Assembly: GCF_003070885.1 (NCBI RefSeq)
Contig: NZ_CP028913.1
Coordinates: forward strand, 2,294,001 to 2,358,000
Reading direction: 5' to 3'
Source: Agromyces badenianii
GTDB taxonomy: Bacteria > Actinomycetota > Actinomycetes > Actinomycetales > Microbacteriaceae
DNA: 64,000 nucleotides
Below the pieces are notes generated by a model that searched no databases, was not told the DNA's origin, and saw only the letters and a program-made list of their open reading frames with translations. The position numbers were made by a program, and so were the translations under genes. This document shows positions 1 through 64,000 of the stretch, one piece after another; position 1 is the stretch's first letter; every line of letters starts with the position of its first letter.

Positions 1-518
1 GGCTGAACGAGAACCTCGGCTGGATCCCGCTCTTCAGCGGCACTCCGTCGGCGACCGGGCGCACCATCCTCACGGCCGCCCTCGTGCTCGCCGTCATGGT
101 GCTGCCGATCATGACCGCCATCTGCCGCGAAGTGTTCCTGCAGACGCCAGTGCTGCATGAAGAAGCAGCGCTCGCGCTCGGCGCCACCCGCTGGGAGATG
201 ATCCGCACCGCGGTGCTGCCCTTCGGCCGCCCCGGCGTCATCTCGGCATCGGTGCTCGGCCTCGGGCGGGCGCTCGGTGAGACGATGGCCGTCGCGATGG
301 TGCTCTCGGCGTCGCCCGTGATCACCTTCCAGCTGCTCACCTCGGTCAACCCCAACACGATCGCCGCGAACATCGCGCTCAGCTTTCCCGAGGCGTACGG
401 ACTGAACGTCAACGTCCTCATCGCCACCGGCCTCATCCTCTTCATCGTGACCTTCGCGGTCAACGCCTTCGCGCGCTGGATCGTCAGTCGCCGCAAGGAA
501 TTCTCGGGAGCCAACTGA
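1..518 (+). CDS. pstC: PstC phosphate ABC permease (3' part)
   Basis: C-terminal part of PstC, one of the two membrane subunits of the high-affinity phosphate importer PstSCAB. The gene begins before the window and is read in frame from base 3. A permease EAA loop, the docking site for the ATPase, is visible ([15 protein letters not shown]), followed by two hydrophobic stretches and a basic end. The stop overlaps the pstA start by one base (TGATG), so the two are translationally coupled. The order pstC-pstA-pstB is the usual one; pstS should lie just upstream, outside the window. Start and N-terminal half cannot be judged. Confidence 0.95.
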
Positions 519-1612
519 TGACCGTCCAGACCACCCAGGCCCCCGAGACCGGCGCACCCATCGCCAACTCGCTCACCGCCGGGCGACTTCCGAAGTCGGC
601 TCCGTGGACGATTCTGCTCACCGCGGTCGCCGCCGCAGCCGTCGTCTTCGGCGTCATCGCCGCCGGCTCGGGTGGCGGCTACAACTGGGGCGGTGCGCTG
701 TTCATCGGGGCCCTGCTCTACATCCCCTCGATCTGGCTGTTCTCGACGCTCGTCGAAGGACGTCGACGGGCGATGGACCGGCTGGTGACCGCACTGGTCA
801 CGGGCGCCTTCCTGCTCGCGATGATCCCGCTCGTCTCGCTCGCGATCACGGTCGTGAGCCTCGGGGCGGCCCGCTTCGACGCCGACTTCTTCTCGATGTC
901 GATGCGAAACGTCACCGGCGAGGGCGGCGGAGCCCTGCACGCGATCATCGGCACCCTGCTGATGACGGGCGCCGCAGCGGTCATCTCCATCCCGATCGGC
1001 CTGATGACCTCGATCTACCTCGTCGAGTACGGGCGCGGTCGCCTCGCCCGGGGCGTCACCTTCCTCGTCGACGTCATGACCGGCATCCCGTCGATCGTCG
1101 CCGGTCTCTTCGCCTACTCGGTCTTCGCGATCTTCCTCGGGCCCGGCACGCGCACCGGCATCGCCGGCGCCGTCGCCCTCTCACTGCTGATGATCCCCGT
1201 CGTCGTGCGCTCGAGCGAGGAGATGCTCCGCCTCGTGCCGAACGAGCTCCGCGAAGCAGCCTTCGCCCTCGGCGTGCCGAAGTGGCTGACGATCGTCAAG
1301 GTCGTGCTGCCCACCTCGATCGCGGGCATCACGACGGGCATCATGCTCTCGATCGCGCGCGTCATCGGCGAGACGGCGCCACTGCTCATCGCCGCGGGCT
1401 TCACCGCGAGCGTGAACTACAACATCTTCTCAGACCGCATGCAGTCGCTGCCCGTGTACGTGTACACCCAGTACGCGAACCAGGGCAACCCGGCCGAGGC
1501 CTACATCGACCGGGCCTGGGCGGCCGCGCTCACCCTGATCCTCATCGTCATGGCGCTGAACCTCGTCGCGAGGCTCGTCGCCCGATTCTTCGCGCCGAAG
1601 TTCGGCCGCTGA
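518..1612 (+). CDS. pstA: PstA phosphate ABC permease
   Basis: Second membrane subunit of the phosphate importer, 364 residues. The N-terminus is a soluble tail of about 28 residues, then hydrophobic segments near 30-50, 60-78, 90-115, 143-168, 185-207 and 215-230, and a final segment near 335-355. The EAA motif that contacts PstB is at about 246-262 ([11 protein letters not shown]). The ATG overlaps the pstC stop by one base and pstB follows after 23 bases, so this is one operon. The N-terminal tail with an additional hydrophobic pair is longer than in E. coli PstA (296 residues), as in many actinobacterial homologues. Confidence 0.95.
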
Positions 1613-1635
1613 CCCCCGGCAAGCAAAGGAAACCA

Positions 1636-2415
1636 GTGTCCAAGCGCATCGAGGTCCGCGACCTCAACGTCTACTACTCGAAGTTCCTCGCCGTCGAAGG
1701 CGTGACGCTCGAGATCGAGCCCCGCAGCGTCACCGCGTTCATCGGCCCGTCGGGTTGCGGCAAGTCGACCTTCCTCCGCACCCTGAACCGCATGCACGAG
1801 GTCATCCCCGGTGCTCGCGTCGAGGGCGAAGTGCTCATCGACGGCAACAACCTCTACGACCCCGACGTCGACCCGGTGCTCGTGCGCCGCCAGGTGGGCA
1901 TGGTCTTCCAGCGGCCGAACCCGTTCCCGACGATGTCGATCAAAGAGAACGTGCTCGCGGGCGTGAAGCTCAACAACAAGCGCATCTCGAAGTCCGACGC
2001 CGACGAACTCGTCGAGCGGTCGCTGCGCGGCGCGAACCTCTGGAACGAGGTCAAGGACCGCCTCGACCGCCCCGGCTCCGGCCTGTCGGGCGGTCAGCAG
2101 CAGCGACTCTGCATCGCACGGGCGATCGCGGTCTCGCCCGAGATCATCCTCATGGACGAGCCGTGCTCGGCCCTCGACCCGATCTCGACTCTCGCCATCG
2201 AGGACCTCATCGAGGAACTGAAGCTCCAGTACACGATCGTGATCGTGACCCACAACATGCAGCAGGCCTCTCGGGTCAGTGACAGGACGGCGTTCTTCAA
2301 CATCGCCGGCACGGGCAAGCCCGGCAAGCTCATCGAGTACGCCGACACCACCACGATCTTCTCGAACCCGTCGGTGAAGGCGACTGAAGACTACGTCTCG
2401 GGCCGCTTCGGTTGA
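1636..2415 (+). CDS. pstB: PstB phosphate ABC ATPase
   Basis: ATPase of the phosphate importer, 259 residues, the usual family length. Walker [10 protein letters not shown] at 37-45, signature LSGGQQQR at 150-157, Walker B ILMDEP at 171-176 and the switch histidine in VTHNMQ near 206 are all intact. I chose the GTG at 1636 because AAAGGA lies 6 bases before it and the protein then starts with the usual strand ([13 protein letters not shown]). The same frame stays open far upstream, but that part is out-of-phase pstA sequence. No phoU follows; the next gene is convergent. Confidence 0.96.
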
Positions 2416-2427
2416 AACCGCGCCGCG

Positions 2428-3315
2428 TCAGTCGCGCGGCGAGAGCAGGTAGTCGTTGAACTCGCGCGTCTCCGCCGCGTCGTAGGAGACGGATGCCCCG
2501 TCGAGACGGGTCACTCCGACGGCGAGGCGCACACTCGACACGAGCCAGAGCGCGTCGGCCGTGCCGAGTTCGGCGATCGGGATGTCGCGATATTCCGTCG
2601 CCCGCCCGGTCGCGGCAAGGTGCTCGAAGAGACTCTGCTGCGTCGTGCCGTGCAGGATCGCGCCCGACGGCGCTGGCGTCGAGAAGACGTCGCCGTGACG
2701 CAGGATCACGCTCGACGTCGGCCCCTCCATGACGTACCCGTCTGAGGAGACGAAGATCGTGTCGTCGGCGCCGCGACGGCGCGCCTCGCGAAGCGCGGCC
2801 ATGTTGGTCGCGTAGCTGAGCGTCTTCGCCCCGAGCAGGAGCCAGGGCGCGTGCTCGGCCGCGTCGTGCGCGTATCCGCGGTCGAGCGTCACGACGGCCA
2901 CGCCGCGCTCGCGCACGGCGCTGAAGTCCGCCGCGCGGGACGCGTGCAGCCACGCGGTCGGCGCTGGTCCGTGTTCGACCCCGCGGCTCAGCACGAGCTT
3001 CAGCGCCCATTGGCCGCGGTCGGGCAGGCTCGCCACGGCTCGATCGATCGCGGCGCGCCACTGCGCGAGATTGGGCTCGGGCAGTTCGCAGATGACCGCC
3101 GAGTTGCGCAGCCGGTCGAGGTGCGGGCCGGTCTCCTGCGCATGGCCGTCGATGACGGCGAGCGTCTCGAAGACGCCGTCGCCGCGCTGCGTCGACAGCT
3201 CTCCGACCCGCAAGGCCGGCGCCGCCGCGTCGACCTCGCGGAGCGTCGACGCGAGATCGACGTCGCGCGCGTCGGCGGGCACTGGTTCGATGAGGAGGGT
3301 GACCGTCTCTGGCAT
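2428..3315 (-). CDS. Class IV aminotransferase (aminodeoxychorismate lyase-like)
   Basis: PLP enzyme of fold type IV, 295 residues, the family of 4-amino-4-deoxychorismate lyase (PabC), branched-chain aminotransferases and D-amino-acid aminotransferases. The PLP lysine is K164 in LGAKTLSY; the glutamate that binds the ring nitrogen is E197 in GYVMEGPTSS, and an N-terminal GDGVFET motif lies near 45-51. The wording is closest to aminodeoxychorismate lyases, which release p-aminobenzoate for folate, but lyase and transaminase cannot be separated from sequence alone. The ATG sits 6 bases after a TAGCAT hexamer, so the mRNA is probably leaderless. Its 3' end is convergent with pstB, 12 bases away. 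Confidence 0.85.
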   Translation of the reverse strand: MPETVTLLIEPVPADARDVDLASTLREVDAAAPALRVGELSTQRGDGVFETLAVIDGHAQETGPHLDRLRNSAVICELPEPNLAQWRAAIDRAVASLPDRGQWALKLVLSRGVEHGPAPTAWLHASRAADFSAVRERGVAVVTLDRGYAHDAAEHAPWLLLGAKTLSYATNMAALREARRRGADDTIFVSSDGYVMEGPTSSVILRHGDVFSTPAPSGAILHGTTQQSLFEHLAATGRATEYRDIPIAELGTADALWLVSSVRLAVGVTRLDGASVSYDAAETREFNDYLLSPRD

Positions 3316-3556
3316 GCTCCGATGCTACGCGGATGCGGCGCGGATGCGGCGCGGAAACGGCGCCCCGTGACATCCGGGCAGGAGAATGGCCGACCGCAGA
3401 ACGCCTCTCGGCGCGAGGCCGCTCGGAGCGGCGAATATTGGAGCCCGGGGTTACTGCGGCCGGCCACGTCAATCATAAACGAGGTCGGGCCGCCATTCAT
3501 TCCCGCGAGGCCAGCGGGCTCGGCCGCGCCGGGTGCCGACCCGTCGACTGCGCTGC
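3316..3556. other. Intergenic stretch without a recognisable gene
   Basis: About 240 bases between two minus-strand genes. Besides the aminotransferase -10 hexamer it holds a TATGAT word on the minus strand near 3472-3477 that could be a second promoter, with no convincing -35. No reading frame here has a proper ribosome binding site. Confidence 0.4.
3322..3327 (-). promoter_or_regulatory. -10 hexamer (TAGCAT) of leaderless aminotransferase transcript
   Basis: TAGCAT ends 6 bases before the ATG at 3315, leaving no room for a ribosome binding site; transcription would start at or next to the start codon. Confidence 0.6.
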
Positions 3557-4195
3557 CTAGTCGAGCGCGTCGCGGCGCCAGAGCCGCGCGCACGAGGCGA
3601 GTTCGTCTGCGAGCTCCGTGAGCCGAAACGCGCGGGTGGTGAGCGCGGCCGAGCGATCGGGGTGCGCGGAATCGGTCGCGTCGGCGTCGTCGGCGAGGCT
3701 CGCCATGCCCGCGGCGCTGACCCGGGCGAATGCGGCCGCCCGTTCGAGGGCGACCGCGAAGTCGCCGGTGAACAGGCCGTGCAGGATGCGGTCGGCGAGT
3801 TCGCGGACCTCATCGGGTCCGGCGGGAATGGCCGCGCCGGCGACGACCTGGTCGATCGTGCGCGAGACCTCGCTGCCGCGCTGGAAGGCGAGGCTCATGC
3901 TGCGTGGATCCTGCCGGATGAGGGTGCGCAGCAGGTAGACCCGCCAGAGGGCCCCGGGAAGGCTCTTGGCCGAGGCTCGCGACCAGAGTTCGGCGATCGC
4001 ATCGATGCCGTGCTCGTCGGTGTACGAGACGAGGCGGGCGACCACCTCGGGGTCGGGGTCGGCGCGCACGCGTGAGAGCAGCGCGGCTGCGGTGTCATGG
4101 GCGACCCTGCTGAGGTGCGCCGGGTCTTCGGCGCCCTGGAAGGCCTCGAACATGCCGGGCGGGAACTTGGTGGGACGAGTGAAGTCTGAAGCCAT
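3557..4195 (-). CDS. Conserved actinobacterial protein of unknown function
   Basis: 212 residues, soluble, rich in helix formers and without membrane segment or signal peptide. The start FTRPTKFPPGMFEAFQGAEDPA and the end ELASCARLWRRDAL are characteristic of a family widespread in Microbacteriaceae and relatives; from memory, copies are often mislabelled 'DNA-directed RNA polymerase subunit beta' in databases, which the length and content do not support. I chose the ATG at 4195 because AAGGTG lies 7 bases before it; the frame is open 9 codons further up without such a site. The tRNA-Lys gene begins 62 bases away on the other strand. No function can be given. Confidence 0.8.
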   Translation of the reverse strand: MASDFTRPTKFPPGMFEAFQGAEDPAHLSRVAHDTAAALLSRVRADPDPEVVARLVSYTDEHGIDAIAELWSRASAKSLPGALWRVYLLRTLIRQDPRSMSLAFQRGSEVSRTIDQVVAGAAIPAGPDEVRELADRILHGLFTGDFAVALERAAAFARVSAAGMASLADDADATDSAHPDRSAALTTRAFRLTELADELASCARLWRRDALD

Positions 4196-4243
4196 CGCGG
4201 CACACCTTACTCGCCTTCGCACAATGCAGCGACGCGAGCAGGC

Positions 4244-4249
4244 TATTCT
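4244..4249 (+). promoter_or_regulatory. -10 hexamer (TATTCT) of tRNA-Lys
   Basis: TATTCT lies 8 bases before the first base of the tRNA, a normal distance from a -10 hexamer to a start point at the mature 5' end. Confidence 0.55.
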
Positions 4250-4257
4250 GGTTCGGC

Positions 4258-4330
4258 GGGCCTCTAGCTCAGTTGGCAGAGCAGCGGACTTTTAATCCGC
4301 GGGTCGTCGGTTCGAGCCCGACGGGGCCCA
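4258..4330 (+). tRNA. tRNA-Lys (anticodon TTT)
   Basis: 73 bases. The acceptor stem pairs 4258-4264 (GGGCCTC) with 4323-4329 (GGGGCCC), one G-U pair, with A4330 as discriminator. The anticodon stem is GCGGA/TCCGC (4284-4288 and 4296-4300) around a 7-base loop whose positions 34-36 are TTT. The T arm GGTTCGAGCC is standard. The 3' CCA is not encoded (ACCG follows), so it must be added after transcription. Confidence 0.98.
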
Positions 4331-4399
4331 CCGTCTCACCGCTTCGATTCCGCCCGGCGATGCTCCGCTCACCGGGCACCGCCTCGGCGGGAGTCCGAG

Positions 4400-4582
4400 C
4401 TACTCGACGACGTCGACGAGCGCGGAGTCGAACGCGTGCATCTGCACCGACCCGATGCCGTTCTTCGCGGCAGCCCTCGTCGTGTCGTCCTCGGATGCGG
4501 CGTTCAGCTGACCGATGCCGGCCTTCTGCCGGAACCTGATTCGTGCGCTCGCATCCTCGTAGAACTCGAACGTTCCCGCCAT
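4400..4582 (-). CDS. DUF1508 (YegP-like) small protein
   Basis: 60 residues. The pattern AGTFEFYEDASARIRFR...KAG, then SED and KNGIGSVQ, is that of a single DUF1508 repeat; E. coli YegP carries two such repeats. The fold is a small beta-sheet domain of unknown role. I chose the ATG at 4582 because GGGGAGGAG lies just upstream; the open frame begins 11 codons earlier without such a site. The protein is unusual in ending DVVE after a short acidic tail. It stands alone between the tRNA and a divergently functioning enzyme gene. Confidence 0.75.
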   Translation of the reverse strand: MAGTFEFYEDASARIRFRQKAGIGQLNAASEDDTTRAAAKNGIGSVQMHAFDSALVDVVE

Positions 4583-4740
4583 GGCGGCTCCTCCCCAGGT
4601 GTCCCTCGTGCCCACATCCTCGTGCGCACGCTCTCACGGTAGACCCGCTCCGCTCCTGCGCGCCAGAGCCTGGCCGGACTTCTCTCGGAACGCGCACGGC
4701 GACCGCCGCCCTGCCGGGGCCGCGATCGCGAGCGTCGCCG

Positions 4741-5781
4741 TCAGCCCACGAGCGAGCGGAAGCCCGACATCAACGCCACCCGCTCGGCGGAGCTGCGTGC
4801 GAGCGGCGTGACCGACAGCGTCGTGACGCCGGACTCCGCGAACGCGGCGACCCGCTCGGCGACATACGATGCCGGGCCGATGAGCGAGACGGCCCGAACG
4901 AGCTCGTCGGGCACCGCGGCGATCGCCTCCTCCTTGCGTCCCTCGAGGTAGAGGTCTTGGATGAGCGCCGCCTCGGCCTCGAAGCCGTAGCTCGAGATGA
5001 GCTCGTTGTAGAAGTTCTTGCCCCGGGCGCCCATGCCGCCGACGTAGAGCGCGAGCTGCGGCTTGACGAGCGGTAGCACGAGCTCGGGCTCGTCGGTGAT
5101 CGCCAGTGCCGGGCTCGCGAAGATGTCGAGCGGCGCGAGCTCGGGCGCGCGCTTGGCGGCGCCGGCGGCGAGTGCGCCGCCCCAGACCGCAGCAGCCCGC
5201 TCGGGGTGGAAGAACATCGGCAGCCAGCCGTCGGCGATCTCGGCGGTCTGCTCGACCGACTTGAGGCCGAGCGAGGCGATCGTGATCGGGATGCGCTCGC
5301 GCACCGGGTGGTTGATGAGCTTCAGCGGCTTGCCGAGGCCCGTGCCCTCTCCCTCGGGGAGGGGGATGCGGTAGCGGCGCCCGTCGTGCACGACCGGCTC
5401 GCGGCGCCAGACCATGCGGCAGATCTCGACGAGTTCACGGGTGCGACCGAGCGGCGCGTCGTAGGGCACGCCGTGGAACCCCTCGATGACCTGCGGCCCG
5501 GATGCCCCGATGCCGAGCTCGAACCGGCCATCGGAGACGAAGTCGAGCCCGGCGGCGGTCATCGCCGTGAGCGTCGGCGTGCGCGTGTAGAGCTGCAGGA
5601 TGCCGGACGCGAGCGTGACGGTCGACGTGCGGGCGGCGAGGAAGCCGAGCTGGCTCACCGCGTCGAAGGAGTACGCCTCGGGCACGGAGATCAGGTCGAC
5701 CCCGGCGCGCTCGAGTTCGACGACCTCGTCGGCGACCTCCCGGAATCCGCCCGCGTAATTCAGGAACATGCCGACGCGCAT
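4741..5781 (-). CDS. LLM-class (luciferase-like) F420-dependent oxidoreductase
   Basis: 346 residues, a full TIM barrel of the bacterial luciferase-like family. Typical segments are MRVGMFLNYAG at the start, VDLISVPEAYSFDA, LASGILQLYTRTP, RFELGIGASGPQVIEGFHG and IPITIASLG. The wording resembles subfamilies that use the deazaflavin F420 rather than FMN, which fits an actinobacterium, but the substrate is unknown. The start is supported by GAGGAG about 7 bases before the ATG. It appears to be a single-gene unit; the next minus-strand gene upstream ends at 5883. Confidence 0.85.
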   Translation of the reverse strand: MRVGMFLNYAGGFREVADEVVELERAGVDLISVPEAYSFDAVSQLGFLAARTSTVTLASGILQLYTRTPTLTAMTAAGLDFVSDGRFELGIGASGPQVIEGFHGVPYDAPLGRTRELVEICRMVWRREPVVHDGRRYRIPLPEGEGTGLGKPLKLINHPVRERIPITIASLGLKSVEQTAEIADGWLPMFFHPERAAAVWGGALAAGAAKRAPELAPLDIFASPALAITDEPELVLPLVKPQLALYVGGMGARGKNFYNELISSYGFEAEAALIQDLYLEGRKEEAIAAVPDELVRAVSLIGPASYVAERVAAFAESGVTTLSVTPLARSSAERVALMSGFRSLVG

Positions 5782-5882
5782 CCGTCACTCCTCTTCGTGT
5801 GCTGGGCCCGGCCGGTCGGCCGCGGGCACTCAGACCCTAACCGAGGTGCGCGGGCGGGGCGGCATCCGTTGTCGCAGGTCGA

Positions 5883-6755
5883 CTACGTGGGGATGACGAC
5901 GATCGGATCGCTCGTGGGTTGCGGAGAACCGCCGGCCGGCTCGACCGTGACGCCGACCTCGACACCCGGCGCGAAGGCACCGTCGAGCACTCGCCAGGTC
6001 TCCTCCCCCTGCACGTCGAAGGTTCCGGCCGATTGCGGGCCGTCGTCGTCGATGTACCAGAGCTCGTAGGTCGACTCGGCGCCCACATCGGGCAGGCCCT
6101 CGACGATGACGCCCGAGCGGCCCTGCTCGGCCGACCAGTAGAGGGTGACGGCGCCGCCCCCGTCGACCTCGTGCGTCGATGACTGCACGTCGGAAGCCTC
6201 GGCGATCGCCGCCATCTCGCGCTGCGCACCCCAGCCGTTGGGTCCGGCCCAGCCGACGCCGATGATCGCCCCGGCGATGAGCGCGACGGATGCCGCCGCT
6301 GCCGCGATGATCGCTCCCGGACGCTGGAACCATCGGTGCTGTGCGACCCGCTCGGCACGCCCGGGTTCTCGGGCGTGCCGCGGGGCGGCGGCCTCGGGCT
6401 CGGGCGCCGCCGCAGCCGGCGGAGCGGGTGGCGCGGCCGTGGTCGCCGCGGCCTCGGGACGCTGCTGCGGCAGCGCGTCGAGCTGCGCCAGGAGCCGGGA
6501 CTTCAGGGCGGGCGGGGGCTCCACGGGGGCGACTGCCGCTGCCAGCAGCGCCGAGGTCTCGGCGAAGCCGTCGGCCTCGTCGCGAAGCGCGGGGTCTGCA
6601 GCGAGCGCTCGCTCGACAGCGGCCCGTTCCTCGGCGTCGAGCGCGTCGAGGGCGTGCGCGGCGAGGGCACCGCGAAGCGCCTCGAAGGAGTCGGGGGCCG
6701 GCTCGTCGGCGCGGCGCTCGTCGCGCTCGTCGCGCGGGTCGTTCGTCTCGCTCAT
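5883..6755 (-). CDS. rskA: RskA-like anti-sigma-K factor
   Basis: 290 residues. A cytoplasmic N-terminal domain (about 1-95, with HALDALDAEERAAVE) is the sigma-binding part of RskA proteins; an alanine/proline linker (100-140) leads to one membrane helix at about 147-168, then an extracellular RskA domain (about 175-290). In mycobacteria RskA binds SigK at the membrane and releases it after regulated proteolysis. The ATG overlaps the sigK stop in ATGA, so the pair is co-translated in a fixed ratio. Its position next to sigK, dipZ and a fasciclin lipoprotein supports the name. Confidence 0.88.
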   Translation of the reverse strand: MSETNDPRDERDERRADEPAPDSFEALRGALAAHALDALDAEERAAVERALAADPALRDEADGFAETSALLAAAVAPVEPPPALKSRLLAQLDALPQQRPEAAATTAAPPAPPAAAAPEPEAAAPRHAREPGRAERVAQHRWFQRPGAIIAAAAASVALIAGAIIGVGWAGPNGWGAQREMAAIAEASDVQSSTHEVDGGGAVTLYWSAEQGRSGVIVEGLPDVGAESTYELWYIDDDGPQSAGTFDVQGEETWRVLDGAFAPGVEVGVTVEPAGGSPQPTSDPIVVIPT

Positions 6756-7336
6756 GTCGTCACCCCCAGTGCGGTTCGCAATCTGATCATCCCGTCTCGC
6801 AATCGGGTCTTGACTGTGCCGAGCGGCACCTCGAGCCGGTCGGCGATCTCGCTCTGCGTGAGCCCGCCGTAATAGGCCAGCGAAACACACTCGCGTTGCA
6901 GTTCACTGAGACCGACGAGCGCGTCGACCACGCGCTCGTGCTCGACCCGGATCTCGACGGCCTCTGCGACGGTGTCGACGGGCACCTCGAGGTCGCGCAC
7001 CCCGACGCGGAGGTCTCGGTCGCGCGAGGCCTGCGACGCCCGGATGCGGTCGACGGAGCGGCGATGGGCGAGCGTGAACATCCACGCGAGTGCGTTGCCG
7101 CGCGCGGCGTCGAAACGCGGTGCGGACTGCCATATCTCGAGGTACACGTCTTGCGTCACCTCCTCGGCCTGCGCCGGATCGACCACGAGCCTGCGCACGA
7201 GTCCGAAGACCCGTGCCGCGGTCGCCTCGTAGAGCTCGCCGAAGGCCTCCCGGTCGCCCCTGCCGACCTGCGTGAGGAGCTCCTCCGCGGTCGGGCCGGA
7301 CTCCGGGGCAGTGAGAGCCCTGTCGCGGTCGGCCAT
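6752..7336 (-). CDS. sigK: ECF sigma factor SigK
   Basis: Group 4 sigma factor, 194 residues from the ATG at 7336. Region 2 spans about 18-88 (DREAFGELYEATAARVFGLV, then EVTQDVYLEIWQ) and region 4 about 130-185 with the helix-turn-helix LTQSEIADRLEVPLGTVKTR. An alternative start at 7414 overlaps the dipZ stop in ATGA and would add 26 residues; I prefer 7336 because family members have only about 20 residues before region 2. Genes dipZ, sigK and rskA run in one direction with overlaps and share the promoter in front of dipZ, so SigK would activate its own operon. Confidence 0.88.
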   Translation of the reverse strand: MADRDRALTAPESGPTAEELLTQVGRGDREAFGELYEATAARVFGLVRRLVVDPAQAEEVTQDVYLEIWQSAPRFDAARGNALAWMFTLAHRRSVDRIRASQASRDRDLRVGVRDLEVPVDTVAEAVEIRVEHERVVDALVGLSELQRECVSLAYYGGLTQSEIADRLEVPLGTVKTRLRDGMIRLRTALGVTT

Positions 7337-7410
7337 GCGACCCAGCATGCCAGATTGGCTGCCGGTCGTCGCCTGGGCGATGACGTCGTGGTGCGGTGCG
7401 CAGGCATGGC

Positions 7411-9123
7411 TCATCCGAAGGTGAAGGAGTAGGCGTCGACACCGGAGGCCACGGTGACGGTGATGACACCGGATGCCGAGGCATCCGTCTTCACGAGTTC
7501 GTACGACCTCGGCACGCCGCTGATCTCGATCCTGCGGCGCTCGCTGCCGTCGTCGACGACGATCGTCCCCTCGCCGCCGAGCACCATGCGCACCTCGCTC
7601 CCGGTGTAGTCGAGCCGCACTCGGGCGTCGCCCGCCGCCGGAGCGATCGACTGGGTGTCGAGCGTCCAGTCTCCGTCGAGCGCGAACGCGTCGTCGCCGA
7701 GCCTCGACGGGAACGCGAACCCGGTCGTGGCCCGGCGGTAGTCCTCGTCGCCGCCGAAGTTCACCTGCTTCGTCGTGCCGAGGAAGGTCTCCGGCGTGGT
7801 GGAACCCGCCTCGGGGGTGTCATCGGCCAGCTCGGTGGCGGGCGGCAGCGTCACGCCGGGATCGGCGTCGCCCAGGAGCTCGCGGATGAGTCCCTCGGTG
7901 GCGAGGTCGTTGCCCTCGCCGAACGAGATGTGCCGCACGACGCCCTCGGCGTCGATCAGGTAGTGCGCCGGCCAGTAGCGGTTGCGGTAGTTCGTCCACG
8001 TCGAGAGCGAGTTGTCGACGCCGACGGGGTAGTCGATGCCGAACGCGGCGATGCCGGCCTCGACGTTGCGCGGCTCCTTCTCGAAGGCGTACTCGGGCGA
8101 GTGGATGCCCACCACGGCGAGTCCGGCGTCGCGGTAGGCCTCGTCCCAGGCGACGACGTGCGGGATGGAGCGCTGGCAGTTGATGCACGAGTACGCCCAG
8201 AAGTCGATGAGCACGACCCGGCCGCGGAGGGTCGCGAGGTCGACGGCCGCCCCGCCGTCGGTGTTGAACCACTGCTGGATTCCCCTGATCGACGGCGCAC
8301 TGCCGCACGACTCGAGCTCGGCGGCCCCGTTCGTGCACTGGTCGAGCTCCGCGTTCTCCTCGTTGACGAGGCCGCCGAGATCGAGCGCCCGGGCCACCTC
8401 CTCCGAGTCGGCGAGCTCCTGCTGGAACGCGCTCGTGTAGTCGGGAACGAGTCGTTGCAGCAGCTGCGGCAGGTTGAAGACGAGCCCCACGGCGAGCCCG
8501 ATCATGACGACGCCGCCGGTGATGCGGATGGCCCGCTGGTGCGTGCGGAACGACTTCACCCGCTCGGCGACCCGCCGTCCGGCGAGGGCGAAGACGAGCA
8601 ACGGCAGGGCGGCGCCGACCGCGAACGCGACGGTGAGCACGACCGTCTCGAGCCCGATGCGGCCCGTCGACCCGGCCACCGTGATCGCCGCGAGCACCGG
8701 CCCGGCGCACGGCACGTAGACGGCGCCCAGGGCGAGGCCCAGCGGGAACCCGCCCTGCTCGGTGCCGACGTTCTTCCGCGGGATCCAGGAGAACGGCTTC
8801 TCGAGCAGCTCCTCGAAGCGCGGCACGATGAGGCCGACGCCGATGAGCACGAGAACGACGATCCCGGCCCAGCGCAGCACGTCCTGCGGAAGTCCGAGCA
8901 GGGCGAGCAGGAGCGATCCGACGAGGGTGAAGACGCTGAAGCTCAGCACCAGCCCCGCGATGACGAGGTAGGGGCGGAAGCGTCCGGCCTGCGGGGCATC
9001 CACTGCGCCTCTCGCGCTCTGCGCACCGCCGGAGAGGAAGATCACCGGCAGCACGGGCAGGATGCACGGCGAGATGCCGGTGATGAGACCTCCGAGGAGA
9101 CCGATGAGGGCGAGCGTGATCAC
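7411..9123 (-). CDS. dipZ: DipZ: CcdA-type membrane domain fused to extracytoplasmic thioredoxin domain
   Basis: 570 residues. A CcdA/DsbD-type membrane part with about six helices (1-225) carries its two redox cysteines at 20 ([11 protein letters not shown]) and 139 (YVPCAGPV). A TlpA-like thioredoxin domain (about 285-430) has the active site CINC at 313-316, and a beta-rich C-terminal domain follows. It passes electrons from the cytoplasm to secreted thiol substrates. The GTG at 9123 follows GCAGGA; the open frame upstream is promoter DNA. In mycobacteria dipZ lies in the SigK regulon beside mpt70/mpt83, matching the layout here. Confidence 0.93.
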
Positions 9124-9150
9124 AGGGTCCTGCTTTCTCGGGTCGCCGGT

Positions 9151-9179
9151 GGTTCGCAGCGGAGGCCGGATCCGATTGG
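9151..9179 (-). promoter_or_regulatory. SigK-like promoter of dipZ-sigK-rskA
   Basis: On the minus strand CCAATC (9179-9174), a 17-base spacer and CGAACC (9156-9151), 27 bases before the dipZ GTG. The same two hexamers with the same spacing occur on the plus strand at 9221-9249. Confidence 0.7.
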
Positions 9180-9220
9180 TCGGCCGCCCCGTTCGACGTC
9201 GACCGATCCGACGGCATCGA

Positions 9221-9249
9221 CCAATCCGATCGGAGACGGGCACCGAACC
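9221..9249 (+). promoter_or_regulatory. SigK-like promoter of the fasciclin lipoprotein gene
   Basis: CCAATC (9221-9226), 17 bases, CGAACC (9244-9249), identical in both hexamers and spacing to the opposing promoter of dipZ. The gene starts 49 bases further on. Confidence 0.7.
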
Positions 9250-9298
9250 CCTCGCAACGACCCGCTCCCGTGGTCGTGTTCAACGAAGGAGTCGACCG

Positions 9299-9964
9299 AT
9301 GCGTTCCACGTCCCGCAGCACCCGCACCGCCCTCGCGGCGTTCTCGATCACGGCCGTCGCCGTGCTCGGCCTCGCCGGTTGCAGCATGGGCGGCGCCGCC
9401 GCCGAGAGCGACGAACCCGCGATGTCCGAGCAGAGCCAGCCGACGGAGCAGGCGACGGAGGCCGATCCCGCCGCCGACCTCGTCGGCCCGGGCTGCGCCG
9501 CCTATGCCGAGGCAGTGCCCGACGGACCCGGGTCCGTCGTCGGCATGTCCACCGATCCGGTGGCCGTCGCCGCCTCGAACAACCCGCTGTTGACGACCCT
9601 CGTCGCCGCGGTCTCCGGTCAGTTGAACCCCGACGTCGACCTCGTCGACACGCTGAACGGCGACGAGTTCACCGTCTTCGCGCCGGTCGACGAGGCGTTC
9701 GCCAAGATCGATGCCGCGACCATCGAGTCGCTGAAGACCGATTCGGCGACGCTGACGAAGATCCTCACCTACCACGTGGTGCCCGGCCAGCTCTCGCCCG
9801 ATGAGGTCGTCGGCACGCAGACCACGGTCGAGGGCGGCACCGTCGAGGTGACCGGCTCGGGCGACGCCCTCATGGTCAACGACGCCGCGGTCGTCTGCGG
9901 CGGCGTGCGCACCGCGAACGCGACGGTCTACCTCATCGACACCGTGCTGATGCCCGCGATGTAG
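9299..9964 (+). CDS. Fasciclin-domain lipoprotein (MPT70/MPT83-like)
   Basis: 221 residues. Lipoprotein signal peptide with lipobox LAGC (lipidated C28), a Glu/Gln/Thr-rich spacer, then one fasciclin/FAS1 domain (about 80-221) with the H1 motif [14 protein letters not shown] and the H2-type stretch [14 protein letters not shown]83 and MPT70 of M. tuberculosis have the same make-up and are the main SigK targets. Two cysteines, one shortly after the lipobox region (GPGCAAY) and one near the end (VVCGG), could form a disulfide, which would link the protein to DipZ. AAGGAG lies 7 bases before the ATG. Confidence 0.92.
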
Positions 9965-9979
9965 CACCGCCCGCGGCGA

Positions 9980-10009
9980 ACGGCCCCGTCGGACCGACGA
10001 CGGGGCCGT
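9980..10009 (+). terminator. Rho-independent-like hairpin after fasciclin gene
   Basis: Perfect 12-bp stem (9980-9991 with 9998-10009) and 6-base loop, 16 bases after the stop. No U-tract follows, as is common in GC-rich actinobacteria. Confidence 0.75.
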
Positions 10010-10096
10010 CCCCGCGCCCGGCGTCCGCGCGCGCCTTCAGCACTCTCGAAGACGGATGCCGCAGGCTTGAGATCCCCGGCCTCGAAGGGAGCCCCC

Positions 10097-11275
10097 GTGG
10101 TCTGGAGCATCCTGCTCGACGTCGCCCTCGTGCTCGTCTTCATCGGCGCGGTCGTGAACGGCTGGCGGGCCGGCCTCCTGCGAACCGCCGCCGGCCTCAT
10201 CGGGCTCGTGGCCGCGGGTGTCGCCGCCTACTTCGTCATGCCGTGGGTCGCGGGCCTCGTGCCCTCGCCCGAGTGGCGGGCACCGGCCGCGATCACCGCC
10301 GCCATCGTGCTGCTCTGCCTCGGCACCTGGCTCGGAGCGGTCATCGGCCGCGCCCTGTGGCGCGGCGCGCGCGCAGTGAAGCTCGGCGCCTTCGACCGGG
10401 TCCTCGGCGCCATCGGCAACCTGCTCGTCACCGCGTTCGTCGTCGCCCTCGTCTCCTCCGGCATCTCGGCGATGGGCGTTCCGGTGCTCTCCCCCGCCGT
10501 CGCCGGATCCCGGGTGCTGCAGGCCCTCGACGCGATCACCCCTGCACCGACCCGCAGCCTGTTGGCCGAGATCCGCACCGCCGCGCTCGGCGAGGGCATC
10601 CCGTGGCTCGCCGACGTGCTCGACGGTCCGACCGAGAGCCCGGCGCTGCCGACGTTCGCCGTCGACGACCCCGAACTCGCCCGCGCGGCGGCATCCGTCG
10701 TGCGCATCACCGGAAGCGCCTTCCAGTGCGGTTCGACGCTCTCGGGCAGCGGTTTCGTGGTCGCCGCCGACCGCATCGTCACGAACGCCCACGTCGTCGC
10801 CGGTGTCACCGAGCCGATCGTCGAGGCGCCGGGCCAACCGGCCCTGCCCGGGCGGGTCGTGGCGTACGACGAGGCGAACGACCTCGCGCTCATCGCCGTC
10901 GCCGGGCTCGCGACCCCTCCGCTGCCGCTCGCGATGGCCACGCCCGGCCAGGAGGTCGCCGTGGCGGGCTACCCCTTCGGCGGACCGTTCGAACTGCGCC
11001 CGGCGAACGTCATGTCGAGCGGCCCCCTCACGATCGAGGCGGCGGGCCGGGCCTCGACGCGCGACGTGATGACGCTCGCCGCCGACGTCGACCACGGCAA
11101 CTCGGGCGGCCCCGTGCTCACGGGCGACGGCGCGGTCGGCGGGGTCGTCTTCGCGAAGTCGGAATCGGTCGACAACGTCGGATTCGCGATTCCGACGTCG
11201 ACCCTCGCCCCGCTCGCGAGCGAAGCGCCGAGCCTCGAGGCCCCCGTCGACTCGGGCTCGTGCGTCGTCGGGTGA
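10097..11275 (+). CDS. marP: MarP-like membrane serine protease
   Basis: 392 residues. A CvpA-type domain with four membrane helices (about 4-125) is followed by a chymotrypsin-fold protease. The triad is H232 (TNAHVVAG), D262 (ANDLALIA) and S336 (HGNSGGPV). Cysteines at 211 and about 389 match the structural disulfide known in M. tuberculosis MarP (397 residues), which is required for acid and oxidative stress survival. The GTG at 10097 follows AAGGGA by 6 bases. It lies downstream of the SigK/DipZ block; DipZ-type thiol oxidation could serve this disulfide, an inference. The stop codon is the first base triplet of a tandem repeat. Confidence 0.9.
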   Translation: MVWSILLDVALVLVFIGAVVNGWRAGLLRTAAGLIGLVAAGVAAYFVMPWVAGLVPSPEWRAPAAITAAIVLLCLGTWLGAVIGRALWRGARAVKLGAFDRVLGAIGNLLVTAFVVALVSSGISAMGVPVLSPAVAGSRVLQALDAITPAPTRSLLAEIRTAALGEGIPWLADVLDGPTESPALPTFAVDDPELARAAASVVRITGSAFQCGSTLSGSGFVVAADRIVTNAHVVAGVTEPIVEAPGQPALPGRVVAYDEANDLALIAVAGLATPPLPLAMATPGQEVAVAGYPFGGPFELRPANVMSSGPLTIEAAGRASTRDVMTLAADVDHGNSGGPVLTGDGAVGGVVFAKSESVDNVGFAIPTSTLAPLASEAPSLEAPVDSGSCVVG

Positions 11276-11314
11276 CGGCTGACGGCTGACGGCTGACGGC
11301 TGACGGCTGACGGC
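11273..11314 (+). repeat. Six tandem copies of TGACGGC
   Basis: Six exact 7-base units; the first TGA is the stop of the marP-like gene. Because 7 is not a multiple of 3, the TGAs fall in all three frames. A partial seventh copy (TGACA) follows. Confidence 0.95.
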
Positions 11315-11326
11315 TGACAGCCTCGA

Positions 11327-12259
11327 CTACTCGGCCGTGAACCCCTCGAAGCGGATGCCCCACGAGACCTGCCACTCTTCGCCCGGATCGAGCCAGCGCA
11401 GGCCCCGGCCGGAGTTGAAGGCCTCGGCCGGTGCGGTCATCGGCTCAACGGCGATGGCGGCGTCGCCGTCTTCACCCGGGAACGCGCGCGAGGTGTACAC
11501 CTGCACGTACTCGAACTCGTCGTCGGCCCAGATCGACACGCTGCGGCCGTCGGGCGCGGTGAGCGTGTGCAGCACCTGCCCGTCTTCGCTCGCGAGCTCG
11601 CCGAACGCGTCGTCGAGTGAGAGCTCGCCCACCCGCCGGCCCTCGCGGAAGTCCCACTCGGTGCCGTCGACCGGCACCTCGCCGGTGGGCAGCAGGCGGT
11701 CGTCGACCTCGATGTGGCTCGCGGCGTCGAGGCGCAGCGTGAGGTCAGCCGTCGGAACGCCGCCGATCTTCAGGTACGGGTGGGTGCCGATCGCGACGGG
11801 CGCGGGATCGGCGCCGAGGTTCTCGACGAAGTGGGTGACCCGCAGCCCGTCGGCGACGAGCTCGTAATGCACGGCGGTGCCGAGCAGGAACGGGTAGCCG
11901 AGCTGCGGGTAGACCGTCGCGGAGAGGGTCACCGAATCGCGCTCGCGGGCGATCGGCCGATACTCGGTGTAGCGCAGCAGCCCGTGGATCGCGTTGGCCC
12001 TGGCCGGCTCGGTGATCGCGAGTTGGTACTCGACCCCGTCGTGGCTCCACCGGCCGTCGCGGATGCGATTCGGCCACGGCACGAGCACGATGCCGGCGCC
12101 CATGGGCGGTGTCTGGTCTTCGCCGAACGACGGCACGAGGTCGATGCCGTTGATGCTCAAGGTGCGGATGCCTGCGGCGACGGAGGTGATGGTCGCGTGC
12201 AGGTCACCGCTCGACGTCGAAGTCTCGAGGACGAACTGTTCGCCCGTGGGAAGGGTCAT
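11327..12259 (-). CDS. galM: Aldose 1-epimerase
   Basis: 310 residues. Interconverts alpha and beta anomers of galactose and related aldoses before phosphorylation by GalK. The family histidines are in ANAIHGLLR and GTHPYLK, and the catalytic glutamate is in VEPMTAPAEAFN near 270. Its ATG overlaps the deoR-type regulator stop in ATGA, so it is co-translated with the regulator, and both diverge from galT-galK. The length is normal. The 3' end faces the marP-like gene across the heptamer repeat. Confidence 0.9.
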   Translation of the reverse strand: MTLPTGEQFVLETSTSSGDLHATITSVAAGIRTLSINGIDLVPSFGEDQTPPMGAGIVLVPWPNRIRDGRWSHDGVEYQLAITEPARANAIHGLLRYTEYRPIARERDSVTLSATVYPQLGYPFLLGTAVHYELVADGLRVTHFVENLGADPAPVAIGTHPYLKIGGVPTADLTLRLDAASHIEVDDRLLPTGEVPVDGTEWDFREGRRVGELSLDDAFGELASEDGQVLHTLTAPDGRSVSIWADDEFEYVQVYTSRAFPGEDGDAAIAVEPMTAPAEAFNSGRGLRWLDPGEEWQVSWGIRFEGFTAE

Positions 12260-13149
12260 GAATCCACTCTAGAGTCTCGCGCGGAGTGCACCGCGAGCCC
12301 CGCCTCGACGAGCTCGGCGACGATCTGCTGCGGCGCCGCGGCATCCGTGACGAGCGCATCGAACGCGTCGATCGGGGCGACCCGGCCGAGGTGCACCTCA
12401 CCGAGCTTCGTCGCGTCGGCGACGACGATCGAGCGCGCGGCGGCCCGCATCATGAGCGATTTCACCGCGGCTTCCGGCAGGTTCGCGTTCGTGACGCCGT
12501 GCACGGGGTCGACGCCGTTGCAGCCGATGAAGGCGAGGTCGACGTGCACCTCGTCGAGCATCGAGCCCGCGAGCGGGTGCACGAGCGAGTGCTGCTTGGG
12601 GCGCAGCGTGCCTCCGGTGACGATGACCGTGAAGCGCGGGATCTCGGCCTCGAGCTCGAGGGCGATCGAGAGCCCGTTGGTGAAGACCACCACGTCGTCG
12701 AGCTCGGCACGGGCGCGCAGCGCGCGGGCGACCTGCAGCGTCGTCGTGCCGACGTCGAGGATGATGCTCTGCCCGCTGCGCACGAGCGAAGCCGCCTGCT
12801 CCCCGATGAGTCGCTTCGGTTCGACGGATGCCTCGAGCGCCTCTTCGAAGCTCGGTTCGCGTTCGGGGCGCTCGGCGGCGAGCGGCGAGGAGACCGGAAC
12901 GGCGCCGCCGTGCACCCGGCGGATGCCGCCCTGCCGCTCGAGCGCGTCGAGGTCGGCACGAGCCGTGACGGTCGTGACGCCGAAGGCGGTCGAGAGCTCG
13001 GCGACGCGCACGAACCCGCGTTCGGCGACGAGGGCGAGCGCGAGTTCGCGGCGGCGCGGCGCCGCGAGGGGTGCGCCTTCGGCGGCATCGGTCTCTGCGG
13101 CGTCGGACACGGCGCGCTCGGCCGCAGTCGCGGCGGCATCGGTGGTCAT
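12256..13149 (-). CDS. DeoR-family regulator of the galactose locus
   Basis: 297 residues. A winged helix-turn-helix at about 32-90 (RRRELALALVAERGFVRVAELSTAF in short segments, then the DeoR signature around RVHGGAV) is followed by a sugar-phosphate-binding domain with the DeoR_C motifs DVGTTT, FTNGLSIA and ADATKLGE. Such repressors let go of DNA on binding a sugar phosphate, here probably galactose-1-phosphate or a related compound (inference). An alanine/glutamate-rich tail of about 30 residues precedes the DNA-binding domain. A pair of direct repeats in the divergent promoter region is its likely operator. The ATG at 13149 is the first plausible start. Confidence 0.88.
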   Translation of the reverse strand: MTTDAAATAAERAVSDAAETDAAEGAPLAAPRRRELALALVAERGFVRVAELSTAFGVTTVTARADLDALERQGGIRRVHGGAVPVSSPLAAERPEREPSFEEALEASVEPKRLIGEQAASLVRSGQSIILDVGTTTLQVARALRARAELDDVVVFTNGLSIALELEAEIPRFTVIVTGGTLRPKQHSLVHPLAGSMLDEVHVDLAFIGCNGVDPVHGVTNANLPEAAVKSLMMRAAARSIVVADATKLGEVHLGRVAPIDAFDALVTDAAAPQQIVAELVEAGLAVHSARDSRVDS

Positions 13150-13178
13150 ACCGGAATCATGCGGCCTGCGGGGGCGAC

Positions 13179-13215
13179 TTTGCAATACGAAACCGAGTTG
13201 TTTGCGAAACGAAAG
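13179..13215. promoter_or_regulatory. Probable DeoR operator: two direct TTTGC...CGAAA repeats
   Basis: TTTGCAATACGAAAC at 13179-13193 and GTTTGCGAAACGAAAG at 13200-13215 start 22 bases apart, about two helical turns. Repeated CGAAA words are typical of DeoR-family operators. The second copy overlaps the galT promoter. Confidence 0.65.
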
Positions 13216-13220
13216 ACGCG

Positions 13221-13226
13221 TAGGGT
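13221..13226 (+). promoter_or_regulatory. -10 hexamer (TAGGGT) of galT, probably leaderless
   Basis: TAGGGT lies 7 bases before the GTG; TTGTTT 17 bases upstream (13198-13203) is a possible -35 inside the operator. Confidence 0.6.
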
Positions 13227-13233
13227 GTGGCGC

Positions 13234-14393
13234 GTGACCGACTCGAACGACGTCGCCGGCGAGGCATCCGCTGCCCCCGTCGACCCCCGCATCATCGTGA
13301 CCACGACGCAGCTGGCCGACGGCCGCGAGCTCATCTACTTCGACGATGTCGACTCCGCACTGCCCGCCGAGCGCGCCGTCGACGGCCGTGCACTCGACCC
13401 GCGACCGGCCAATGCCGAGATGCGGCAGGACCCGCTCACCGGCGAGTGGATCTCGATCGCCGCCGCACGCCAGAACCGCGTCTTCCTGCCGCCCTCAGAC
13501 CTCGACCCGCTCGCGCCGCAACGGCCGAGCAACCCCTCCGAGATCCCGAGCAATTACGACGTCGCCGTCTTCGAGAACCGGTCGCCCTCGTTCGGGCCGG
13601 CACTCGGCGAGCCGGATGCCTCGAACGCCGACGCCCTCGCCGAGCTCCGCCGGGTCGGGCTCGAACGAACGCGCCCGTCGATCGGGCGCTGCGAGGTCGT
13701 GTGCTTCAGCCCCGAGCACGAGGGCTCGTTCGGCACCCAGACCGTCTCGCGTGCGCGCACGGTCATCGAGGCGTGGGCGCAGCGCACCGCCGCCCTCTCG
13801 GCGCTGCCGGGCGTGCAGCAGGTGTTCCCGTTCGAGAACCGCGGCCAGGAGATCGGCGTGACCCTCGGCCATCCGCACGGCCAGATCTACTCGTATCCCT
13901 ACATCACCCCGCGCACCGAGCGACTGCTCGCCTCGATCGACGCCTACGGGCCGACGCTCTTCGCCGATCTGCTGGAGCGCGAGCGCAGCGGCCCCCGCGT
14001 CGTGCTGTCGGGCGAGCACTGGACGGCGTTCGTTCCCTTCGCGGCGCGCTGGCCGATCGAGGTGCACCTGCTCCCCCACCGGCACGTGCCCGACCTCGCC
14101 GAGACGACCCTCGCCGAGCGCGACGAGCTCGCCTCGCTCTACCTGCGCCTGCTGCGCGGCATCGACCTGCTCTACGGCACCCCGACGCCCTACATCGCCG
14201 CCTGGCACCAGGCGCCCGTGCACGAGCGCCGCGACGAGGTTCGGCTCATGCTGCAGCTGACCAGCCCGCGGCGGGCCGCCGACCGGCTCAAGTATCTCGC
14301 GGGGTCGGAAGCGGCGATGGGAGCATGGATCGGGGACGTTCCTCCCGAGTCCCAGGCGGAGGCGCTGCGCGTCGCGATCGGAAAGGCCGAAGC

Positions 14394-14397
<4 letters not shown>
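13234..14397 (+). CDS. galT: Galactose-1-phosphate uridylyltransferase
   Basis: 387 residues. Transfers UMP from UDP-glucose to galactose-1-phosphate in the Leloir pathway. The nucleophile histidine is in the motif HPHGQ (GHPHGQIYSYP, near 219); a second histidine cluster is WPIEVHLLPHRHVPD, and PFENRGQEIG precedes the active site. I chose the GTG at 13234, 7 bases after TAGGGT, since the frame further up runs through the operator and the divergent gene. galK follows with an ATGA overlap. A UDP-galactose 4-epimerase is not in the window. Confidence 0.93.
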
Positions 14398-15581
<1,184 letters not shown>

Positions 15582-15669
15582 GCCCGCTCGGCGACCGCCG
15601 ATCGCGGCAGGACGGCTGGACGACGACGGCTGAACGCGCAAAGCGACCGCCGGCTCCGGCAGCAGGACG

Positions 15670-16170
15670 CTAGACGACGGCCGATCGCGGCTCGACCGCG
15701 CTCGGCATGCCGCCTGTGATGCGCACGAGCTCGTCGAACGAGGTCGGGAACACCGTTCTCGCGTGCCCCGCCGCCGCCCAGACGACCGGGAACTCGGCGA
15801 GCTGCACATCGACGATCGTGCGCACCGGCGCGGGATGACCGAGCGGTGCGACACCCCCGATCACCTGACCGGTCGCCTGCTTCACCGTCTCCTTCGAGGC
15901 GCGGCCGATGACGCCGCCGAGCTGCTCGCCGAGCCAGTCGGTGTCGACCCGGTGCGACCCCGAGGTGAGCACCAGGATCGGTTCGTCATCGATCGTGAAG
16001 ACGAGGGAGTTCGCGATCTGGCCGACCTCGACGCCGAGCGCCTCGGCGGCGAGCTGGGCGGTCGTGACGGCATCGTCGAACCAGACGATCTCGGGGGTGA
16101 GACCGTGCCCGGCGAGGGCGCCGGTGACCCGGTCGACAGCGGGGTGGCTGGGCGATGGCATGCGAGACAT
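15670..16170 (-). CDS. YbaK/EbsC-family aminoacyl-tRNA deacylase
   Basis: 166 residues. The YbaK fold hydrolyses mischarged tRNAs, classically Cys-tRNA(Pro) or Ala-tRNA(Pro). Key segments are SLVFTIDDEPILVLTSGSHRVD, GQVIGGVAPLGHP (the GG-x-P-lG motif that shapes the pocket) and VVWAAAGHARTVF. ATG codons at 16170 and 16161 are both possible and neither has a strong ribosome binding site. It diverges from an amino-acid permease gene 49 bases away. The exact tRNA substrate is unknown. Confidence 0.82.
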   Translation of the reverse strand: MSRMPSPSHPAVDRVTGALAGHGLTPEIVWFDDAVTTAQLAAEALGVEVGQIANSLVFTIDDEPILVLTSGSHRVDTDWLGEQLGGVIGRASKETVKQATGQVIGGVAPLGHPAPVRTIVDVQLAEFPVVWAAAGHARTVFPTSFDELVRITGGMPSAVEPRSAVV

Positions 16171-16207
16171 CGTAGTGCCGCGCACCCGCACGTTCACCCG
16201 CGTGCCC

Positions 16208-16213
16208 TACAGT
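16208..16213 (+). promoter_or_regulatory. -10 hexamer (TACAGT) of the permease gene
   Basis: TACAGT ends 6 bases before the GTG at 16220, indicating a leaderless transcript. Confidence 0.55.
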
Positions 16214-16219
16214 GCGAGC

Positions 16220-17539
16220 GTGGATCAGCCCGCCCTCGCCCGCCGCCTCGGATTGCGCGACGCCGTCACGATCGGCCTCGCCGCGATGATCGGCGCCGGC
16301 GTCTTCGCGGCCTTCGCCCCTGCTGCCAGGGCTGCGGGCGCGGGCCTCATCATCGGCCTCGCGATCGCGGCGTTCGTGGCGTTCGCGAATGCGAGTTCGA
16401 CCGCCCAGCTCGCCGCACGGTATCCCGAGTCGGGCGGCGCCTACCGCTACGGCCGCGAGCGGCTCGGCGAATGGCCCGGCTTCCTCGCCGGCTGGAGTTT
16501 CGTCATCGGCAAGACGGCGAGCTGCGCCGCCATGGCGATCACCTTCGCCGCGTACCTCGCGCCCCCCGCGTGGCAGCGCCCGATCGCGGTGCTCGCCGTG
16601 ATCGCCGTCGCGGCCGTCAACCTGCGCGGCATCACGCGCACGGCGCGTGCGGCGACCGTCATCGTCGTCGGCGTGCTCTTGGTGCTCCTGCTCGTCGTCA
16701 CGGCGGGCACGGCGGCCTGGCTCGGGAGCGACGGCTCGGGCTCGGCGGGGTCGGGCGCGGCGGCGTTCGGCCCGACGGTGTTCGGCGCGGAACTGCTCGC
16801 CCACGGCTGGCTCGGCATCCTGCAATCGGCGGGCCTGCTCTTCTTCGCGTTCGCCGGCTATGCCCGGATCGCGACGCTCGGCGAAGAGGTGCGCGACCCG
16901 TCGCGCACGATCCCCCGGTCGATCGGCATCGCGCTCGGCATCGCGGTGCTCGTCTACGCGGCCGTCGGCGCGGCGTCACTCGGGGCTCTCGGGCCCGATG
17001 GGCTCGCGGCATCCGTCGCCCCGCTCGTCGACGTCGTGGATGCCGCGGGGTGGCAGTGGGCGGCCCCGATCGTGCGCGTCGGAGCCGCGGTGGCCGCACT
17101 CGGGGCGCTGCTCGCCCTCATCGCGGGCATCGGACGAACCGCCCTCGCGATGGCGCGAGACGACGAGCTGCCGCGGGCGCTCGCCCGGGTGCACCCGCGC
17201 TTCCACGTGCCGCACGTCGCCGAGATCGCGGTCGCGGTCGTCATCGTCGCGCTCGTCGCGACCGTCGACCTCCGCGGTGCGATCGGCTTCTCGTCGTTCG
17301 GCGTGCTGCTCTACTACTTCGTCGCCAATCTCGCGGCGATCACGCAGCCGCGCACCGAGCGCCGCGTGCCACGGGCGTTGTCGGCGGCAGGGGCGGTCGG
17401 ATGCCTCGCGCTCGTCGCCACCCTCCCACTCGTCTCCATCGCGGCCGGCGTCGGCGTGCTGGCCGTCGGCGCCGCCTACCGGCTGATCGCCCGTGTAGTG
17501 CGCACGCGCCGCGACCTCGGCCGTGCGCACACACCCTGA
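16220..17539 (+). CDS. APC-family amino-acid permease
   Basis: 439 residues, about 12 membrane helices. The first helix has the APC signature TIGLAAMIGAGVFAAFAPAA, followed by SSTAQLAARYPESGGAYRYGRERLGEW, typical of amino acid-polyamine-organocation transporters. The loop GEEVRDPSRTIPRSIG after helix 6-7 is also a family mark. A short cytoplasmic basic tail ends the protein. Substrate unknown; homologues take up amino acids by proton symport or exchange. I chose the GTG at 16220 from the -10 hexamer just before it and from the conserved RRLGLRDAV start. Confidence 0.85.
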   Translation: MDQPALARRLGLRDAVTIGLAAMIGAGVFAAFAPAARAAGAGLIIGLAIAAFVAFANASSTAQLAARYPESGGAYRYGRERLGEWPGFLAGWSFVIGKTASCAAMAITFAAYLAPPAWQRPIAVLAVIAVAAVNLRGITRTARAATVIVVGVLLVLLLVVTAGTAAWLGSDGSGSAGSGAAAFGPTVFGAELLAHGWLGILQSAGLLFFAFAGYARIATLGEEVRDPSRTIPRSIGIALGIAVLVYAAVGAASLGALGPDGLAASVAPLVDVVDAAGWQWAAPIVRVGAAVAALGALLALIAGIGRTALAMARDDELPRALARVHPRFHVPHVAEIAVAVVIVALVATVDLRGAIGFSSFGVLLYYFVANLAAITQPRTERRVPRALSAAGAVGCLALVATLPLVSIAAGVGVLAVGAAYRLIARVVRTRRDLGRAHTP

Positions 17540-17564
17540 CCCGACCGGGCCTCGTGGGCACGCG

Positions 17565-17570
17565 TAGGCT
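17565..17570 (+). promoter_or_regulatory. -10 hexamer (TAGGCT) of the gamma carbonic anhydrase gene
   Basis: TAGGCT ends 6 bases before the ATG at 17577; probably leaderless. Confidence 0.6.
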
Positions 17571-17576
17571 GGCGGC

Positions 17577-18113
17577 ATGTCTGCAGACCCCTCGGCTCGC
17601 ATCCTGACCATCGCCGGGGTGCCCGCCCCCGCGCTCGACGAGACGGCCTTCGTGGCGGCCGGCGCCGTCATCGTCGGCGATGTGCGGCTCGCCGCCGGGT
17701 CGAGCGTCTGGTACAACGCCGTGCTCCGCGCCGAGGCCGAACCGATCACCATCGGCGAGAACTCGAACCTGCAGGACACGGTCGTCGGTCACGTCGACGC
17801 CGGCTACCCGCTGACCCTCGGACGCGGCGTCTCGGTCGGGCACGGTGCCGTGCTGCACGGCTGCACGGTGGAGGACGACTGCCTCATCGGCATGAGCGCC
17901 ACGGTGCTGAACGGCGCCGTCATCGGTGCCGGCTCGCTCGTCGCCGCGGGCGCCGTGGTGCTCGAGGGCACTGTCGTGCCGCCGGGATCGCTCGTCGCGG
18001 GGGTGCCGGCGAAGGTGCGGCGGGAGCTCAGCGAGACCGAGCGGGCCGGCATCCAGCGCAACGCCGCCGCCTACCTGCGCCACGTCGAGGCGCACTCCTC
18101 GCCGGTCGACTGA
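17577..18113 (+). CDS. Gamma-class carbonic anhydrase-like protein
   Basis: 178 residues, a left-handed parallel beta-helix built from hexapeptide repeats (for example AVIVGD-VRLAAG and the ladder from NLQDTVVGH onward). Zinc-ligand histidines of the gamma carbonic anhydrase family are at VVGHVDAG and VSVGHGAVLHGC; the arginine and aspartate/asparagine of SSVWYNAVLRAE and SNLQD are also kept. Members act as trimers; many have weak or no measured anhydrase activity, so the reaction is not certain. It stands in its own unit, convergent with the nonulosonic-acid cluster. Confidence 0.87.
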   Translation: MSADPSARILTIAGVPAPALDETAFVAAGAVIVGDVRLAAGSSVWYNAVLRAEAEPITIGENSNLQDTVVGHVDAGYPLTLGRGVSVGHGAVLHGCTVEDDCLIGMSATVLNGAVIGAGSLVAAGAVVLEGTVVPPGSLVAGVPAKVRRELSETERAGIQRNAAAYLRHVEAHSSPVD

Positions 18114-18142
18114 ACGGCCCGCTCACCGGGGCGCCGCGACGC

Positions 18143-19501
18143 TCACACCTCGAGCACGCCTCCGCGCAGCGCGAACACCCGTCGTCGCAGCCTGCGAACC
18201 CGGCGAAGCACCCATCGGGCCGGCACCGCGACGAGCATCGATACCGCGCCCGCGAACGAGCGGTCGTGCTTGCCGAGCATGCGTTTGCGCTCGAAGGCGC
18301 GGCGGAGCGCCCCACCGGTGAGGTTGCGACTGCGTTCCCGCGGCTCGAGCGCCGCGTCGGCGCGCCGTTCGAGGAGCAGCGCGAGCCGACGTGCCCAGTC
18401 GTCGTGCTCGCGGCCGTGGAAGTAGTTGTCGGCGAGCCAGTCGGGATTCGGGTGGCGCGTCTCCCAGCCGGCGAGCGCCTCGGCGCCGCCGAACAGTCCG
18501 CTGCCCTCGAAGACGGTGTTGATGAGCTTCGCGTCGATCCCGAACTCGTCGACGAGCAGCGCCGGGATCCCGGCCGCGACGGCCTCGAGCACCGCGGTCG
18601 AGCTCACCGTCACGAGGCCCGCCGCGCTCGACAGGTGCTGCGACATCGGCCCGTCTTCGACGACGAGGTTCGGCGGCAGCGAGCCACCGAGCTCGCGGCG
18701 CACCTCGGCGTCGGCGAGCAGCTCGGCGAAGTCGAACGCCTCGGCATGCGTCTGCGCCTCGCCCGGGCGCGCCCGCACCTTGACGACGACCCGCCGTGAC
18801 GGGCGACGGCGGGCGGCATCGGCGAGCCAGCCGAGCAGCCGCACCCGGTCCTCACGCTCAGCGGGCACCTTGGCCTGCGCCGCGAAGACGAGGTCACGGC
18901 GCGCGGGGTCCGCCGCGGCATCCGTCACCGCCGTCTCGGGGAGGAACGGGAGCGTCGCGAGGCCGAACTCGACGGCGACCCCCAGACCCACCGCGTTGGC
19001 ACGGAACTCGCGCACCTCGCGCCGACTGTGCAAGACGATGAGGTCGACGAGTTCGCGGTAGACGATCGCCTTCGGCGCGGCCGGAATGGTCAGGCCGGGG
19101 AAGCCGCTGACGATGACCGGCCGATCGGCGCTGCGATTCACGATCGGTGCGACGACCCGCACGAGCGGGCCGCGAAGTGCAAGCAGCACCGCGTCGGGGC
19201 GAGTGCGCGCGAGCAGCCCGGGCAACTCGCCGAGGTGGACCGTCGACGCCGAATCGGGGGTGAACTCCGATCCGGCGAGCGCAGCGGCCAGCTGTCGCGG
19301 GCTCGGCCGCACGGGCGACTCGAGCACGATCAGCTCGGTGCGCCACTCCGCCGGAAACCGCGACGCGAGGGCCGCGCCCCACTTCACATACGAGTCCGAG
19401 TCGGCGACCACGAGGAGGCGGTGGCCGGCTCCTCCCGGTACGGCCGGCGCATCCGTCGGGCTCGTCGGGTTCGCTCCGCCGTCGTCGGGTCCGTCACTCA
19501 C
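18143..19501 (-). CDS. Putative glycosyltransferase (DUF6716 type) of nonulosonic-acid cluster
   Basis: 452 residues. The layout is that of a two-domain GT-B-like transferase: an N-terminal half with HRLLVVADSDSYVKWGAAL and LLVVA-type strands, and a C-terminal half with LVTVSSTAVLEAVAAGIPALLVDEFGID, the nucleotide-sugar-binding type loop. The final 60 residues are very basic (RRVRRLRRR) and may sit at the membrane. GTG at 19501 overlaps the neuB stop in GTGA; the frame stays open far upstream inside neuB but that is not coding. Position after neuB and neuA suggests it moves the activated nonulosonic acid onto a surface polymer (inference). Confidence 0.75.
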   Translation of the reverse strand: MSDGPDDGGANPTSPTDAPAVPGGAGHRLLVVADSDSYVKWGAALASRFPAEWRTELIVLESPVRPSPRQLAAALAGSEFTPDSASTVHLGELPGLLARTRPDAVLLALRGPLVRVVAPIVNRSADRPVIVSGFPGLTIPAAPKAIVYRELVDLIVLHSRREVREFRANAVGLGVAVEFGLATLPFLPETAVTDAAADPARRDLVFAAQAKVPAEREDRVRLLGWLADAARRRPSRRVVVKVRARPGEAQTHAEAFDFAELLADAEVRRELGGSLPPNLVVEDGPMSQHLSSAAGLVTVSSTAVLEAVAAGIPALLVDEFGIDAKLINTVFEGSGLFGGAEALAGWETRHPNPDWLADNYFHGREHDDWARRLALLLERRADAALEPRERSRNLTGGALRRAFERKRMLGKHDRSFAGAVSMLVAVPARWVLRRVRRLRRRVFALRGGVLEV

Positions 19502-20388
19502 AGCGCAGGAACGCGGCGCAGCTTCGCCCGCGGCGCCTCTTCGCCGGGGAAGACCCGCTTCACGCCGTCGCCCATGGCTTCGCCGATCACGCGGATATCG
19601 CGCACGAGGTGCTCGAAGCCGGTGGGCTCGAGCGAGGCGGCCTGGTCGGAACCCCACATCGCCCGGTCGAGCGTGATGTGCCGCTCGACCGCGACGGCGC
19701 CGAGGGCGACCGCCGCCAACGAGATCTGCAGGCCGCGCTCGTGACCTGAGTAGCCGATCGGCACGCCGGGGTAGCGGACGCGCAGCGTGTCGATGGTGCG
19801 CAGGTTCGCCTCCTCGGACGGCATCGGGTAGCTCGAGGTCGCGTGCAGCATGACGAGCCGGTCGGTGCCGAGCGTCTCGACGGCGCGGTCGATCTCGTCG
19901 AGCGTCGACATCCCCGTCGAGAGGATGACCGGCTTGCCGGTGCGCGCGATCGCCTCGAGCAGCGCGATGTCGGTGACCGACGCCGAGGCCACCTTGTGCG
20001 CGACCACGTCGAGCCCTTCGAGGAACTCGACCGACGGGACATCCCACGGCGACGCGAACCAGTCGATGCCGGCGCGAAGCGCGTACGAGGCGATCTCGAG
20101 GTACTCGGCCTCGCCGAACTCCACGCGGTACCGGTAGTCGAGGTAGCTCATCGTGCCCCACGGCGTCTCCCGCTGCACGTCGCGCATGTGCTCGGGGGTG
20201 GCGATCTCGGGCGTGCGCTTCTGGAACTTCACGGCCTGCGCGCCCGCCTCGACCGCGACGTCGATGAGCCGCTTGGCGATCTCCACATCGCCGTTGTGGT
20301 TCAGGCCGATCTCGCCGATGACGTAGACGGGGTGTTCGGAGCCGACCGTCGATCGGCCGATGCGCACAGACATGTGGTTCTCTTTCAT
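19498..20388 (-). CDS. neuB: N-acylneuraminate/nonulosonic acid synthase
   Basis: 296 residues, NeuB TIM barrel. Condenses phosphoenolpyruvate with a hexose or hexosamine to give a nine-carbon 2-keto acid (sialic, legionaminic or Kdn type). Family marks are EIGLNHNGD, AVKFQKRTPE, VILSTGMS, MLHATSSYPMP and IGYSGHE, with VERHITLD near the end. The usual C-terminal antifreeze (SAF) domain, present in sialic acid synthases of about 345 residues, is absent. Two ATGs are possible: 20388 overlaps the upstream stop in ATGA, and 20373 lies after AAAGAG. The substrate cannot be told from sequence. Confidence 0.88.
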   Translation of the reverse strand: MKENHMSVRIGRSTVGSEHPVYVIGEIGLNHNGDVEIAKRLIDVAVEAGAQAVKFQKRTPEIATPEHMRDVQRETPWGTMSYLDYRYRVEFGEAEYLEIASYALRAGIDWFASPWDVPSVEFLEGLDVVAHKVASASVTDIALLEAIARTGKPVILSTGMSTLDEIDRAVETLGTDRLVMLHATSSYPMPSEEANLRTIDTLRVRYPGVPIGYSGHERGLQISLAAVALGAVAVERHITLDRAMWGSDQAASLEPTGFEHLVRDIRVIGEAMGDGVKRVFPGEEAPRAKLRRVPAL

Positions 20389-21857
20389 TCAGGATCGCGC
20401 ACGGTGCGCGGGGTCGGGACGGCGCTCGACGCACCGGATTCGCGGGCGGCGAGGATCAAGTCGGCGAGCTCGCGCACCGCACCGTGGCCACCCGGCTGGG
20501 TGAGCACGTGGCGTGCCGCCGCAAGCGCTTCGGGCGCAGCATCCGGCACCGCGACGGGCCAGCCGACGAGCTCGAGCGCCGGCAGGTCGCCGCGATCGTT
20601 GCCGAGGTAGGCGATGCGGTCGAGACGGATGCTTCGTGCCTCCGCCCAGTCGCGCAGCACCGCGCCCTTCTCGCCCACCCCCTGCACGCACTCGACCCCG
20701 AGCTTCTCAGCTCGGCGGCCGACGACCGGGTTCTCTTCGGCTGAGAGGATCAGCACGGGCAGGCCGGCCTTGCGGAGCCGGGCGATGCCGTGGCCGTCGC
20801 TGCGACTCACCCGCACCGACTCCCGGCCGAGCTGGTCGACCATGACGGTGTCATCGGTGTGCACGCCGTCGAAGTCGGTGACGAGCGCGTCGACGTCGAT
20901 GCACGGGCGCTCGCGGTCGAGCACGACGCTGCGGCCGGCGGATGCCGCGATGCCGCGATCCACGTGGGCGGCGAGCGCTTGGGCCCGCTCGAGGTCGGCG
21001 AGGTCGTCGATCTCGATCGCGTGGTCGGCCTCGACCGGCTGGATGCCGATGCGCCCGAAGAAGCGGTGCTGCGCGGCGCGGAACCCGTCGGTGCTGAAGA
21101 CGTAGAACGCCCCGGTCTCGCGGTATTCGGGCTCGCGTTCCTGACGACGCGGACGACGGGCCGAGTCGTGGTTCACGCCGACGGCGGTGCCCGAACCGGC
21201 GTCGTCGCGCCAGAGGAACACGTGCGTCGCGGCGGCGGCGAAGACGACGTCGCGCTCGCCCGAGGCGACACGGCCGATCGCCGTGTCGAGGTCGGCCGGA
21301 TGGATGAACGGAGACGTCGCCTGGATGAAGACGGTGACGGGATGCTGAGCGGCCGTAAGCGAATCGGGCGAGGCCTGCTCGAGCGAGGCGTGCTCGGGCG
21401 AGGCCTGCTCGAGCGCTACCGGCTCCGCCGGCTCTACCGGGTCCAGCGCGTCGAGCGCGTGCAGCAGCGCCGACTCGCTCGACGCCTCGCCCCCGGCGAG
21501 CTCGACCGGTCGGTCGATGACCTCGGCGCCCGCCGCACGAGCCGCAGCGGCGATGTCGCGGTCATCGGTCGTGACGACGACCCGGTCGATGCGCTGCGCG
21601 GCGAGGGCGGCGCGCACGGCACGTGCCACGAGCGGAACCCCGCCGACCCGCGCGATGTTCTTGCCGGGGAGCCCGAGCGACCCGCCCCGGGCCGGGATGA
21701 TCGCGGTGGCGCGGATCGCCGAGGCATCCGATCGCGGGGCGCCGGCCTCAGCTCGTTCGGCGAAGCCGCCTCGCGCAGGGCGCGGAGGTGCCTCGGTGAC
21801 CGCCGGATCGACCGCCGCTTCGGTGCGATGTGCTTCGACGGAGTCGGCTCGGGCCAT
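20385..21857 (-). CDS. neuA: Nonulosonic acid cytidylyltransferase fused to KdsC-like HAD phosphatase
   Basis: 490 residues, two enzymes. Residues about 48-315 form a CMP-nonulosonate synthetase (IIPARGGS, LPGKN, VVTTDD, IQATSPF, ETGAFYVF). Residues about 325-475 are a KdsC/YrbI-type HAD phosphatase with DFDGVHTDD, ILSAEE, LGNDRGDLPA and GGHGAVREL. The fusion couples dephosphorylation of the NeuB product to activation with CMP. The synthetase motif reads GGSLGLPGKN, with Leu where sialic acid enzymes mostly have Lys. A Glu/Pro/Ala insertion with pentapeptide repeats sits near 140-170. The ATG lies 6 bases after TAGCTT, so probably leaderless. Confidence 0.85.
   Translation of the reverse strand: MARADSVEAHRTEAAVDPAVTEAPPRPARGGFAERAEAGAPRSDASAIRATAIIPARGGSLGLPGKNIARVGGVPLVARAVRAALAAQRIDRVVVTTDDRDIAAAARAAGAEVIDRPVELAGGEASSESALLHALDALDPVEPAEPVALEQASPEHASLEQASPDSLTAAQHPVTVFIQATSPFIHPADLDTAIGRVASGERDVVFAAAATHVFLWRDDAGSGTAVGVNHDSARRPRRQEREPEYRETGAFYVFSTDGFRAAQHRFFGRIGIQPVEADHAIEIDDLADLERAQALAAHVDRGIAASAGRSVVLDRERPCIDVDALVTDFDGVHTDDTVMVDQLGRESVRVSRSDGHGIARLRKAGLPVLILSAEENPVVGRRAEKLGVECVQGVGEKGAVLRDWAEARSIRLDRIAYLGNDRGDLPALELVGWPVAVPDAAPEALAAARHVLTQPGGHGAVRELADLILAARESGASSAVPTPRTVRDPE
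21364..21415 (-). repeat. 15-bp imperfect tandem repeats inside neuA
   Basis: Three and a third units of a 15-base repeat encode the pentapeptide pattern LEQAS-PEHAS-LEQAS-P. Two 22-base stretches 30 bases apart are identical, which points to recent slippage. Confidence 0.85.
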
Positions 21858-21863
21858 GGCGTG

Positions 21864-21869
21864 AAGCTA
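21864..21869 (-). promoter_or_regulatory. -10 hexamer (TAGCTT) of the neuA-neuB-glycosyltransferase operon
   Basis: TAGCTT on the minus strand ends 6 bases before the ATG at 21857; the three genes downstream overlap by four bases each and would be read from here. Confidence 0.5.
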
Positions 21870-21928
21870 CTAGCGGAAGGCGGACGGCCGGTGCACAGAT
21901 GGTGAACACCGGGCTACTGGGAGGTCGA

Positions 21929-22813
21929 CTAACGGTGCAGGCGCTGCTCCGCTGCCTTCACGACGTTCGCGAGCAGCATCGCGCGTGTCATCGGGCCGAC
22001 GCCGCCCGGATTCGGCGACAGGTGGCCCGCGACGCCGGCCACGCCCGGGTCGACATCGCCCGTGAGCCTGCCCTTGCCGGTGTCGTCGTCTTGCACGCGC
22101 GTGATGCCGACGTCGAGCACGGCCGCGCCGGGCTTGATCCAATCGGCCTTCACGAGATGCGGCACGCCGACGGCTGCCACGACGATGTCGGCGCGGCGCA
22201 CCTCGGCGGCGAGGTCTTGCGTGCGCGAGTGCGTGAGCGTGACCGTCGCGTCGAGTCCCTTGCGGGTGAAGAGCAGGCCGAGCGGACGGCCCACCGTGAG
22301 GCCGCGGCCGATCACCGTCACGTGCTGTCCGCGGATCGGCACGTCGTAGCGGCGCAGCATCTCGACGATGCCGGCGGGCGTGCACGGCAGCGGTGAGTGC
22401 AGCTCGCCCTCGATGCCGAGCACGAGCCGGCCGAGGTTCGTCGGGTGCAGCCCATCGGCGTCTTTGTCGGGGTCGATGAGCTCGAGCATCGCGTTCTCGT
22501 CGTGCCCGGCCGGCAGCGGCAGTTGCACGATGTAGCCGGTGACACCCGAGGCCGCGTTGAGGTCCTTGATCGCCGCGCGCACGTCGGCCGTCGTGGCCGA
22601 GGCCGGCAGGTCGACCCTGATCGATTCGATGCCGACCTCGGCGCAGTCGCGATGCTTGCCGGCGACGTAGGAACGCGATGCCGGGTCGTCGCCCACGAGC
22701 AGCGTGCCGAGTCCGGGCACGACGCCGTGCGCCTTCAGCAGCTGGATTCGCGCGGCGAGTTCGGACTTGACGGCCGACGCCGTGGCGACGCCGTCGAGGG
22801 TGATGGCGGTCAT
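21929..22813 (-). CDS. folD: Methylenetetrahydrofolate dehydrogenase/cyclohydrolase
   Basis: 294 residues. Bifunctional enzyme that turns 5,10-methylene-THF to 10-formyl-THF via methenyl-THF. The catalytic lysine is in [15 protein letters not shown]; the second signature PGGVGPMT is near the end ([15 protein letters not shown]), and the cofactor loop [12 protein letters not shown] lies near 170-182. It follows glyA after 132 bases that contain a long hairpin, and both enzymes handle the same one-carbon units. It is probably under the ZTP riboswitch of glyA by read-through, unless the hairpin stops most transcripts. Confidence 0.95.
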
Positions 22814-22870
22814 ACGTCTCTCTCTTTCCTGCAGCTTCTTCGTGCAGCTTCGGTGTTCAGGAGATCTCGG

Positions 22871-22911
22871 GCGACACGCCGGGGGCGGCGGGCCGAACCC
22901 CGGCGTGTCGC
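22871..22911 (-). terminator. Strong hairpin between glyA and folD
   Basis: 14-bp perfect stem (22871-22884 with 22898-22911), 13-base loop; flanking CTCGG/CCGAG bases could extend it. It has no U-tract. It may end glyA transcripts or protect them while allowing partial read-through into folD. Confidence 0.7.
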
Positions 22912-22945
22912 ACCGAGTCTCGTGAACAGCGTCTGACGCCGCGAG

Positions 22946-24235
22946 CTACTGCGCGAGCCCCGGGTACAGCGGGAACGCCGCCGTGAGGGCTTGCACGCGG
23001 GAGCGGAGCGCCGCGACATCCGCTTCGCCCTGCAGCGTGAGCGCGATGATGTCGGCGACCTCGGTGAACTCGGCGTCGCCGAAGCCGCGGGTCGCGAGCG
23101 CGGGCGTGCCGATGCGCAGGCCCGAGGTGACCATCGGCGGGCGCGGGTCGAACGGCACCGCGTTGCGGTTCACGGTGATGAGCGCCTCGTGCAGCAGGTC
23201 TTCGGCCTGCTGGCCGTCGATCTTCGAGTGGCGGAGGTCGGCGAGCACGAGGTGCACGTCGGTGCCGCCCGTGAGCACGTCGACGCCCGCCGCACGCGAG
23301 TCGTCGGCCGTGAGACGGTCGGCGAGGATCTGCGCGCCGCGGATGGTGCGCTCCTGACGGTCTCTGAAGTCGGCGGATGCAGCGATCTTGAACGCCGTGG
23401 CCTTCGCCGCGATGACGTGCATGAGCGGGCCGCCCTGCTGGCCCGGGAACACGTTGGAGTTCAGCTTCTTCGCGAGCTCGGTGTCGCGCGCGACGATGAA
23501 GCCCGAGCGGGGGCCGCCGATCGTCTTGTGCACCGTCGAGGAGACGACGTCGGCGTGCGGCACCGGGCTCGGGTGCAGGCCCGCGGCGACGAGGCCGGCG
23601 AAGTGCGCCATGTCGACCCAGAGCTTCGCGCCGACCTCATCGGCGATCGCGCGGAACGCGGCGAAGTCGAGGTGGCGGGGGTAGGCCGACCAGCCGGCGA
23701 TGATGACCTGCGGCTTGTGCTCGAGGGCCTTGTCGCGCACGACGTTCATGTCGACGAGGAAGGTCTCGGGGTCGACGCCGTACGAGACGGCGTTGTAGAG
23801 CTTGCCCGAGAAGTTCAGCTTCATGCCGTGCGTGAGGTGGCCGCCGTGCGCGAGCTCGAGGCCGAGGATGGTGTCGCCCGGCGTGGCGATCGCGGAGAGC
23901 ACCGCGGCGTTGGCGGTGGCGCCCGAGTGCGGCTGCACGTTGGCGTACTCGGCGCCGAACAGCGACTTCGCCCGCTCGATCGCGAGCGACTCGGCGATGT
24001 CGACGTACTCGCAGCCGCCGTAGTAGCGGCGCCCGGGGTAGCCCTCGGCGTACTTGTTCGTGAGCACGCTGCCCTGGGACTGCAGCACGGAGACGGGAAC
24101 GAAGTTCTCGCTCGCGATCATCTCGAGGTAGTCGCGCTGGCGGCCCAGCTCGAGCTCGAGAACCTCGGCGATCTCGGGATCGACTTCGGACAGCGGCGCA
24201 TTGAAAACGGATTCGGCCAAGACTGGCTCCTTCAT
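22946..24235 (-). CDS. glyA: Serine hydroxymethyltransferase
   Basis: 429 residues. PLP enzyme making glycine and 5,10-methylene-THF from serine and THF. Marks include [31 protein letters not shown] and the PLP lysine in [17 protein letters not shown] chose the ATG at 24235, where the protein begins [15 protein letters not shown] like its relatives; the upstream open frame is leader RNA. A 127-base 5' leader that begins with a ZTP riboswitch aptamer precedes it, so expression should rise when ZTP (a sign of formyl-folate shortage) accumulates. folD lies downstream. Confidence 0.96.
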
Positions 24236-24292
24236 GACAAACGGACCTACGTGGGGTGCTGCCTCGCGCGCGCCAGCGCCGAGGAATGCGTA

Positions 24293-24363
24293 CCGGCCCA
24301 GGCGTGCGGTCGGTCCGTGCCAGTCGCTCCCCGATGGTATCCATCTGAACGCCAGTTGCGACG
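24293..24363 (-). ncRNA. ZTP (pfl) riboswitch aptamer upstream of glyA
   Basis: The leader carries the conserved parts of the ZTP class in order: a P1 strand GTCGC, then AACTGGCG, a hairpin ATGG-ATA-CCAT, the CGGGGA core and the closing GCGAC, a linker, and finally CGCCTGGGCC, whose CGCC pairs with GGCG of the first part (pseudoknot). P1 GTCGC/GCGAC is perfect. ZTP/ZMP binding reports a lack of 10-formyl-THF and turns on folate and purine genes; glyA and folD are known targets of the class. A -10 hexamer lies just upstream, so the aptamer starts close to the transcript 5' end. Confidence 0.93.
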
Positions 24364-24368
24364 AACGA

Positions 24369-24374
24369 AGCTTA
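24369..24374 (-). promoter_or_regulatory. -10 hexamer (TAAGCT) of glyA
   Basis: TAAGCT on the minus strand lies about 6-7 bases before the first riboswitch base, which places the transcription start at the aptamer. Confidence 0.6.
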
Positions 24375-24392
24375 GCAACGGATGCGGCCCGC

Positions 24393-24408
24393 TGCAGCGA
24401 TCGCTGCA
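24393..24408. promoter_or_regulatory. 16-bp perfect palindrome in the glyA/hexosaminidase intergenic region
   Basis: TGCAGCGATCGCTGCA is fully self-complementary and lies where the -35 of the glyA promoter should be. It is a candidate operator for an unknown dimeric regulator of glyA, of the divergent GH20 gene, or both. Confidence 0.45.
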
Positions 24409-24477
24409 ATGATCAAGTGCGCGATGGCCCGCGTCGAATTGCGTACCTGCACCGCCCTGCAACAGAACGGAGAGGCC

Positions 24478-26007
24478 GTGACCGGCATCATCCCCGCCCC
24501 CGTCGACATCGAGTACACGGATGCTGCGCCCTTCGTGCTGACGGGGCGGTCCCGCTTCGTCGCGGTCGGCGACGCCGCGTCCGTCGCCGAGACCTTCGCC
24601 GCCCGGGCGCGCATCGCCACCGGGTTCGACCTGCCCGTCGTCGCTGGCGAGGCCGCGGCATCCGACATCGCGCTCGTCATCGACGCCGACGCCGGTGCCG
24701 GCTTCGAGGCATACACGCTCACGAGCGGCGCCGACGGCGTCCGCATCTCGGCGCCAGGCCCCGCAGGACTCTTCTGGGGCACGCAGACGCTCCGGCAGCT
24801 CCTGCCGGCCGAGATCGAGCGAGCGGATGCCGCGCGGGTGCCCGCCGAGGGATGGATCGTGCCCGCGGCATCCGTCGCGGACGCCCCTCGCTTCGCCTAC
24901 CGCGGCTCGATGCTCGACGTGGCGCGCCACTTCTTCCCGGTGGAGGACGTGCTCGACCACATCGACCGCATCGCCCTGCTGAAGCTCAACGTGCTGCACC
25001 TGCACCTCACCGACGACCAGGGGTGGCGGCTGCAGATCGACGCGTGGCCCGAACTCACCGGCATCGGCGCATCGACCTCGACCGGCGGCGACGGCGGCGG
25101 CTTCTACACGAAGGCGGACTACCGGCGCATCGTCGAGCACGCCGCCGAGCGATTCGTGACCGTCGTGCCCGAGATCGACCTGCCCGGCCACACGAACGCC
25201 GCGCTCAGCGCCTACCCCGAACTGAACTGCGACGGCGTCGCTCCGAAGCCGTACGAGGGCACCGAGGTCGGGTTCTCGTCGCTGTGCGCGTCCGCCGAGC
25301 GCGCGGAGGCCACCGACCGGTTCCTCGCCGATGTCATGAACGAACTCGCCGCGATGACGCCCGGACCGTGGCTGCACGTCGGCGGCGACGAGTCGCTCGC
25401 GACCTCGGAGGCCGACTACCTCGACCTCGTGCGGCGCATCACGGCCGCCGGGGCCGCGACCGGCAAGACCGTGATCGGCTGGCACGAGATGGGCGCGTCG
25501 CGCGAACTGCCCGCCGGCACCGTCGGCCAGTACTGGGACTTCGTGACCCCGCGCGAGCGGGCTGCCGAGCTCACGACCTCCTTCGTCGAGCAGGGCGGGA
25601 GCGTCATCCTCTCCCCTGCCGACGTCGCCTATCTCGACATGAAGTACCCCGACGACCCCGACGGGCCGCTCGGCCGCAAGCTCGGGCAGCTGTGGGCCGA
25701 CGGGCCGACGACCCTCGAGGAGGCGTATTCCTGGGAGCCGGCGTCGATCGTGCCCGGCCTCGCGGAGGCCGACATCCTCGGCGTCGAGGCGCCCGTGTGG
25801 ACCGAGACGATCGCCGCCGCGCCCGAACTCGAATTCATGGTGTTCCCGCGCATCACGGCGATCGCCGAGATCGCCTGGTCGCCCGCGCCGGCCGGCGGGT
25901 CCCGCGACGAAGCCGACTTCCACGCCAGGCTCGCCTCGCTCGGCACGCACCTCGACGCCCTCGGCATCGCAGCGCGCAAGGTCGCCGGGGTGACCTGGCT
26001 CGAGTAG
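24478..26007 (+). CDS. Family GH20 beta-N-acetylhexosaminidase
   Basis: 509 residues. An N-terminal GH20b-like alpha/beta domain (about 1-135) precedes the catalytic barrel. The catalytic Asp-Glu pair is in HVGGDES near 301-302; other family marks are YRGSMLDVARHFFP, LHLHLTDDQGWRLQID and VVPEIDLPGHTNAAL. There is no signal peptide, so it should cleave imported chitobiose or N-acetyl-glucosaminides in the cytosol. The GTG at 24478 follows GGAGAGG; the frame is open 32 codons further up through the glyA promoter. It opens the amino-sugar region of the window. Confidence 0.92.
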   Translation: MTGIIPAPVDIEYTDAAPFVLTGRSRFVAVGDAASVAETFAARARIATGFDLPVVAGEAAASDIALVIDADAGAGFEAYTLTSGADGVRISAPGPAGLFWGTQTLRQLLPAEIERADAARVPAEGWIVPAASVADAPRFAYRGSMLDVARHFFPVEDVLDHIDRIALLKLNVLHLHLTDDQGWRLQIDAWPELTGIGASTSTGGDGGGFYTKADYRRIVEHAAERFVTVVPEIDLPGHTNAALSAYPELNCDGVAPKPYEGTEVGFSSLCASAERAEATDRFLADVMNELAAMTPGPWLHVGGDESLATSEADYLDLVRRITAAGAATGKTVIGWHEMGASRELPAGTVGQYWDFVTPRERAAELTTSFVEQGGSVILSPADVAYLDMKYPDDPDGPLGRKLGQLWADGPTTLEEAYSWEPASIVPGLAEADILGVEAPVWTETIAAAPELEFMVFPRITAIAEIAWSPAPAGGSRDEADFHARLASLGTHLDALGIAARKVAGVTWLE

Positions 26008-26084
26008 CGCGACGGGCGCACTCCTCGAGGCGCCGTCCCGCACCGGGCGTCCTCCGGCCCCTACCGGCGTCTCACTGCGCGGGC

Positions 26085-26090
26085 TAGGCT
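26085..26090 (+). promoter_or_regulatory. -10 hexamer (TAGGCT) upstream of the VOC protein gene
   Basis: TAGGCT lies 44 bases before the ATG. Here, unlike at the leaderless genes of the window, a strong ribosome binding site also exists. Confidence 0.5.
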
Positions 26091-26134
26091 CTGGCCGGCA
26101 CGGGAGTGCCGTGCCGCGGAAGGGGAGGATGACG

Positions 26135-26533
26135 ATGTCCGGAGTCGTGCATTTCGAGATCCCGGCTGACGACCAGGACCGGGCGCGGGCGTTCTATTCC
26201 AGCGCATTCGACTGGCGCCTCGACGCCATGCCGGAACTGCAGTATACGAACGTCGTGACGACCCCCGTCGACGAGGCGACACAGACGCCGCTCGAGTCGG
26301 GGGCGATCAACGGCGGCATGTTCGAGCGCACCGCCGCACTCGCGAATCCGATCATCACCGTCGATGTCGCCGACATCGACGCCGCTCTCGATCGGATCGT
26401 CGGGCTCGGCGGAGCGGTGGTGCAGGCGAAGACCGCGATACCGGGCATGGGGTACTTCGGCTACTTCCGCGACACCGAGGGCAACGTCCTCGGACTGTGG
26501 ACCACGGCTCCCGACGCCGCGGCCGACGCCTGA
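26135..26533 (+). CDS. VOC-fold (glyoxalase/bleomycin-resistance-like) protein
   Basis: 132 residues, a pair of VOC modules. Typical segments are VVHFEIPADDQDRARAFYSSAFDW at the start (split here by its helix) and GYFGYFRDTEGNVLGLW at the end, which holds the metal-ligand glutamate of the family. The function is unknown; relatives are lyases, dioxygenases or binding proteins. ATGs at 26129 and 26135 follow GGGGAGG; the second has the better spacing of 6 bases. It stands alone between the GH20 gene and the SIS operon. Confidence 0.8.
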   Translation: MSGVVHFEIPADDQDRARAFYSSAFDWRLDAMPELQYTNVVTTPVDEATQTPLESGAINGGMFERTAALANPIITVDVADIDAALDRIVGLGGAVVQAKTAIPGMGYFGYFRDTEGNVLGLWTTAPDAAADA

Positions 26534-26553
26534 TCCCTCTCGAGGCGCGGGTG

Positions 26554-26573
26554 GCGGATGCCGCGGCATCCGC
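26554..26573 (+). terminator. Palindromic hairpin (inverted CGGATGCC pair) after the VOC gene
   Basis: 20-bp perfect palindrome GCGGATGCCGCGGCATCCGC, 20 bases after the stop; as RNA it folds into an 8-bp stem with a 4-base loop. It pairs two copies of the window's frequent CGGATGCCGC word. Confidence 0.55.
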
Positions 26574-26576
26574 TCG

Positions 26577-26707
26577 GCGTCACGTGACGCTGCTCGCCGT
26601 GAGTCCGCCGACGAGGCGCTTCTCGATGATCATGAACAAATGACCACGGGCTTCTGCACCTGATCGACTCGCACGTCATGTCGCGAAACGATCACATGCC
26701 TGATCGA
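26577..26707 (+). promoter_or_regulatory. Control region of the SIS/ROK/DeoR/NagA operon
   Basis: Contains a 14-bp palindrome GCGTCACGTGACGC (26577-26590), two direct copies of CCTGATCGA 40 bases apart (26659-26667 and 26699-26707), and CGAAA words at 26686 and 26706 like those in DeoR operators. The DNA is clearly more A/T-rich than the surrounding genes. A possible -10 TATGCT is at 26718-26723. Confidence 0.4.
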
Positions 26708-26759
26708 AAATTCTGGTTATGCTCAGTTGCAATCACTTTTCGGGCAATGTGGAGGAACG

Positions 26760-27653
26760 ATGATCACGGGCGAACGCGAACAGATGGCAATCGAGCTCGG
26801 CTCGCAGCCCGAGATGTGGGCCAGGGCCGCCGAGCTCCGTGCCGAGCAGTCGCTGCTCCCCGCGCGCGGCGAACGCATCGCCGTGGTGGGGTGCGGCACC
26901 TCCTGGTTCATCGCGCAGTCGTACGCATCGCTGCGCGAAGCCGGCGGTCACGGCGAGACCGATGCCTTCGCGGCATCCGAGGCCTTCGTCGACCGCGGCT
27001 ACGACGCCGTCATCGCACTGACCCGGTCGGGCACCACGACCGAGGTGCTGCAGCTGATCGACGGCCTGCGCGGCCGGGTGCGCACCATCGGCCTCATCGG
27101 CGACGCCGAATCACCGCTCGTCGACCTCGTCGACCAGGCCGTGACCATTCCCTTCGCCGATGAACGATCGGTCGTGCAGACCCGATTCGCCACAACGGCG
27201 TTCGCGCTGTTCCGCGCCGCGCTCGGTGAAGACCTGACCGGCGCGATCGCCGATGCCGAACGCGCCGTCGCCGAAGAGCTCGACCCCGTGCTGACCGACG
27301 CGGAGCAGTACACCTTCCTCGGCCGCAACTGGTCGGTCGGCCTCGTCCAGGAGGCGGCCATCAAGATGCGCGAGGTCTCGCAGTCGTGGACCGAGTCGTA
27401 CCCGTCGATGGAGTACCGGCACGGCCCGATCGCGATCGCCGCACCCGGCCGGGTGACCTGGCAGTTCGGCGAGGCTCCCGAGGGCCTCGCCGACGACGTG
27501 GCCGCGACGGGCGCCCACTTCGAGGCCGGCGCGCTCGATCCGATGGCCGAGCTCGTGCGCGTGCAGCGCGTGGCACTCGCCCGCGCCCGCGCCCGTGGCC
27601 TCGATCCCGATGCGCCGCGCAACCTCAGCCGTTCCGTCGTCCTCGACGCGTGA
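26760..27653 (+). CDS. SIS-domain amino-sugar phosphate isomerase/deaminase-like protein
   Basis: 297 residues, two SIS (sugar isomerase) modules related to the isomerase half of GlmS. Module one has VGCGTSWFIAQSYASLRE and LTRSGTTTEVLQLIDGL, module two YTFLGRNWSVGLVQEAAIKMREVSQ with the conserved acid in EYRHGP. Members convert or deaminate sugar-phosphates such as glucosamine- or galactosamine-6-phosphate. GGAGGAACG precedes the ATG. It leads an operon with a ROK kinase, DeoR regulator and nagA, so an amino-sugar phosphate is the likely substrate (inference). The stop overlaps the next start by one base. Confidence 0.82.
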   Translation: MITGEREQMAIELGSQPEMWARAAELRAEQSLLPARGERIAVVGCGTSWFIAQSYASLREAGGHGETDAFAASEAFVDRGYDAVIALTRSGTTTEVLQLIDGLRGRVRTIGLIGDAESPLVDLVDQAVTIPFADERSVVQTRFATTAFALFRAALGEDLTGAIADAERAVAEELDPVLTDAEQYTFLGRNWSVGLVQEAAIKMREVSQSWTESYPSMEYRHGPIAIAAPGRVTWQFGEAPEGLADDVAATGAHFEAGALDPMAELVRVQRVALARARARGLDPDAPRNLSRSVVLDA

Positions 27654-28627
27654 TGGTCGAGCACCCGACGCACGCCCCGACACTGCTCGGCCCGGGCGAC
27701 GCGGTGCTCGCCTTCGACGTCGGCGGCACCGACACGAAGTCGGCCCTCGTCGACGCGTCGGGTCGCGTGCTCGGGCTCCGTCGCACACCGACGCCGCTCG
27801 ATCCGTCAGACCCCGCCGGCACGATCGTCGCGAAGCTCGCCTCGCTCGCGGGCGAGCATCTGGCCGGCGCCCCGGGCGTCCGGCCGATGGCCGCCGCGAT
27901 CAGCGTGCCCGGCCTCGTCGACGAGGTCACCGGTGTCGGCATGTTCGCCTCGAACCTCGGCTGGCGCGACGCCCCCATCCGATCGCTCGCCGAGGCGGCG
28001 CTCGGCCTCCCGGTCGCATTCGGCCACGACGTGCGCGCGGCGGGCGACGCCGAGCACCGGCTCGGTGCCGCTCGCGCGTACGGCGACGTCGTCGTGCTCG
28101 CGATCGGCACCGGCATCGCGAGCGCGCTCGTGCTCGGCGGCCGCCCGTACGCGGGCGGCGGCTACGCCGGCGAGATCGGCCATTCGCTCGCCGACCCGTT
28201 CGGCGAGCGGTGCGCGTGCGGCGCCATCGGATGCCTGGAGACGATCGCCTCCGCGGGCGCGATCGCACGGCGGTACTCCGTGGCATCCGGCACGCCCGTG
28301 GCCGGAGCACGCGAGGTGCTCGACGCGGCGACCGCGGGAGATCCCGTCGCCAGACGGGTGTGGGACGACGCCGTCGAGGCACTCGCCGAAGCGCTCGCGC
28401 GCCTCGTCGCGGTGCTCGCCCCCGAGGCCGTGGTGATCGGCGGCGGCCTCGCCCAAGCGGGCCACGCACTCTTCTCGCCGCTCGGCGAGCGACTCGACGC
28501 GCTGCTCAGCTTCCACCGCCGCCCAGTGCTCGTGCACGCCGAACTCGGCGACGACGCGGGGCTCCTCGGCACGGCGCTCGCGGCCCGCGACCTCGCTGCC
28601 GCGCGAGCCCGGGGCGGTGCGCCGTGA
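27653..28627 (+). CDS. ROK-family sugar kinase
   Basis: 324 residues. The ATP-binding start DVGGTDTKSALVD near 23-35, the catalytic aspartate of FGHDVRAAGDAEHRLG, and the zinc-binding ROK signature CACGAIGCLE near 193-202 are intact. No DNA-binding domain is present, so this is an enzyme and not a repressor. In this operon the most likely substrates are N-acetylglucosamine or N-acetylmannosamine/galactosamine. It overlaps the SIS gene by one base and the PfkB remnant by four (GTGA). Its substrate differs perhaps from that of the second ROK kinase at 35228-36160. Confidence 0.85.
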   Translation: MVEHPTHAPTLLGPGDAVLAFDVGGTDTKSALVDASGRVLGLRRTPTPLDPSDPAGTIVAKLASLAGEHLAGAPGVRPMAAAISVPGLVDEVTGVGMFASNLGWRDAPIRSLAEAALGLPVAFGHDVRAAGDAEHRLGAARAYGDVVVLAIGTGIASALVLGGRPYAGGGYAGEIGHSLADPFGERCACGAIGCLETIASAGAIARRYSVASGTPVAGAREVLDAATAGDPVARRVWDDAVEALAEALARLVAVLAPEAVVIGGGLAQAGHALFSPLGERLDALLSFHRRPVLVHAELGDDAGLLGTALAARDLAAARARGGAP

Positions 28628-28740
28628 TCCTCACCGTGACGCCGAACCCGGCACTCGACCCGACCTGGCGCGTCGATCAGCGGCGACCGGGTGAGACCCG
28701 TCTCCTGCGCCTCTTCGCCGGAAAGGACCCCAACGGATGA
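28624..28740 (+). pseudogene. 38-codon remnant of a PfkB-type (1-phosphofructokinase) gene
   Basis: The frame opens with GTG in a GTGA overlap with the ROK gene and reads ILTVTPNPALDPTWRVD, the N-terminal strand of 1-phosphofructokinase/tagatose-6-phosphate kinase proteins (normally about 310 residues), through RPGETR. It then turns into LLRLFAGKDPNG and stops in an ATGA overlap with deoR. The rest of the kinase is missing. The last bases supply AAAGGA, the ribosome binding site of deoR. Either an internal deletion kept the 5' end, or the peptide now only serves translational coupling. Confidence 0.75.
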
Positions 28741-29522
28741 ACCGTGCAGAGCGCCTGAGCGCCGTGCTCGACCTCCTCGCCGAGGGCGGCCAGGTCGACG
28801 TCGACCAGATCGTTGCGCGTCTCGAGGTCTCGCCAGCGACGGCGCGACGAGATCTCGATGCGCTCGCCCGGCAGCAGCTCCTCACCCGCACCCGCGGCGG
28901 CGCGGTCGCCCACTCGGTCGCCTACGACCTGCCGATCCGCTACAAGAACCAGCAGAATCCGGGCGCGAAAGCCGCCATCGCCGCGGCGGCGAGCGCGCTC
29001 GTGCCGCGCGGCGCGGTGGTGGGACTCTGCGGCGGCACCACGGCCACCGCGATCGCCGACGCGCTCATGTCGCGCGCCGACATCATGGAGCCGGCCCCCG
29101 ACCCGAGCGTCACGGTCGTCACCAATGCGATCAACATCGCCATGCAGCTCGCGATGCGCCCGCAGATCAAGACGGTCGTGACGGGCGGCGTCGTGCACGC
29201 CCGCTCCTACGAGCTCGTCGGCGCCTACGCCGACACGGTGCTCGGCAGCATCACCCTCGACCTCGCCTTCATCGGCGTGAACGGCATCGACCCGGCCATC
29301 GGGCCCACTTCGCACGACGAACGCGAGGCCGCGGTCAACGCGCTCATGGCGAGCCGGGCCGCGCGTGCGGTGCTCGTGGCCGACTCGTCGAAGATCGACA
29401 AGCGGGCGTTCGCGGCGATCGGTCCACGCAGGCTCTTCTCCACCGTCATCACCGACTCGGGGCTGACCCGCGACCAGCACGATCGACTCGTCGACGCGGG
29501 CTACGACGTTATCGTTGCTTAG
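28737..29522 (+). CDS. DeoR-family regulator of the amino-sugar operon
   Basis: 261 residues. The N-terminal winged helix (1-58) has the DeoR pattern RLSAVLDLLAEGGQVDVDQIVARLEVS and TRTRGGAV; the sugar-phosphate domain has GLCGGTT, VVTNAINIA, FIGVNGID and ADSSKIDK. The gene sits inside the operon it presumably controls, between a kinase remnant and nagA, which starts directly after its stop (TAG GTG). Probable ligand: an amino-sugar phosphate. Likely operators are in the 26.6-26.7 kb region. Confidence 0.88.
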   Translation: MNRAERLSAVLDLLAEGGQVDVDQIVARLEVSPATARRDLDALARQQLLTRTRGGAVAHSVAYDLPIRYKNQQNPGAKAAIAAAASALVPRGAVVGLCGGTTATAIADALMSRADIMEPAPDPSVTVVTNAINIAMQLAMRPQIKTVVTGGVVHARSYELVGAYADTVLGSITLDLAFIGVNGIDPAIGPTSHDEREAAVNALMASRAARAVLVADSSKIDKRAFAAIGPRRLFSTVITDSGLTRDQHDRLVDAGYDVIVA

Positions 29523-30680
29523 GTGAGCACCGCGCCCGTCATCATCCACTCCGCGCTCCTCGTGAGCGGCACCGACACCGTCGCCGATGCCTGGGTTCGG
29601 TTCGACGGCGACCGGGTGGCCGCTCGCGGCATCGGCGACGACTGGCGCGACGAGGTGGCCGAGGTCGCCGAGGTGACGGATGCCGCGGGGCGCTTCCTCA
29701 CCGCCGGATTCATCGACATCCATTGCCACGGGGCCGGCGGAGCGGCCGTCGACGAAGGCGACGACGGCATCGAGACCGTGCTCGCCGTGCACAACGCGCA
29801 CGGCACGACCCGCTCGGTGCTCTCGCTCGTGACGGCGCCGGTCGAACGGCTGGCGAACCAGCTGTCGACGATCGCCCGGTTCGCGGAGCGCGATCCGCGC
29901 GTGCTCGGCGCTCACCTCGAGGGGCCGTTCCTCGACCGGGAGTTCCGCGGTGCGCACGACCCCGGCCTGCTCCGCGCCCCCGACGAGGCGTCCGTCGAAC
30001 TGCTGCTCGATGCGGCCGGCGGCACCCTTCGGCAGATCACGATCGCCCCCGAGCACGACGGCGCGATGCAGGCGATCGCGCGGTTCGCCGAGGCTGACGT
30101 CAAGGTCGCCGTCGGGCACACCGGCGCCGACTTCGAGACGGCACTCGCCGCCTTCGACGCGGGGGCCACGATCCTCACCCATGCCTTCAACGGCATGCGC
30201 GGCATCCACCATCGCGCCCCCGGGCCGGTCGTCGCCGCGATGCGCGCAGACCAGGTCACCCTCGAGATCATCAACGACGGAGTGCACGTGCATCCCGATG
30301 TGGTGAGACTCGCCTTCGCCGGCGCCCCGGGCCGAGTGGCGCTCGTCACCGACGCGATGGCCGCGACCGGCTCGGCAGACGGGGTGTACGTGCTGGGCTC
30401 GCTCGAGGTCGTCGTCACCGACGGCGTCGCGCGCCTCCGAGAGGGCGGCTCGATCGCGGGTTCGACGCTCACGCAAGACGACGCCCTGCGGCGCGCGGTG
30501 TTCGACTGCGGCATCTCGCTCCACGAGGCGGTGGGTGCGCTCACGGTCACACCCGCCGCCGCGATCGGTCGGGCGGGCGACCTCGGCCTGCTCGACCGGG
30601 GATTCGCCGCGGACGCGGTGCTCCTCGACGCGGAGCTGCGTGTCGAGGCGGTGTGGGGCGCCGGGCGGCGTCTGGCCTGA
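29523..30680 (+). CDS. nagA: N-acetylglucosamine-6-phosphate deacetylase
   Basis: 385 residues, amidohydrolase barrel. Removes acetate from GlcNAc-6-phosphate to give glucosamine-6-phosphate for NagB. Metal and active-site features: the DIHCHG motif near 62-67, HLEGPFLDREFRGAH with the metal glutamate, VGHTGADFE, THAFNGMRGIHHR and the catalytic aspartate in LVTDAMAATG. GTG follows the deoR stop with no gap. The product has to be used by nagB of the other amino-sugar cluster, since no second nagB is here. A terminator follows. Confidence 0.94.
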   Translation: MSTAPVIIHSALLVSGTDTVADAWVRFDGDRVAARGIGDDWRDEVAEVAEVTDAAGRFLTAGFIDIHCHGAGGAAVDEGDDGIETVLAVHNAHGTTRSVLSLVTAPVERLANQLSTIARFAERDPRVLGAHLEGPFLDREFRGAHDPGLLRAPDEASVELLLDAAGGTLRQITIAPEHDGAMQAIARFAEADVKVAVGHTGADFETALAAFDAGATILTHAFNGMRGIHHRAPGPVVAAMRADQVTLEIINDGVHVHPDVVRLAFAGAPGRVALVTDAMAATGSADGVYVLGSLEVVVTDGVARLREGGSIAGSTLTQDDALRRAVFDCGISLHEAVGALTVTPAAAIGRAGDLGLLDRGFAADAVLLDAELRVEAVWGAGRRLA

Positions 30681-30687
30681 CCGAGAC

Positions 30688-30726
30688 GGGGTTCGGAGGC
30701 GTGTTCCCCATCGCCTCCGAAACCCC
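30688..30726 (+). terminator. Terminator of the nagA operon
   Basis: GGGGTTCGGAGGCG (30688-30701) pairs with CGCCTCCGAAACCCC (30712-30726) with one bulged base; the loop has 10 bases. It begins 7 bases after the nagA stop. Confidence 0.78.
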
Positions 30727-31028
30727 AGCCCGTTCGAGCGCGTGCATCGTTCCCCCGATGCTCATCGCTCGGGTGCCGGCTCGGCCGGCGCCCGCCTCGG
30801 ACGGTTCGCCCGGGACGGCGGTGGAGCGGAATTCGCCTCCACCTGAGAGACGGCGCGCAGAGGGATCTATGACGCGCATTGGCGGAGAAAATCCCGATCG
30901 AGCGTTTCCCAGGGATTTCTGCTGGAATGTACCCACCCCGCCACTCGCGTCGTGAACCCGTCTCGACGCGTCTCTCCTGTGGAGCCGATGCGCTCCATGG
31001 CGAGTCCCCTTACCCGAAGGAGGCCGTC
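30727..31028 (+). other. Promoter region and leader of the sigma fusion gene
   Basis: About 300 bases without a gene. A possible ECF-type promoter reads GGAATG (30924-30929), 16 bases, CGCGTC (30946-30951), which would fit autoregulation; support is weak because only these two words are seen. GAAGGAGG at 31016-31023 is the ribosome binding site of the next gene. Confidence 0.35.
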
Positions 31029-33116
31029 GTGCCGCCGCTGCGTACCGACCGTACGGCCGACGCCACGCTCATCGAACGCGCGCGCACTGGCGACCGTTCG
31101 GCGTACGCCGAGCTCTGGGAGCGGCACTCGGCCTCGGCCCGCACGGTCGCGCGCTCGTACAGCTCGCTCGACCCCGACGACCTGGTCGCCGAGTCGTTCA
31201 CGAAGATCTACAGCGCGATCCTGGCCGGCGGCGGGCCGAGCGGCGCCTTCCGCCCGTACCTCTTCACGACGATCCGCAACACGGCCGCGGGGTGGGGCCG
31301 CGCCCGCCACGAGACCACGCTCGAGACCCTCGAATCCTTCGAGGACCCGGCGACGAGCGAATCGGCCGCGCTCGATGCGCTCGACCGCGGGGCCACCGCG
31401 CAGGCGTTCCGCGCGCTGCCGACGCGATGGCAGGAGGTGCTCTGGTACTCCGAGGTCGAGAACATGACCCCCCAGCAGATCGCGCCCCTGCTCGGCATGA
31501 GTGCCAACAGCACGGCGGCCCTCGCCTATCGTGCCCGCGAGGGTCTGCGACAGGCGTGGATCCAGGCGCACCTGCGCAATCCCGCCAACGACCCCGAGTG
31601 CCGGTGGACGATCGATCGGCTCGGCAGCTACACGCGCGGCAAGCTCCGCGGCCGTGAGACGACTCGCCTCGAGGCGCACCTCGACGACTGCGCCCGGTGC
31701 ACGATCGTCGCGGCGGAGGCCCGCGACGTCGGCTCGCGCCTCGCACTCGTGCTGCTGCCGCTGACCGCCGGCATCGGCGGGGCGACCGCGTATGCGGCCT
31801 GGCTCTCGCAGGGCGCACCGGCCACCGACCTCGCGCTCGGTGCCGCCGGTTCGACCGCGGTGGTCTCGGGTATGCACGGCACCGCCGGTGCCGCCGGTGC
31901 CGCCGGTGCCGCCGGTGGGACCGGTACTGCCGGCGGGTCGGCCGGCGCCGGCTCCGGGGCTGGTGGTGCCGCGAGCGCGGGTGCCGGCGGCGCGGGAGCC
32001 GCCGGGGTGGGCGCCACGGGGGCTTCGACGGCCGCGGGCATCGCCGGAGCCGTCGGAGGCACCGGGGTCGCCATCGGCGCCGGGGTCGGCGTGCTCGCCA
32101 TCGCGGCAGCGGCGGTCGCCGCGGTCATCATCGTTCCGACCCTCACCCCGGTCGAACAGCCCGCCCCGAACGCCATCGTCGCCGAGGCGGCGCCCGACTC
32201 GGCCCGCAGCATCATTCCCGACGTCGCGGACGACGCTCCGCTCCCGGTCGTGCAGCCGATCCTGCCGGTGCCGGAGACCCTGCTGCCGATTCCCGGCGAC
32301 GGGGCGGAACCGGACCTGCCGGGCCCGCTGCCCGCACCCGTCCCCGCCCCGGCGCCGAGCATCGGCCCGATACCCGTTTCGCAACCCGAGCCCAAACCCG
32401 AACCGGAACCCGTCGACATCGAGGCGCTGCCGCCGGTGCTGTTCGAACCCGACACGGCGAACAACCGCGTCGACCCCGATCTCAGCGGCACCGCCGAACC
32501 CGCAGCCGTCGTGGTCGTCACGGCCGATGATGCGCGCACCTGGACGACGACCGCCGACGAAGCCGGCGCCTGGACCGCCGCGCCTCGCGGGCTGCGCGCC
32601 GGCACGACGACGCTGTCGGTCGTGCAGACCGACTCCGCCGGCAACACCTCGGCGCCGACGGTCGTGCAGGTGACCCTGCTCGCCCCCGCCATGTCGGTTC
32701 GCCCCGGCCGCGCGGAGTTCACCGGTCAGGGCGGAGCCTTCGTCGTGGTCGAGCTCGACGGCGCCCGCTACGGCTGGTCGTTCACGCTCGACGCCGGGGG
32801 CCGGGCCCACGACACGAATCGGCCGTCGTGGCTCTGGTGGGCCTTCCCCGAGCGGGTCACGGTGCGCTACGAGGTCGATGGCCGCACCGGTCCCGTCTCG
32901 CACCCCGTGCGAGCACCGTGGTTCGAGAGCGACGAGGGCCTCACCGAGGCGCCAGAAGCGCCAGAGGCCCCCGAAGCATCCGAAGCGCCCGACGTGCCCG
33001 AGGCCCCCGAGGTGCCCAAGGCACCCGACGTGCCCGACGTGCCCGAGGCACCCGACGTGCCCGAGGCCCCCGAGGTGCCCGAGACACCGCTGCCGGCCGG
33101 TAATCTGGGCGGATGA
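31029..33116 (+). CDS. ECF sigma factor fused to zinc-finger anti-sigma, membrane and extracellular Ig-like domains
   Basis: 695 residues. Sigma region 2 about 14-95 (DRSAYAELWERHSASARTVARS, PDDLVAESFTKIY), region 4 about 118-184 (LPTRWQEVLWYSEVENMTPQQIAPLLGMS). A zinc-finger anti-sigma motif follows: H217-x3-C221-x2-C224. Hydrophobic stretches at about 236-258 and 346-372 flank a Gly/Ala-rich segment. Then come a Pro-rich region, a bacterial Ig-like domain (about 476-560, SGTAEPAAVVVVTADD), a Trp-rich stretch and a C-terminal PEA/PDV repeat. GTG at 31029 follows GAAGGAGG. The chain thus holds a sigma factor, its tether and a surface sensor; release would need proteolysis (inference). Confidence 0.85.
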   Translation: MPPLRTDRTADATLIERARTGDRSAYAELWERHSASARTVARSYSSLDPDDLVAESFTKIYSAILAGGGPSGAFRPYLFTTIRNTAAGWGRARHETTLETLESFEDPATSESAALDALDRGATAQAFRALPTRWQEVLWYSEVENMTPQQIAPLLGMSANSTAALAYRAREGLRQAWIQAHLRNPANDPECRWTIDRLGSYTRGKLRGRETTRLEAHLDDCARCTIVAAEARDVGSRLALVLLPLTAGIGGATAYAAWLSQGAPATDLALGAAGSTAVVSGMHGTAGAAGAAGAAGGTGTAGGSAGAGSGAGGAASAGAGGAGAAGVGATGASTAAGIAGAVGGTGVAIGAGVGVLAIAAAAVAAVIIVPTLTPVEQPAPNAIVAEAAPDSARSIIPDVADDAPLPVVQPILPVPETLLPIPGDGAEPDLPGPLPAPVPAPAPSIGPIPVSQPEPKPEPEPVDIEALPPVLFEPDTANNRVDPDLSGTAEPAAVVVVTADDARTWTTTADEAGAWTAAPRGLRAGTTTLSVVQTDSAGNTSAPTVVQVTLLAPAMSVRPGRAEFTGQGGAFVVVELDGARYGWSFTLDAGGRAHDTNRPSWLWWAFPERVTVRYEVDGRTGPVSHPVRAPWFESDEGLTEAPEAPEAPEASEAPDVPEAPEVPKAPDVPDVPEAPDVPEAPEVPETPLPAGNLGG
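32941..33096 (+). repeat. Tripeptide-coding repeat at the end of the sigma fusion
   Basis: About 50 codons made almost only of Pro, Glu, Ala, Asp and Val in three-residue steps (PEA, PDV, PEV). It resembles wall-spanning low-complexity stalks. Confidence 0.8.
33101..33106 (+). promoter_or_regulatory. -10 hexamer (TAATCT) of purU
   Basis: TAATCT ends 6 bases before the purU ATG, inside the last codons of the sigma fusion gene; purU can be made from a leaderless transcript of its own. Confidence 0.55.
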
Positions 33117-33985
33117 CCTCCCGCGCATCCACCGAACACCTGCACCACTGGGTCGTCACGCTCAGCTGCACCGACGGCCCGGGCATCGTGCACGCGGTGA
33201 GCGGAGCGATCGTCGCCGCGCGCGGCAACATCACCGAGAGCCAGCAGTTCGCGAGCCTCGACACGGGTCACTTCTTCATGCGCCTCCAGGTGGAGTCGCC
33301 GGCCGATCGCGAGGAGATCGAGGCGGCCCTGCACCCGGTCACCGAACACTGGAGCATGCAGTGGCACCTCGATGAGGTCGGCCGACCGCTGCGCACCCTC
33401 GTGCTCGCCTCGACGGCCGGGCACTGCGTCAACGACCTGCTGTTCCGCCAGCGTGCCGGGCAGTTGCCCGTGGAAATCCCGCTCGTGCTCTCCAACCACG
33501 GCACGCTCCGCGATCTCGTCGACTTCTACGGAGTGCCCTTCGAATCCCACGCGGTGACGGATGCCGCGTCGAAGGCCGATTTCGAACGGCGGGTGCTCGC
33601 CGCGGTCGACGACCACGACATCGAGCTCGTCGTGCTGGCCCGCTACATGCAGATCCTCTCCCCTGAGCTCTGCGCCGCCCTCGAGGGTCGCTGCATCAAC
33701 ATCCACCATTCGTTCCTGCCGGGCTTCAAGGGTGCGAACCCCTACCGGCAGGCGCACGCCCGCGGCGTCAAGCTCATCGGGGCGACGGCGCACTTCGTGA
33801 CGAGCGACCTCGACGAGGGCCCGATCATCGAGCAGAACGTCGTGCGGGTCGATCACTCGCGCAGCCCGAGTGAACTCGTCGCGATCGGTCAAGACGAGGA
33901 GAGCCGCACGCTCAGCCAGGCGGTCAAGTGGTTCTCCGAACGCCGGGTGCTCGTCGACGGCGCGCGCACGATCATCTTCCGCTGA
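33113..33985 (+). CDS. purU: Formyltetrahydrofolate deformylase
   Basis: 290 residues. Hydrolyses 10-formyl-THF to formate and THF, balancing one-carbon pools. An N-terminal ACT domain (about 10-85, VVTLSCTDGPGIVHAVSGAI) precedes the formyltransferase-type catalytic domain with the triad elements N in CINIHHSFLPGFKGANPY, H in the same motif and D in VTSDLDEGPII. The ATG overlaps the sigma-fusion stop in ATGA. Together with glyA, folD, purN and purH, this makes one-carbon metabolism a recurring theme of the window. Confidence 0.95.
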   Translation: MTSRASTEHLHHWVVTLSCTDGPGIVHAVSGAIVAARGNITESQQFASLDTGHFFMRLQVESPADREEIEAALHPVTEHWSMQWHLDEVGRPLRTLVLASTAGHCVNDLLFRQRAGQLPVEIPLVLSNHGTLRDLVDFYGVPFESHAVTDAASKADFERRVLAAVDDHDIELVVLARYMQILSPELCAALEGRCINIHHSFLPGFKGANPYRQAHARGVKLIGATAHFVTSDLDEGPIIEQNVVRVDHSRSPSELVAIGQDEESRTLSQAVKWFSERRVLVDGARTIIFR

Positions 33986-33994
33986 CGACGCGGG

Positions 33995-34000
33995 TAGGCT
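33995..34000 (+). promoter_or_regulatory. -10 hexamer (TAGGCT) of the DUF2568 gene
   Basis: TAGGCT ends 8 bases before the GTG at 34009, compatible with a leaderless or nearly leaderless mRNA. Confidence 0.5.
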
Positions 34001-34008
34001 TGAACGTC

Positions 34009-34380
34009 GTGAGCGACGCACGACAGCACGACGACCGGCAGCCGAAGATCGGGCCGAACGACATCCTCCGCTTCTTCCTCGAGCTCTTCGCGTTCGTCTC
34101 GCTCGGCATCTGGGGGTTCGTGGCCTTCCCCCTGCCGTGGCCGGGGGTGCTCGTCGGCATCGGCGCGCCGCTGCTCGCAATCCTCGTTTGGGCGCTGTTC
34201 GTCTCGCCCAAGGCCGTGCTCCGCATCGACACCTTCGGCAAGGCGATCGTGGAGATCGCGGTGTTCTCCGCTGCCGCAATCGGCTGGTGGACCCTCGGCC
34301 AGCCCGTCGTGGCGATCATTTTCGCCGTGGTCGCCGCGGTCAGCGGCATCCTGCACGGCCGCAAGGAACTCGCGGGCTGA
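34009..34380 (+). CDS. DUF2568 (YrdB-like) small membrane protein
   Basis: 123 residues with four membrane helices (about 19-41, 44-64, 76-95, 98-115). The start NDILRFFLELFAFVSLGIWGF and the end VVAAVSGILHGRKELAG are typical for this family of unknown function. The GTG was chosen from the TAGGCT hexamer and the conserved start. It ends the plus-strand group that begins with the sigma fusion. Confidence 0.8.
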   Translation: MSDARQHDDRQPKIGPNDILRFFLELFAFVSLGIWGFVAFPLPWPGVLVGIGAPLLAILVWALFVSPKAVLRIDTFGKAIVEIAVFSAAAIGWWTLGQPVVAIIFAVVAAVSGILHGRKELAG

Positions 34381-34410
34381 CGCTCAGGCGACGACGCCCC
34401 GACCGACGAC

Positions 34411-34450
34411 GATGGGGTGGGCGAATGCCGCGGCATCCACTCACCCCATC
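34411..34450. terminator. Two-way terminator between DUF2568 and nagB genes
   Basis: GATGGGGTG (34411-34419) pairs with CACCCCATC (34442-34450), and the palindrome ATGCCGCGGCAT sits between, giving one long hairpin readable from both convergent genes. Confidence 0.75.
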
Positions 34451-34463
34451 GGGAGCGCTCGGC

Positions 34464-35249
34464 TCAGATGCCCTGCCAGGCGGGCTTGTTCGCCCAGGCG
34501 TGGCGGTAGTAGTCGAGGTGCTCGAGCTGTGAGGCGGCGGCCTCGTCGACGATGACCGTCGTGTGCGGGTGCAGCTGGATCGCCGAACCGGGCTGGTTGG
34601 CCGAGACGGCCCCCTCGACGGCTGCGGCGACGGCGTGCGCCTTGACCTCGCCGAAGGCGAGCAGCACGAGGTGGCGGGCGCGCAGGATCGTTCCGATGCC
34701 CTGCGTGATGCAGTGCATCGGCACGTCGTCGGGGGAATCGAAGAACCGCGCGTTGTCGGCTCGGGTCGCTTCGGTGAGGGTCTTGACCCGCGTGTGCGAG
34801 GCGAGCGAGGAGCCCGGCTCGTTGAAGCCGATGTGGCCCGTGCGTCCGATGCCGAGAATCTGCAGGTCGACGCCGCCGGCGGCCGTGAGCGCCACCTCGT
34901 AGTCGGCTCCCGCGTGCTCGATCGTCGCCGGGTCGCCGTTCGGAACGCGCACGAGTTCGGGCGTGAGCCCGAGGGGCTCGACGACCTCGCGCGTGATCAC
35001 CGCGCGATAGCTCTCGGGGTGGCCGGCCGGCAGCCCGACATACTCGTCGAGCGCGAAGCCGCGCACGCCGCGCACGTCGATCGAGTCGTCTGCGATGCGA
35101 CGCGCGAGGGCACGGTAGCTCGCGAGCGGCGTGGAACCGGTCGCGAGACCGAGCACGACGTCGGGCTTCGAGCGGATGAGTGAGACGATCGTGTCGGCGA
35201 CGAGGGCGCCGGCGGCGGCCTCGTTCTCTACGATGACGACTTCAGCCAT
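34464..35249 (-). CDS. nagB: Glucosamine-6-phosphate deaminase
   Basis: 261 residues. Converts glucosamine-6-phosphate to fructose-6-phosphate and ammonia. Motifs: LGLATGSTPLASYRALAR, the active-site ALDEYVGLPAGHPESY, and LGIGRTGHIGFNEPGSS. The ATG at 35249 follows TAGGAG; it overlaps the upstream ROK kinase gene by 22 bases. It is the last gene of the minus-strand amino-sugar operon and supplies the step after NagA, which is encoded in the other arm 4 kb away. Confidence 0.95.
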   Translation of the reverse strand: MAEVVIVENEAAAGALVADTIVSLIRSKPDVVLGLATGSTPLASYRALARRIADDSIDVRGVRGFALDEYVGLPAGHPESYRAVITREVVEPLGLTPELVRVPNGDPATIEHAGADYEVALTAAGGVDLQILGIGRTGHIGFNEPGSSLASHTRVKTLTEATRADNARFFDSPDDVPMHCITQGIGTILRARHLVLLAFGEVKAHAVAAAVEGAVSANQPGSAIQLHPHTTVIVDEAAASQLEHLDYYRHAWANKPAWQGI

Positions 35250-36160
35250 TGATGTTCTCCTACGAGGGCGGCGCCGACGGCGGCCGCGGGGAATCCGAGT
35301 GGGATGACCTGCACGCGAGTCGCGAGGTCGAGAGATGCGAGGAAGGCCGACTCGGCCGCCCACTGGTTCAGGATACGGCGTGTGGCGAACAGGAGCGGTT
35401 CACCGAGGGCGGCGAGCCCGCCGCCGATCACCACGGCGTCGACGTCGACGGCGAGCACGAGCAGGCGAACGGCCGCGGCGACGCCCTCGAGGAACTCCTC
35501 GCGCACCGCGACCGCGCGAGCGTCGCCCGCCTCCGCCGCGTCGAAGAGCTCCCGCGCCGGATGCTCGGAATTCGTGGGCCACGCTCGCGCGATCGCGAGA
35601 CCCGAGGCGATGGTCTCGAGGCATCCTCGCTGACCGCAGCCGCAGCGCACCCCTGACGGGTCGACGGGCACATGGCCGATCTCGCCGGCGACCCCGTGCC
35701 CGCCGCGCAGGAGCCGACCTTCGAGCACCACGCCGGCGGCGAGCCCCGTGCCGAGGTTCAGGTACGCCATCGAGCTCGCGCGGGTGCCGCCGGCGACGCC
35801 GAGCAGATGGTGGGCGCCGACCGCCGCCGCCTTCACGTCGTTCTCGACGCGCACGTCGACCCCGAGACGATCGGCCAGACGCGGGCCGAGGTCGAGCCCC
35901 TCGAGGCCGAGGTTCACCGCGTGCTCCACCCGGCCCGTCTCACTGTCGACCGCACCCGGGATGCCGATGCCGATCGAGGTGAACGACGAGGCGTCGACCC
36001 CCGCGAGTTCGGTCATGCGCTCGACCGTGCGGATCGCGGTCGCGAAGACCGCCTCCGCGCCGAAGCCGGTTGGCATCCGCACCTGATCGCTCAGCTCGCC
36101 GTCGGCACCGATCGCCACCGCAGCGGTCTTGGTGCCGCCGATGTCGATGCCGAGCCTCAC
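35228..36160 (-). CDS. ROK-family sugar kinase
   Basis: 310 residues. ATP-binding start GIDIGGTKTAAVAIG, catalytic aspartate in VENDVKAAAVG, and the zinc signature CGCGQRGCLE near 177-186. No DNA-binding domain, hence a kinase. Between a GH3 glycosidase and nagB it is best read as N-acetylglucosamine or glucose kinase that traps the sugars released by the glycosidase. Its ATG overlaps the GH3 stop in ATGA. Confidence 0.88.
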   Translation of the reverse strand: MRLGIDIGGTKTAAVAIGADGELSDQVRMPTGFGAEAVFATAIRTVERMTELAGVDASSFTSIGIGIPGAVDSETGRVEHAVNLGLEGLDLGPRLADRLGVDVRVENDVKAAAVGAHHLLGVAGGTRASSMAYLNLGTGLAAGVVLEGRLLRGGHGVAGEIGHVPVDPSGVRCGCGQRGCLETIASGLAIARAWPTNSEHPARELFDAAEAGDARAVAVREEFLEGVAAAVRLLVLAVDVDAVVIGGGLAALGEPLLFATRRILNQWAAESAFLASLDLATRVQVIPLGFPAAAVGAALVGEHQWLKSSS

Positions 36161-37692
36161 GGCGCGGCCACCGCGGCCCTGAGCGCGTCGTCGACGAACG
36201 CGATCACCGCTTCGCCCAGCAGGCGGGAGGCTCCGAACGTCGCGACGTCGGCGTAGGCCCGGTCATTCGACGGCCAGCCCATGTCGACGGTCACGACGTC
36301 GTCGCGAACATGACGCAATGCGTCGATCGCCGCCCGGGCGAAGGGATGCCGGTGCAGGTCCTTGCCCACCACGAGCACCGTTCCGGCGAGCCCTGCCGGG
36401 TCGGCGAGTCCGTGCTGCTCCGAGACGGCGACCGTCACGGCGTCGCCGAGCCACGAGGGCCGGCGCGCCGCGTCTTCAGCAGCGAAGGGACCCCACGGGG
36501 CGACGCCGACGGCGATGTTCACGACCGTGTCGATGCGCACGACCGTGCCGATGCGGGGGGCCTGCGCCAGACGCGACCGGGCGGCATCCGACACGTCGAA
36601 CGCGGAGATGACCCGGTCGATCTCGCCCGCGTCGTGCTGCGGTTCGACCGACGCCGCTGCCGTCGGCCCGGCGGGAACCGGCCGCGCCTCTGCGGCGAGC
36701 GCGCGCACCCGTGCGGCCGACTCGCGGACCCGCTCCGCCGGGAGACGACCCGCCTGCACCGCGGCCTCGACGGCCTCGACGATCTCGATCATCTGCTCGT
36801 GCGAGTTGTCGGAGCCGATGCAGAGCAGGTCGCAACCGGCGGCGAGGGCGCGCACCGCAGCTTCGGGGATGCCGTGCACGCCACTCGCCCCCTTCATGTC
36901 GAGGGCGTCGGTGACGATGACGCCGTCGAACCCCAGCTCCCCGCGGAGCAGGCTGTTGAGAATGTGCGGGGAGAGGGTGGCCGGATTCCGGGCATCGAGC
37001 TGCGGAATCAGGATGTGCGAGGTCATGATGGTGCGGGTCCCGGCCGCGATCGCGGCGCGGAAGGGTGCGAGTTCGCGCTCGCGGAGGGTCTCGAGCGGCA
37101 GGTCGACCACCGGCAGCGCGAGGTGCGAGTCGGTCGCGGTGTCGCCGTGCCCCGGGAAGTGCTTGGCACTGGCCGCGACGCCCGTCTGCTGCAGCGCCGT
37201 CACCCACGCCGCGGAATGCCGGGCGACGAGCTCGGGATCGGCGCCGAAGCTCCGCACCCCGATGACGGGGTTGTCGGGGTTCGCGTTCACGTCGACATCG
37301 GGTGCGAACGTCACGGTGCATCCGGTCGCGACGAGCGCCTCGCCGACCGCCTGCGCCACCCTGGCCGTCAACTCGAGGTCGTCGATGCGGCCGAGCACGG
37401 CGTTGCCGGGGAACGGCGCCCCGCGGTCGTAGAAGAGGCGCGTGACATCCCCGCCCTCTTCGTCGATCGCGATGACGGCGAGCGGGTTGGCCCCGCGGAG
37501 CGACGCGTTCAGCGTGCGGAGCTGCTCGGGAGAGGAGATGTTCGGGCCGAAGAGGCAGAGCCCGCCGAGGCCGTCGCGCAGCAGCTCGAGCACCCAGTCG
37601 GGCGCTTCGAGACCGTCGAAGCCGGGCAGCAGTGTCGTGAGGATGTCCCGGCGGAGGGTGACGCCCGCGCCGGTCGTGTCGATGGCGGTCAT
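36157..37692 (-). CDS. Family GH3 beta-N-acetylglucosaminidase (NagZ-like)
   Basis: 511 residues. The GH3 signature KHFPGHGDTATDSHLALP holds the histidine-aspartate pair typical of NagZ-type N-acetylglucosaminidases/phosphorylases, and the nucleophile aspartate is in VIVTDALDMKG. A second domain (about 375-511) follows the barrel, so it is longer than the 340-residue E. coli NagZ. No signal peptide: it should work on sugars brought in by the ABC system. Translationally coupled on both sides (ATGA overlaps with the permease and the ROK kinase). Confidence 0.9.
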   Translation of the reverse strand: MTAIDTTGAGVTLRRDILTTLLPGFDGLEAPDWVLELLRDGLGGLCLFGPNISSPEQLRTLNASLRGANPLAVIAIDEEGGDVTRLFYDRGAPFPGNAVLGRIDDLELTARVAQAVGEALVATGCTVTFAPDVDVNANPDNPVIGVRSFGADPELVARHSAAWVTALQQTGVAASAKHFPGHGDTATDSHLALPVVDLPLETLRERELAPFRAAIAAGTRTIMTSHILIPQLDARNPATLSPHILNSLLRGELGFDGVIVTDALDMKGASGVHGIPEAAVRALAAGCDLLCIGSDNSHEQMIEIVEAVEAAVQAGRLPAERVRESAARVRALAAEARPVPAGPTAAASVEPQHDAGEIDRVISAFDVSDAARSRLAQAPRIGTVVRIDTVVNIAVGVAPWGPFAAEDAARRPSWLGDAVTVAVSEQHGLADPAGLAGTVLVVGKDLHRHPFARAAIDALRHVRDDVVTVDMGWPSNDRAYADVATFGASRLLGEAVIAFVDDALRAAVAAP

Positions 37693-38633
37693 CCCTTGAC
37701 CGCTCCCGCGACGAGGCCGCCGGTCATGCGGCCCTGCACGAACATGAAGAAGATGACGACGGGCAGGGCGATGAGCGTCGACCCGGCCATGACCGCGCCC
37801 CAGTTCGTCGCCTCGGTGGCCGATTGGAACGAGTTCAGCCACGGCGGGAGGGTGAGGTTGTAGCCCTTCAGCAGCAGCAGTGCCATCAGGAACTCGTTCC
37901 AGCTCTGGATGAAGGCGAAGATGCCCGTGGAGACGAGGCCCGGCGCGAGCAGCGGGAAGGTGACCCGCCAGAAGGCCTGCGCCTTCGTGCAGCCGTCGAT
38001 CTGGGCCGCCTCCTCGAGTTCGACCGGCACCCCGGCGACGAAGCCGCGCAGGGTCCAGATCGTGAACGGCACGACCGCGGCGAGGTGCACGATGAACAGG
38101 CCGATGAGGGTGTTCATCAGTCGCCAGTCGTCGATCATGTTGTAGATCGTGAACATCATCGCCTCGCCGGGCACCATCTGCACGACGAGCACGCTCACGA
38201 TGAAGACGACGCGGCCGCGGAAGGCGAATCGGGCGATCGCGATCGACGCCAGGAAGGCGAAGATCGCGCAGACGATGACGACGGTGATGGCCACGATGAG
38301 GCTCGAGGCGAGGGCGTGCGGGAAGTCGGTCTGGCCGGGCGCCGCCTCGCGGGTCCACGCCGTGATGTAGTTCTTGACCGTGAAGTCGAGCGGCAGGAAG
38401 CTCGGCGTGCGGCTGATGATCTGGTTCGGCGGGGTGAACGAGAGGTTCACCATCCAGTAGACCGGGAAGACCGAGGAGATGAAGACGATCAGGGCGAGGA
38501 TGTTGAACCCGACGCGCCCCATGCGGCGCCGGCCGTGCCCTGGGCGATTGCCGCGGAGGGCGCGATGCTCGACGACCCCGAGGTCGGTGCGGGCGGGCTG
38601 CTCGGCGATCTGGATGGCGGGCGTGATGCTCAC
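37689..38633 (-). CDS. Carbohydrate ABC permease (MalG type)
   Basis: 314 residues, six membrane helices after a 40-residue cytoplasmic tail. The EAA loop for the ATPase is ELEEAAQIDGCTKAQAFWRV. GTG at 38633 overlaps the other permease stop in GTGA. With the neighbouring permease and solute-binding protein it forms an importer for GlcNAc-containing sugars by context. No ATPase is encoded in the window; actinobacteria often use a shared ATPase (MsiK type) encoded elsewhere. Confidence 0.9.
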   Translation of the reverse strand: MSITPAIQIAEQPARTDLGVVEHRALRGNRPGHGRRRMGRVGFNILALIVFISSVFPVYWMVNLSFTPPNQIISRTPSFLPLDFTVKNYITAWTREAAPGQTDFPHALASSLIVAITVVIVCAIFAFLASIAIARFAFRGRVVFIVSVLVVQMVPGEAMMFTIYNMIDDWRLMNTLIGLFIVHLAAVVPFTIWTLRGFVAGVPVELEEAAQIDGCTKAQAFWRVTFPLLAPGLVSTGIFAFIQSWNEFLMALLLLKGYNLTLPPWLNSFQSATEATNWGAVMAGSTLIALPVVIFFMFVQGRMTGGLVAGAVKG

Positions 38634-39616
38634 AGCTCCTCCTCCTTCAGGGTGTTGCGGACGTTGAAGTAGGAGATGGCCATGAGCAGGACCACCATGA
38701 ACACGCCGATGGCGGCGGTCACGCCGAACTCGCCGAGGCCCTGACGGAACAGGTAGGTGCCGAGCACGTTCGTCTCGCTCGCGATGCCGCCCTGCTGCTG
38801 CAGCGCGTAGACCTGTGTGAAGATGCGCATGTTCCAGATCGTCTCCAGCACGATCACCGCGGTGATGATGTTGCGCATGTACGGCAGCACGATCAGCCTG
38901 AAGCGCTGCCAGGCGCTCGCGCCGTCGAGCGCGGAGGCCTCGAGCACCTCGTCGGGCACCTGGCCGAGACCGGCGTAGAAGGTGAATGCGGCGAACGGCA
39001 CGCTCTGCCACACGATGAGGATCGTGAGCACCATCATGAACGACCACGGGTCGATGAGCCACGAGTGGCCGCGGAAGTCGTTGGTGCCGGTCATGGTGTT
39101 GAGGGCCCAGTTGACGAGGCCGTAGTCGGTGTCGAAGATCCAGCCCCAGACGACCGTCGCCGAGAGCGGCGGCATCGCCCAGGCGAGCAGCAGGCCGATC
39201 GAGACGGTGAGGCGCCAGCCCTTCGTGAGCTTGGTCATGAGCATGGCGACGAGCATGCCGAGCGCGATGATGAGCACCGTCAGCACGACCATGAGGCCGA
39301 GGCTGCGAGCGAGCACCGCCGGGAAGTCCGACTTCGTGAAGACCTCGATGTAGTTGTCGAAGCCCACGAAGTCGGGCGCGGTGCCGAGCATCTTGTTCTT
39401 GATCTCGAGGTTCGTGAACGAGTTGATGAACATCACGATCGTCGGGTAGACGACCATGACGCCGAGCAGCACGATGCTCGGGGCGAGCAGCAGCCATGGC
39501 GCCCAGGGCAGCGGCGCCTTGCCGTGTCGGTCGCCCGAGGCGCTGCGCGATGAACGGGATGGTCGGGTCTTCGGCGTGCGCGGCGCTGCGTCAGGCTCGG
39601 TGAGGGTTGCGCTCAT
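38630..39616 (-). CDS. Sugar ABC permease (MalF type)
   Basis: 328 residues, a Ser/Arg-rich tail of about 40 residues then six membrane helices (first one LLLAPSIVLLGVMVVYPTIV). The EAA loop is LEASALDGASAWQRFRLIVLP. ATG at 39616 follows GAGGAG. Separated by 143 bases and a hairpin from the solute-binding protein gene, consistent with lower expression of the permeases. Confidence 0.9.
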   Translation of the reverse strand: MSATLTEPDAAPRTPKTRPSRSSRSASGDRHGKAPLPWAPWLLLAPSIVLLGVMVVYPTIVMFINSFTNLEIKNKMLGTAPDFVGFDNYIEVFTKSDFPAVLARSLGLMVVLTVLIIALGMLVAMLMTKLTKGWRLTVSIGLLLAWAMPPLSATVVWGWIFDTDYGLVNWALNTMTGTNDFRGHSWLIDPWSFMMVLTILIVWQSVPFAAFTFYAGLGQVPDEVLEASALDGASAWQRFRLIVLPYMRNIITAVIVLETIWNMRIFTQVYALQQQGGIASETNVLGTYLFRQGLGEFGVTAAIGVFMVVLLMAISYFNVRNTLKEEEL

Positions 39617-39712
39617 GGCTGCTCCTCGAATGTGTCGCGGGGGGAATCGCGGAGATGACTGATGGTACGTCTCGGGCACGGCGGCGGTGGCGTGCCGGAG
39701 GGAGTCGTGGAA

Positions 39713-39746
39713 GCGGGGGCGGAGCTGTGTGGGACTCCGCCCCCGC
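39713..39746 (-). terminator. Hairpin between solute-binding protein and permease genes
   Basis: Perfect 12-bp GC stem (39713-39724 with 39735-39746), loop of 10. Such intra-operon hairpins stabilise the upstream solute-binding-protein message or end part of the transcripts. Confidence 0.7.
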
Positions 39747-39759
39747 GGGTCTCAACGGG

Positions 39760-41004
39760 CTAGCTGTTGAGGATCTCCTCGATCTGCGCGTCGAGGTCGG
39801 CTGCGATCGACGCCACGTCGCCACCCTGGGCGATCTTCACGAGCGCCTCCTGGATGATCTGCGCGGCCTCGACCTCGGCCCACTTCGGCGTCGTCGGGGT
39901 GACCTTCGAGTTCTCGAGCGCGACGGCCTGGGCCTTCGCGATCTCGGTGTCGGGCAGCGAAGCCGCCGCCGCCGTGAGGCCCGGGGTCAGGCCGCCCTCG
40001 GCGAGAAGCGTCTGGTAGCCCTCGCCCGCCATGATGTCGAGCGCGGCGCGAGCCTGCTCGGGGTTGGCGCTCTTCGTCGCGACGGCGACGTTCGAGCCGC
40101 CGGCGAAGATCGGCGCGGTCTCGCCGGCTTCGAGGCCCGGCAGCGCGAAGGCGCGCAGGTCGGAGCCGTAGGTGTCGGGGCAACCCGGCGCCTCGGCGTC
40201 GGCCGGAGCCGTGATCGACCACTGCACCCACGCGGGAGCCGAGAGGAAGACGTCTTCACCGGCGCAGAAGGGAACCTGCGGGTCGGTCTCGTCGCCGTCC
40301 TTGGCCGCGTTGGAGGCGTTCAGGTAGACGTCCTGCAGCTGCGTCAGGCCCTCGACGCCGCCCTCGCTCGAGAAGCCGGCCTTCCACTCGTCGCCCTCCT
40401 GCTCGGCGATGAAGCCGCCGTACGCCCAGACGTAGGGCAGCGCGTTGTACCAGTCGCGACCCGGCGCCCAGATGCCCGAGCGGGTGTCGGTCCTCAGCGC
40501 CGTGCCCGTCGCCACGTACTCGTCGAGCGTGGTCGGAACCGGCGTCGCGCCGAGGATCTGCTCGCTGTAGAACACGATGCGGCCGCCGGCGTAGTACGGC
40601 GCGGCGTAGAGCTCGCCGTCGTACGTGGCGGATTCGACGAGGCCGGGCAGGTAGTCATCGGCCGGGAAGTCGGAGAGCGGCAGGAACAGGCCCTGGTCCG
40701 CGAAGCTCGCGGTCTGGGTGTTGCCGACCTCGACCACGTCGGGCGAGTCGTTCGACTGGAGCGCAGCTGCATAGGTGTCGCTCACGTCGGCCCAGGTCTT
40801 CTCCTCGACGGTGAGGGTCCAACCTTCGTTCTCCTCCTCGAAGGTGTCCTTGAGGTACGCGCGGGCGGTGTCGGGGGTGTCGCTGCCGACGACCCAGACG
40901 GTGATCTTGCCACCGTCGGCCGACTCGTTGCCACCACCGGCGCTACAACCGGCGAGGGTCAGGGCAGCAGCGGCGCCGAGCGCCACAATGCCGAGTTTCC
41001 TCAT
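39760..41004 (-). CDS. Sugar ABC solute-binding lipoprotein
   Basis: 414 residues. Lipoprotein signal peptide with lipobox LAGC (lipidated C20) and a Gly/Ser spacer; then a cluster B solute-binding fold (ITVWVVGSDTPDTARAYLKDTFEEEN; SPDVVEVGNTQTASFADQG; FAGGSNVAVATKSAN). The context (GH3 glycosidase, ROK kinase, nagB, ROK repressor) suggests GlcNAc or chito-oligosaccharides as ligand; this is inference. Strong ribosome binding site AAAGGAAA. It follows the repressor gene after 69 bases. Confidence 0.88.
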   Translation of the reverse strand: MRKLGIVALGAAAALTLAGCSAGGGNESADGGKITVWVVGSDTPDTARAYLKDTFEEENEGWTLTVEEKTWADVSDTYAAALQSNDSPDVVEVGNTQTASFADQGLFLPLSDFPADDYLPGLVESATYDGELYAAPYYAGGRIVFYSEQILGATPVPTTLDEYVATGTALRTDTRSGIWAPGRDWYNALPYVWAYGGFIAEQEGDEWKAGFSSEGGVEGLTQLQDVYLNASNAAKDGDETDPQVPFCAGEDVFLSAPAWVQWSITAPADAEAPGCPDTYGSDLRAFALPGLEAGETAPIFAGGSNVAVATKSANPEQARAALDIMAGEGYQTLLAEGGLTPGLTAAAASLPDTEIAKAQAVALENSKVTPTTPKWAEVEAAQIIQEALVKIAQGGDVASIAADLDAQIEEILNS

Positions 41005-41073
41005 TTGTCGTTTCCTTTCATGGGGTGGGGGCGGCAGCGGGGGTTCGCTGTCACCCTTGGTGCGTGGAGTCCC

Positions 41074-42402
41074 TCACGAGACTCCGAGTTGTCCGGATAG
41101 GACCATGACGGCCGCGCCGCGCAAGACGATGTCCTGCGCCTGCTCGGTCATCCGGAGCCTCAGATCACGGTTGTGTTCCGCCATCGTCCGGGTCCGGAGC
41201 GTGTCGACGGTGGCCTCGTGCAGAGGTCCGTCAAGCAGTTCTGCCGGGCCGCTCAGCACGACCTCGGAGAGGTTCAGCGCACCGACCACGGGAGCGAGCA
41301 CGATGCCGAGACGCCGGCCCGCCTCGCGGAGGATGTCGTCGCGAGCGGATGCCGCGCCGTCGTGATGCTCGTCGCGCTCGTCGAGCTCGTCGAGCTCGTC
41401 GAGCTGAGCGGTCAGCCGCGGAACCGCGAGCCAGGCTTCGAGGCATCCGTCTTTGCCGCAGGCGCAGCGGGGGCCGCCGTCGGTGCCGACGACGACGTGC
41501 CCGATCTCACCGGCGGCGAAGCCGCCGCCGATCACGGGCCGGCCGCCGATGATGAGGCCCGCGCCGACACCGTGACCGATCTTGATCAGGAGCAGGTCGT
41601 CGTGGTGGGAGGAGCCGTGCTCGGCGAGCACGCCGACGTTCGCGTCGTTGGCGACGTGCACGGGCAGCGCGAACCTCGTGGCGATGCGCTCCTGCAGCGC
41701 GATGTCGCTCCAGCCGAGGTTGGGGGCCGATCGTACGACGCCGTGCGGGTCGACGACGCCGGGCGAACCGATGCCGATGCCGAGCACGGGGGTCGTGGTG
41801 CGGTCGAGGAGCTTCGCGACGAGGCGCTCGACGAGCACGACCGCGGCCTCGCCAGTGGCGCCGTCGCGGGCGATCTCGTCACGGTCGAGGATCTGACCGT
41901 CGAGGTCGACGACTGCGCCCCGGAAGACCTCGTGCTCGGAGAGGTCGACGCCGATGATGTGGAAGGCCTCGCGGTCGACGTCGATGAGGGTCGCCGGCTT
42001 GCCGGGGCGGGCGTCTTCGCGCTGCCCGAGCTCGACGACGAGCCCTTCGGCGATGAGCGCGGCGACGAGGTCGGAGACCGTGACCCTCGTGAGCCCGGTC
42101 TCGCGGGCGACATCCGCCCGGCTCTGCGCGCCTTCCGTGTAGAGGGTCTGCAGCACGAGTGCGCGGTTGTGCGTGCGGGCGTGCTCCGGCAGCACCTTGC
42201 CGGTCGGGCGGAGGGCTCGGGAGCGGCCGAAGATGACTGCGCCGGATGCGGCGGCCGGCAACGATGCGGATGCCACCGTCGAAGCGGCAGACGTCACCGT
42301 CGAAACGCCGGATGCCACCGTCGAAGCGGCAGACGCCACCGTCGAGGTGGGGGGCGTCGGCTCCGTCGTGACCGGGCCTCGCTGCGCATCCGTTGCAGTC
42401 AC
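41074..42402 (-). CDS. ROK-family transcriptional repressor of the amino-sugar operon
   Basis: 442 residues. An N-terminal region of about 60 residues with heptapeptide repeats precedes the winged helix (about 72-135, SRADVARETGLTRVTVSDLVAALI), then a ROK sugar-binding domain with zinc signature CACGKDGCLEAW. It is a NagC/XylR-like repressor. GTG at 42402 directly follows a 27-bp operator-like palindrome. A start further down, at a VLPEH or similar codon, cannot be excluded. It is the first gene of a probable seven-gene operon ending with nagB and so controls itself as well as the importer. Confidence 0.85.
   Translation of the reverse strand: MTATDAQRGPVTTEPTPPTSTVASAASTVASGVSTVTSAASTVASASLPAAASGAVIFGRSRALRPTGKVLPEHARTHNRALVLQTLYTEGAQSRADVARETGLTRVTVSDLVAALIAEGLVVELGQREDARPGKPATLIDVDREAFHIIGVDLSEHEVFRGAVVDLDGQILDRDEIARDGATGEAAVVLVERLVAKLLDRTTTPVLGIGIGSPGVVDPHGVVRSAPNLGWSDIALQERIATRFALPVHVANDANVGVLAEHGSSHHDDLLLIKIGHGVGAGLIIGGRPVIGGGFAAGEIGHVVVGTDGGPRCACGKDGCLEAWLAVPRLTAQLDELDELDERDEHHDGAASARDDILREAGRRLGIVLAPVVGALNLSEVVLSGPAELLDGPLHEATVDTLRTRTMAEHNRDLRLRMTEQAQDIVLRGAAVMVLSGQLGVS
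42269..42352 (-). repeat. Four 21-bp tandem units in the repressor N-terminus
   Basis: Four imperfect 21-base units, each encoding a heptapeptide like STVASAA; a 42-base super-unit is nearly identical twice. Confidence 0.85.
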
Positions 42403-42429
42403 GTTTGTTAGTAAACCTTACGAACAAAC
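42403..42429 (-). promoter_or_regulatory. ROK-type operator palindrome
   Basis: GTTTGTTAGTAA (42403-42414), ACC, TTACGAACAAAC (42418-42429): 12-base arms with one mismatch and a 3-base centre. It resembles TTAGTAAA/TTTACTAA sites of ROK repressors. A possible promoter on the minus strand (TTGCGG, 17 bases, TTTACT) overlaps it, and the repressor GTG comes next. Confidence 0.75.
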
Positions 42430-42477
42430 CTGCCGCAAGGGATCGATCGCACTTCGCGCGGACGTTACCGAGTTGTG

Positions 42478-42496
42478 ACCGGGCACTCCGCCCGGT
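42478..42496 (-). terminator. Terminator after the metal ATPase gene
   Basis: ACCGGGC (42478-42484) pairs with GCCCGGT (42490-42496) around a 5-base loop, 13 bases after the stop. Confidence 0.6.
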
Positions 42497-42508
42497 GCAT
42501 CCGTCGTC

Positions 42509-44395
42509 TCAGCCGGTCGTCGCCGTCACCCGCTCGACCGAGGCTGACGCAGGCGACGAGGCCCCCGCGTCGAGACGACCGCCGATCGCGCGGAGCGCCG
42601 CGAGGATCGTGACGAGGTCGACCACCTCCTGCAACAGCGCGCCCACCGTCGCCGGGATCACCCCGAACGCCGCGACGAGCATCAGCCCGACGCTCACGAC
42701 GATGCCGAGCCAGATGCTCTGCAGCGCGATGCGCACGGTGTCGCGGCCGATCTCGACCGCCTTCGCCGTGCGCGAGATGTCATCGACCAGGATCACGGCC
42801 GAGGCCGACTCGCTCGCCGCTGTGGCGCCCCTCGCCCCCATCGCGATGCCCACCTCTGCGGCCGCGAGCACCGGCGCGTCGTTCACCCCGTCGCCGACCA
42901 TGATCACCGGTCGCTCGGCGATGCCGGCGACCTCCTGCACCTTGTCGGCCGGAAGGCAGTCGGCGCGCACCCTGGTGATGCCGAGTTCGGCGGCGATGTG
43001 ACCGGCGGTCGCCGCGGCGTCGCCCGTGAGCATCATGGTGTGGTGCACGCCGAGTTCGTCGAGACGCTCGAGCGTCGCCTTCGCGTTCTCGCGCAGCCGG
43101 TCGCTCGCGAGCAGCGCCCCCGCGAAGCGGCCGTCGACGGCGACGTAGATCGCCAGCTCCCCCGGCGCGATCTCGGTTCGCTTCGCCTCGGGCGCATGCT
43201 CGCGCACGAACGCGAACTTGCCGACGACGACCTCGCGCCCGCCGACCTTCGCGGTCACGCCGTTCGTCGCCGCCTCGCGCGCCCACTCGGCCTCGGTCAG
43301 CGGCAGCCCGCGGTCCTTCGCCGCTTGGATCATCGAGGTCGCGAGCACGTGCGAGGAGTACTGCTCTGCCGAGGCGACGACCCCGAGCAGCTCGGTCTCA
43401 TCGAAGCCGTGCTCGGGCCGGATCGCGACGAGCGTCGGCGAGCCGTGCGTGAGCGTGCCGGTCTTGTCGAACACGGCCGTCTTGGCGGCGGAGAGCTGCT
43501 CGAGCACTCCCCCGCCCTTGACGATGACGCCGTTCTTCGCGGCTCGGCTCATGCCCCCGATGAAGGCCACCGGGGCGGCGATGAGCAGCGGGCACGGGGT
43601 TGCGAGCACGAGCACCTCGGCGAACCGCACGGGGTCGCCCGAGATCCACCAGGCCACCGCGGCGAGCGCGAGCGAGAACACCGTGAACGGCACGGCGTAG
43701 CGGTCGGCCAGGCGAACGACGGGCGCCTTCGACGCGGCCGCCTCGGTGACGAGCGCCACGATCTGCTGGTACTGGCTGTTCGCCGCGGATGCCTCGGCGA
43801 CGACCTCGACCGCCGCCTGGCCGTTGACCGAACCGCTCAGCACCCGGTCGCCGGCGCGCTTCTCGACCGGCACCGACTCCCCCGTGATCGACGACTCGTC
43901 CATCGTCGTCTCGCGGGAGCGCAGGGTCGCGTCGACCGGCACGATCTCGCTCGGTCGCACGAGCAGCACGTCGCCGATCTTCACCTGGTCGGCCGTGACC
44001 TCGACGATCTCGTCGCCGTCGATGCGGTGCGCGTGTTGCGGCGAGCGGGTGAGCAGGGCATCGAGTTCGCGCTTGGCGCGGCGGTTCGCGTAGTCCTCGA
44101 GCGCGGCCCCGCCCGTGAGCATGAGCACCACGACGAGCGCGGCGATGTACTCGCCGACGAGCACGGTCGCGACGATGGCGGTGACCGCGAGGATGTCGAG
44201 CCCCCAGTGCCCGCGCAGGATGTCGCGCACCATGCCGACCGCCTGCCAGGCCGCCACGGCGAGGGCGTAGCCGCTGAAGATCCACTGCACGGCGGCGCCC
44301 GCTCCGCTGAGGGCGAGCACGATGCCGAGCAGCCCGATGCCGATCGTGAGCGTGACGAGCCAGTACCTGCGAGCGAGCTTCAGGACGCGTGCCAT
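42509..44395 (-). CDS. P1B-type heavy-metal ATPase with TPC motif
   Basis: 628 residues. Phosphorylation motif DKTGTLTHG, TGES loop (SSITGESVPVEKR), GDGVNDAP hinge. The membrane metal site reads LATPCPLLIA, a TPC motif where copper pumps have CPC. There is no N-terminal metal-binding domain, and the P1B HP pair is altered to SSHVLAT. The metal cannot be named; TPC/SPC pumps in the family handle metals such as Co, Ni, Fe or Zn. ATG at 44395 follows GGAGGATGGG. It is a single-gene unit flanked by terminators. Confidence 0.9.
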   Translation of the reverse strand: MARVLKLARRYWLVTLTIGIGLLGIVLALSGAGAAVQWIFSGYALAVAAWQAVGMVRDILRGHWGLDILAVTAIVATVLVGEYIAALVVVLMLTGGAALEDYANRRAKRELDALLTRSPQHAHRIDGDEIVEVTADQVKIGDVLLVRPSEIVPVDATLRSRETTMDESSITGESVPVEKRAGDRVLSGSVNGQAAVEVVAEASAANSQYQQIVALVTEAAASKAPVVRLADRYAVPFTVFSLALAAVAWWISGDPVRFAEVLVLATPCPLLIAAPVAFIGGMSRAAKNGVIVKGGGVLEQLSAAKTAVFDKTGTLTHGSPTLVAIRPEHGFDETELLGVVASAEQYSSHVLATSMIQAAKDRGLPLTEAEWAREAATNGVTAKVGGREVVVGKFAFVREHAPEAKRTEIAPGELAIYVAVDGRFAGALLASDRLRENAKATLERLDELGVHHTMMLTGDAAATAGHIAAELGITRVRADCLPADKVQEVAGIAERPVIMVGDGVNDAPVLAAAEVGIAMGARGATAASESASAVILVDDISRTAKAVEIGRDTVRIALQSIWLGIVVSVGLMLVAAFGVIPATVGALLQEVVDLVTILAALRAIGGRLDAGASSPASASVERVTATTG

Positions 44396-44469
44396 GCCCC
44401 CATCCTCCCGCGTGGAGCGAGATTCAGGAGGTATTCGCGCCGGCCGAATCCGCTGGCGACCGCAGGTGC

Positions 44470-44508
44470 GAACGGCGGAGACGAACGGCGGAGACGAACG
44501 GCGGAGAC
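44470..44508. repeat. Three tandem copies of GAACGGCGGAGAC
   Basis: Three exact 13-base units upstream of the metal ATPase gene (between it and the icd terminator), followed by a partial fourth. Confidence 0.9.
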
Positions 44509-44512
44509 GAAC

Positions 44513-44542
44513 GAGGGGCGGATGCCGCAGCATCCGCCCCTC
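44513..44542 (-). terminator. Terminator of icd (inverted CGGATGC pair)
   Basis: Perfect 13-bp stem (44513-44525 with 44530-44542), 4-base loop CGCA, 16 bases after the icd stop. The arms contain GCGGATGC and its complement. Confidence 0.8.
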
Positions 44543-44558
44543 GACTACACGACGCCGA

Positions 44559-45773
44559 CTAGGCCAGGCGCGTCTTCAGGTTGTCGGCCAGGGTCGCGAG
44601 GAACTCCTCGGTCGTCTGGTAGCCCTGCTCGGGGCCGACGAGGAGTGCGAGGTCCTTCGTCATGGCGCCCGACTCGACGGTCGTGATCACGACGTCTTCG
44701 AGCGTTGCGGCGAAGTCGATGAGCGCCTGGTTGTCGTCGAGCTTGCCGCGGTGCGCGAGGCCGCGCGTCCAGGCGAAGATCGAGGCGATCGGGTTCGTCG
44801 AGGTCGGCTTGCCGGCCTGGTGCTGACGGTAGTGCCGGGTCACGGTGCCGTGCGCCGCCTCGGCCTCGACGACCTTGCCGTCGGGAGTGGCGAGCACCGA
44901 GGTCATCAGGCCGAGCGAGCCGAAGCCCTGCGCGACGGTGTCGGACTGCACGTCGCCGTCGTAGTTCTTGCAGGCCCAGACGTAGCCGCCCTCCCACTTC
45001 ATGGCCGAGGCGACCATGTCGTCGATGAGGCGGTGCTCGTAGGTGAGGCCTGCCTCGTCGAACGCTGCCTTGAACTCGGTGTCGAAGATCTCCTGGAAGA
45101 TGTCCTTGAAGCGGCCGTCGTAGGCCTTCAGGATCGTGTTCTTCGTCGAGAGGTAGACGGGGTAGTTGCGCGAGAGGCCGTAGTTCAGCGAAGCGCGGGC
45201 GAAGTCGCGGATCGAGGCGTCGAGGTTGTACTGCACCTGCGCGATGCCGTCGCCCGGCGACTGGTAGACCTCGAACTGCTGCGGCTCGCCGCCGTCTTTC
45301 GGAGTGAACGAGACCGAGAGGGTGCCCTCGCCCTTGAAGAGGAAGTCGGTGGCGCGGTACTGGTCGCCGAAGGCGTGACGGCCGATGATGATGGGCTTGT
45401 TCCAGCCCGGCACGAGACGCGGGATGTTCGAGATGATGATGGGCTCGCGGAAGATGACGCCGCCGAGGATGTTGCGGATCGTGCCGTTCGGCGACTTCCA
45501 CATCTTCTTCAGGCCGAACTCCTCGACGCGCGCCTCGTCGGGCGTGATCGTCGCGCACTTGACGCCGACGCCGTGCTTCTGGATCGCGTGGGCCGCGTCG
45601 ATCGTGATCTGATCGTCGGTCTCGTCGCGCTTCTGGATCGAGAGGTCGTAGTACTCGAGGTTCACGTCGAGGTACGGGTGGATCAGCGTGTCTTTAATGG
45701 CCTGCCAGATGATGCGCGTCATCTCGTCGCCGTCGAGCTCGACGACGGTACCGGCAACCTTGATCTTCGACAA
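44559..45773 (-). CDS. icd: NADP-dependent isocitrate dehydrogenase
   Basis: 404 residues, the homodimeric type close to eukaryotic NADP enzymes. Oxidatively decarboxylates isocitrate to 2-oxoglutarate. Motifs: [41 protein letters not shown], and the metal-binding aspartates in [20 protein letters not shown]; cofactor loop [14 protein letters not shown]. The best start is TTG at 45773 with AAGGAG 9 bases upstream, giving [11 protein letters not shown]; there is no ATG in the right place. A 14-bp palindrome lies in its promoter region. Confidence 0.95.
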
Positions 45774-45841
45774 AGTGGATGTCTCCTTGATTGTGTGGGG
45801 GAAACGGGGAGCTTTCGGGGCGGTCGGACACGCCGCCTGCC

Positions 45842-45877
45842 AGCTTACCGTCTCGACCGAATATCTCGACATCGAGA
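45842..45877 (-). promoter_or_regulatory. icd promoter with 14-bp operator-like palindrome
   Basis: Minus-strand TAAGCT (about 45847-45842) is a possible -10; TCTCGA-CA-TCGAGA (45864-45877), inverted 6-base arms with a 2-base centre, covers the place of the -35. A repressor bound there would block icd. Confidence 0.5.
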
Positions 45878-45932
45878 CAAACTGGCCGACGGGATGTGGC
45901 GGCTCGGCTATCGACACGGCCGCCGCACGGGT

Positions 45933-45938
45933 TAGCCT
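45933..45938 (+). promoter_or_regulatory. -10 hexamer (TAGCCT) of the GNAT gene
   Basis: TAGCCT ends 7 bases before the ATG at 45946; probably leaderless. Confidence 0.55.
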
Positions 45939-45945
45939 TGGCAGC

Positions 45946-46398
45946 ATGGCTGAGCTCAGACTGGAAGACCTGTCGGCGTCGAACATCGTGGCGGCGAACT
46001 CGCTGTCGCTCAAGCCGGGCCAAGAGCAGTTCATCGCCCCGGTCACCTACTCCGCCGAGTCCTCGGTCGTCGATCCGGCCACCGCATGGCAGCGCGTCGC
46101 CCTCCTCGACGACCGCGTCGTCGGGTTCATCCACGGCAACTTCGATCCCGAGAACGAGCACGAGGAGTTCCGGGCGTGCATCTGGCGCATCAACGTCGAC
46201 GCCGAGGTGCAGGGCAAGGGTGTCGGCCGATTCCTCGCCACGGCCCTCGCCGAAGAGGCCAAGCGCCGCGGCTTCGACCGCATCACCGTGCTGTGGGAGC
46301 CGGGCGAAGAGGGCCCTGAGGCGTTCTTCCACCGCATCGGCTTCACCGATATCGGCGAGACCGCGTACGGCGATGTCATCGGCGCGCTCGCGCTCTGA
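45946..46398 (+). CDS. GNAT-family N-acetyltransferase
   Basis: 150 residues. The acetyl-CoA loop [30 protein letters not shown] (split here by helix), with the Q/R-x-x-G-x-G/A core QGKGVG, and the C-terminal [12 protein letters not shown] are family marks. The start [32 protein letters not shown] resembles proteins annotated as spermidine/spermine-type acetyltransferases, but the substrate is not known. The following alkyltransferase-like gene starts 35 bases later on the same strand. Confidence 0.85.
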
Positions 46399-46432
46399 CC
46401 CGGGTCATCCGATCGTCGATCGCGCCGGGCGG

Positions 46433-46750
46433 ATGCCGCAGGGGCCCGCCGACGGCTTCGTCGAGGCCGTGCTCGTGGTGGTCGCCGACATCCCGCCCGG
46501 TCGGGTCGCCACCTACGGCGACATCGCGGCGCTGCTCGGCTCGCGCGGCGCGCGCGCGGTCGGGCAGGTGATGGCACGCTACGGGGCGGACTCCCCGTGG
46601 TGGCGAGTCGTGCGGGCGGGCGGGCGGCCGCCCGCCGGGCATGCGGAGCGCGCTCGACAGCACTACGACGCCGAGGGCACTCCGCTCCGTGCGAGCGCCG
46701 ACGAAGACGGGTACCGCATCGAGCTCGCCGCCTGCCGCTGGCGGGCCTGA
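46433..46750 (+). CDS. Alkyltransferase-like (Atl) DNA-lesion protein
   Basis: 105 residues, only the C-terminal domain of O6-methylguanine-DNA methyltransferase. The helix GRVATYGDIAALLGSRGARAVGQVMAR is the DNA-binding part with the arginine finger. In the place of the methyl-accepting cysteine (PCHR) it has PWWR, so it cannot take the alkyl group itself; Atl proteins bind the lesion and hand it to nucleotide excision repair. The ATG at 46433 has no clear ribosome binding site, and it overlaps a CGGATGCCGC word. Confidence 0.88.
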   Translation: MPQGPADGFVEAVLVVVADIPPGRVATYGDIAALLGSRGARAVGQVMARYGADSPWWRVVRAGGRPPAGHAERARQHYDAEGTPLRASADEDGYRIELAACRWRA

Positions 46751-46794
46751 GCGCCCTCGCGAGACCGGGCTCACGACAGCTCCTGCCGCACGGG

Positions 46795-48588
46795 TCAGTG
46801 CGCCGCGAGGCCACCGAGCGGAATGCACACGGTGATCGTCGTGCCGGCGCCGGCCGGGCTCACCACGACCACCCGCCCGCCCACGGCGTCGACCCGGTCG
46901 ACGAGGCCGAGCATGCCGGTGCCGGCGTCGACGGAAGCGCCGCCGACGCCGTTGTCGCGGATGACGAGCTCGAGTTCGCCGTCGACGACGCGCGCGCGCA
47001 CCCAACCGCGGGTCGCCTGCGCATGCTTCGCGATGTTCGCGAGCGCCTCGGAGACGACGAAGTACGCCGTCGACTCGACGACCTCCGAGAGCCGGCCCTC
47101 GGGCTGCACCTCGATCTCGATCGGCACCGGGCACCGGCCGGCGAGCTCGGGCACCGCGAGTGCGAGCCCGCCCGACGAGAGCAGCGACGGGTGGATGCCG
47201 TGCGCGAGTTCGCGCAATTCTCTGAGCGCCTGGTTCAGCACTGCGATCGTGCCGTCGAGTTCGGCCTCGAGCGGCTCGACGCCGCGATCCCGGGCCTGGT
47301 TCGCCGCGAGCCGCAGGCGCATGCCGAGCGAGACGAGCTGCTGCTGGGCGCCGTCGTGCAGGTCGCGCTCGATGCGGCGCCTCGCCTCGTCGCCGGCCTC
47401 GACGATGCGGCTGCGCGACTGGCGAACCTGTTCGAGGGTGCGCTCGATCTCCGACCGCAGCCGTCCGTTGTCGACCGAGAGCCGCAACGCGCTCGAGACG
47501 CCGTCGAGCAGGCGCATGTTGTCGGTGAGCACCCGGTCGTGCCGGATGACCGCGATGGGCATGCCGGTGGGCGAGGTGACCGGGAGCAGCCCGTGATCGC
47601 CGTGCCGGTCGGGGGGATCCTGGTCGAGCGGCTCCCCCGCGGCATCCGCATACCTGCCCCGCTCCTCGTCCCACCAGAAGACGCGCACCGAGGCGTCGCG
47701 GAGCGTCCGTGCGAGCGACTCCGCCCACAGCCCGCGGTCGGCGCCCTCACGGGTGATGCGCATCAGGTCGGCGACCCGGGCGCGCATGTTGCGCGCGTGC
47801 GAGATGCCCGCGACGAAGCTGACGGGGATCGAGGCGATCGCCACGAGCGAGACGGTGTCGAGCACGAGGCCGGCCCTGCCCGAGACGGCGTAGGCCGCCG
47901 CCTGGGCCGCGAGCGTGACCACCCAGGCGAACAGGGCGACCGGCATGAGGAAGGCCACGGCGCGTGCCGGAACGCTGCCGCGGATCCAGCGCACGAGCAG
48001 GCGGCCGGCGATGACGAGCGCGAGCACGACGCCGACGAGGCGGTACCCGACGTCGATCACCGCGAACAGCCCGGGGGCGTCGGCGACGCGGTACGGATTC
48101 GGCGCGCAGTCGCAGACCCCCGGTGCCGGCTGGCCGAGCAGGAGCACGCTCACCAGGTAGCCGATCGAGGCGACGAACGCGATGCCGGCGATCCAGCGGT
48201 CGACCGTGTCGACGAGCCAGCCGCGCGGGTAGACGAGCACGAGGATGCCGGTGAGCACCGCCCACCACAGGTGGAGGCCGTAGACGAACGGCCAGAGCCA
48301 GGCGACGTCCTCGATGACGCGGAGGAACGAGAGCGGAATCCATACCAAGGGGAAGGCGACCATGAGCCGCGCCGGCACCCGCGACGGCCCGATCGCCCAC
48401 GCCACGCCCGCGCACGCCGCGAACACGAGCGGCACGATCGCATGCATGGTCGTCCACGACATCTCGGGGCGCGCAGCCTCGGGGGTCGCGAGGTATCCCG
48501 TCACCTCCATCACGAGGCTCGCCGCCACGACCAGGGCGACGACGATGCTGCGTCTGATGATCCGGCCCTTGCGGCCGGGGGCCATCAC
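46795..48588 (-). CDS. NarL-type sensor histidine kinase
   Basis: 597 residues. Eight or so membrane helices in the first 280 residues with a cysteine pair VCDCAPNPYR in an external loop, a GAF-like linker, then HisKA_3 with the phospho-acceptor histidine in RIERDLHDGAQQQLVSLG and a HATPase_c domain ending (DNGVGG, GTGMLGLVDRVDAVGG). GTG at 48588 overlaps the response regulator stop; ATG at 48585 is the alternative. It pairs with the LuxR-type regulator upstream. The signal is unknown. Confidence 0.9.
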   Translation of the reverse strand: MMAPGRKGRIIRRSIVVALVVAASLVMEVTGYLATPEAARPEMSWTTMHAIVPLVFAACAGVAWAIGPSRVPARLMVAFPLVWIPLSFLRVIEDVAWLWPFVYGLHLWWAVLTGILVLVYPRGWLVDTVDRWIAGIAFVASIGYLVSVLLLGQPAPGVCDCAPNPYRVADAPGLFAVIDVGYRLVGVVLALVIAGRLLVRWIRGSVPARAVAFLMPVALFAWVVTLAAQAAAYAVSGRAGLVLDTVSLVAIASIPVSFVAGISHARNMRARVADLMRITREGADRGLWAESLARTLRDASVRVFWWDEERGRYADAAGEPLDQDPPDRHGDHGLLPVTSPTGMPIAVIRHDRVLTDNMRLLDGVSSALRLSVDNGRLRSEIERTLEQVRQSRSRIVEAGDEARRRIERDLHDGAQQQLVSLGMRLRLAANQARDRGVEPLEAELDGTIAVLNQALRELRELAHGIHPSLLSSGGLALAVPELAGRCPVPIEIEVQPEGRLSEVVESTAYFVVSEALANIAKHAQATRGWVRARVVDGELELVIRDNGVGGASVDAGTGMLGLVDRVDAVGGRVVVVSPAGAGTTITVCIPLGGLAAH

Positions 48589-49250
48589 CTCGCGCCGAGG
48601 AGCGTCAGCACCGCGAGCACCCTCCGGTGATGCTCCGGCGACTCCTCGAGGTCGAGCTTCTGCAGGATGGAGCGCACGTGCGTCTCGACGGTCTTCAGGC
48701 CGAGGAAGAGGGCCTGTGCGATGCCGCCGTTGGAGTAACCCTGCGCCATGAGCTCGAGCACCGAGCGCTCACGCTCGGTCAGGCGCGAGAGCGGGTCGTC
48801 GGCGCGCGTGCGCTGCACGAGCTGCTCCACGACCTCGGGGTCGACGACCGAACCTCCGGAGGCGACCGTCTCGACGGCGCGGACGAGGGTCTGCGGCTCG
48901 GAGACGCGCTCCTTCAGCAGGTAGCCGGTGCCGCTGCCGGTGCCCATGACCCGCAGGGCGTACTCGGGCGTCGCGTACATCGACAGCAGCAGCACCCCGA
49001 TCGTCGAACCCTGCGCGCGCATCTCCTCGAGCGCGAGGATGCCCTCGTCGCGATAGCTCGGCGGCATGCGGATGTCGAGGACGGCCGCGTCGATGTCACC
49101 GCGGGCGGCGATCTCGACCAGTTCGGCGCCGGTGCCGACCGAGGCGACGAGCTCGAGGCCGCCGTCGACGAGCACCTTCGCGATGCCCTCGCGCAGGAGC
49201 AGGGCATCATCGGCGATCGCCACGCGCAGGGGACGCGGGTCCGTCTCCAT
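48585..49250 (-). CDS. LuxR/NarL-family response regulator
   Basis: 221 residues. Receiver domain (about 9-125) with acidic pocket ADDALL and phospho-acceptor aspartate in AAVLDIRMPP; lysine in YLLKERV. C-terminal LuxR helix-turn-helix (about 153-212, LTERERSVLELMAQGYSNGGIAQALFLGLKTVETHV). Overlaps its histidine kinase by four bases. Upstream 225 bases separate it from the ABC exporter genes, which it might control, though no site is seen. Confidence 0.92.
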   Translation of the reverse strand: METDPRPLRVAIADDALLLREGIAKVLVDGGLELVASVGTGAELVEIAARGDIDAAVLDIRMPPSYRDEGILALEEMRAQGSTIGVLLLSMYATPEYALRVMGTGSGTGYLLKERVSEPQTLVRAVETVASGGSVVDPEVVEQLVQRTRADDPLSRLTERERSVLELMAQGYSNGGIAQALFLGLKTVETHVRSILQKLDLEESPEHHRRVLAVLTLLGAR

Positions 49251-49391
49251 CGCTCCTCCATTTCGAGGGCAGGCGCAACAGCACGGTCCGCCCGCTTGGC
49301 CGAGCGTAGCGCGAGATGGGAGTCGCCCGCGCGCCCCGTTCAGGGGGTACCCCGTTGCGTCCGACGGCCCGAACCGTCAAGCTGGACGATT

Positions 49392-49429
49392 CGGATGCCC
49401 CGGGCCGAGTGGTCGGCACGGGGCATCCG
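49392..49429 (-). terminator. Terminator of the ABC exporter operon (inverted CGGATGCC pair)
   Basis: CGGATGCCCCG (49392-49402) pairs perfectly with CGGGGCATCCG (49419-49429), loop of 16, about 47 bases after the exporter stop. Confidence 0.65.
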
Positions 49430-49475
49430 GGCGGCGCGCCTGCATCGTCGGGAGCGGCGCGTCCGCGTCGTCGGG

Positions 49476-51281
49476 TCAGACGAGCGAGTCCCGCCACGCG
49501 GCGTGCAGGGCGGCGAAGTGCCCGGTGCCGGCGATGAGCTCTGCCGGCGAGCCGTCTTCGACGATGCGCCCGTGCTCCATCACGAGCACGCGGTCGGCGA
49601 TCGCGACCGTCGACAGCCGGTGCGCGATGATCACCGCGGTGCGGTCGGCGAGGAGTTTCGTGAGTCCCTCTTGCACGAGCCGCTCGCTCGGGATGTCGAG
49701 CGAGGAGGTCGCCTCGTCGAGGATCAGCACCGCCGGGTTCGCGAGGAACGCCCTGGCGAACGAGATCAGCTGCCGTTGACCGGCGCTGACCCGGCCGCCG
49801 CGCTTGTTCACGTCGGTGTCGTAGCCGTTCGGCAGCCCCTCGATGAACTCGTGCGCGCCGACCGCCATGGCCGCCCGCACGATCTCGTCGAACGACGCGT
49901 CGGGCTTGCCGAGGGCGATGTTGTCGGCCACGGAACCAGAGAAGAGGTACGCCTCCTGGGTGACCATGACGATCGCCCGCCGCAGGTCCTTCGGGTGCAG
50001 GTCGGCGAGCGAGATGTCGTCGAGCGTCACGACCCCGTCGCTCGGGTCGTAGAAGCGCGCGATGAGCTTGGCGAGCGTCGACTTGCCGGCGCCCGTCGAC
50101 CCGACGAGGGCGATCGTCTGCCCCGCCGGGATCTCGAGGTCGAAGCGCGGCAGGATGACCCGGTCCTTCGTGTAGGCGAACTCGACGCTGTCGAAGCGCA
50201 CGTGTCCTTCGGCGTTCCACAGGTCGACGGGCTTCACCGGGTCGGGCACGCTCGGCTCCTCTTCGAGCACGCCCGAGATCTTCTCGAGCGCGGAGGACGC
50301 GGACTGGTACCCGTTGTAGAACATCGCCATGTCCTCCATCGGGTCGAAGAAGCGCTTCGTGTAGAGCACGGCGGCCAGCAGCACGCCGACCCCGAGACTG
50401 CCGTCGACGACGCGGAACCCGCCGAGCACGAGCGTGACCGCGACCGCGGTGTTGCCGATGAGCGCCATGCCCGGGTTGTACACCGCGAACAGGCCGAGCA
50501 CCTTCGCGTTGACGTCGCGGTAGTCCTCGACGAGGTCGCCGAACTCCGCCTCGTTGCGCTTCTGCTTGCGGAACGCCTGCACCGCGCGGATGCCCGTCAT
50601 GGTCTCGACGAACTGCACGATGAGCTTCGCCGAGGCGACGCGCGAGCGCCGGAACAGCGACTGCGAGCGCACCTGGAACCACCGGGTGAGGATGCCGAGC
50701 GGCACGAGCGAGGCGAGCAGCACGAGCCCGGACGGAGCATCGACGATCACGAGCATGACCCCCGTGAACACCATGTACATGAGACCGCGCACGAGCATCG
50801 TCAGCCCCTCGTCCATGAGCTCGCGGATGGCATCGAGGTCGCTCGTCTGCCGCGAGATGATGCGGCCCGACGTGTACGACTCGTGGAACTCGAGCGAGAG
50901 CTTCTGCGTGTGCAGGAAGACCCGGGTGCGCAGGTCGATGAGCACGGCCTGGCTGATGCGGGCCGACAGGCGGATGTAGGCGGCGATGAGGAACGCGCCC
51001 GCGAGGCCCGTGAGCAGGTATGCGATACCCGCGAACGCCACCGGGAACCAGTCCTGCTTCATCAGCGCGGGGATGCCCTGGTCGATGCCGTACGCGATGA
51101 GCGCGGGCCCCGCGACCTGCGCGGCCGACGAGAGCACGATGGCCACCGCCGTGAGCCAGAGCTTCGGCTTGAGCGGGGAGAGCAGCGACCCGAGGAGTCG
51201 CCGCGACCGGGCGCGGATCTGCGCCGATTCGGCCTTCGAGTAGTCCTGGCGTTCTTCGCCCTGTACGCCGCTGACGCTCAT
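49476..51281 (-). CDS. ABC exporter half-transporter, subunit B
   Basis: 601 residues. Membrane domain about 30-330 with six helices and an ATPase domain (Walker [10 protein letters not shown], signature VSAGQRQL, Walker [10 protein letters not shown], switch H in IIAHRLST). The pattern is that of heterodimeric multidrug-type exporters. The signature VSAGQ and the Asp-Glu of Walker B are canonical. ATG at 51281 overlaps the partner stop in ATGA. Confidence 0.92.
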
Positions 51282-53179
51282 GATGCCGCCTCCTCTCGGA
51301 TCGTGGTCTCGACGTCGACGGCATCGACGCCGGTGTTCCTGCGCTCTTCGTCTTCGAGGCTCGTGATGACGAATCGGTAGTGCTCGCTCTCGCGCAGCAG
51401 CTGGGAGTGGGTGCCGACCGCGGTCACGCGGCCGTTCTCGAGCAGCGCGACCCGGTCGGCGAGCATGACCGTCGAGGGCCGGTGCGCGACGATGAGCGCC
51501 GTGGTCGAGGCGAGCACCGAGCGGAGCTCGGCCTCCACCCGCGCCTCGGTCGCGACGTCGAGCGCCGAGAGCGGGTCGTCGAGCACGAGCACGGCCGGCT
51601 TGGCCGCGACGGCACGCGCGAGCGCGAGACGTTGCCGCTGGCCGCCGGAGAGGCTCATGCCCTCTTCGCCGACCTTCGTGTCGAGCCCGTCGGGAAGCTC
51701 GTAGGCGAACCCCGCCTGGGCGATGCGCAGGGCCTCGTCGAGAACCCGATCGGCCTCGGCCCGCATCGCCGGGTCGCCGCCGGTGAGCTCGGGCCGGCCG
51801 AGCAGCACGTTGTCGCGCACCGAGGCGCTGAAGAGGGTCGCGTCTTCGAAGGCCATGGCGATGTGCGTGCGCAACTCGTCGCGGCTGAACGCGCGCACGT
51901 CGACGCCGTCGAGCGTGACCGATCCGCCGGTGACGTCGTAGAGACGCGTGGTGAGGGCCGTCATCGTGGTCTTGCCGCACCCGGTCAGTCCCACGAGCGC
52001 CATGGTCTCGCCGGGCTCGAGCACGAGGTCGACGCCGTCGAGCAGGTCTCCGAACCGCGCCGGCGAGTCCTGGTAGCGGAAGTGCACGTCGCTGAACGCG
52101 AGTTCGCCGCGCGGGCGTTCGAGGGTGCGCGGTTCGTCGGGGTCGACGATCGTGTTCTCGCTGTCGAGGATGTCGAAGAACCGGTCGGTCGCGGTGCGAG
52201 CGTCGAGCGCGAAGGCGAGCATGAAGCCGATCGACTCGATCGGCCACGCGAGCACCGTCGCGGTCGCGAAGAACGCGACGAGCTCGCCCACCGTGAGCTG
52301 GCCCTGCGACGCGAGCCACACGCCGACCACGAGGCAGAGCGAGAGGGCGACGGCCGGCACGACCATGATCCACACCCAGATGTTGGCATCGAGGCGCGCC
52401 TTCTCGATCTCGGTGCTGCGCAACGACTCGGCCTGCGCGCGGAAGGTCGACAGCGCGTGCTTGCCCCGGCCGAACGCCTTGAGCACGCGGATGCCGTGCA
52501 CCGATTCCTCGACCGCGGTCGCGAGGTCGCCCGCTTGGTCTTGGCTGAGCCGCGACATCTCGGAGTATCGGCCCTCGAAGCGCCAGCCCGCCCACCAGAG
52601 CGGCAGCGAGCAGACGAGGAAGATGAGCCCGAGGAGCCAGTTCATCGACATCAGGATGCCGACGCCCACCACGATGATGACGACGTTCGCGCCGGTCAGC
52701 ACCAGGCCGAACGAGAGCCACCGGCGGATCAGGCCGAGGTCGCTCACCGCTCGAGAGAGCAGCTGGCCGCTCGGCCAGCGGTCGTGGAAGCTCACCGGCA
52801 GGTCTTGCAACTTCGCGTAGAGCGCGTTGCGCATGCGCGCCTCGACCCGGGTGCCCGGTCCGACGACGAGCCAGCGACGGATCGCGTAGAGGATCGCCTC
52901 GGCGGCGCCGAGCACGAAGACGAGCACTGCGAGCGGGATCACGGCATCGGGTTCGCGCTGCGCGAGCGGACCGTCGACGATCTGCTGCAGCACCTGCGGG
53001 ATAGCCAGTGCGATCAGCTGGGCCACGAGTGCGGCGGCCATGCTTCCGGCGAATGCCGGCATCGCCGGTCCGGCGTACTCGCGAAGGCGCCAGAGTGCGC
53101 GGGGGGTGCTCAGCCGCTGGGTCGGGGTCGACTGCTCGGGGGCGTCGGGCGCAGGCGGAGTTTGGAGGGGAGCGGACAC
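51278..53179 (-). CDS. ABC exporter half-transporter, subunit A
   Basis: 633 residues. Six-helix membrane domain (about 35-340) and ATPase domain. Walker [10 protein letters not shown], signature LSGGQRQR. After Walker B it has LVLDDPLS, with Asp in place of the catalytic Glu; this marks the degenerate ATP site of heterodimeric exporters (LmrC/TM287-like), so both genes should make one A/B pump. GTG at 53179 follows AGGAA. A leader peptide gene and hairpin lie 140-220 bases upstream. Confidence 0.92.
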
Positions 53180-53280
53180 AGCCGGTTCCTATCAGGATCG
53201 AGGCGCCGAACGCCCGGAAGCGGGCCGGAACGGCGAATGGGGAAGATTCGAGTGACGCGGACCACGACGATGCGTGTCTG

Positions 53281-53301
53281 CGCAGGCAGGCTGAGCCTGC
53301 G
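53281..53301 (-). promoter_or_regulatory. Hairpin in the exporter leader (attenuator candidate)
   Basis: On the minus strand CGCAGGC-TCAGCCT-GCCTGCG forms a 7-bp stem with a 7-base loop; a shifted pairing GCAGGC-TCA-GCCTGC uses part of the same bases, so the two forms exclude each other. It lies 16 bases after the leader peptide stop. Confidence 0.55.
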
Positions 53302-53316
53302 GGAGGGCGAGGTGGT

Positions 53317-53400
53317 CTACCCGGCGAAGCCGAACGCGAGGGAGACCGGGCGCACAGCGCCGGAGACCGCGATCGTGCGGGCGTCGGTGTCTGTCTGCAT
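53317..53400 (-). CDS. 27-residue leader peptide of the ABC exporter operon
   Basis: A short frame that begins with ATG 5 bases after a very strong AGGAGG-like site (GCAGGAGGACACC) and encodes [20 protein letters not shown] plus LAFGFAG. It lies between a promoter (53469-53498) and the exporter genes and ends shortly before a hairpin with two exclusive forms. This fits a translational attenuator that senses ribosome stalling, for example by antibiotics exported by the pump. The peptide itself has no known relatives that I can name; coding status rests on the ribosome binding site and position. Confidence 0.6.
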
Positions 53401-53468
53401 GGTGTCCTCCTGCGTCGTCGTCTCGAACCCTCGAGGCCGGTCGGAACTCAGCCCCCGGCCAGCCCTAC

Positions 53469-53498
53469 AGACTATGGGGTTCTCGCTGCGACGCGCAA
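53469..53498 (-). promoter_or_regulatory. Promoter of the exporter leader
   Basis: Minus strand TTGCGC (53498-53493), 18 bases, TAGTCT (53474-53469); the leader ATG is 68 bases downstream, so a true 5' leader exists here, unlike at most genes of the window. Confidence 0.5.
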
Positions 53499-53527
53499 GA
53501 GTCGAAGCCCGGTGACGGGCGGTGCGC

Positions 53528-54781
53528 TCAGCGCACCTGCACCGACAGGCACGTGACGCAGCCCTCGAGCTTCTCGAACTCGCCGATGTCGATGGTCACG
53601 ACCCGGTAGCCGAGGCTCGCGATCATCGCGGCGGTCTCGGGCGCCGACGACGACATCAGCAGCGATCGGCGCGACAGCTCGAGCACTGCGACGCCCTCGG
53701 GCTCGGTCACGGGCAGGAACCGCGGGAAGAGGCTCGCGACGTCGAGCAGGGCCGGGTCGCCGATGATCGTGCCGTCGGGCAGCGCGGTCGCGGCGCTCTT
53801 CAGGTGCAGCGCCTTCGTGATCGGCACTGCGACGACCGTGTAGCGGTGCGGAGTGAGCAGGGCGCGCAACTGCCGGATGCCCTCGGCGTTCGTGCGCTCC
53901 GACGCGCCCACGTAGACCGTGGAGCCGACCTTCAGCACGTCGCCGCCGTCGAGCGTGCCCGGCAACGCGATGCGGGCGACCGTGAGGCCCGGCACGCTGC
54001 GCACGGCACGCTCGACCGCCTCGACCTCGGGCCGGCGCGACTCGGCGCCGGGGCTCGCGAGCACCGCGAGATCGCCGAACATCACGACCGTGTCCTCGAC
54101 GAAGACGGAATCGGCGAGCTCGGGCGCCGCGTCGACCTCGATCGTCTCCCAGCCCTCGGCGACGAGGGCGGCGCAGTAGTTGTCCCATTGCTGGTCGGCG
54201 AGCGCCAGGTCGACGGGCTGCCGCTCGCGGTGCGTCACCAGGGCCTCGTCGAGATTCGACGCGGGGATGCGCACGAGTGCGAGGCGACGGTCGGCGGCGG
54301 GCGGCGCGTATTCGAGGATGCCGCGCAAGACCCGCGGGGCGAGCAGGATCTCGCCGACGACGATCGCGATGATGAAGATGAGGTTCAGGCTCACGAGCGA
54401 GCCGACCACGAAGAGGAGGATCGCGCCCGAGAACGGGTTGCCCGCGGCGCTGGCCGACGCGAACGTCGCAAGCAGCGCCGCGAGGCATCCCGATGCGAAC
54501 CCCGTGATGAGCGTGAGGTACCACGCGCGGGTCGCGCCGACGGCGTTCGTCACCGAGAGCAGCACCCACGCGATGAAGGCGGCGAGCGCGAAGTGCCCGA
54601 ACACCTGGCCGAGCACCTGCGGCGACTGCCCGCTGCCGATGAAGAACGCCAGGAGCGAGACCAGCATCGCCGCCGTCGCGACCGAGGCCGAGGAGGCGAG
54701 CACCGCAGCCACCCGCCGCCCCGGGGTGATCGCCGGGGTGAACCGGGCCGGGGCGGACGGCTGCATGGCGGGGGACGTCAT
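53528..54781 (-). CDS. Membrane-anchored dimethylarginine dimethylaminohydrolase-like enzyme
   Basis: 417 residues. The first 160 hold four or five membrane helices; the remaining 255 are an amidinotransferase-superfamily hydrolase of the DDAH type. Active-site features: FVEDTVVM with the acid pair, LHLKSAATALPDG with the histidine, GTLDGGDVLK, and the nucleophile cysteine in EGCVTCLSV at the C-terminus. DDAHs turn methylated arginines to citrulline and are normally soluble; the membrane fusion is unusual. The ATG lies 6 bases after TAGGCT, so the mRNA is probably leaderless. Confidence 0.85.
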   Translation of the reverse strand: MTSPAMQPSAPARFTPAITPGRRVAAVLASSASVATAAMLVSLLAFFIGSGQSPQVLGQVFGHFALAAFIAWVLLSVTNAVGATRAWYLTLITGFASGCLAALLATFASASAAGNPFSGAILLFVVGSLVSLNLIFIIAIVVGEILLAPRVLRGILEYAPPAADRRLALVRIPASNLDEALVTHRERQPVDLALADQQWDNYCAALVAEGWETIEVDAAPELADSVFVEDTVVMFGDLAVLASPGAESRRPEVEAVERAVRSVPGLTVARIALPGTLDGGDVLKVGSTVYVGASERTNAEGIRQLRALLTPHRYTVVAVPITKALHLKSAATALPDGTIIGDPALLDVASLFPRFLPVTEPEGVAVLELSRRSLLMSSSAPETAAMIASLGYRVVTIDIGEFEKLEGCVTCLSVQVR

Positions 54782-54787
54782 GGCACG

Positions 54788-54793
54788 AGCCTA
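54788..54793 (-). promoter_or_regulatory. -10 hexamer (TAGGCT) of the DDAH-like gene
   Basis: TAGGCT on the minus strand ends 6 bases before the ATG at 54781; it lies 18 bases from the stop of the upstream dehydrogenase gene. Confidence 0.6.
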
Positions 54794-54810
54794 CTGGCCG
54801 TACCGATGTC

Positions 54811-55920
54811 TCAACCGGCGGCGTCGAGTCGCGCTCGGGCGAGGCGCTCGGCGGATTCGAGCGTCGTCATGCCGTGGTCGCAGGCACTGCGCAGCACGGA
54901 TGCCACGGTGTCGCCGATGCCCGCGATGCGGTCGTCGAGCGCCGCCTGGTCGACACCGGGTGCGCTCGCGACGTCGAGGTAGATGACCCCGCCCGCGTTG
55001 ACCACGAAGTCGGGTGCCCAGACGACGCCGCGCTCCTGCAGAAGGGCCGCGACGTCTCGCGAGGCGAGCTGGTTGTTCGCGGCGCCGACGACGGCGCGCA
55101 CGCGAAGCTCGCGCACCACCTCCGGGGTGAGCACGCCGCCGAGTCCGCACGGCACGAAGACGTCGGCCTCGACGAGGTGGGCGTCGGCGGGGTCGACCCA
55201 GGCCGCGCCGAGTTCGTCGGCCAGGGCGCGCTTGGCCTCCGCGACATCCGTCACGGTGAGCCGGGCACCCGATGACGCGAGGCTCCGAGCCAGGCGACCG
55301 CCGACCTGCCCGAGGCCCGCGATGACGAGGTGCCGTCCGGCCGGATCGTTCGAGCCGAAGACCTCGCCGAGCGTCGCGAGAATGGAGGCGTGCACGCCCG
55401 CGGCCGTGGCATCCGCCGGCTCGCCGACGCCGCCCTGCTCGGGCGGGAGCCCGCAGACGTGCTCGGTGCGCTCGTGCACGACGGCCATGAGCTCGGCGCT
55501 CGTGCCGACGTCTTCGGCGGTCATGTAGGCGCCGCCGAGCGACTCGACGGCATCGCCGAGATCGAGCATCGCGTCGTGGGTGGCGGCCGCGTCGAGAGTC
55601 GTGCCGACCGGGATCGCGATCACCGACTTGCCGCCGCCGCGGGCGAGCCCGGCTGCGGCGTTCTTCATGGTCATCGCCTGCGAGAGCCGCAGGGCGTCGG
55701 CGAGGGCGTCGGTCCAGTGCTCGTAGTGCCAGAGGCGAGCGCCGCCGAGTGCCTGGCCGAGTCGGGTGGAATGCACCGCCACGATGATCGTGAGCCCGGA
55801 ACGGGCGCCGCGGGTGATGAGCACCCGTTCGTGGTCGGGGGCTTCTGCCGGCAGTGCCGCGCTGACGCCGGCTGCCGAGGTCGCCGGGGCGCGGGCCGCC
55901 GGCGGGTGGGTGATCGTCAT
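54811..55920 (-). CDS. Glu/Leu/Phe/Val dehydrogenase (branched-chain or phenylalanine type)
   Basis: 369 residues. NAD-dependent oxidative deaminase. Catalytic lysine in LARGGGKSVIAI, catalytic aspartate in YMTAEDVGTS, and the dinucleotide loop in LVIAGLGQVGGRLA. The ARGGGKS pattern and the length match leucine/valine/phenylalanine dehydrogenases rather than glutamate dehydrogenase. ATG at 55920 has AAGGAG 8 bases upstream; part of that sequence is held in a three-way-junction stem of the 5' UTR. The DDAH-like gene follows after 29 bases. Confidence 0.92.
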   Translation of the reverse strand: MTITHPPAARAPATSAAGVSAALPAEAPDHERVLITRGARSGLTIIVAVHSTRLGQALGGARLWHYEHWTDALADALRLSQAMTMKNAAAGLARGGGKSVIAIPVGTTLDAAATHDAMLDLGDAVESLGGAYMTAEDVGTSAELMAVVHERTEHVCGLPPEQGGVGEPADATAAGVHASILATLGEVFGSNDPAGRHLVIAGLGQVGGRLARSLASSGARLTVTDVAEAKRALADELGAAWVDPADAHLVEADVFVPCGLGGVLTPEVVRELRVRAVVGAANNQLASRDVAALLQERGVVWAPDFVVNAGGVIYLDVASAPGVDQAALDDRIAGIGDTVASVLRSACDHGMTTLESAERLARARLDAAG

Positions 55921-55930
55921 CGATCGTTCT

Positions 55931-55996
55931 CCTTGAATCATCCGCTTCGTGGGCGGAACCTGGCCCCGCACCTCATGAGCGCGGGTCGATTCAAGG
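55931..55996 (-). promoter_or_regulatory. Structured 5' UTR (three-way junction) that pairs with the dehydrogenase ribosome binding site
   Basis: On the minus strand CCTTGAATC (55996-55988) pairs with GATTCAAGG (55939-55931) as a 9-bp closing stem. Inside are two hairpins: CCCGC/GCGGG with loop GCTCATGAGGT, and TCCGC/GCGGA with loop CCACGAA; joining bases are GCCAGGT. The closing stem uses AAGG of the Shine-Dalgarno AAGGAG, which starts 8 bases before the ATG. This is the layout of a translational riboswitch or protein-bound leader. Confidence 0.6.
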
Positions 55997-56103
55997 GTAC
56001 CGCCGCTGCGCTCGAACGGGCGCCGCATCATCCGCCGCCCTGCGCCTGCGCCTGCGCCTTCTTTGCCCCTGCCCCGTCCTTCGGATTCGGGAGGCGGTGC
56101 GAG

Positions 56104-57714
56104 TCAGTGGAAGAAGTGGCGCTCGCCCGTGAAGTACATCGTGACGCCCGCTTCGCGCGCGGCCGCGACGACCTCTTCGTCGCGAACCGACCCGCCCGGC
56201 TGCACGACCGCGCGCACGCCCGCGTCGAGGAGGATCTGCAGGCCGTCGGCGAAGGGGAAGAAGGCATCGGATGCCGCGACCGAACCGGTGGCCCGCTCCC
56301 CCGCACGCTCGACCGCGAGCTTGCAGGAGTCGACCCGGTTGACCTGGCCCATGCCCACGCCCACCGAGGCACCGCCCGAGGCGAGCAGGATCGCGTTCGA
56401 CTTCACGGCACGGCAGGCGGTCCACGCGAACTCGAGGTCGGCGAGGGTCGCCGCGTCGGCGGCGTCGCCCGCGGCGAGCGTCCACTCCGAGGCCGGCAGG
56501 AAGTGACGGTCGGCCTGCTGCAGCAGCAGCCCGCCCGAGACCTGGCGCAGCTCCACGGCCGTCGGCGTGAAGCCCTCGGGCAGCGTCAGCAGGCGGATGT
56601 TCTTCTTCTTCGCGAGGAGTTCGAGCGCCTCGCCCTCGAACGCCGGAGCGATGAGCACCTCGGTGAAGACGCCCGACACCGTCTCGGCCATCTCGAGGGT
56701 CACGATGCGGTTGGCGGCGATCACGCCGCCGAAGGCCGAGACCGGGTCGCACTCGTGGGCGCGGCGATGGGCGTCGGCGATGGGGTCGGATGCCCCGGCG
56801 GAGGCGACGGCGATGCCGCACGGGTTCGCGTGCTTGATGATCGCCACGGCCGGCTCGTCGAAATCGAACGCGGCGCGCACAGCGGAGTCGGCGTCGACGT
56901 AGTTGTTGTACGACATCTCTTTGCCGTGCAGCTGCACGGCCTGCGCGATGCCGGGGCGACCGCCCTGCGAGGAGTAGAGCGCCGCCTTCTGGTGCGAGTT
57001 CTCGCCGTAGCGCAGGTCGGCGTCTTTGGTCCACGTGCCGCCCACCCACGCGGGGAACGGCGACTCCTCTGCCGGCTGGTCGGGAGCCACGACGCTGCCG
57101 AGCCACGAGGCGACGGCGACGTCGTACGACGCCGTGTGCCGGAACGCCTCACGAGCCAGCGCGGCGCGCTGGACGAGCGTCGTGCCGCCCGCGGCGACCG
57201 CGGCGGCGATCTCGTCGTAGCGCTCGGGCGAGACCACCACGGCGACGTTCGCGTGGTTCTTGGCCGAGGCACGCACCATGGCGGGTCCGCCGATGTCGAT
57301 CTGCTCGATGACGGCGTCGGCCGCCGCGCCCGCGGCGACGGTCTCGGCGAAGGGGTAGAGATTCACGACGACGAGCTCGTACGGCTCGATGCCGAGGCCC
57401 GCGAGCTCGGCCTCGTGGTGCTCGAGGCGCAGGTCGGCGAGGAGGCCCGAGTGCACGGCCGGGTGCAGGGTGCGCACCCGCCCGTCGAGGTGCTCGGGGT
57501 AGCCCGTGACCTCGGACACCTGGGTGACCGGCAGGCCCGCGGCGGCGATGGCCGCGCCCGTGCCACCCGTCGAGACGATCTCGACCCCCGCGCCGACGAG
57601 CGCGGTGGCCAGCTCGACGAGGCCCCGCTTGTCGCTCACGGCGATGAGCGCACGCTTCACTGGCACGACATCGCGGTCGCGGTAGAGGCTCGGGTCGTGC
57701 GTGGCGCCGCTCAT
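56104..57714 (-). CDS. purH: Bifunctional AICAR formyltransferase/IMP cyclohydrolase
   Basis: 536 residues, usual length. Last two steps of IMP synthesis. The N-terminal MGS-like cyclohydrolase domain (about 15-160) has [15 protein letters not shown] and [17 protein letters not shown]; the formyltransferase domain has [25 protein letters not shown] with the catalytic lysine-histidine, and [13 protein letters not shown]. It overlaps purN in ATGA. It uses 10-formyl-THF, the pool that glyA, folD and purU of this window feed or drain. Confidence 0.97.
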
Positions 57715-58304
57715 GATCGTGCGAGCTCCTTCAGGTCGAGGTGCGAGTTGGCGATGTCGAGCACGGCCTGGATGAGCAGGCGTCGTTCGACGGGCTTGAT
57801 GCGGTCGTGCAGGCTCGACTCGGTGTCGCCCGGCAGCACCGGAATGCGCTCCTGCGCGATGATCGGGCCGCCGTCGACCGAGTTGTCGACGACGATGAGG
57901 CTCGCACCGGTCTGAGTCACGCCCGCGGCGATCGCGTCGCGCACGCCGTGCGCACCGGGGAACTCGGGCAGGTACGCGGGGTGCGTGTTGATCAGGTTCG
58001 GCGAGAATGCATCGACCACGGCCGGCGGCACGAGCCGCATGAGGCCGGAGAGCACGACCACGTCGGGCTCCCACCGGCGCACCTCATCGATGAGGGCGTC
58101 GCCCCAGCTGTCGCGGTCGGGATACGCCGTGAAGGGCACGGAGAAGGTCGGCACGCCGTACTCCTCGCCGAGGGCGAGCCCGTCGGCGTCGCGGTCGGCG
58201 CCGATGGCGACGACCCGAGCGGGGAACTCCGCATCGGCGGAGGCGTCGAGCAGGGCACGGAGGTTCGAACCAGCGCCCGAGATCAGGACGACGAGCTTCA
58301 GCAC
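57711..58304 (-). CDS. purN: Phosphoribosylglycinamide formyltransferase
   Basis: 197 residues. Third step of purine synthesis, formyl transfer to GAR from 10-formyl-THF. Motifs: [16 protein letters not shown], catalytic N-H-D in [22 protein letters not shown] and [13 protein letters not shown]. Starts with GTG at 58304, 6 bases after TAGGCT, so probably leaderless. The promoter and first codons are duplicated directly upstream. The order perM-purN-purH is conserved in actinobacteria, but here an APC permease stands between perM and purN. Confidence 0.96.
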
Positions 58305-58428
58305 CCTCCGAGCCTACCGGCCGGCGGAGGTTCGAAGCTGCGCCGCCGTCACGCCCGAGACCAGGACGACGAGCTTCAGCACCCTCCGAGCCCACCGGCC
58401 GCGGAGGTTCGAAGCTGCGCCGGCGTCG
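58274..58428 (-). repeat. 78-bp tandem duplication of the purN promoter and first codons
   Basis: Units 58274-58351 and 58352-58428 are nearly identical (one deletion, a few changes). Each carries a -10-like word, GGAGG and GTG plus about 10 codons of purN. The inner copy has TAGGCT and the outer TGGGCT. TTCGAACCTCCG occurs three times, once within purN itself. Confidence 0.88.
58311..58316 (-). promoter_or_regulatory. -10 hexamer (TAGGCT) of purN
   Basis: TAGGCT on the minus strand ends 6 bases before the GTG at 58304. GGAGG directly before the GTG is too close to act as a ribosome binding site. Confidence 0.6.
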
Positions 58429-58434
58429 CGCCGC

Positions 58435-59982
58435 TCACCCCACGCCCCCGTCGACCGAGCGGATGATCTTCTGCTCCTCTTCGGGCACGAGCACCTCGGT
58501 CTCGCGGTTCAGCGACTCGCCGCGGAAGAACGGCCGCGAATCCGCGAAGAACGACCACACGACCATGAGCACCGCGCCGAGCGCGAGCGAGCCGACTCCG
58601 ACGACGAACACGCCGCCGACGCCGAAGAGCACCGTGTAGCCGTAGTCGGGGTCGAGCATGTCGATCGCCGAGTAGACGAAGGCCCCGGTCAGCAGCAGCG
58701 CGCCGACGAGCGGGAACACCAGCCGGTTCCAGAAGTTGCGCCACGACGTGAACAGCGTGGAGCGGAAGTACCACACGCAGGCGAAGCCCGTGATCGAGTA
58801 GTAGAACGCGATCGCGAGCCCCAGCGAGAGGATCGTGTCCTGCAGGATGTTGTCGCTGACGAGGGTCATGCCGACGTAGAACACGATGGCCACGAACCCC
58901 ATGAGCAGCGTCGAGAACGACGGCGTGCGGTACCGCGGATGCACCGTGGCGAATCGCTTCGGCAGGGCCTTGTACACCGCCATCGCGAGGGTACCGCGCG
59001 CGGTCGGCAGGATGGTGGTCTGCGTCGACGACACCGCCGAGATCATCACGGCGACGACGAGGAGCCAGGCCCACGGGCCGAACACCGCGTCCTTCAGCGC
59101 GAAGAACACGTCGTCGGCGTTGCCCTCGTTGCCGAGCCCCACCCCGGTGCCACCGAGCCCGGCGTACGACATCGCGGCGACCGCCACGCCCACGTAGGTC
59201 ACGAGCAGGATCAGGGTCGTCAGCACCGCCGCGCGTCCGGGGATGCGCTTCGGGTCGCGCGTCTCCTCGTTGAGCGCGAGGCACGTGTCCCAGCCCCAGT
59301 AGATGAAGAGGGCGAGCAGTACCGACTCGACGAAGGCGTCGAGCGACTCGAAGGCGAACGGGTTGAACCAGTCCGCGCTCGGCATCGTGGATCCCTCGGG
59401 TGCGGTGCCGGTGATCACCGCCGCCGACGCGAACACCACGAAGAGCACGAGTGCGAGGTACTGCACGCCGAGCAGCACGTTCTGCAACCGCTCGCCGATC
59501 TCGAGCCCGCGCCAGCTGATCCAGCTCATGAGCGCGATGAACACGACGCCGGTGGCCGTGACGAGCGGCACGTTCTCGGCGAGGTCCGGCGAGACCAGCA
59601 GCCAGAAGTAGATGCCGCCGATCTGGGCGAGGTTCGCGAGCACGACGGTGCCGGCGACCGCGACCCCCCACCCGCCGAGCCAGCCGACCCACGGGCCGAA
59701 GGCCTTCGTCGCCCACGTGAACGTCGTTCCGCAGTCGGGCACCGCCCGGTTCAGCTCGCGGTATGCGAAGGCGATGAGCAGCATCGGCACGAACGCGATG
59801 ATGAACGCCACGGGCGCCTGGGCCCCCACCGCGAGCACGACGAAGCCGAGTGTCGCGGCGAGCGAGTACACGGGCGCCGTCGAGGCGAGGCCGATGACGG
59901 TCGAACCCCAGAGACCCAGAGTTCCGGCGGCGAGCCCCTTGCCCTCGGCGTGGGGCGACGCGATCTGATTCGGCACCGACAT
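58435..59982 (-). CDS. APC-family amino-acid permease
   Basis: 515 residues, about 12-14 membrane helices. Typical features: LGLWGSTVIGLASTAPVYSLAATLG at the start, ELNRAVPDCGTTFTWATKAFGPWVGWLGGW, and NEETRDPKRIPGRA in the loop after helix 6. The C-terminus carries an acidic tail with EEEQK. The substrate is unknown. ATG at 59982 follows GGAGGA. It interrupts the usual perM-purN neighbourhood, so it was probably inserted later. Confidence 0.9.
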   Translation of the reverse strand: MSVPNQIASPHAEGKGLAAGTLGLWGSTVIGLASTAPVYSLAATLGFVVLAVGAQAPVAFIIAFVPMLLIAFAYRELNRAVPDCGTTFTWATKAFGPWVGWLGGWGVAVAGTVVLANLAQIGGIYFWLLVSPDLAENVPLVTATGVVFIALMSWISWRGLEIGERLQNVLLGVQYLALVLFVVFASAAVITGTAPEGSTMPSADWFNPFAFESLDAFVESVLLALFIYWGWDTCLALNEETRDPKRIPGRAAVLTTLILLVTYVGVAVAAMSYAGLGGTGVGLGNEGNADDVFFALKDAVFGPWAWLLVVAVMISAVSSTQTTILPTARGTLAMAVYKALPKRFATVHPRYRTPSFSTLLMGFVAIVFYVGMTLVSDNILQDTILSLGLAIAFYYSITGFACVWYFRSTLFTSWRNFWNRLVFPLVGALLLTGAFVYSAIDMLDPDYGYTVLFGVGGVFVVGVGSLALGAVLMVVWSFFADSRPFFRGESLNRETEVLVPEEEQKIIRSVDGGVG

Positions 59983-60051
59983 GGATCCTCCTCGATCATG
60001 CGGTCACGCGCAGAGTAGCACCGGCACCACGGTGCCGGCAGCCCCCCGAAC

Positions 60052-61368
60052 TCAGCGGGGCTCGCTCCCCGCACCGGCCCGACTGAAGACCGAGCCCGGC
60101 TCGTCGTCGCGGCGGCCGTTCGCACGCGCCGCGTACCCACCCGTCACGGCCCCGATGCCGACGGTGGCGGCTGTGACGAGCGCGACCGCCCAGGGGTTCG
60201 GTCCGACGTCGGCGAGTCGGCCCGGACCGGCCGCACCGCCCGACCACCAGGCCAGCAGCCCGAGCACGAGCCCGGCCACTCCGGCCGCACCCGCGCCGGT
60301 CGCAAGCGGAAGCCACCATGCATCCGGGCGCCGTCTGGCGCCGAGATCGCCGGGTCTCGCGGCGTTGCCGCCGATCGCCGGGGAACGCATCGACCCGGCC
60401 ACGAGCCACGTGCCGACGAAACCGAGCAGCACGGGCACGATGAGCCAGAGGGCACCGAACGCCTGCGCCTCGGTCGGCAGCGCACCGAGCAACGGCAGCC
60501 CCGGCACCGGTCCGAGGAGTGTGCCGCCCGGGGAGACCGAGGTGCCCGCGCCGAGCGCGAAGCCGGGTCCGAGCAGCCACGAGGCCGCCCACACGATGAC
60601 GTTGGGGATCAGGGCGAGCTCGGCGACGGTCAGCGCGATGCCGCCGTCGATGCCGGTGCCGAGCGACTGGTAGAGGCCGGCGATCGTCGCGTAGTCGGCC
60701 GCGATGAGCCAGGCGACGAGCAATCCGGCCACGGCGAGCACTCCCGACGCCGCCCCGGCGCCGATTCGCACGACGGATCGTACGGTGGCGACGAACGCCA
60801 CGGGCAGCGCCTCGACACGACGGCGCACGAAGCCGCCCGCGGCATCCGCGACCGGATCGCCCCGCAGCGACTCGCCGACCGCCCCGACGACGACGCCGAC
60901 CGCCATCGTGAACGCCGGAAGCAACGTCGCCTGCCAGAGCGAGGAACGCGCCCCGTCGACTCCCGCGGTCACGGCGAGCAGGAATCCGACGACCGCGTAG
61001 ACGACGATCGCCGCCACGCTGCCGGTGAACGAATGCCCCTCGGCGGCCGATCGACGGCCGATCCGACGGCCGAAGGCCGCCGAGACGACGGCGAACCCGA
61101 GCAGGGCGATCGTGACCGGGAACGGATCGCCGGCGCCCGGCAGCCCGGATCGGGCGGCGGTCACCGCATCGATCTGCAGTTCGAGGTCGACGCCGTGGCC
61201 GAGCAGCCACACGTCGGCCGCCGCCCTGAAGAAGAACGCGGCATCGACGGCGAGGCCGAAATGCACCGCCCAGAGCAGCATGAGCGGCACGAGCGCGATG
61301 CCGAGGCCGATGAGGGCGGCGACGGATGCCTCGAGGCCGGCGAGCAGGGCGATCGTCGTGCGTCTCAT
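60052..61368 (-). CDS. perM: PerM/DUF6350-type integral membrane protein
   Basis: 438 residues, eight or more membrane helices and little else. Its place next to purN-purH and sucD matches perM (Rv0955) of M. tuberculosis, which supports cell division under stress; identification here rests on synteny, membrane profile and the start LLAGLEASVAALIGLGIALVPLMLLWAVH in pieces. The C-terminal 40 residues are hydrophilic and Arg/Asp-rich. ATG at 61368; a TAAGCT word lies 9 bases upstream of it. Confidence 0.75.
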   Translation of the reverse strand: MRRTTIALLAGLEASVAALIGLGIALVPLMLLWAVHFGLAVDAAFFFRAAADVWLLGHGVDLELQIDAVTAARSGLPGAGDPFPVTIALLGFAVVSAAFGRRIGRRSAAEGHSFTGSVAAIVVYAVVGFLLAVTAGVDGARSSLWQATLLPAFTMAVGVVVGAVGESLRGDPVADAAGGFVRRRVEALPVAFVATVRSVVRIGAGAASGVLAVAGLLVAWLIAADYATIAGLYQSLGTGIDGGIALTVAELALIPNVIVWAASWLLGPGFALGAGTSVSPGGTLLGPVPGLPLLGALPTEAQAFGALWLIVPVLLGFVGTWLVAGSMRSPAIGGNAARPGDLGARRRPDAWWLPLATGAGAAGVAGLVLGLLAWWSGGAAGPGRLADVGPNPWAVALVTAATVGIGAVTGGYAARANGRRDDEPGSVFSRAGAGSEPR

Positions 61369-61399
61369 TCCACCGGGAGCTTATCCCGGCAGGCGCCGC

Positions 61400-62923
61400 T
61401 CAGCGGGCAGGACCTGCGGTGTCGGGCGGAGTCGGCGTTTCGACGTCGGGCCCCGTGAGCTCTTCGGCGAAGGCATCACCGCTCGTTCGCTCGACGTCGG
61501 CGACGACGACCACGACGTCAGGGTCGGCGTCTGGTTCGGCGTCGGCGTCGGCCGCTGCTGCGGCGAGGAGCTCGTCGGCCTCCACCTCTGCCGCCGGTCG
61601 CCGGAGCAGCTCGACGATGAGCAGGGCGAGCAGGGCGAGCAGCACGGTCGCGATGACGGTGCCCGTCGTGACCGGGCGCGAGAACAACACCACGAGCGCT
61701 GCGATGACCGCGATGGCGACGTAGACGACGACGCGCCAGCGATCGAGGCCGATGCCGAAGCGCCCCGTCGTGATGCCGTGTTTCGCAGCGGTGCTGCGCA
61801 GCGCGGCGAATCCCGACCCGGCGAATCCGCGCAGCGCCCGAGCCGGGCGCCACGGTCCCGCGAACCAGGCGACCACGGCGACGAGCAGGCCGAGCACGAG
61901 GAGGGCGATGATCGTCGACATCATGATCTCGACGAGCCCGGAGTAGATGGACTCGGCGGCGCCGGACGGCATGATCGACGGGCTCACCGCGCCTACGAAG
62001 TACCACCGCCCGATGCCGATGCCGCTCGCGAGGATCGCCATCGCGAGCGCGAAGCCGCCGGCGGTCCACAGGAGGGCCCGGTTGCGGCTCTTCGCCACGG
62101 CGACGCCGATGACGAGGAACGCCAGCGTGATCCACGGCAGCCAGGTGCCGACCCCCACCGCGAGCGCGTAGATCGTGCGCACGAGCACGAAGGCGTCGTC
62201 CTGCGCGACGACGACACTGCGATCCACCTCCGGGATCGCCTCGGCGAAGCCGACTCCCTGCTCGATGAGGCGTTGCTTGACCGCCTCGACGATCGGGCCG
62301 AGCTGCACCGAGATCGACCCGTCACCGCCGATGGCGAGCGCCGCATCGGGATCGCCCTGCATCGCGCCGACGAACTGACGATGCGTGATGCGCAGCGTCG
62401 ACGCCCACACATCGGCGAACGCCGGCGACGCGATCACCCGGTCGACCACGTCGGTGACGAGCGACTGGATGCCCTGCGCGGCAGGCGCCTCGAGCAGCCC
62501 CAGCGCGGCATCGGCGCGCGGCGGCAGGCCGAGAGAGCGGATGCCGTCGAACACCTCGGCGGTGAGCGCCGGGATGTCGATCTGCTCCTCGATGGCGGCC
62601 ACCACTTCGTCACTCAGGTACGCCTGCACCTCGGGATCCTCGGCGAGCGGGCCGAAGGTCGCGACGAACCGGTCGGTGTCGGCGAGCTCGAGCCTCGCCC
62701 ACGCGCTGATCACCGCGACCGGTGCGAGCAGCAGGCCCACCACGACGAGCACGACGGCCGTGAGCGTGCGCCCCCAGCCGCGATGGGAGCGCCGTGGTGC
62801 GACGGATGCCGCGGCATCCACCCCGCCCTCGGCAACTTGCACGATGCCGGCGCGAAGCGCCGCGTTCTCGGCTTCGAGCGCCGCGATGCGCGCTTCGAGT
62901 CCAGTTCCGTCAGTGTCGGTCAT
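61400..62923 (-). CDS. Large integral membrane protein of unknown function
   Basis: 507 residues. A short N-terminal coiled-coil (LEARIAALEAENAALRAGI, about 6-25) is followed by a first helix near 55-75, a 170-residue extracytoplasmic domain (ADTDRFVATFGPLAEDPEVQ, then YLSDEVVAAIEEQID), and five further helices between about 250 and 440, then an acidic Asp/Val-rich tail. Proteins of this make-up are common and uncharacterised in actinobacteria. ATG at 62923 follows AGGGGTG. It belongs to the sucD-perM neighbourhood. Confidence 0.75.
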   Translation of the reverse strand: MTDTDGTGLEARIAALEAENAALRAGIVQVAEGGVDAAASVAPRRSHRGWGRTLTAVVLVVVGLLLAPVAVISAWARLELADTDRFVATFGPLAEDPEVQAYLSDEVVAAIEEQIDIPALTAEVFDGIRSLGLPPRADAALGLLEAPAAQGIQSLVTDVVDRVIASPAFADVWASTLRITHRQFVGAMQGDPDAALAIGGDGSISVQLGPIVEAVKQRLIEQGVGFAEAIPEVDRSVVVAQDDAFVLVRTIYALAVGVGTWLPWITLAFLVIGVAVAKSRNRALLWTAGGFALAMAILASGIGIGRWYFVGAVSPSIMPSGAAESIYSGLVEIMMSTIIALLVLGLLVAVVAWFAGPWRPARALRGFAGSGFAALRSTAAKHGITTGRFGIGLDRWRVVVYVAIAVIAALVVLFSRPVTTGTVIATVLLALLALLIVELLRRPAAEVEADELLAAAAADADAEPDADPDVVVVVADVERTSGDAFAEELTGPDVETPTPPDTAGPAR

Positions 62924-62972
62924 GAGACACCCCTGCAACGACCATAGCGCTCGCGGTGCTCGAGCACACCGG

Positions 62973-63518
62973 TCAGTGGATGAGGGCCTTCATCAGGATC
63001 ATCGCCAACCCGAACGCAGCGGTGCCGACGGCCCCGGCGAGCCGAATCGGCCACGGCGAACCGCGGCGCGCAAAGGCGATCCAGCCGAGCACGGCGAGCA
63101 CTATGACCCCGACCCAGAGAGCGATCCACATGGCGACGGAGTCGTCGACGGCTTTCGTGGCCCCGAGCAGCAGGATGAACGACGGGATCAACGCCGAGGC
63201 CACCAGTCCCAGCGAGCGCTTGAACGACCCGAGGAACGCCTCGCGGATCCCGATGACGCGGCCGTGCTCGACCCCGTGGCGGGCGACGGTGCCGGCGTAG
63301 ACGTGGGCGAGCCAGAACACGACGACGGTGAGGATGACCTGCCAGAAGACCTGCCACGAGCTCGCTCCATGGCTGCCGGCCACCACGATCATGCCCGAGA
63401 CGAGGATGACGCCGTAGATGGACTCCTCGGTGACGAAGGTGGTGCGCACCAACCTGCTCGCGAGCGACGGCTGCGTATGCAGCGGCGCCGCCGAACCGGC
63501 ATCCGATGACTCGCTCAT
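62973..63518 (-). CDS. Small integral membrane protein of unknown function
   Basis: 181 residues with about five membrane helices (from near 35: IYGVILVSGMIVVAGS to the end GTAAFGLAMILMKALIH). The N-terminal 28 residues are soluble. No catalytic motif stands out. ATG at 63518 has AAGGTG 6 bases upstream; a GTG three codons before it is less well placed. The gene lies directly after the sucD terminator. Confidence 0.72.
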   Translation of the reverse strand: MSESSDAGSAAPLHTQPSLASRLVRTTFVTEESIYGVILVSGMIVVAGSHGASSWQVFWQVILTVVVFWLAHVYAGTVARHGVEHGRVIGIREAFLGSFKRSLGLVASALIPSFILLLGATKAVDDSVAMWIALWVGVIVLAVLGWIAFARRGSPWPIRLAGAVGTAAFGLAMILMKALIH

Positions 63519-63563
63519 GACACTCACCTTCTCACGTCCGCCGCATCCATGGGGCTGACGCAG

Positions 63564-63596
63564 GAGGGCCCCGTCGGCGACGCCGACGGGGCCCTC
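63564..63596 (-). terminator. Terminator of the sucC-sucD operon
   Basis: Perfect 15-bp stem (63564-63578 with 63582-63596) with a 3-base loop GAC, 15 bases after the sucD stop. Confidence 0.85.
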
Positions 63597-63611
63597 GAGT
63601 GAGCTGAAGCT

Positions 63612-64000
<389 letters not shown>

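Follow-up and report, generated by a model that had tools for sequence, protein, structure and literature searches.

In the 64-kb stretch of Agromyces badenianii DNA analysed here (the window), a fasciclin gene, fas, points away from three genes on the opposite strand, dipZ, sigK and rskA (Table 1). The starts of dipZ (9123) and fas (9299) enclose an intergenic region of 175 bp, and the start of rskA overlaps the stop of sigK. Among solved structures the fas product is most closely related to MPT70 (1nyo; E 1.9e-64, residues 60-220). Like MPT70/MPT83-type proteins, it combines a FAS1 domain, export predicted from an N-terminus in which we read the lipobox LAGC, and a pair of cysteines in the mature domain, both of which align with the MPT70 structure. 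In 45 of 47 fas products (rows from 41 genomes, some represented twice), the aligned part contains three cysteines. DipZ, whose best solved relative is DipZ 5cyy (E 1.2e-113), possesses the CcdA/DsbD-like membrane part, thioredoxin-like part and C-terminal ectodomain of its family. SigK matches the SigK structure 4nqw (E 1.9e-49), exceeds the curated cut-off of its family model NF007228, and is 87% identical to SigK of Agromyces cerinus, the closest named SigK among the records listed. RskA adjoins sigK and carries an RskA_C domain (PF10099, over its cut-off), its strongest hydrophobic span lying at about residue 149 by hydropathy, while the RskA_N model scored under its cut-off (21.3 vs 27 bits). 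Inspected by eye, the segment AAHALDALDAEERAAVERAL at the N-terminus of RskA looks similar to the AS19-1 consensus given in PMC7406223. These profile and structure matches bear out the gene identities proposed in a preliminary description of this DNA, namely an MPT70/83-type fasciclin lipoprotein opposite dipZ-sigK-rskA. The unit is flanked, in the window and in many related loci, by a MarP-family serine protease gene beyond fas (10067-11275) and by a gene for an F420-dependent oxidoreductase of the Rv3520c type beyond rskA (4741-5781).

Table 1. Genes and predicted control elements of the divergent unit (window coordinates)
Feature	Coordinates	Strand	Details
rskA, anti-sigma-K factor, 290 aa	5883..6755	-	PF10099 E 4.4e-23; NF052375 159.5 bits, cut-off 100
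sigK, ECF sigma factor SigK	6752..7414	-	NF007228 268.3 bits, cut-off 226
dipZ: DsbD-type membrane part, thioredoxin-like part, C-terminal domain	7411..9123	-	PF02683, PF00578, PF17991
Predicted SigK-type promoter of dipZ-sigK-rskA	9151..9179	-	-35 CCAATC 9174-9179, N17, -10 CGAACC 9151-9156
Predicted SigK-type promoter of fas	9221..9249	+	-35 CCAATC 9221-9226, N17, -10 CGAACC 9244-9249
Probable ribosome-binding site of fas, GAAGGAG	9285..9291	+	read from sequence
fas, fasciclin-domain lipoprotein, MPT70/MPT83 type	9299..9964	+	PF02469 E 1.9e-28

The preliminary description had further pointed to mirrored hexamers in the intergenic region, equal base for base and separated by the same 17 bases, and had held their agreement by chance to be improbable. 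The observation proved exact: CCAATC-N17-CGAACC has two exact matches in the window, one on each strand, where 0.01 is expected, and none of 100 shuffles contained two. The minus-strand CGAAC ends 28 nt from the GTG of dipZ and the plus-strand CGAAC 50 nt from the ATG of fas, with 41 bp between the two -35 boxes. Because the two sites share their hexamers and the length of the spacer but not its sequence, the block as a whole is neither duplicated nor palindromic; inverted repeats across the intergenic region are weak and imperfect only. A search of the 3.05-Mb, one-contig genome, run with the looser pattern CCAATC-N17-CGAAY, recovered the window pair and a single additional match (C1:1580602-1580629), which is about the chance level, the reversed control also matching once.

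We then compared 60 genomes of the genus. SigK was found in 43 of these, so that the comparison covers the window and 42 further loci; among named loci (L009-L021), several species of Agromyces had the two mirrored sites. Of the 43 loci, 38 carry the strict pattern (C/G)CAATC-N17-CGAA(C/T) at the front of the SigK operon. In the 16 loci where dipZ precedes sigK, the site lies before dipZ (28-31 nt off in the 13 of them with a strict site), and in loci without dipZ it lies before sigK. Of 41 genomes with fas, 34 have a strict site no more than 260 nt upstream of this gene, and both sites are present together in 26 loci. We controlled for spacing by searching both strands of the 43 loci (337 kb) for CCAATC-Nk-CGAA with k from 8 to 29, which gave 61 matches at k = 17, three at k = 18 and four at all other spacings combined; the reversed motif matched once over all spacings. 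Constant spacer length combined with unconstrained spacer sequence is the trace expected of a sigma-factor promoter. The GCAATC variant was not clearly above background in the same loci, with seven matches at N17 and 11 at the remaining spacings. Across the 60 whole genomes, CCAATC-N17-CGAAY matched 168 times against seven for the reversed control, with at least one match in 56 genomes.

The strict site is missing from five of the 43 operon heads and from seven of the 41 fas genes. With a pattern relaxed post hoc, near-sites appear at all five heads: GCCATC or ACCATC with N17 (two mismatches) in L211, L212 and L215, CCGATC with N17 in L199, and CCAATC with N18 in L216. The seven fas genes show CCAAAC, GCAAAC or CCCATC variants or an N18 spacing. 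A shuffle control on one 300-bp stretch, allowing at most one mismatch, matched in three of 200 shuffles and applies to L199 and L216 only. Having been sought after the fact, these near-sites lend weaker support than the strict ones.

Sites were also found away from the divergent unit. In 39 stretches around further genus sites, chosen among the matches listed, the site precedes a gene for a small membrane protein in 20, a molybdopterin oxidoreductase gene (PF00174) in six, a gene taken as molybdopterin oxidoreductase in two more, an exported-protein gene lacking a family match in three (L262, L268, L272) and a fas gene at a second place in three; five stretches (L269, L279, L282, L283, L286) have no partner among the others. 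The small membrane protein is about 135 aa long, hydrophobic by reading (for example, L255:2115-2519), matches no Pfam or NCBIfam model, and has relatives in 43 genomes of the genus. In 29 of these genomes a site stands 40-54 nt ahead of the start of its gene; in 13 of the remaining 14 the gene immediately follows fas on the same strand, where it can share the fas promoter, and G019 is the only exception. The comparison within Agromyces thus predicts a further SigK target, the small membrane protein. The molybdopterin oxidoreductase gene has a site in eight of the 13 genomes in which it was found in the fetched stretches, a sample biased towards sites.

Since the motif also precedes other genes in relatives, the SigK regulon of the genus is probably larger than one unit. 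The proposal in the preliminary description that the entire regulon is condensed in one divergent unit therefore finds no support as a general statement, three other types of gene carrying the motif, and may hold for this genome alone. Here the small membrane protein has a partial match only (48%, E 8e-7; none at 1e-10), with no site, the molybdopterin oxidoreductase has a 46% match with no site, both matches being read as distant paralogues, and the exported protein has no match in a search run without a positive control. The third strict site of the genome (L286) reads CCAATC-N17-CGAAT and lies 91 nt before an open reading frame with a VIT1 domain; we do not claim it as a SigK promoter, a single match being about the chance expectation. 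Without close orthologues of the extra targets and with only this one other strict site, the circuit may here consist of just the divergent unit. Further weak sites, or variants such as CCATC or CCAAAC, may nevertheless exist in this genome, which contains four matches at N16 or N18, three GCAATC matches, and a CCAATC match at 39103.

The genes that carry the motif largely accompany SigK. fas is present in 40 of the 43 genomes with SigK (missing from G017, G030 and G044) vs one of the 17 without it (G010), and the small membrane protein in 41 (missing from G000 and G013) vs two (G010 and G020); the assemblies of G010 and G020 comprise 840 and 810 contigs, respectively. dipZ, which always adjoins sigK, occurs in 16 of the 43 and in none of the 17. 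Co-occurrence p-values were about 1e-10 and 3e-10, but relatives share ancestry, so these values are inflated and do not come from independent tests. Genomes with SigK contain 3.28 motif sites on average vs 1.59 in those without. Of the 17 genomes without SigK, 13 still have at least one genome-wide match; some of these matches come from a recurrent 28-mer, CCAATCCAGTAATGCTAACCATCCGAAC, which is identical in G022, G027, G032, G033 and G042, occurs twice in three of them, and looks like a piece of a repeat, not a promoter.

Similar sites extend beyond the genus. Wider samples comprised 38 other loci of the family and 40 loci chosen from matches in the class. By reading, (C/G)CAATC-N17-CGAAY lies near the head of the sigK operon in 17 of the 38 family loci, and fas is likewise divergent from dipZ and sigK in L224, L233, L247, L248 and L251. 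CCAATC-Nk-CGAA gave 15 matches at N17 and seven at the remaining spacings in the family loci; eight GCAATC matches were not counted as promoters because they lie inside the sigK coding sequence. In the class loci, the same search gave 15 matches at k = 17, distributed over 14 loci, and four at the remaining spacings between 10 and 25, the strict N17 motif being absent from 26 of the 40. In six class loci (L397, L399, L401, L405, L406, L407), all Actinomycetes, the order is MopB-fas-sigK-rskA, which again ties a fasciclin gene to sigK-rskA, whereas in these loci fas is co-directional with sigK, a molybdopterin oxidoreductase gene stands in front, and no dipZ match is present. CCAATC-N17-CGAA is found before MopB in L407, between MopB and fas in L397, and before fas in L409, a class locus with no MopB match.

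A slightly different -35 box was found in family f10, presumably the Mycobacteriaceae, where CCATC-N17-CGAA lies upstream on the sigK strand in five of 11 loci scanned at spacings N16-N18 only. This agrees with the mycobacterial motif given in the preliminary description (CC-A-TC and CGAA). The window sites, with their CCAATC, 17-bp spacer and CGAA, resemble both this motif and sites at SigK loci of other families. One f10 locus, L395, contains mirrored CCATC-N17-CGAA sites about 4.4 kb upstream of sigK. As in the window, these are back to back, here flanked by an oxidoreductase-like gene, which lies on the sigK strand, and by a divergently oriented gene for an exported protein (both labels by reading), but the -35 is of the CCATC type, the divergent target is unlike fasciclin, and there is no fas match there. 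In four loci of family f25, apparently Streptomyces-like (L415, L416, L420, L424), a CCAATC-N17-CGAA site upstream of sigK faces away from it, into a gene for a protein of about 510-560 aa that we take to be DUF4331-like. Across the class, fasciclin, SigK and RskA often belong together, and several layouts exist, among them the one with two loci seen in the tubercle bacilli.

Three other readings of the mirrored motifs were weighed. The two could be half-sites of one palindromic operator for a dimeric regulator, as the halves are inverted, CGACCAATC occurs in both, and the region contains the weak inverted repeats mentioned above. The -35 to -35 gap in the 26 paired loci, however, ranges from 11 to 101 bp in 22, and the remaining four have gaps of 802, 5571, 6878 and 7905 bp. 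Each half accompanies its respective gene, single copies stand 40-54 nt before the start of another gene, and the conserved block is bipartite with N17. That each site remains with its own gene over gaps of 11 bp to 7.9 kb indicates two independent promoters, and we rejected the operator, already largely refuted by the variable gaps, as very improbable. Coincidence, that is, two matches to a GC-rich motif in a short intergenic stretch, draws on the shortness of the hexamers and on the roughly one match expected genome-wide (exemplified by the third site and the reversed-control match). With the small expectation for the window set against it, together with the fixed spacing and the conservation in dozens of genomes, which refutes it, we discarded this reading as practically negligible.

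A closer rival accepts true promoters and assigns them to another ECF sigma factor, SigK being a mere neighbour. Additional ECF sigma factors are expected in such a genome, and motif matches do occur in some SigK-less genomes. Against this, among the 17 SigK-less genomes fas is missing from 16, dipZ from all 17 and the small membrane protein from 15, the mean number of sites is lower in these genomes, and the motif accompanies SigK loci in 14 of the 40 class loci. What is reported of mycobacterial SigK promoters in excerpts of PMC9861118 also fits SigK, and we consider another factor unlikely. We favour instead two independent back-to-back SigK promoters between dipZ and fas, serving fas and dipZ-sigK-rskA, a reading that the comparison of sequences makes highly likely. 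Points that weigh against it are the operon heads and fas genes that lack a strict site, the motif matches in SigK-less genomes, the family and class loci devoid of such a site, and dipZ of M. kansasii, which did not follow mpk83 and mpk70 under light (PMC9861118). The window pair very probably represents genuine SigK-type promoters kept in related soil bacteria, and the sigK operon is probably autoregulated; comparison across genomes thus backs the preliminary description in its prediction of SigK-type promoters, of sigK autoregulation, and of fas as the divergent target.

In the circuit that we propose, the right-facing promoter would serve the fasciclin lipoprotein gene and the left-facing one dipZ-sigK-rskA. 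RskA, a membrane anti-sigma factor, would keep SigK inactive until an envelope signal, photo-oxidative stress being one candidate, relieves it, and the freed SigK-RNA polymerase would read both promoters. The surface fasciclin protein, DipZ (a thiol-disulfide carrier in the membrane), and SigK with RskA would then rise together, so that the response would amplify itself while carrying its own brake. DipZ probably acts on the cysteine pair conserved in the fasciclin protein, a role termed "potential" for mycobacteria in an excerpt of PMC9861118. The sequences themselves show the sites, their conservation and constant spacing, the way they follow the operon heads, and the joint occurrence of the genes; from these we infer the use of both sites by SigK, the identity of the signal and the DipZ-fasciclin partnership. 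Three papers offer indirect pointers to the signal: in M. kansasii, mpk83 and mpk70 go up under light, where dipZ did not follow (PMC9861118), RskA of a soil actinobacterium decreases after UV (PMC8965627), and the photo-oxidative stress genes of Rhodobacter sphaeroides include a fasciclin protein (PMC7074977). For mycobacteria, a passage of PMC7509140 described the activating signal in 2020 as still unknown, except for macrophage contact.

The arrangement resembles the SigK-RskA regulon of the M. tuberculosis complex, which shares SigK, RskA, DipZ and MPT70/83-type fasciclin proteins, places fasciclin genes and dipZ behind SigK promoters, and includes sigK autoregulation, published there and predicted here. 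According to excerpts of the relevant papers, SigK-dependent promoters precede mpt83, mpt70 and dipZ individually (PMC9861118), M. tuberculosis sigK regulates itself and Actinobacteria show conserved SigK sites (PMC7509140, citing Veyrier 2008), and another study added sigC as a SigK target (PMC4821874). In contrast to the M. tuberculosis complex, where the SigK-controlled genes lie at two loci, sigK and mpb83-dipZ-mpb70 (excerpt of PMC10540498), Agromyces badenianii has a single divergent unit whose sigK operon begins with dipZ, and its -35 is CCAATC as against CCATC in the f10 loci with a site. Among the papers searched, none treats SigK in Agromyces and none contains both SigK and CCAATC. 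That SigK regulates its own gene, that fasciclin genes and dipZ have SigK promoters, and that the sites are conserved among Actinobacteria is already published; new here are the gathering of the circuit at one locus, the additional targets predicted, and the absence of both SigK redox cysteines. The comparisons give good support to the view that the locus is a compact, one-place variant of the mycobacterial circuit.

The redox cysteines concern columns 133 and 183 of M. tuberculosis SigK, whose disulfide stabilises the SigK-RskA complex in that species, according to the part of PMC7509140 that treats it. Neither column holds a cysteine in any of the 43 genus loci, the window included, or of the 38 other family loci, while each does in 34 of the 40 class loci. 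The same excerpted source gives two redox cysteines in 94% of ECF18 and 56% of ECF19. The pair being not universal, membership in SigK stands despite its absence; with both cysteines gone, the published disulfide switch is not to be assumed for this lineage. One could speculate that in the one-locus circuit thiol control has moved from the lost switch to DipZ, which, co-transcribed with the sigma factor gene and facing the fasciclin lipoprotein, would signal redox or photo-oxidative conditions in the envelope back to RskA, an idea that we regard as improbable and offer as conjecture.

dipZ itself has a changeable history. A gene tree of 49 SigK proteins, as distinct from a species tree, requires eight changes in the presence of dipZ (7-8 in bootstrap trees), three of which are forced by well-supported branches. 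In one sister pair of SigK proteins, G012 has dipZ and G019 does not, and a closely similar promoter is kept. dipZ thus repeatedly enters or leaves the SigK operon with the promoter kept, and the genus offers natural pairs with and without it. Together with the 175-bp two-way region and a SigK free of redox cysteines, these natural versions make Agromyces a convenient genus in which to find the SigK signal and to learn what the fasciclin protein does.
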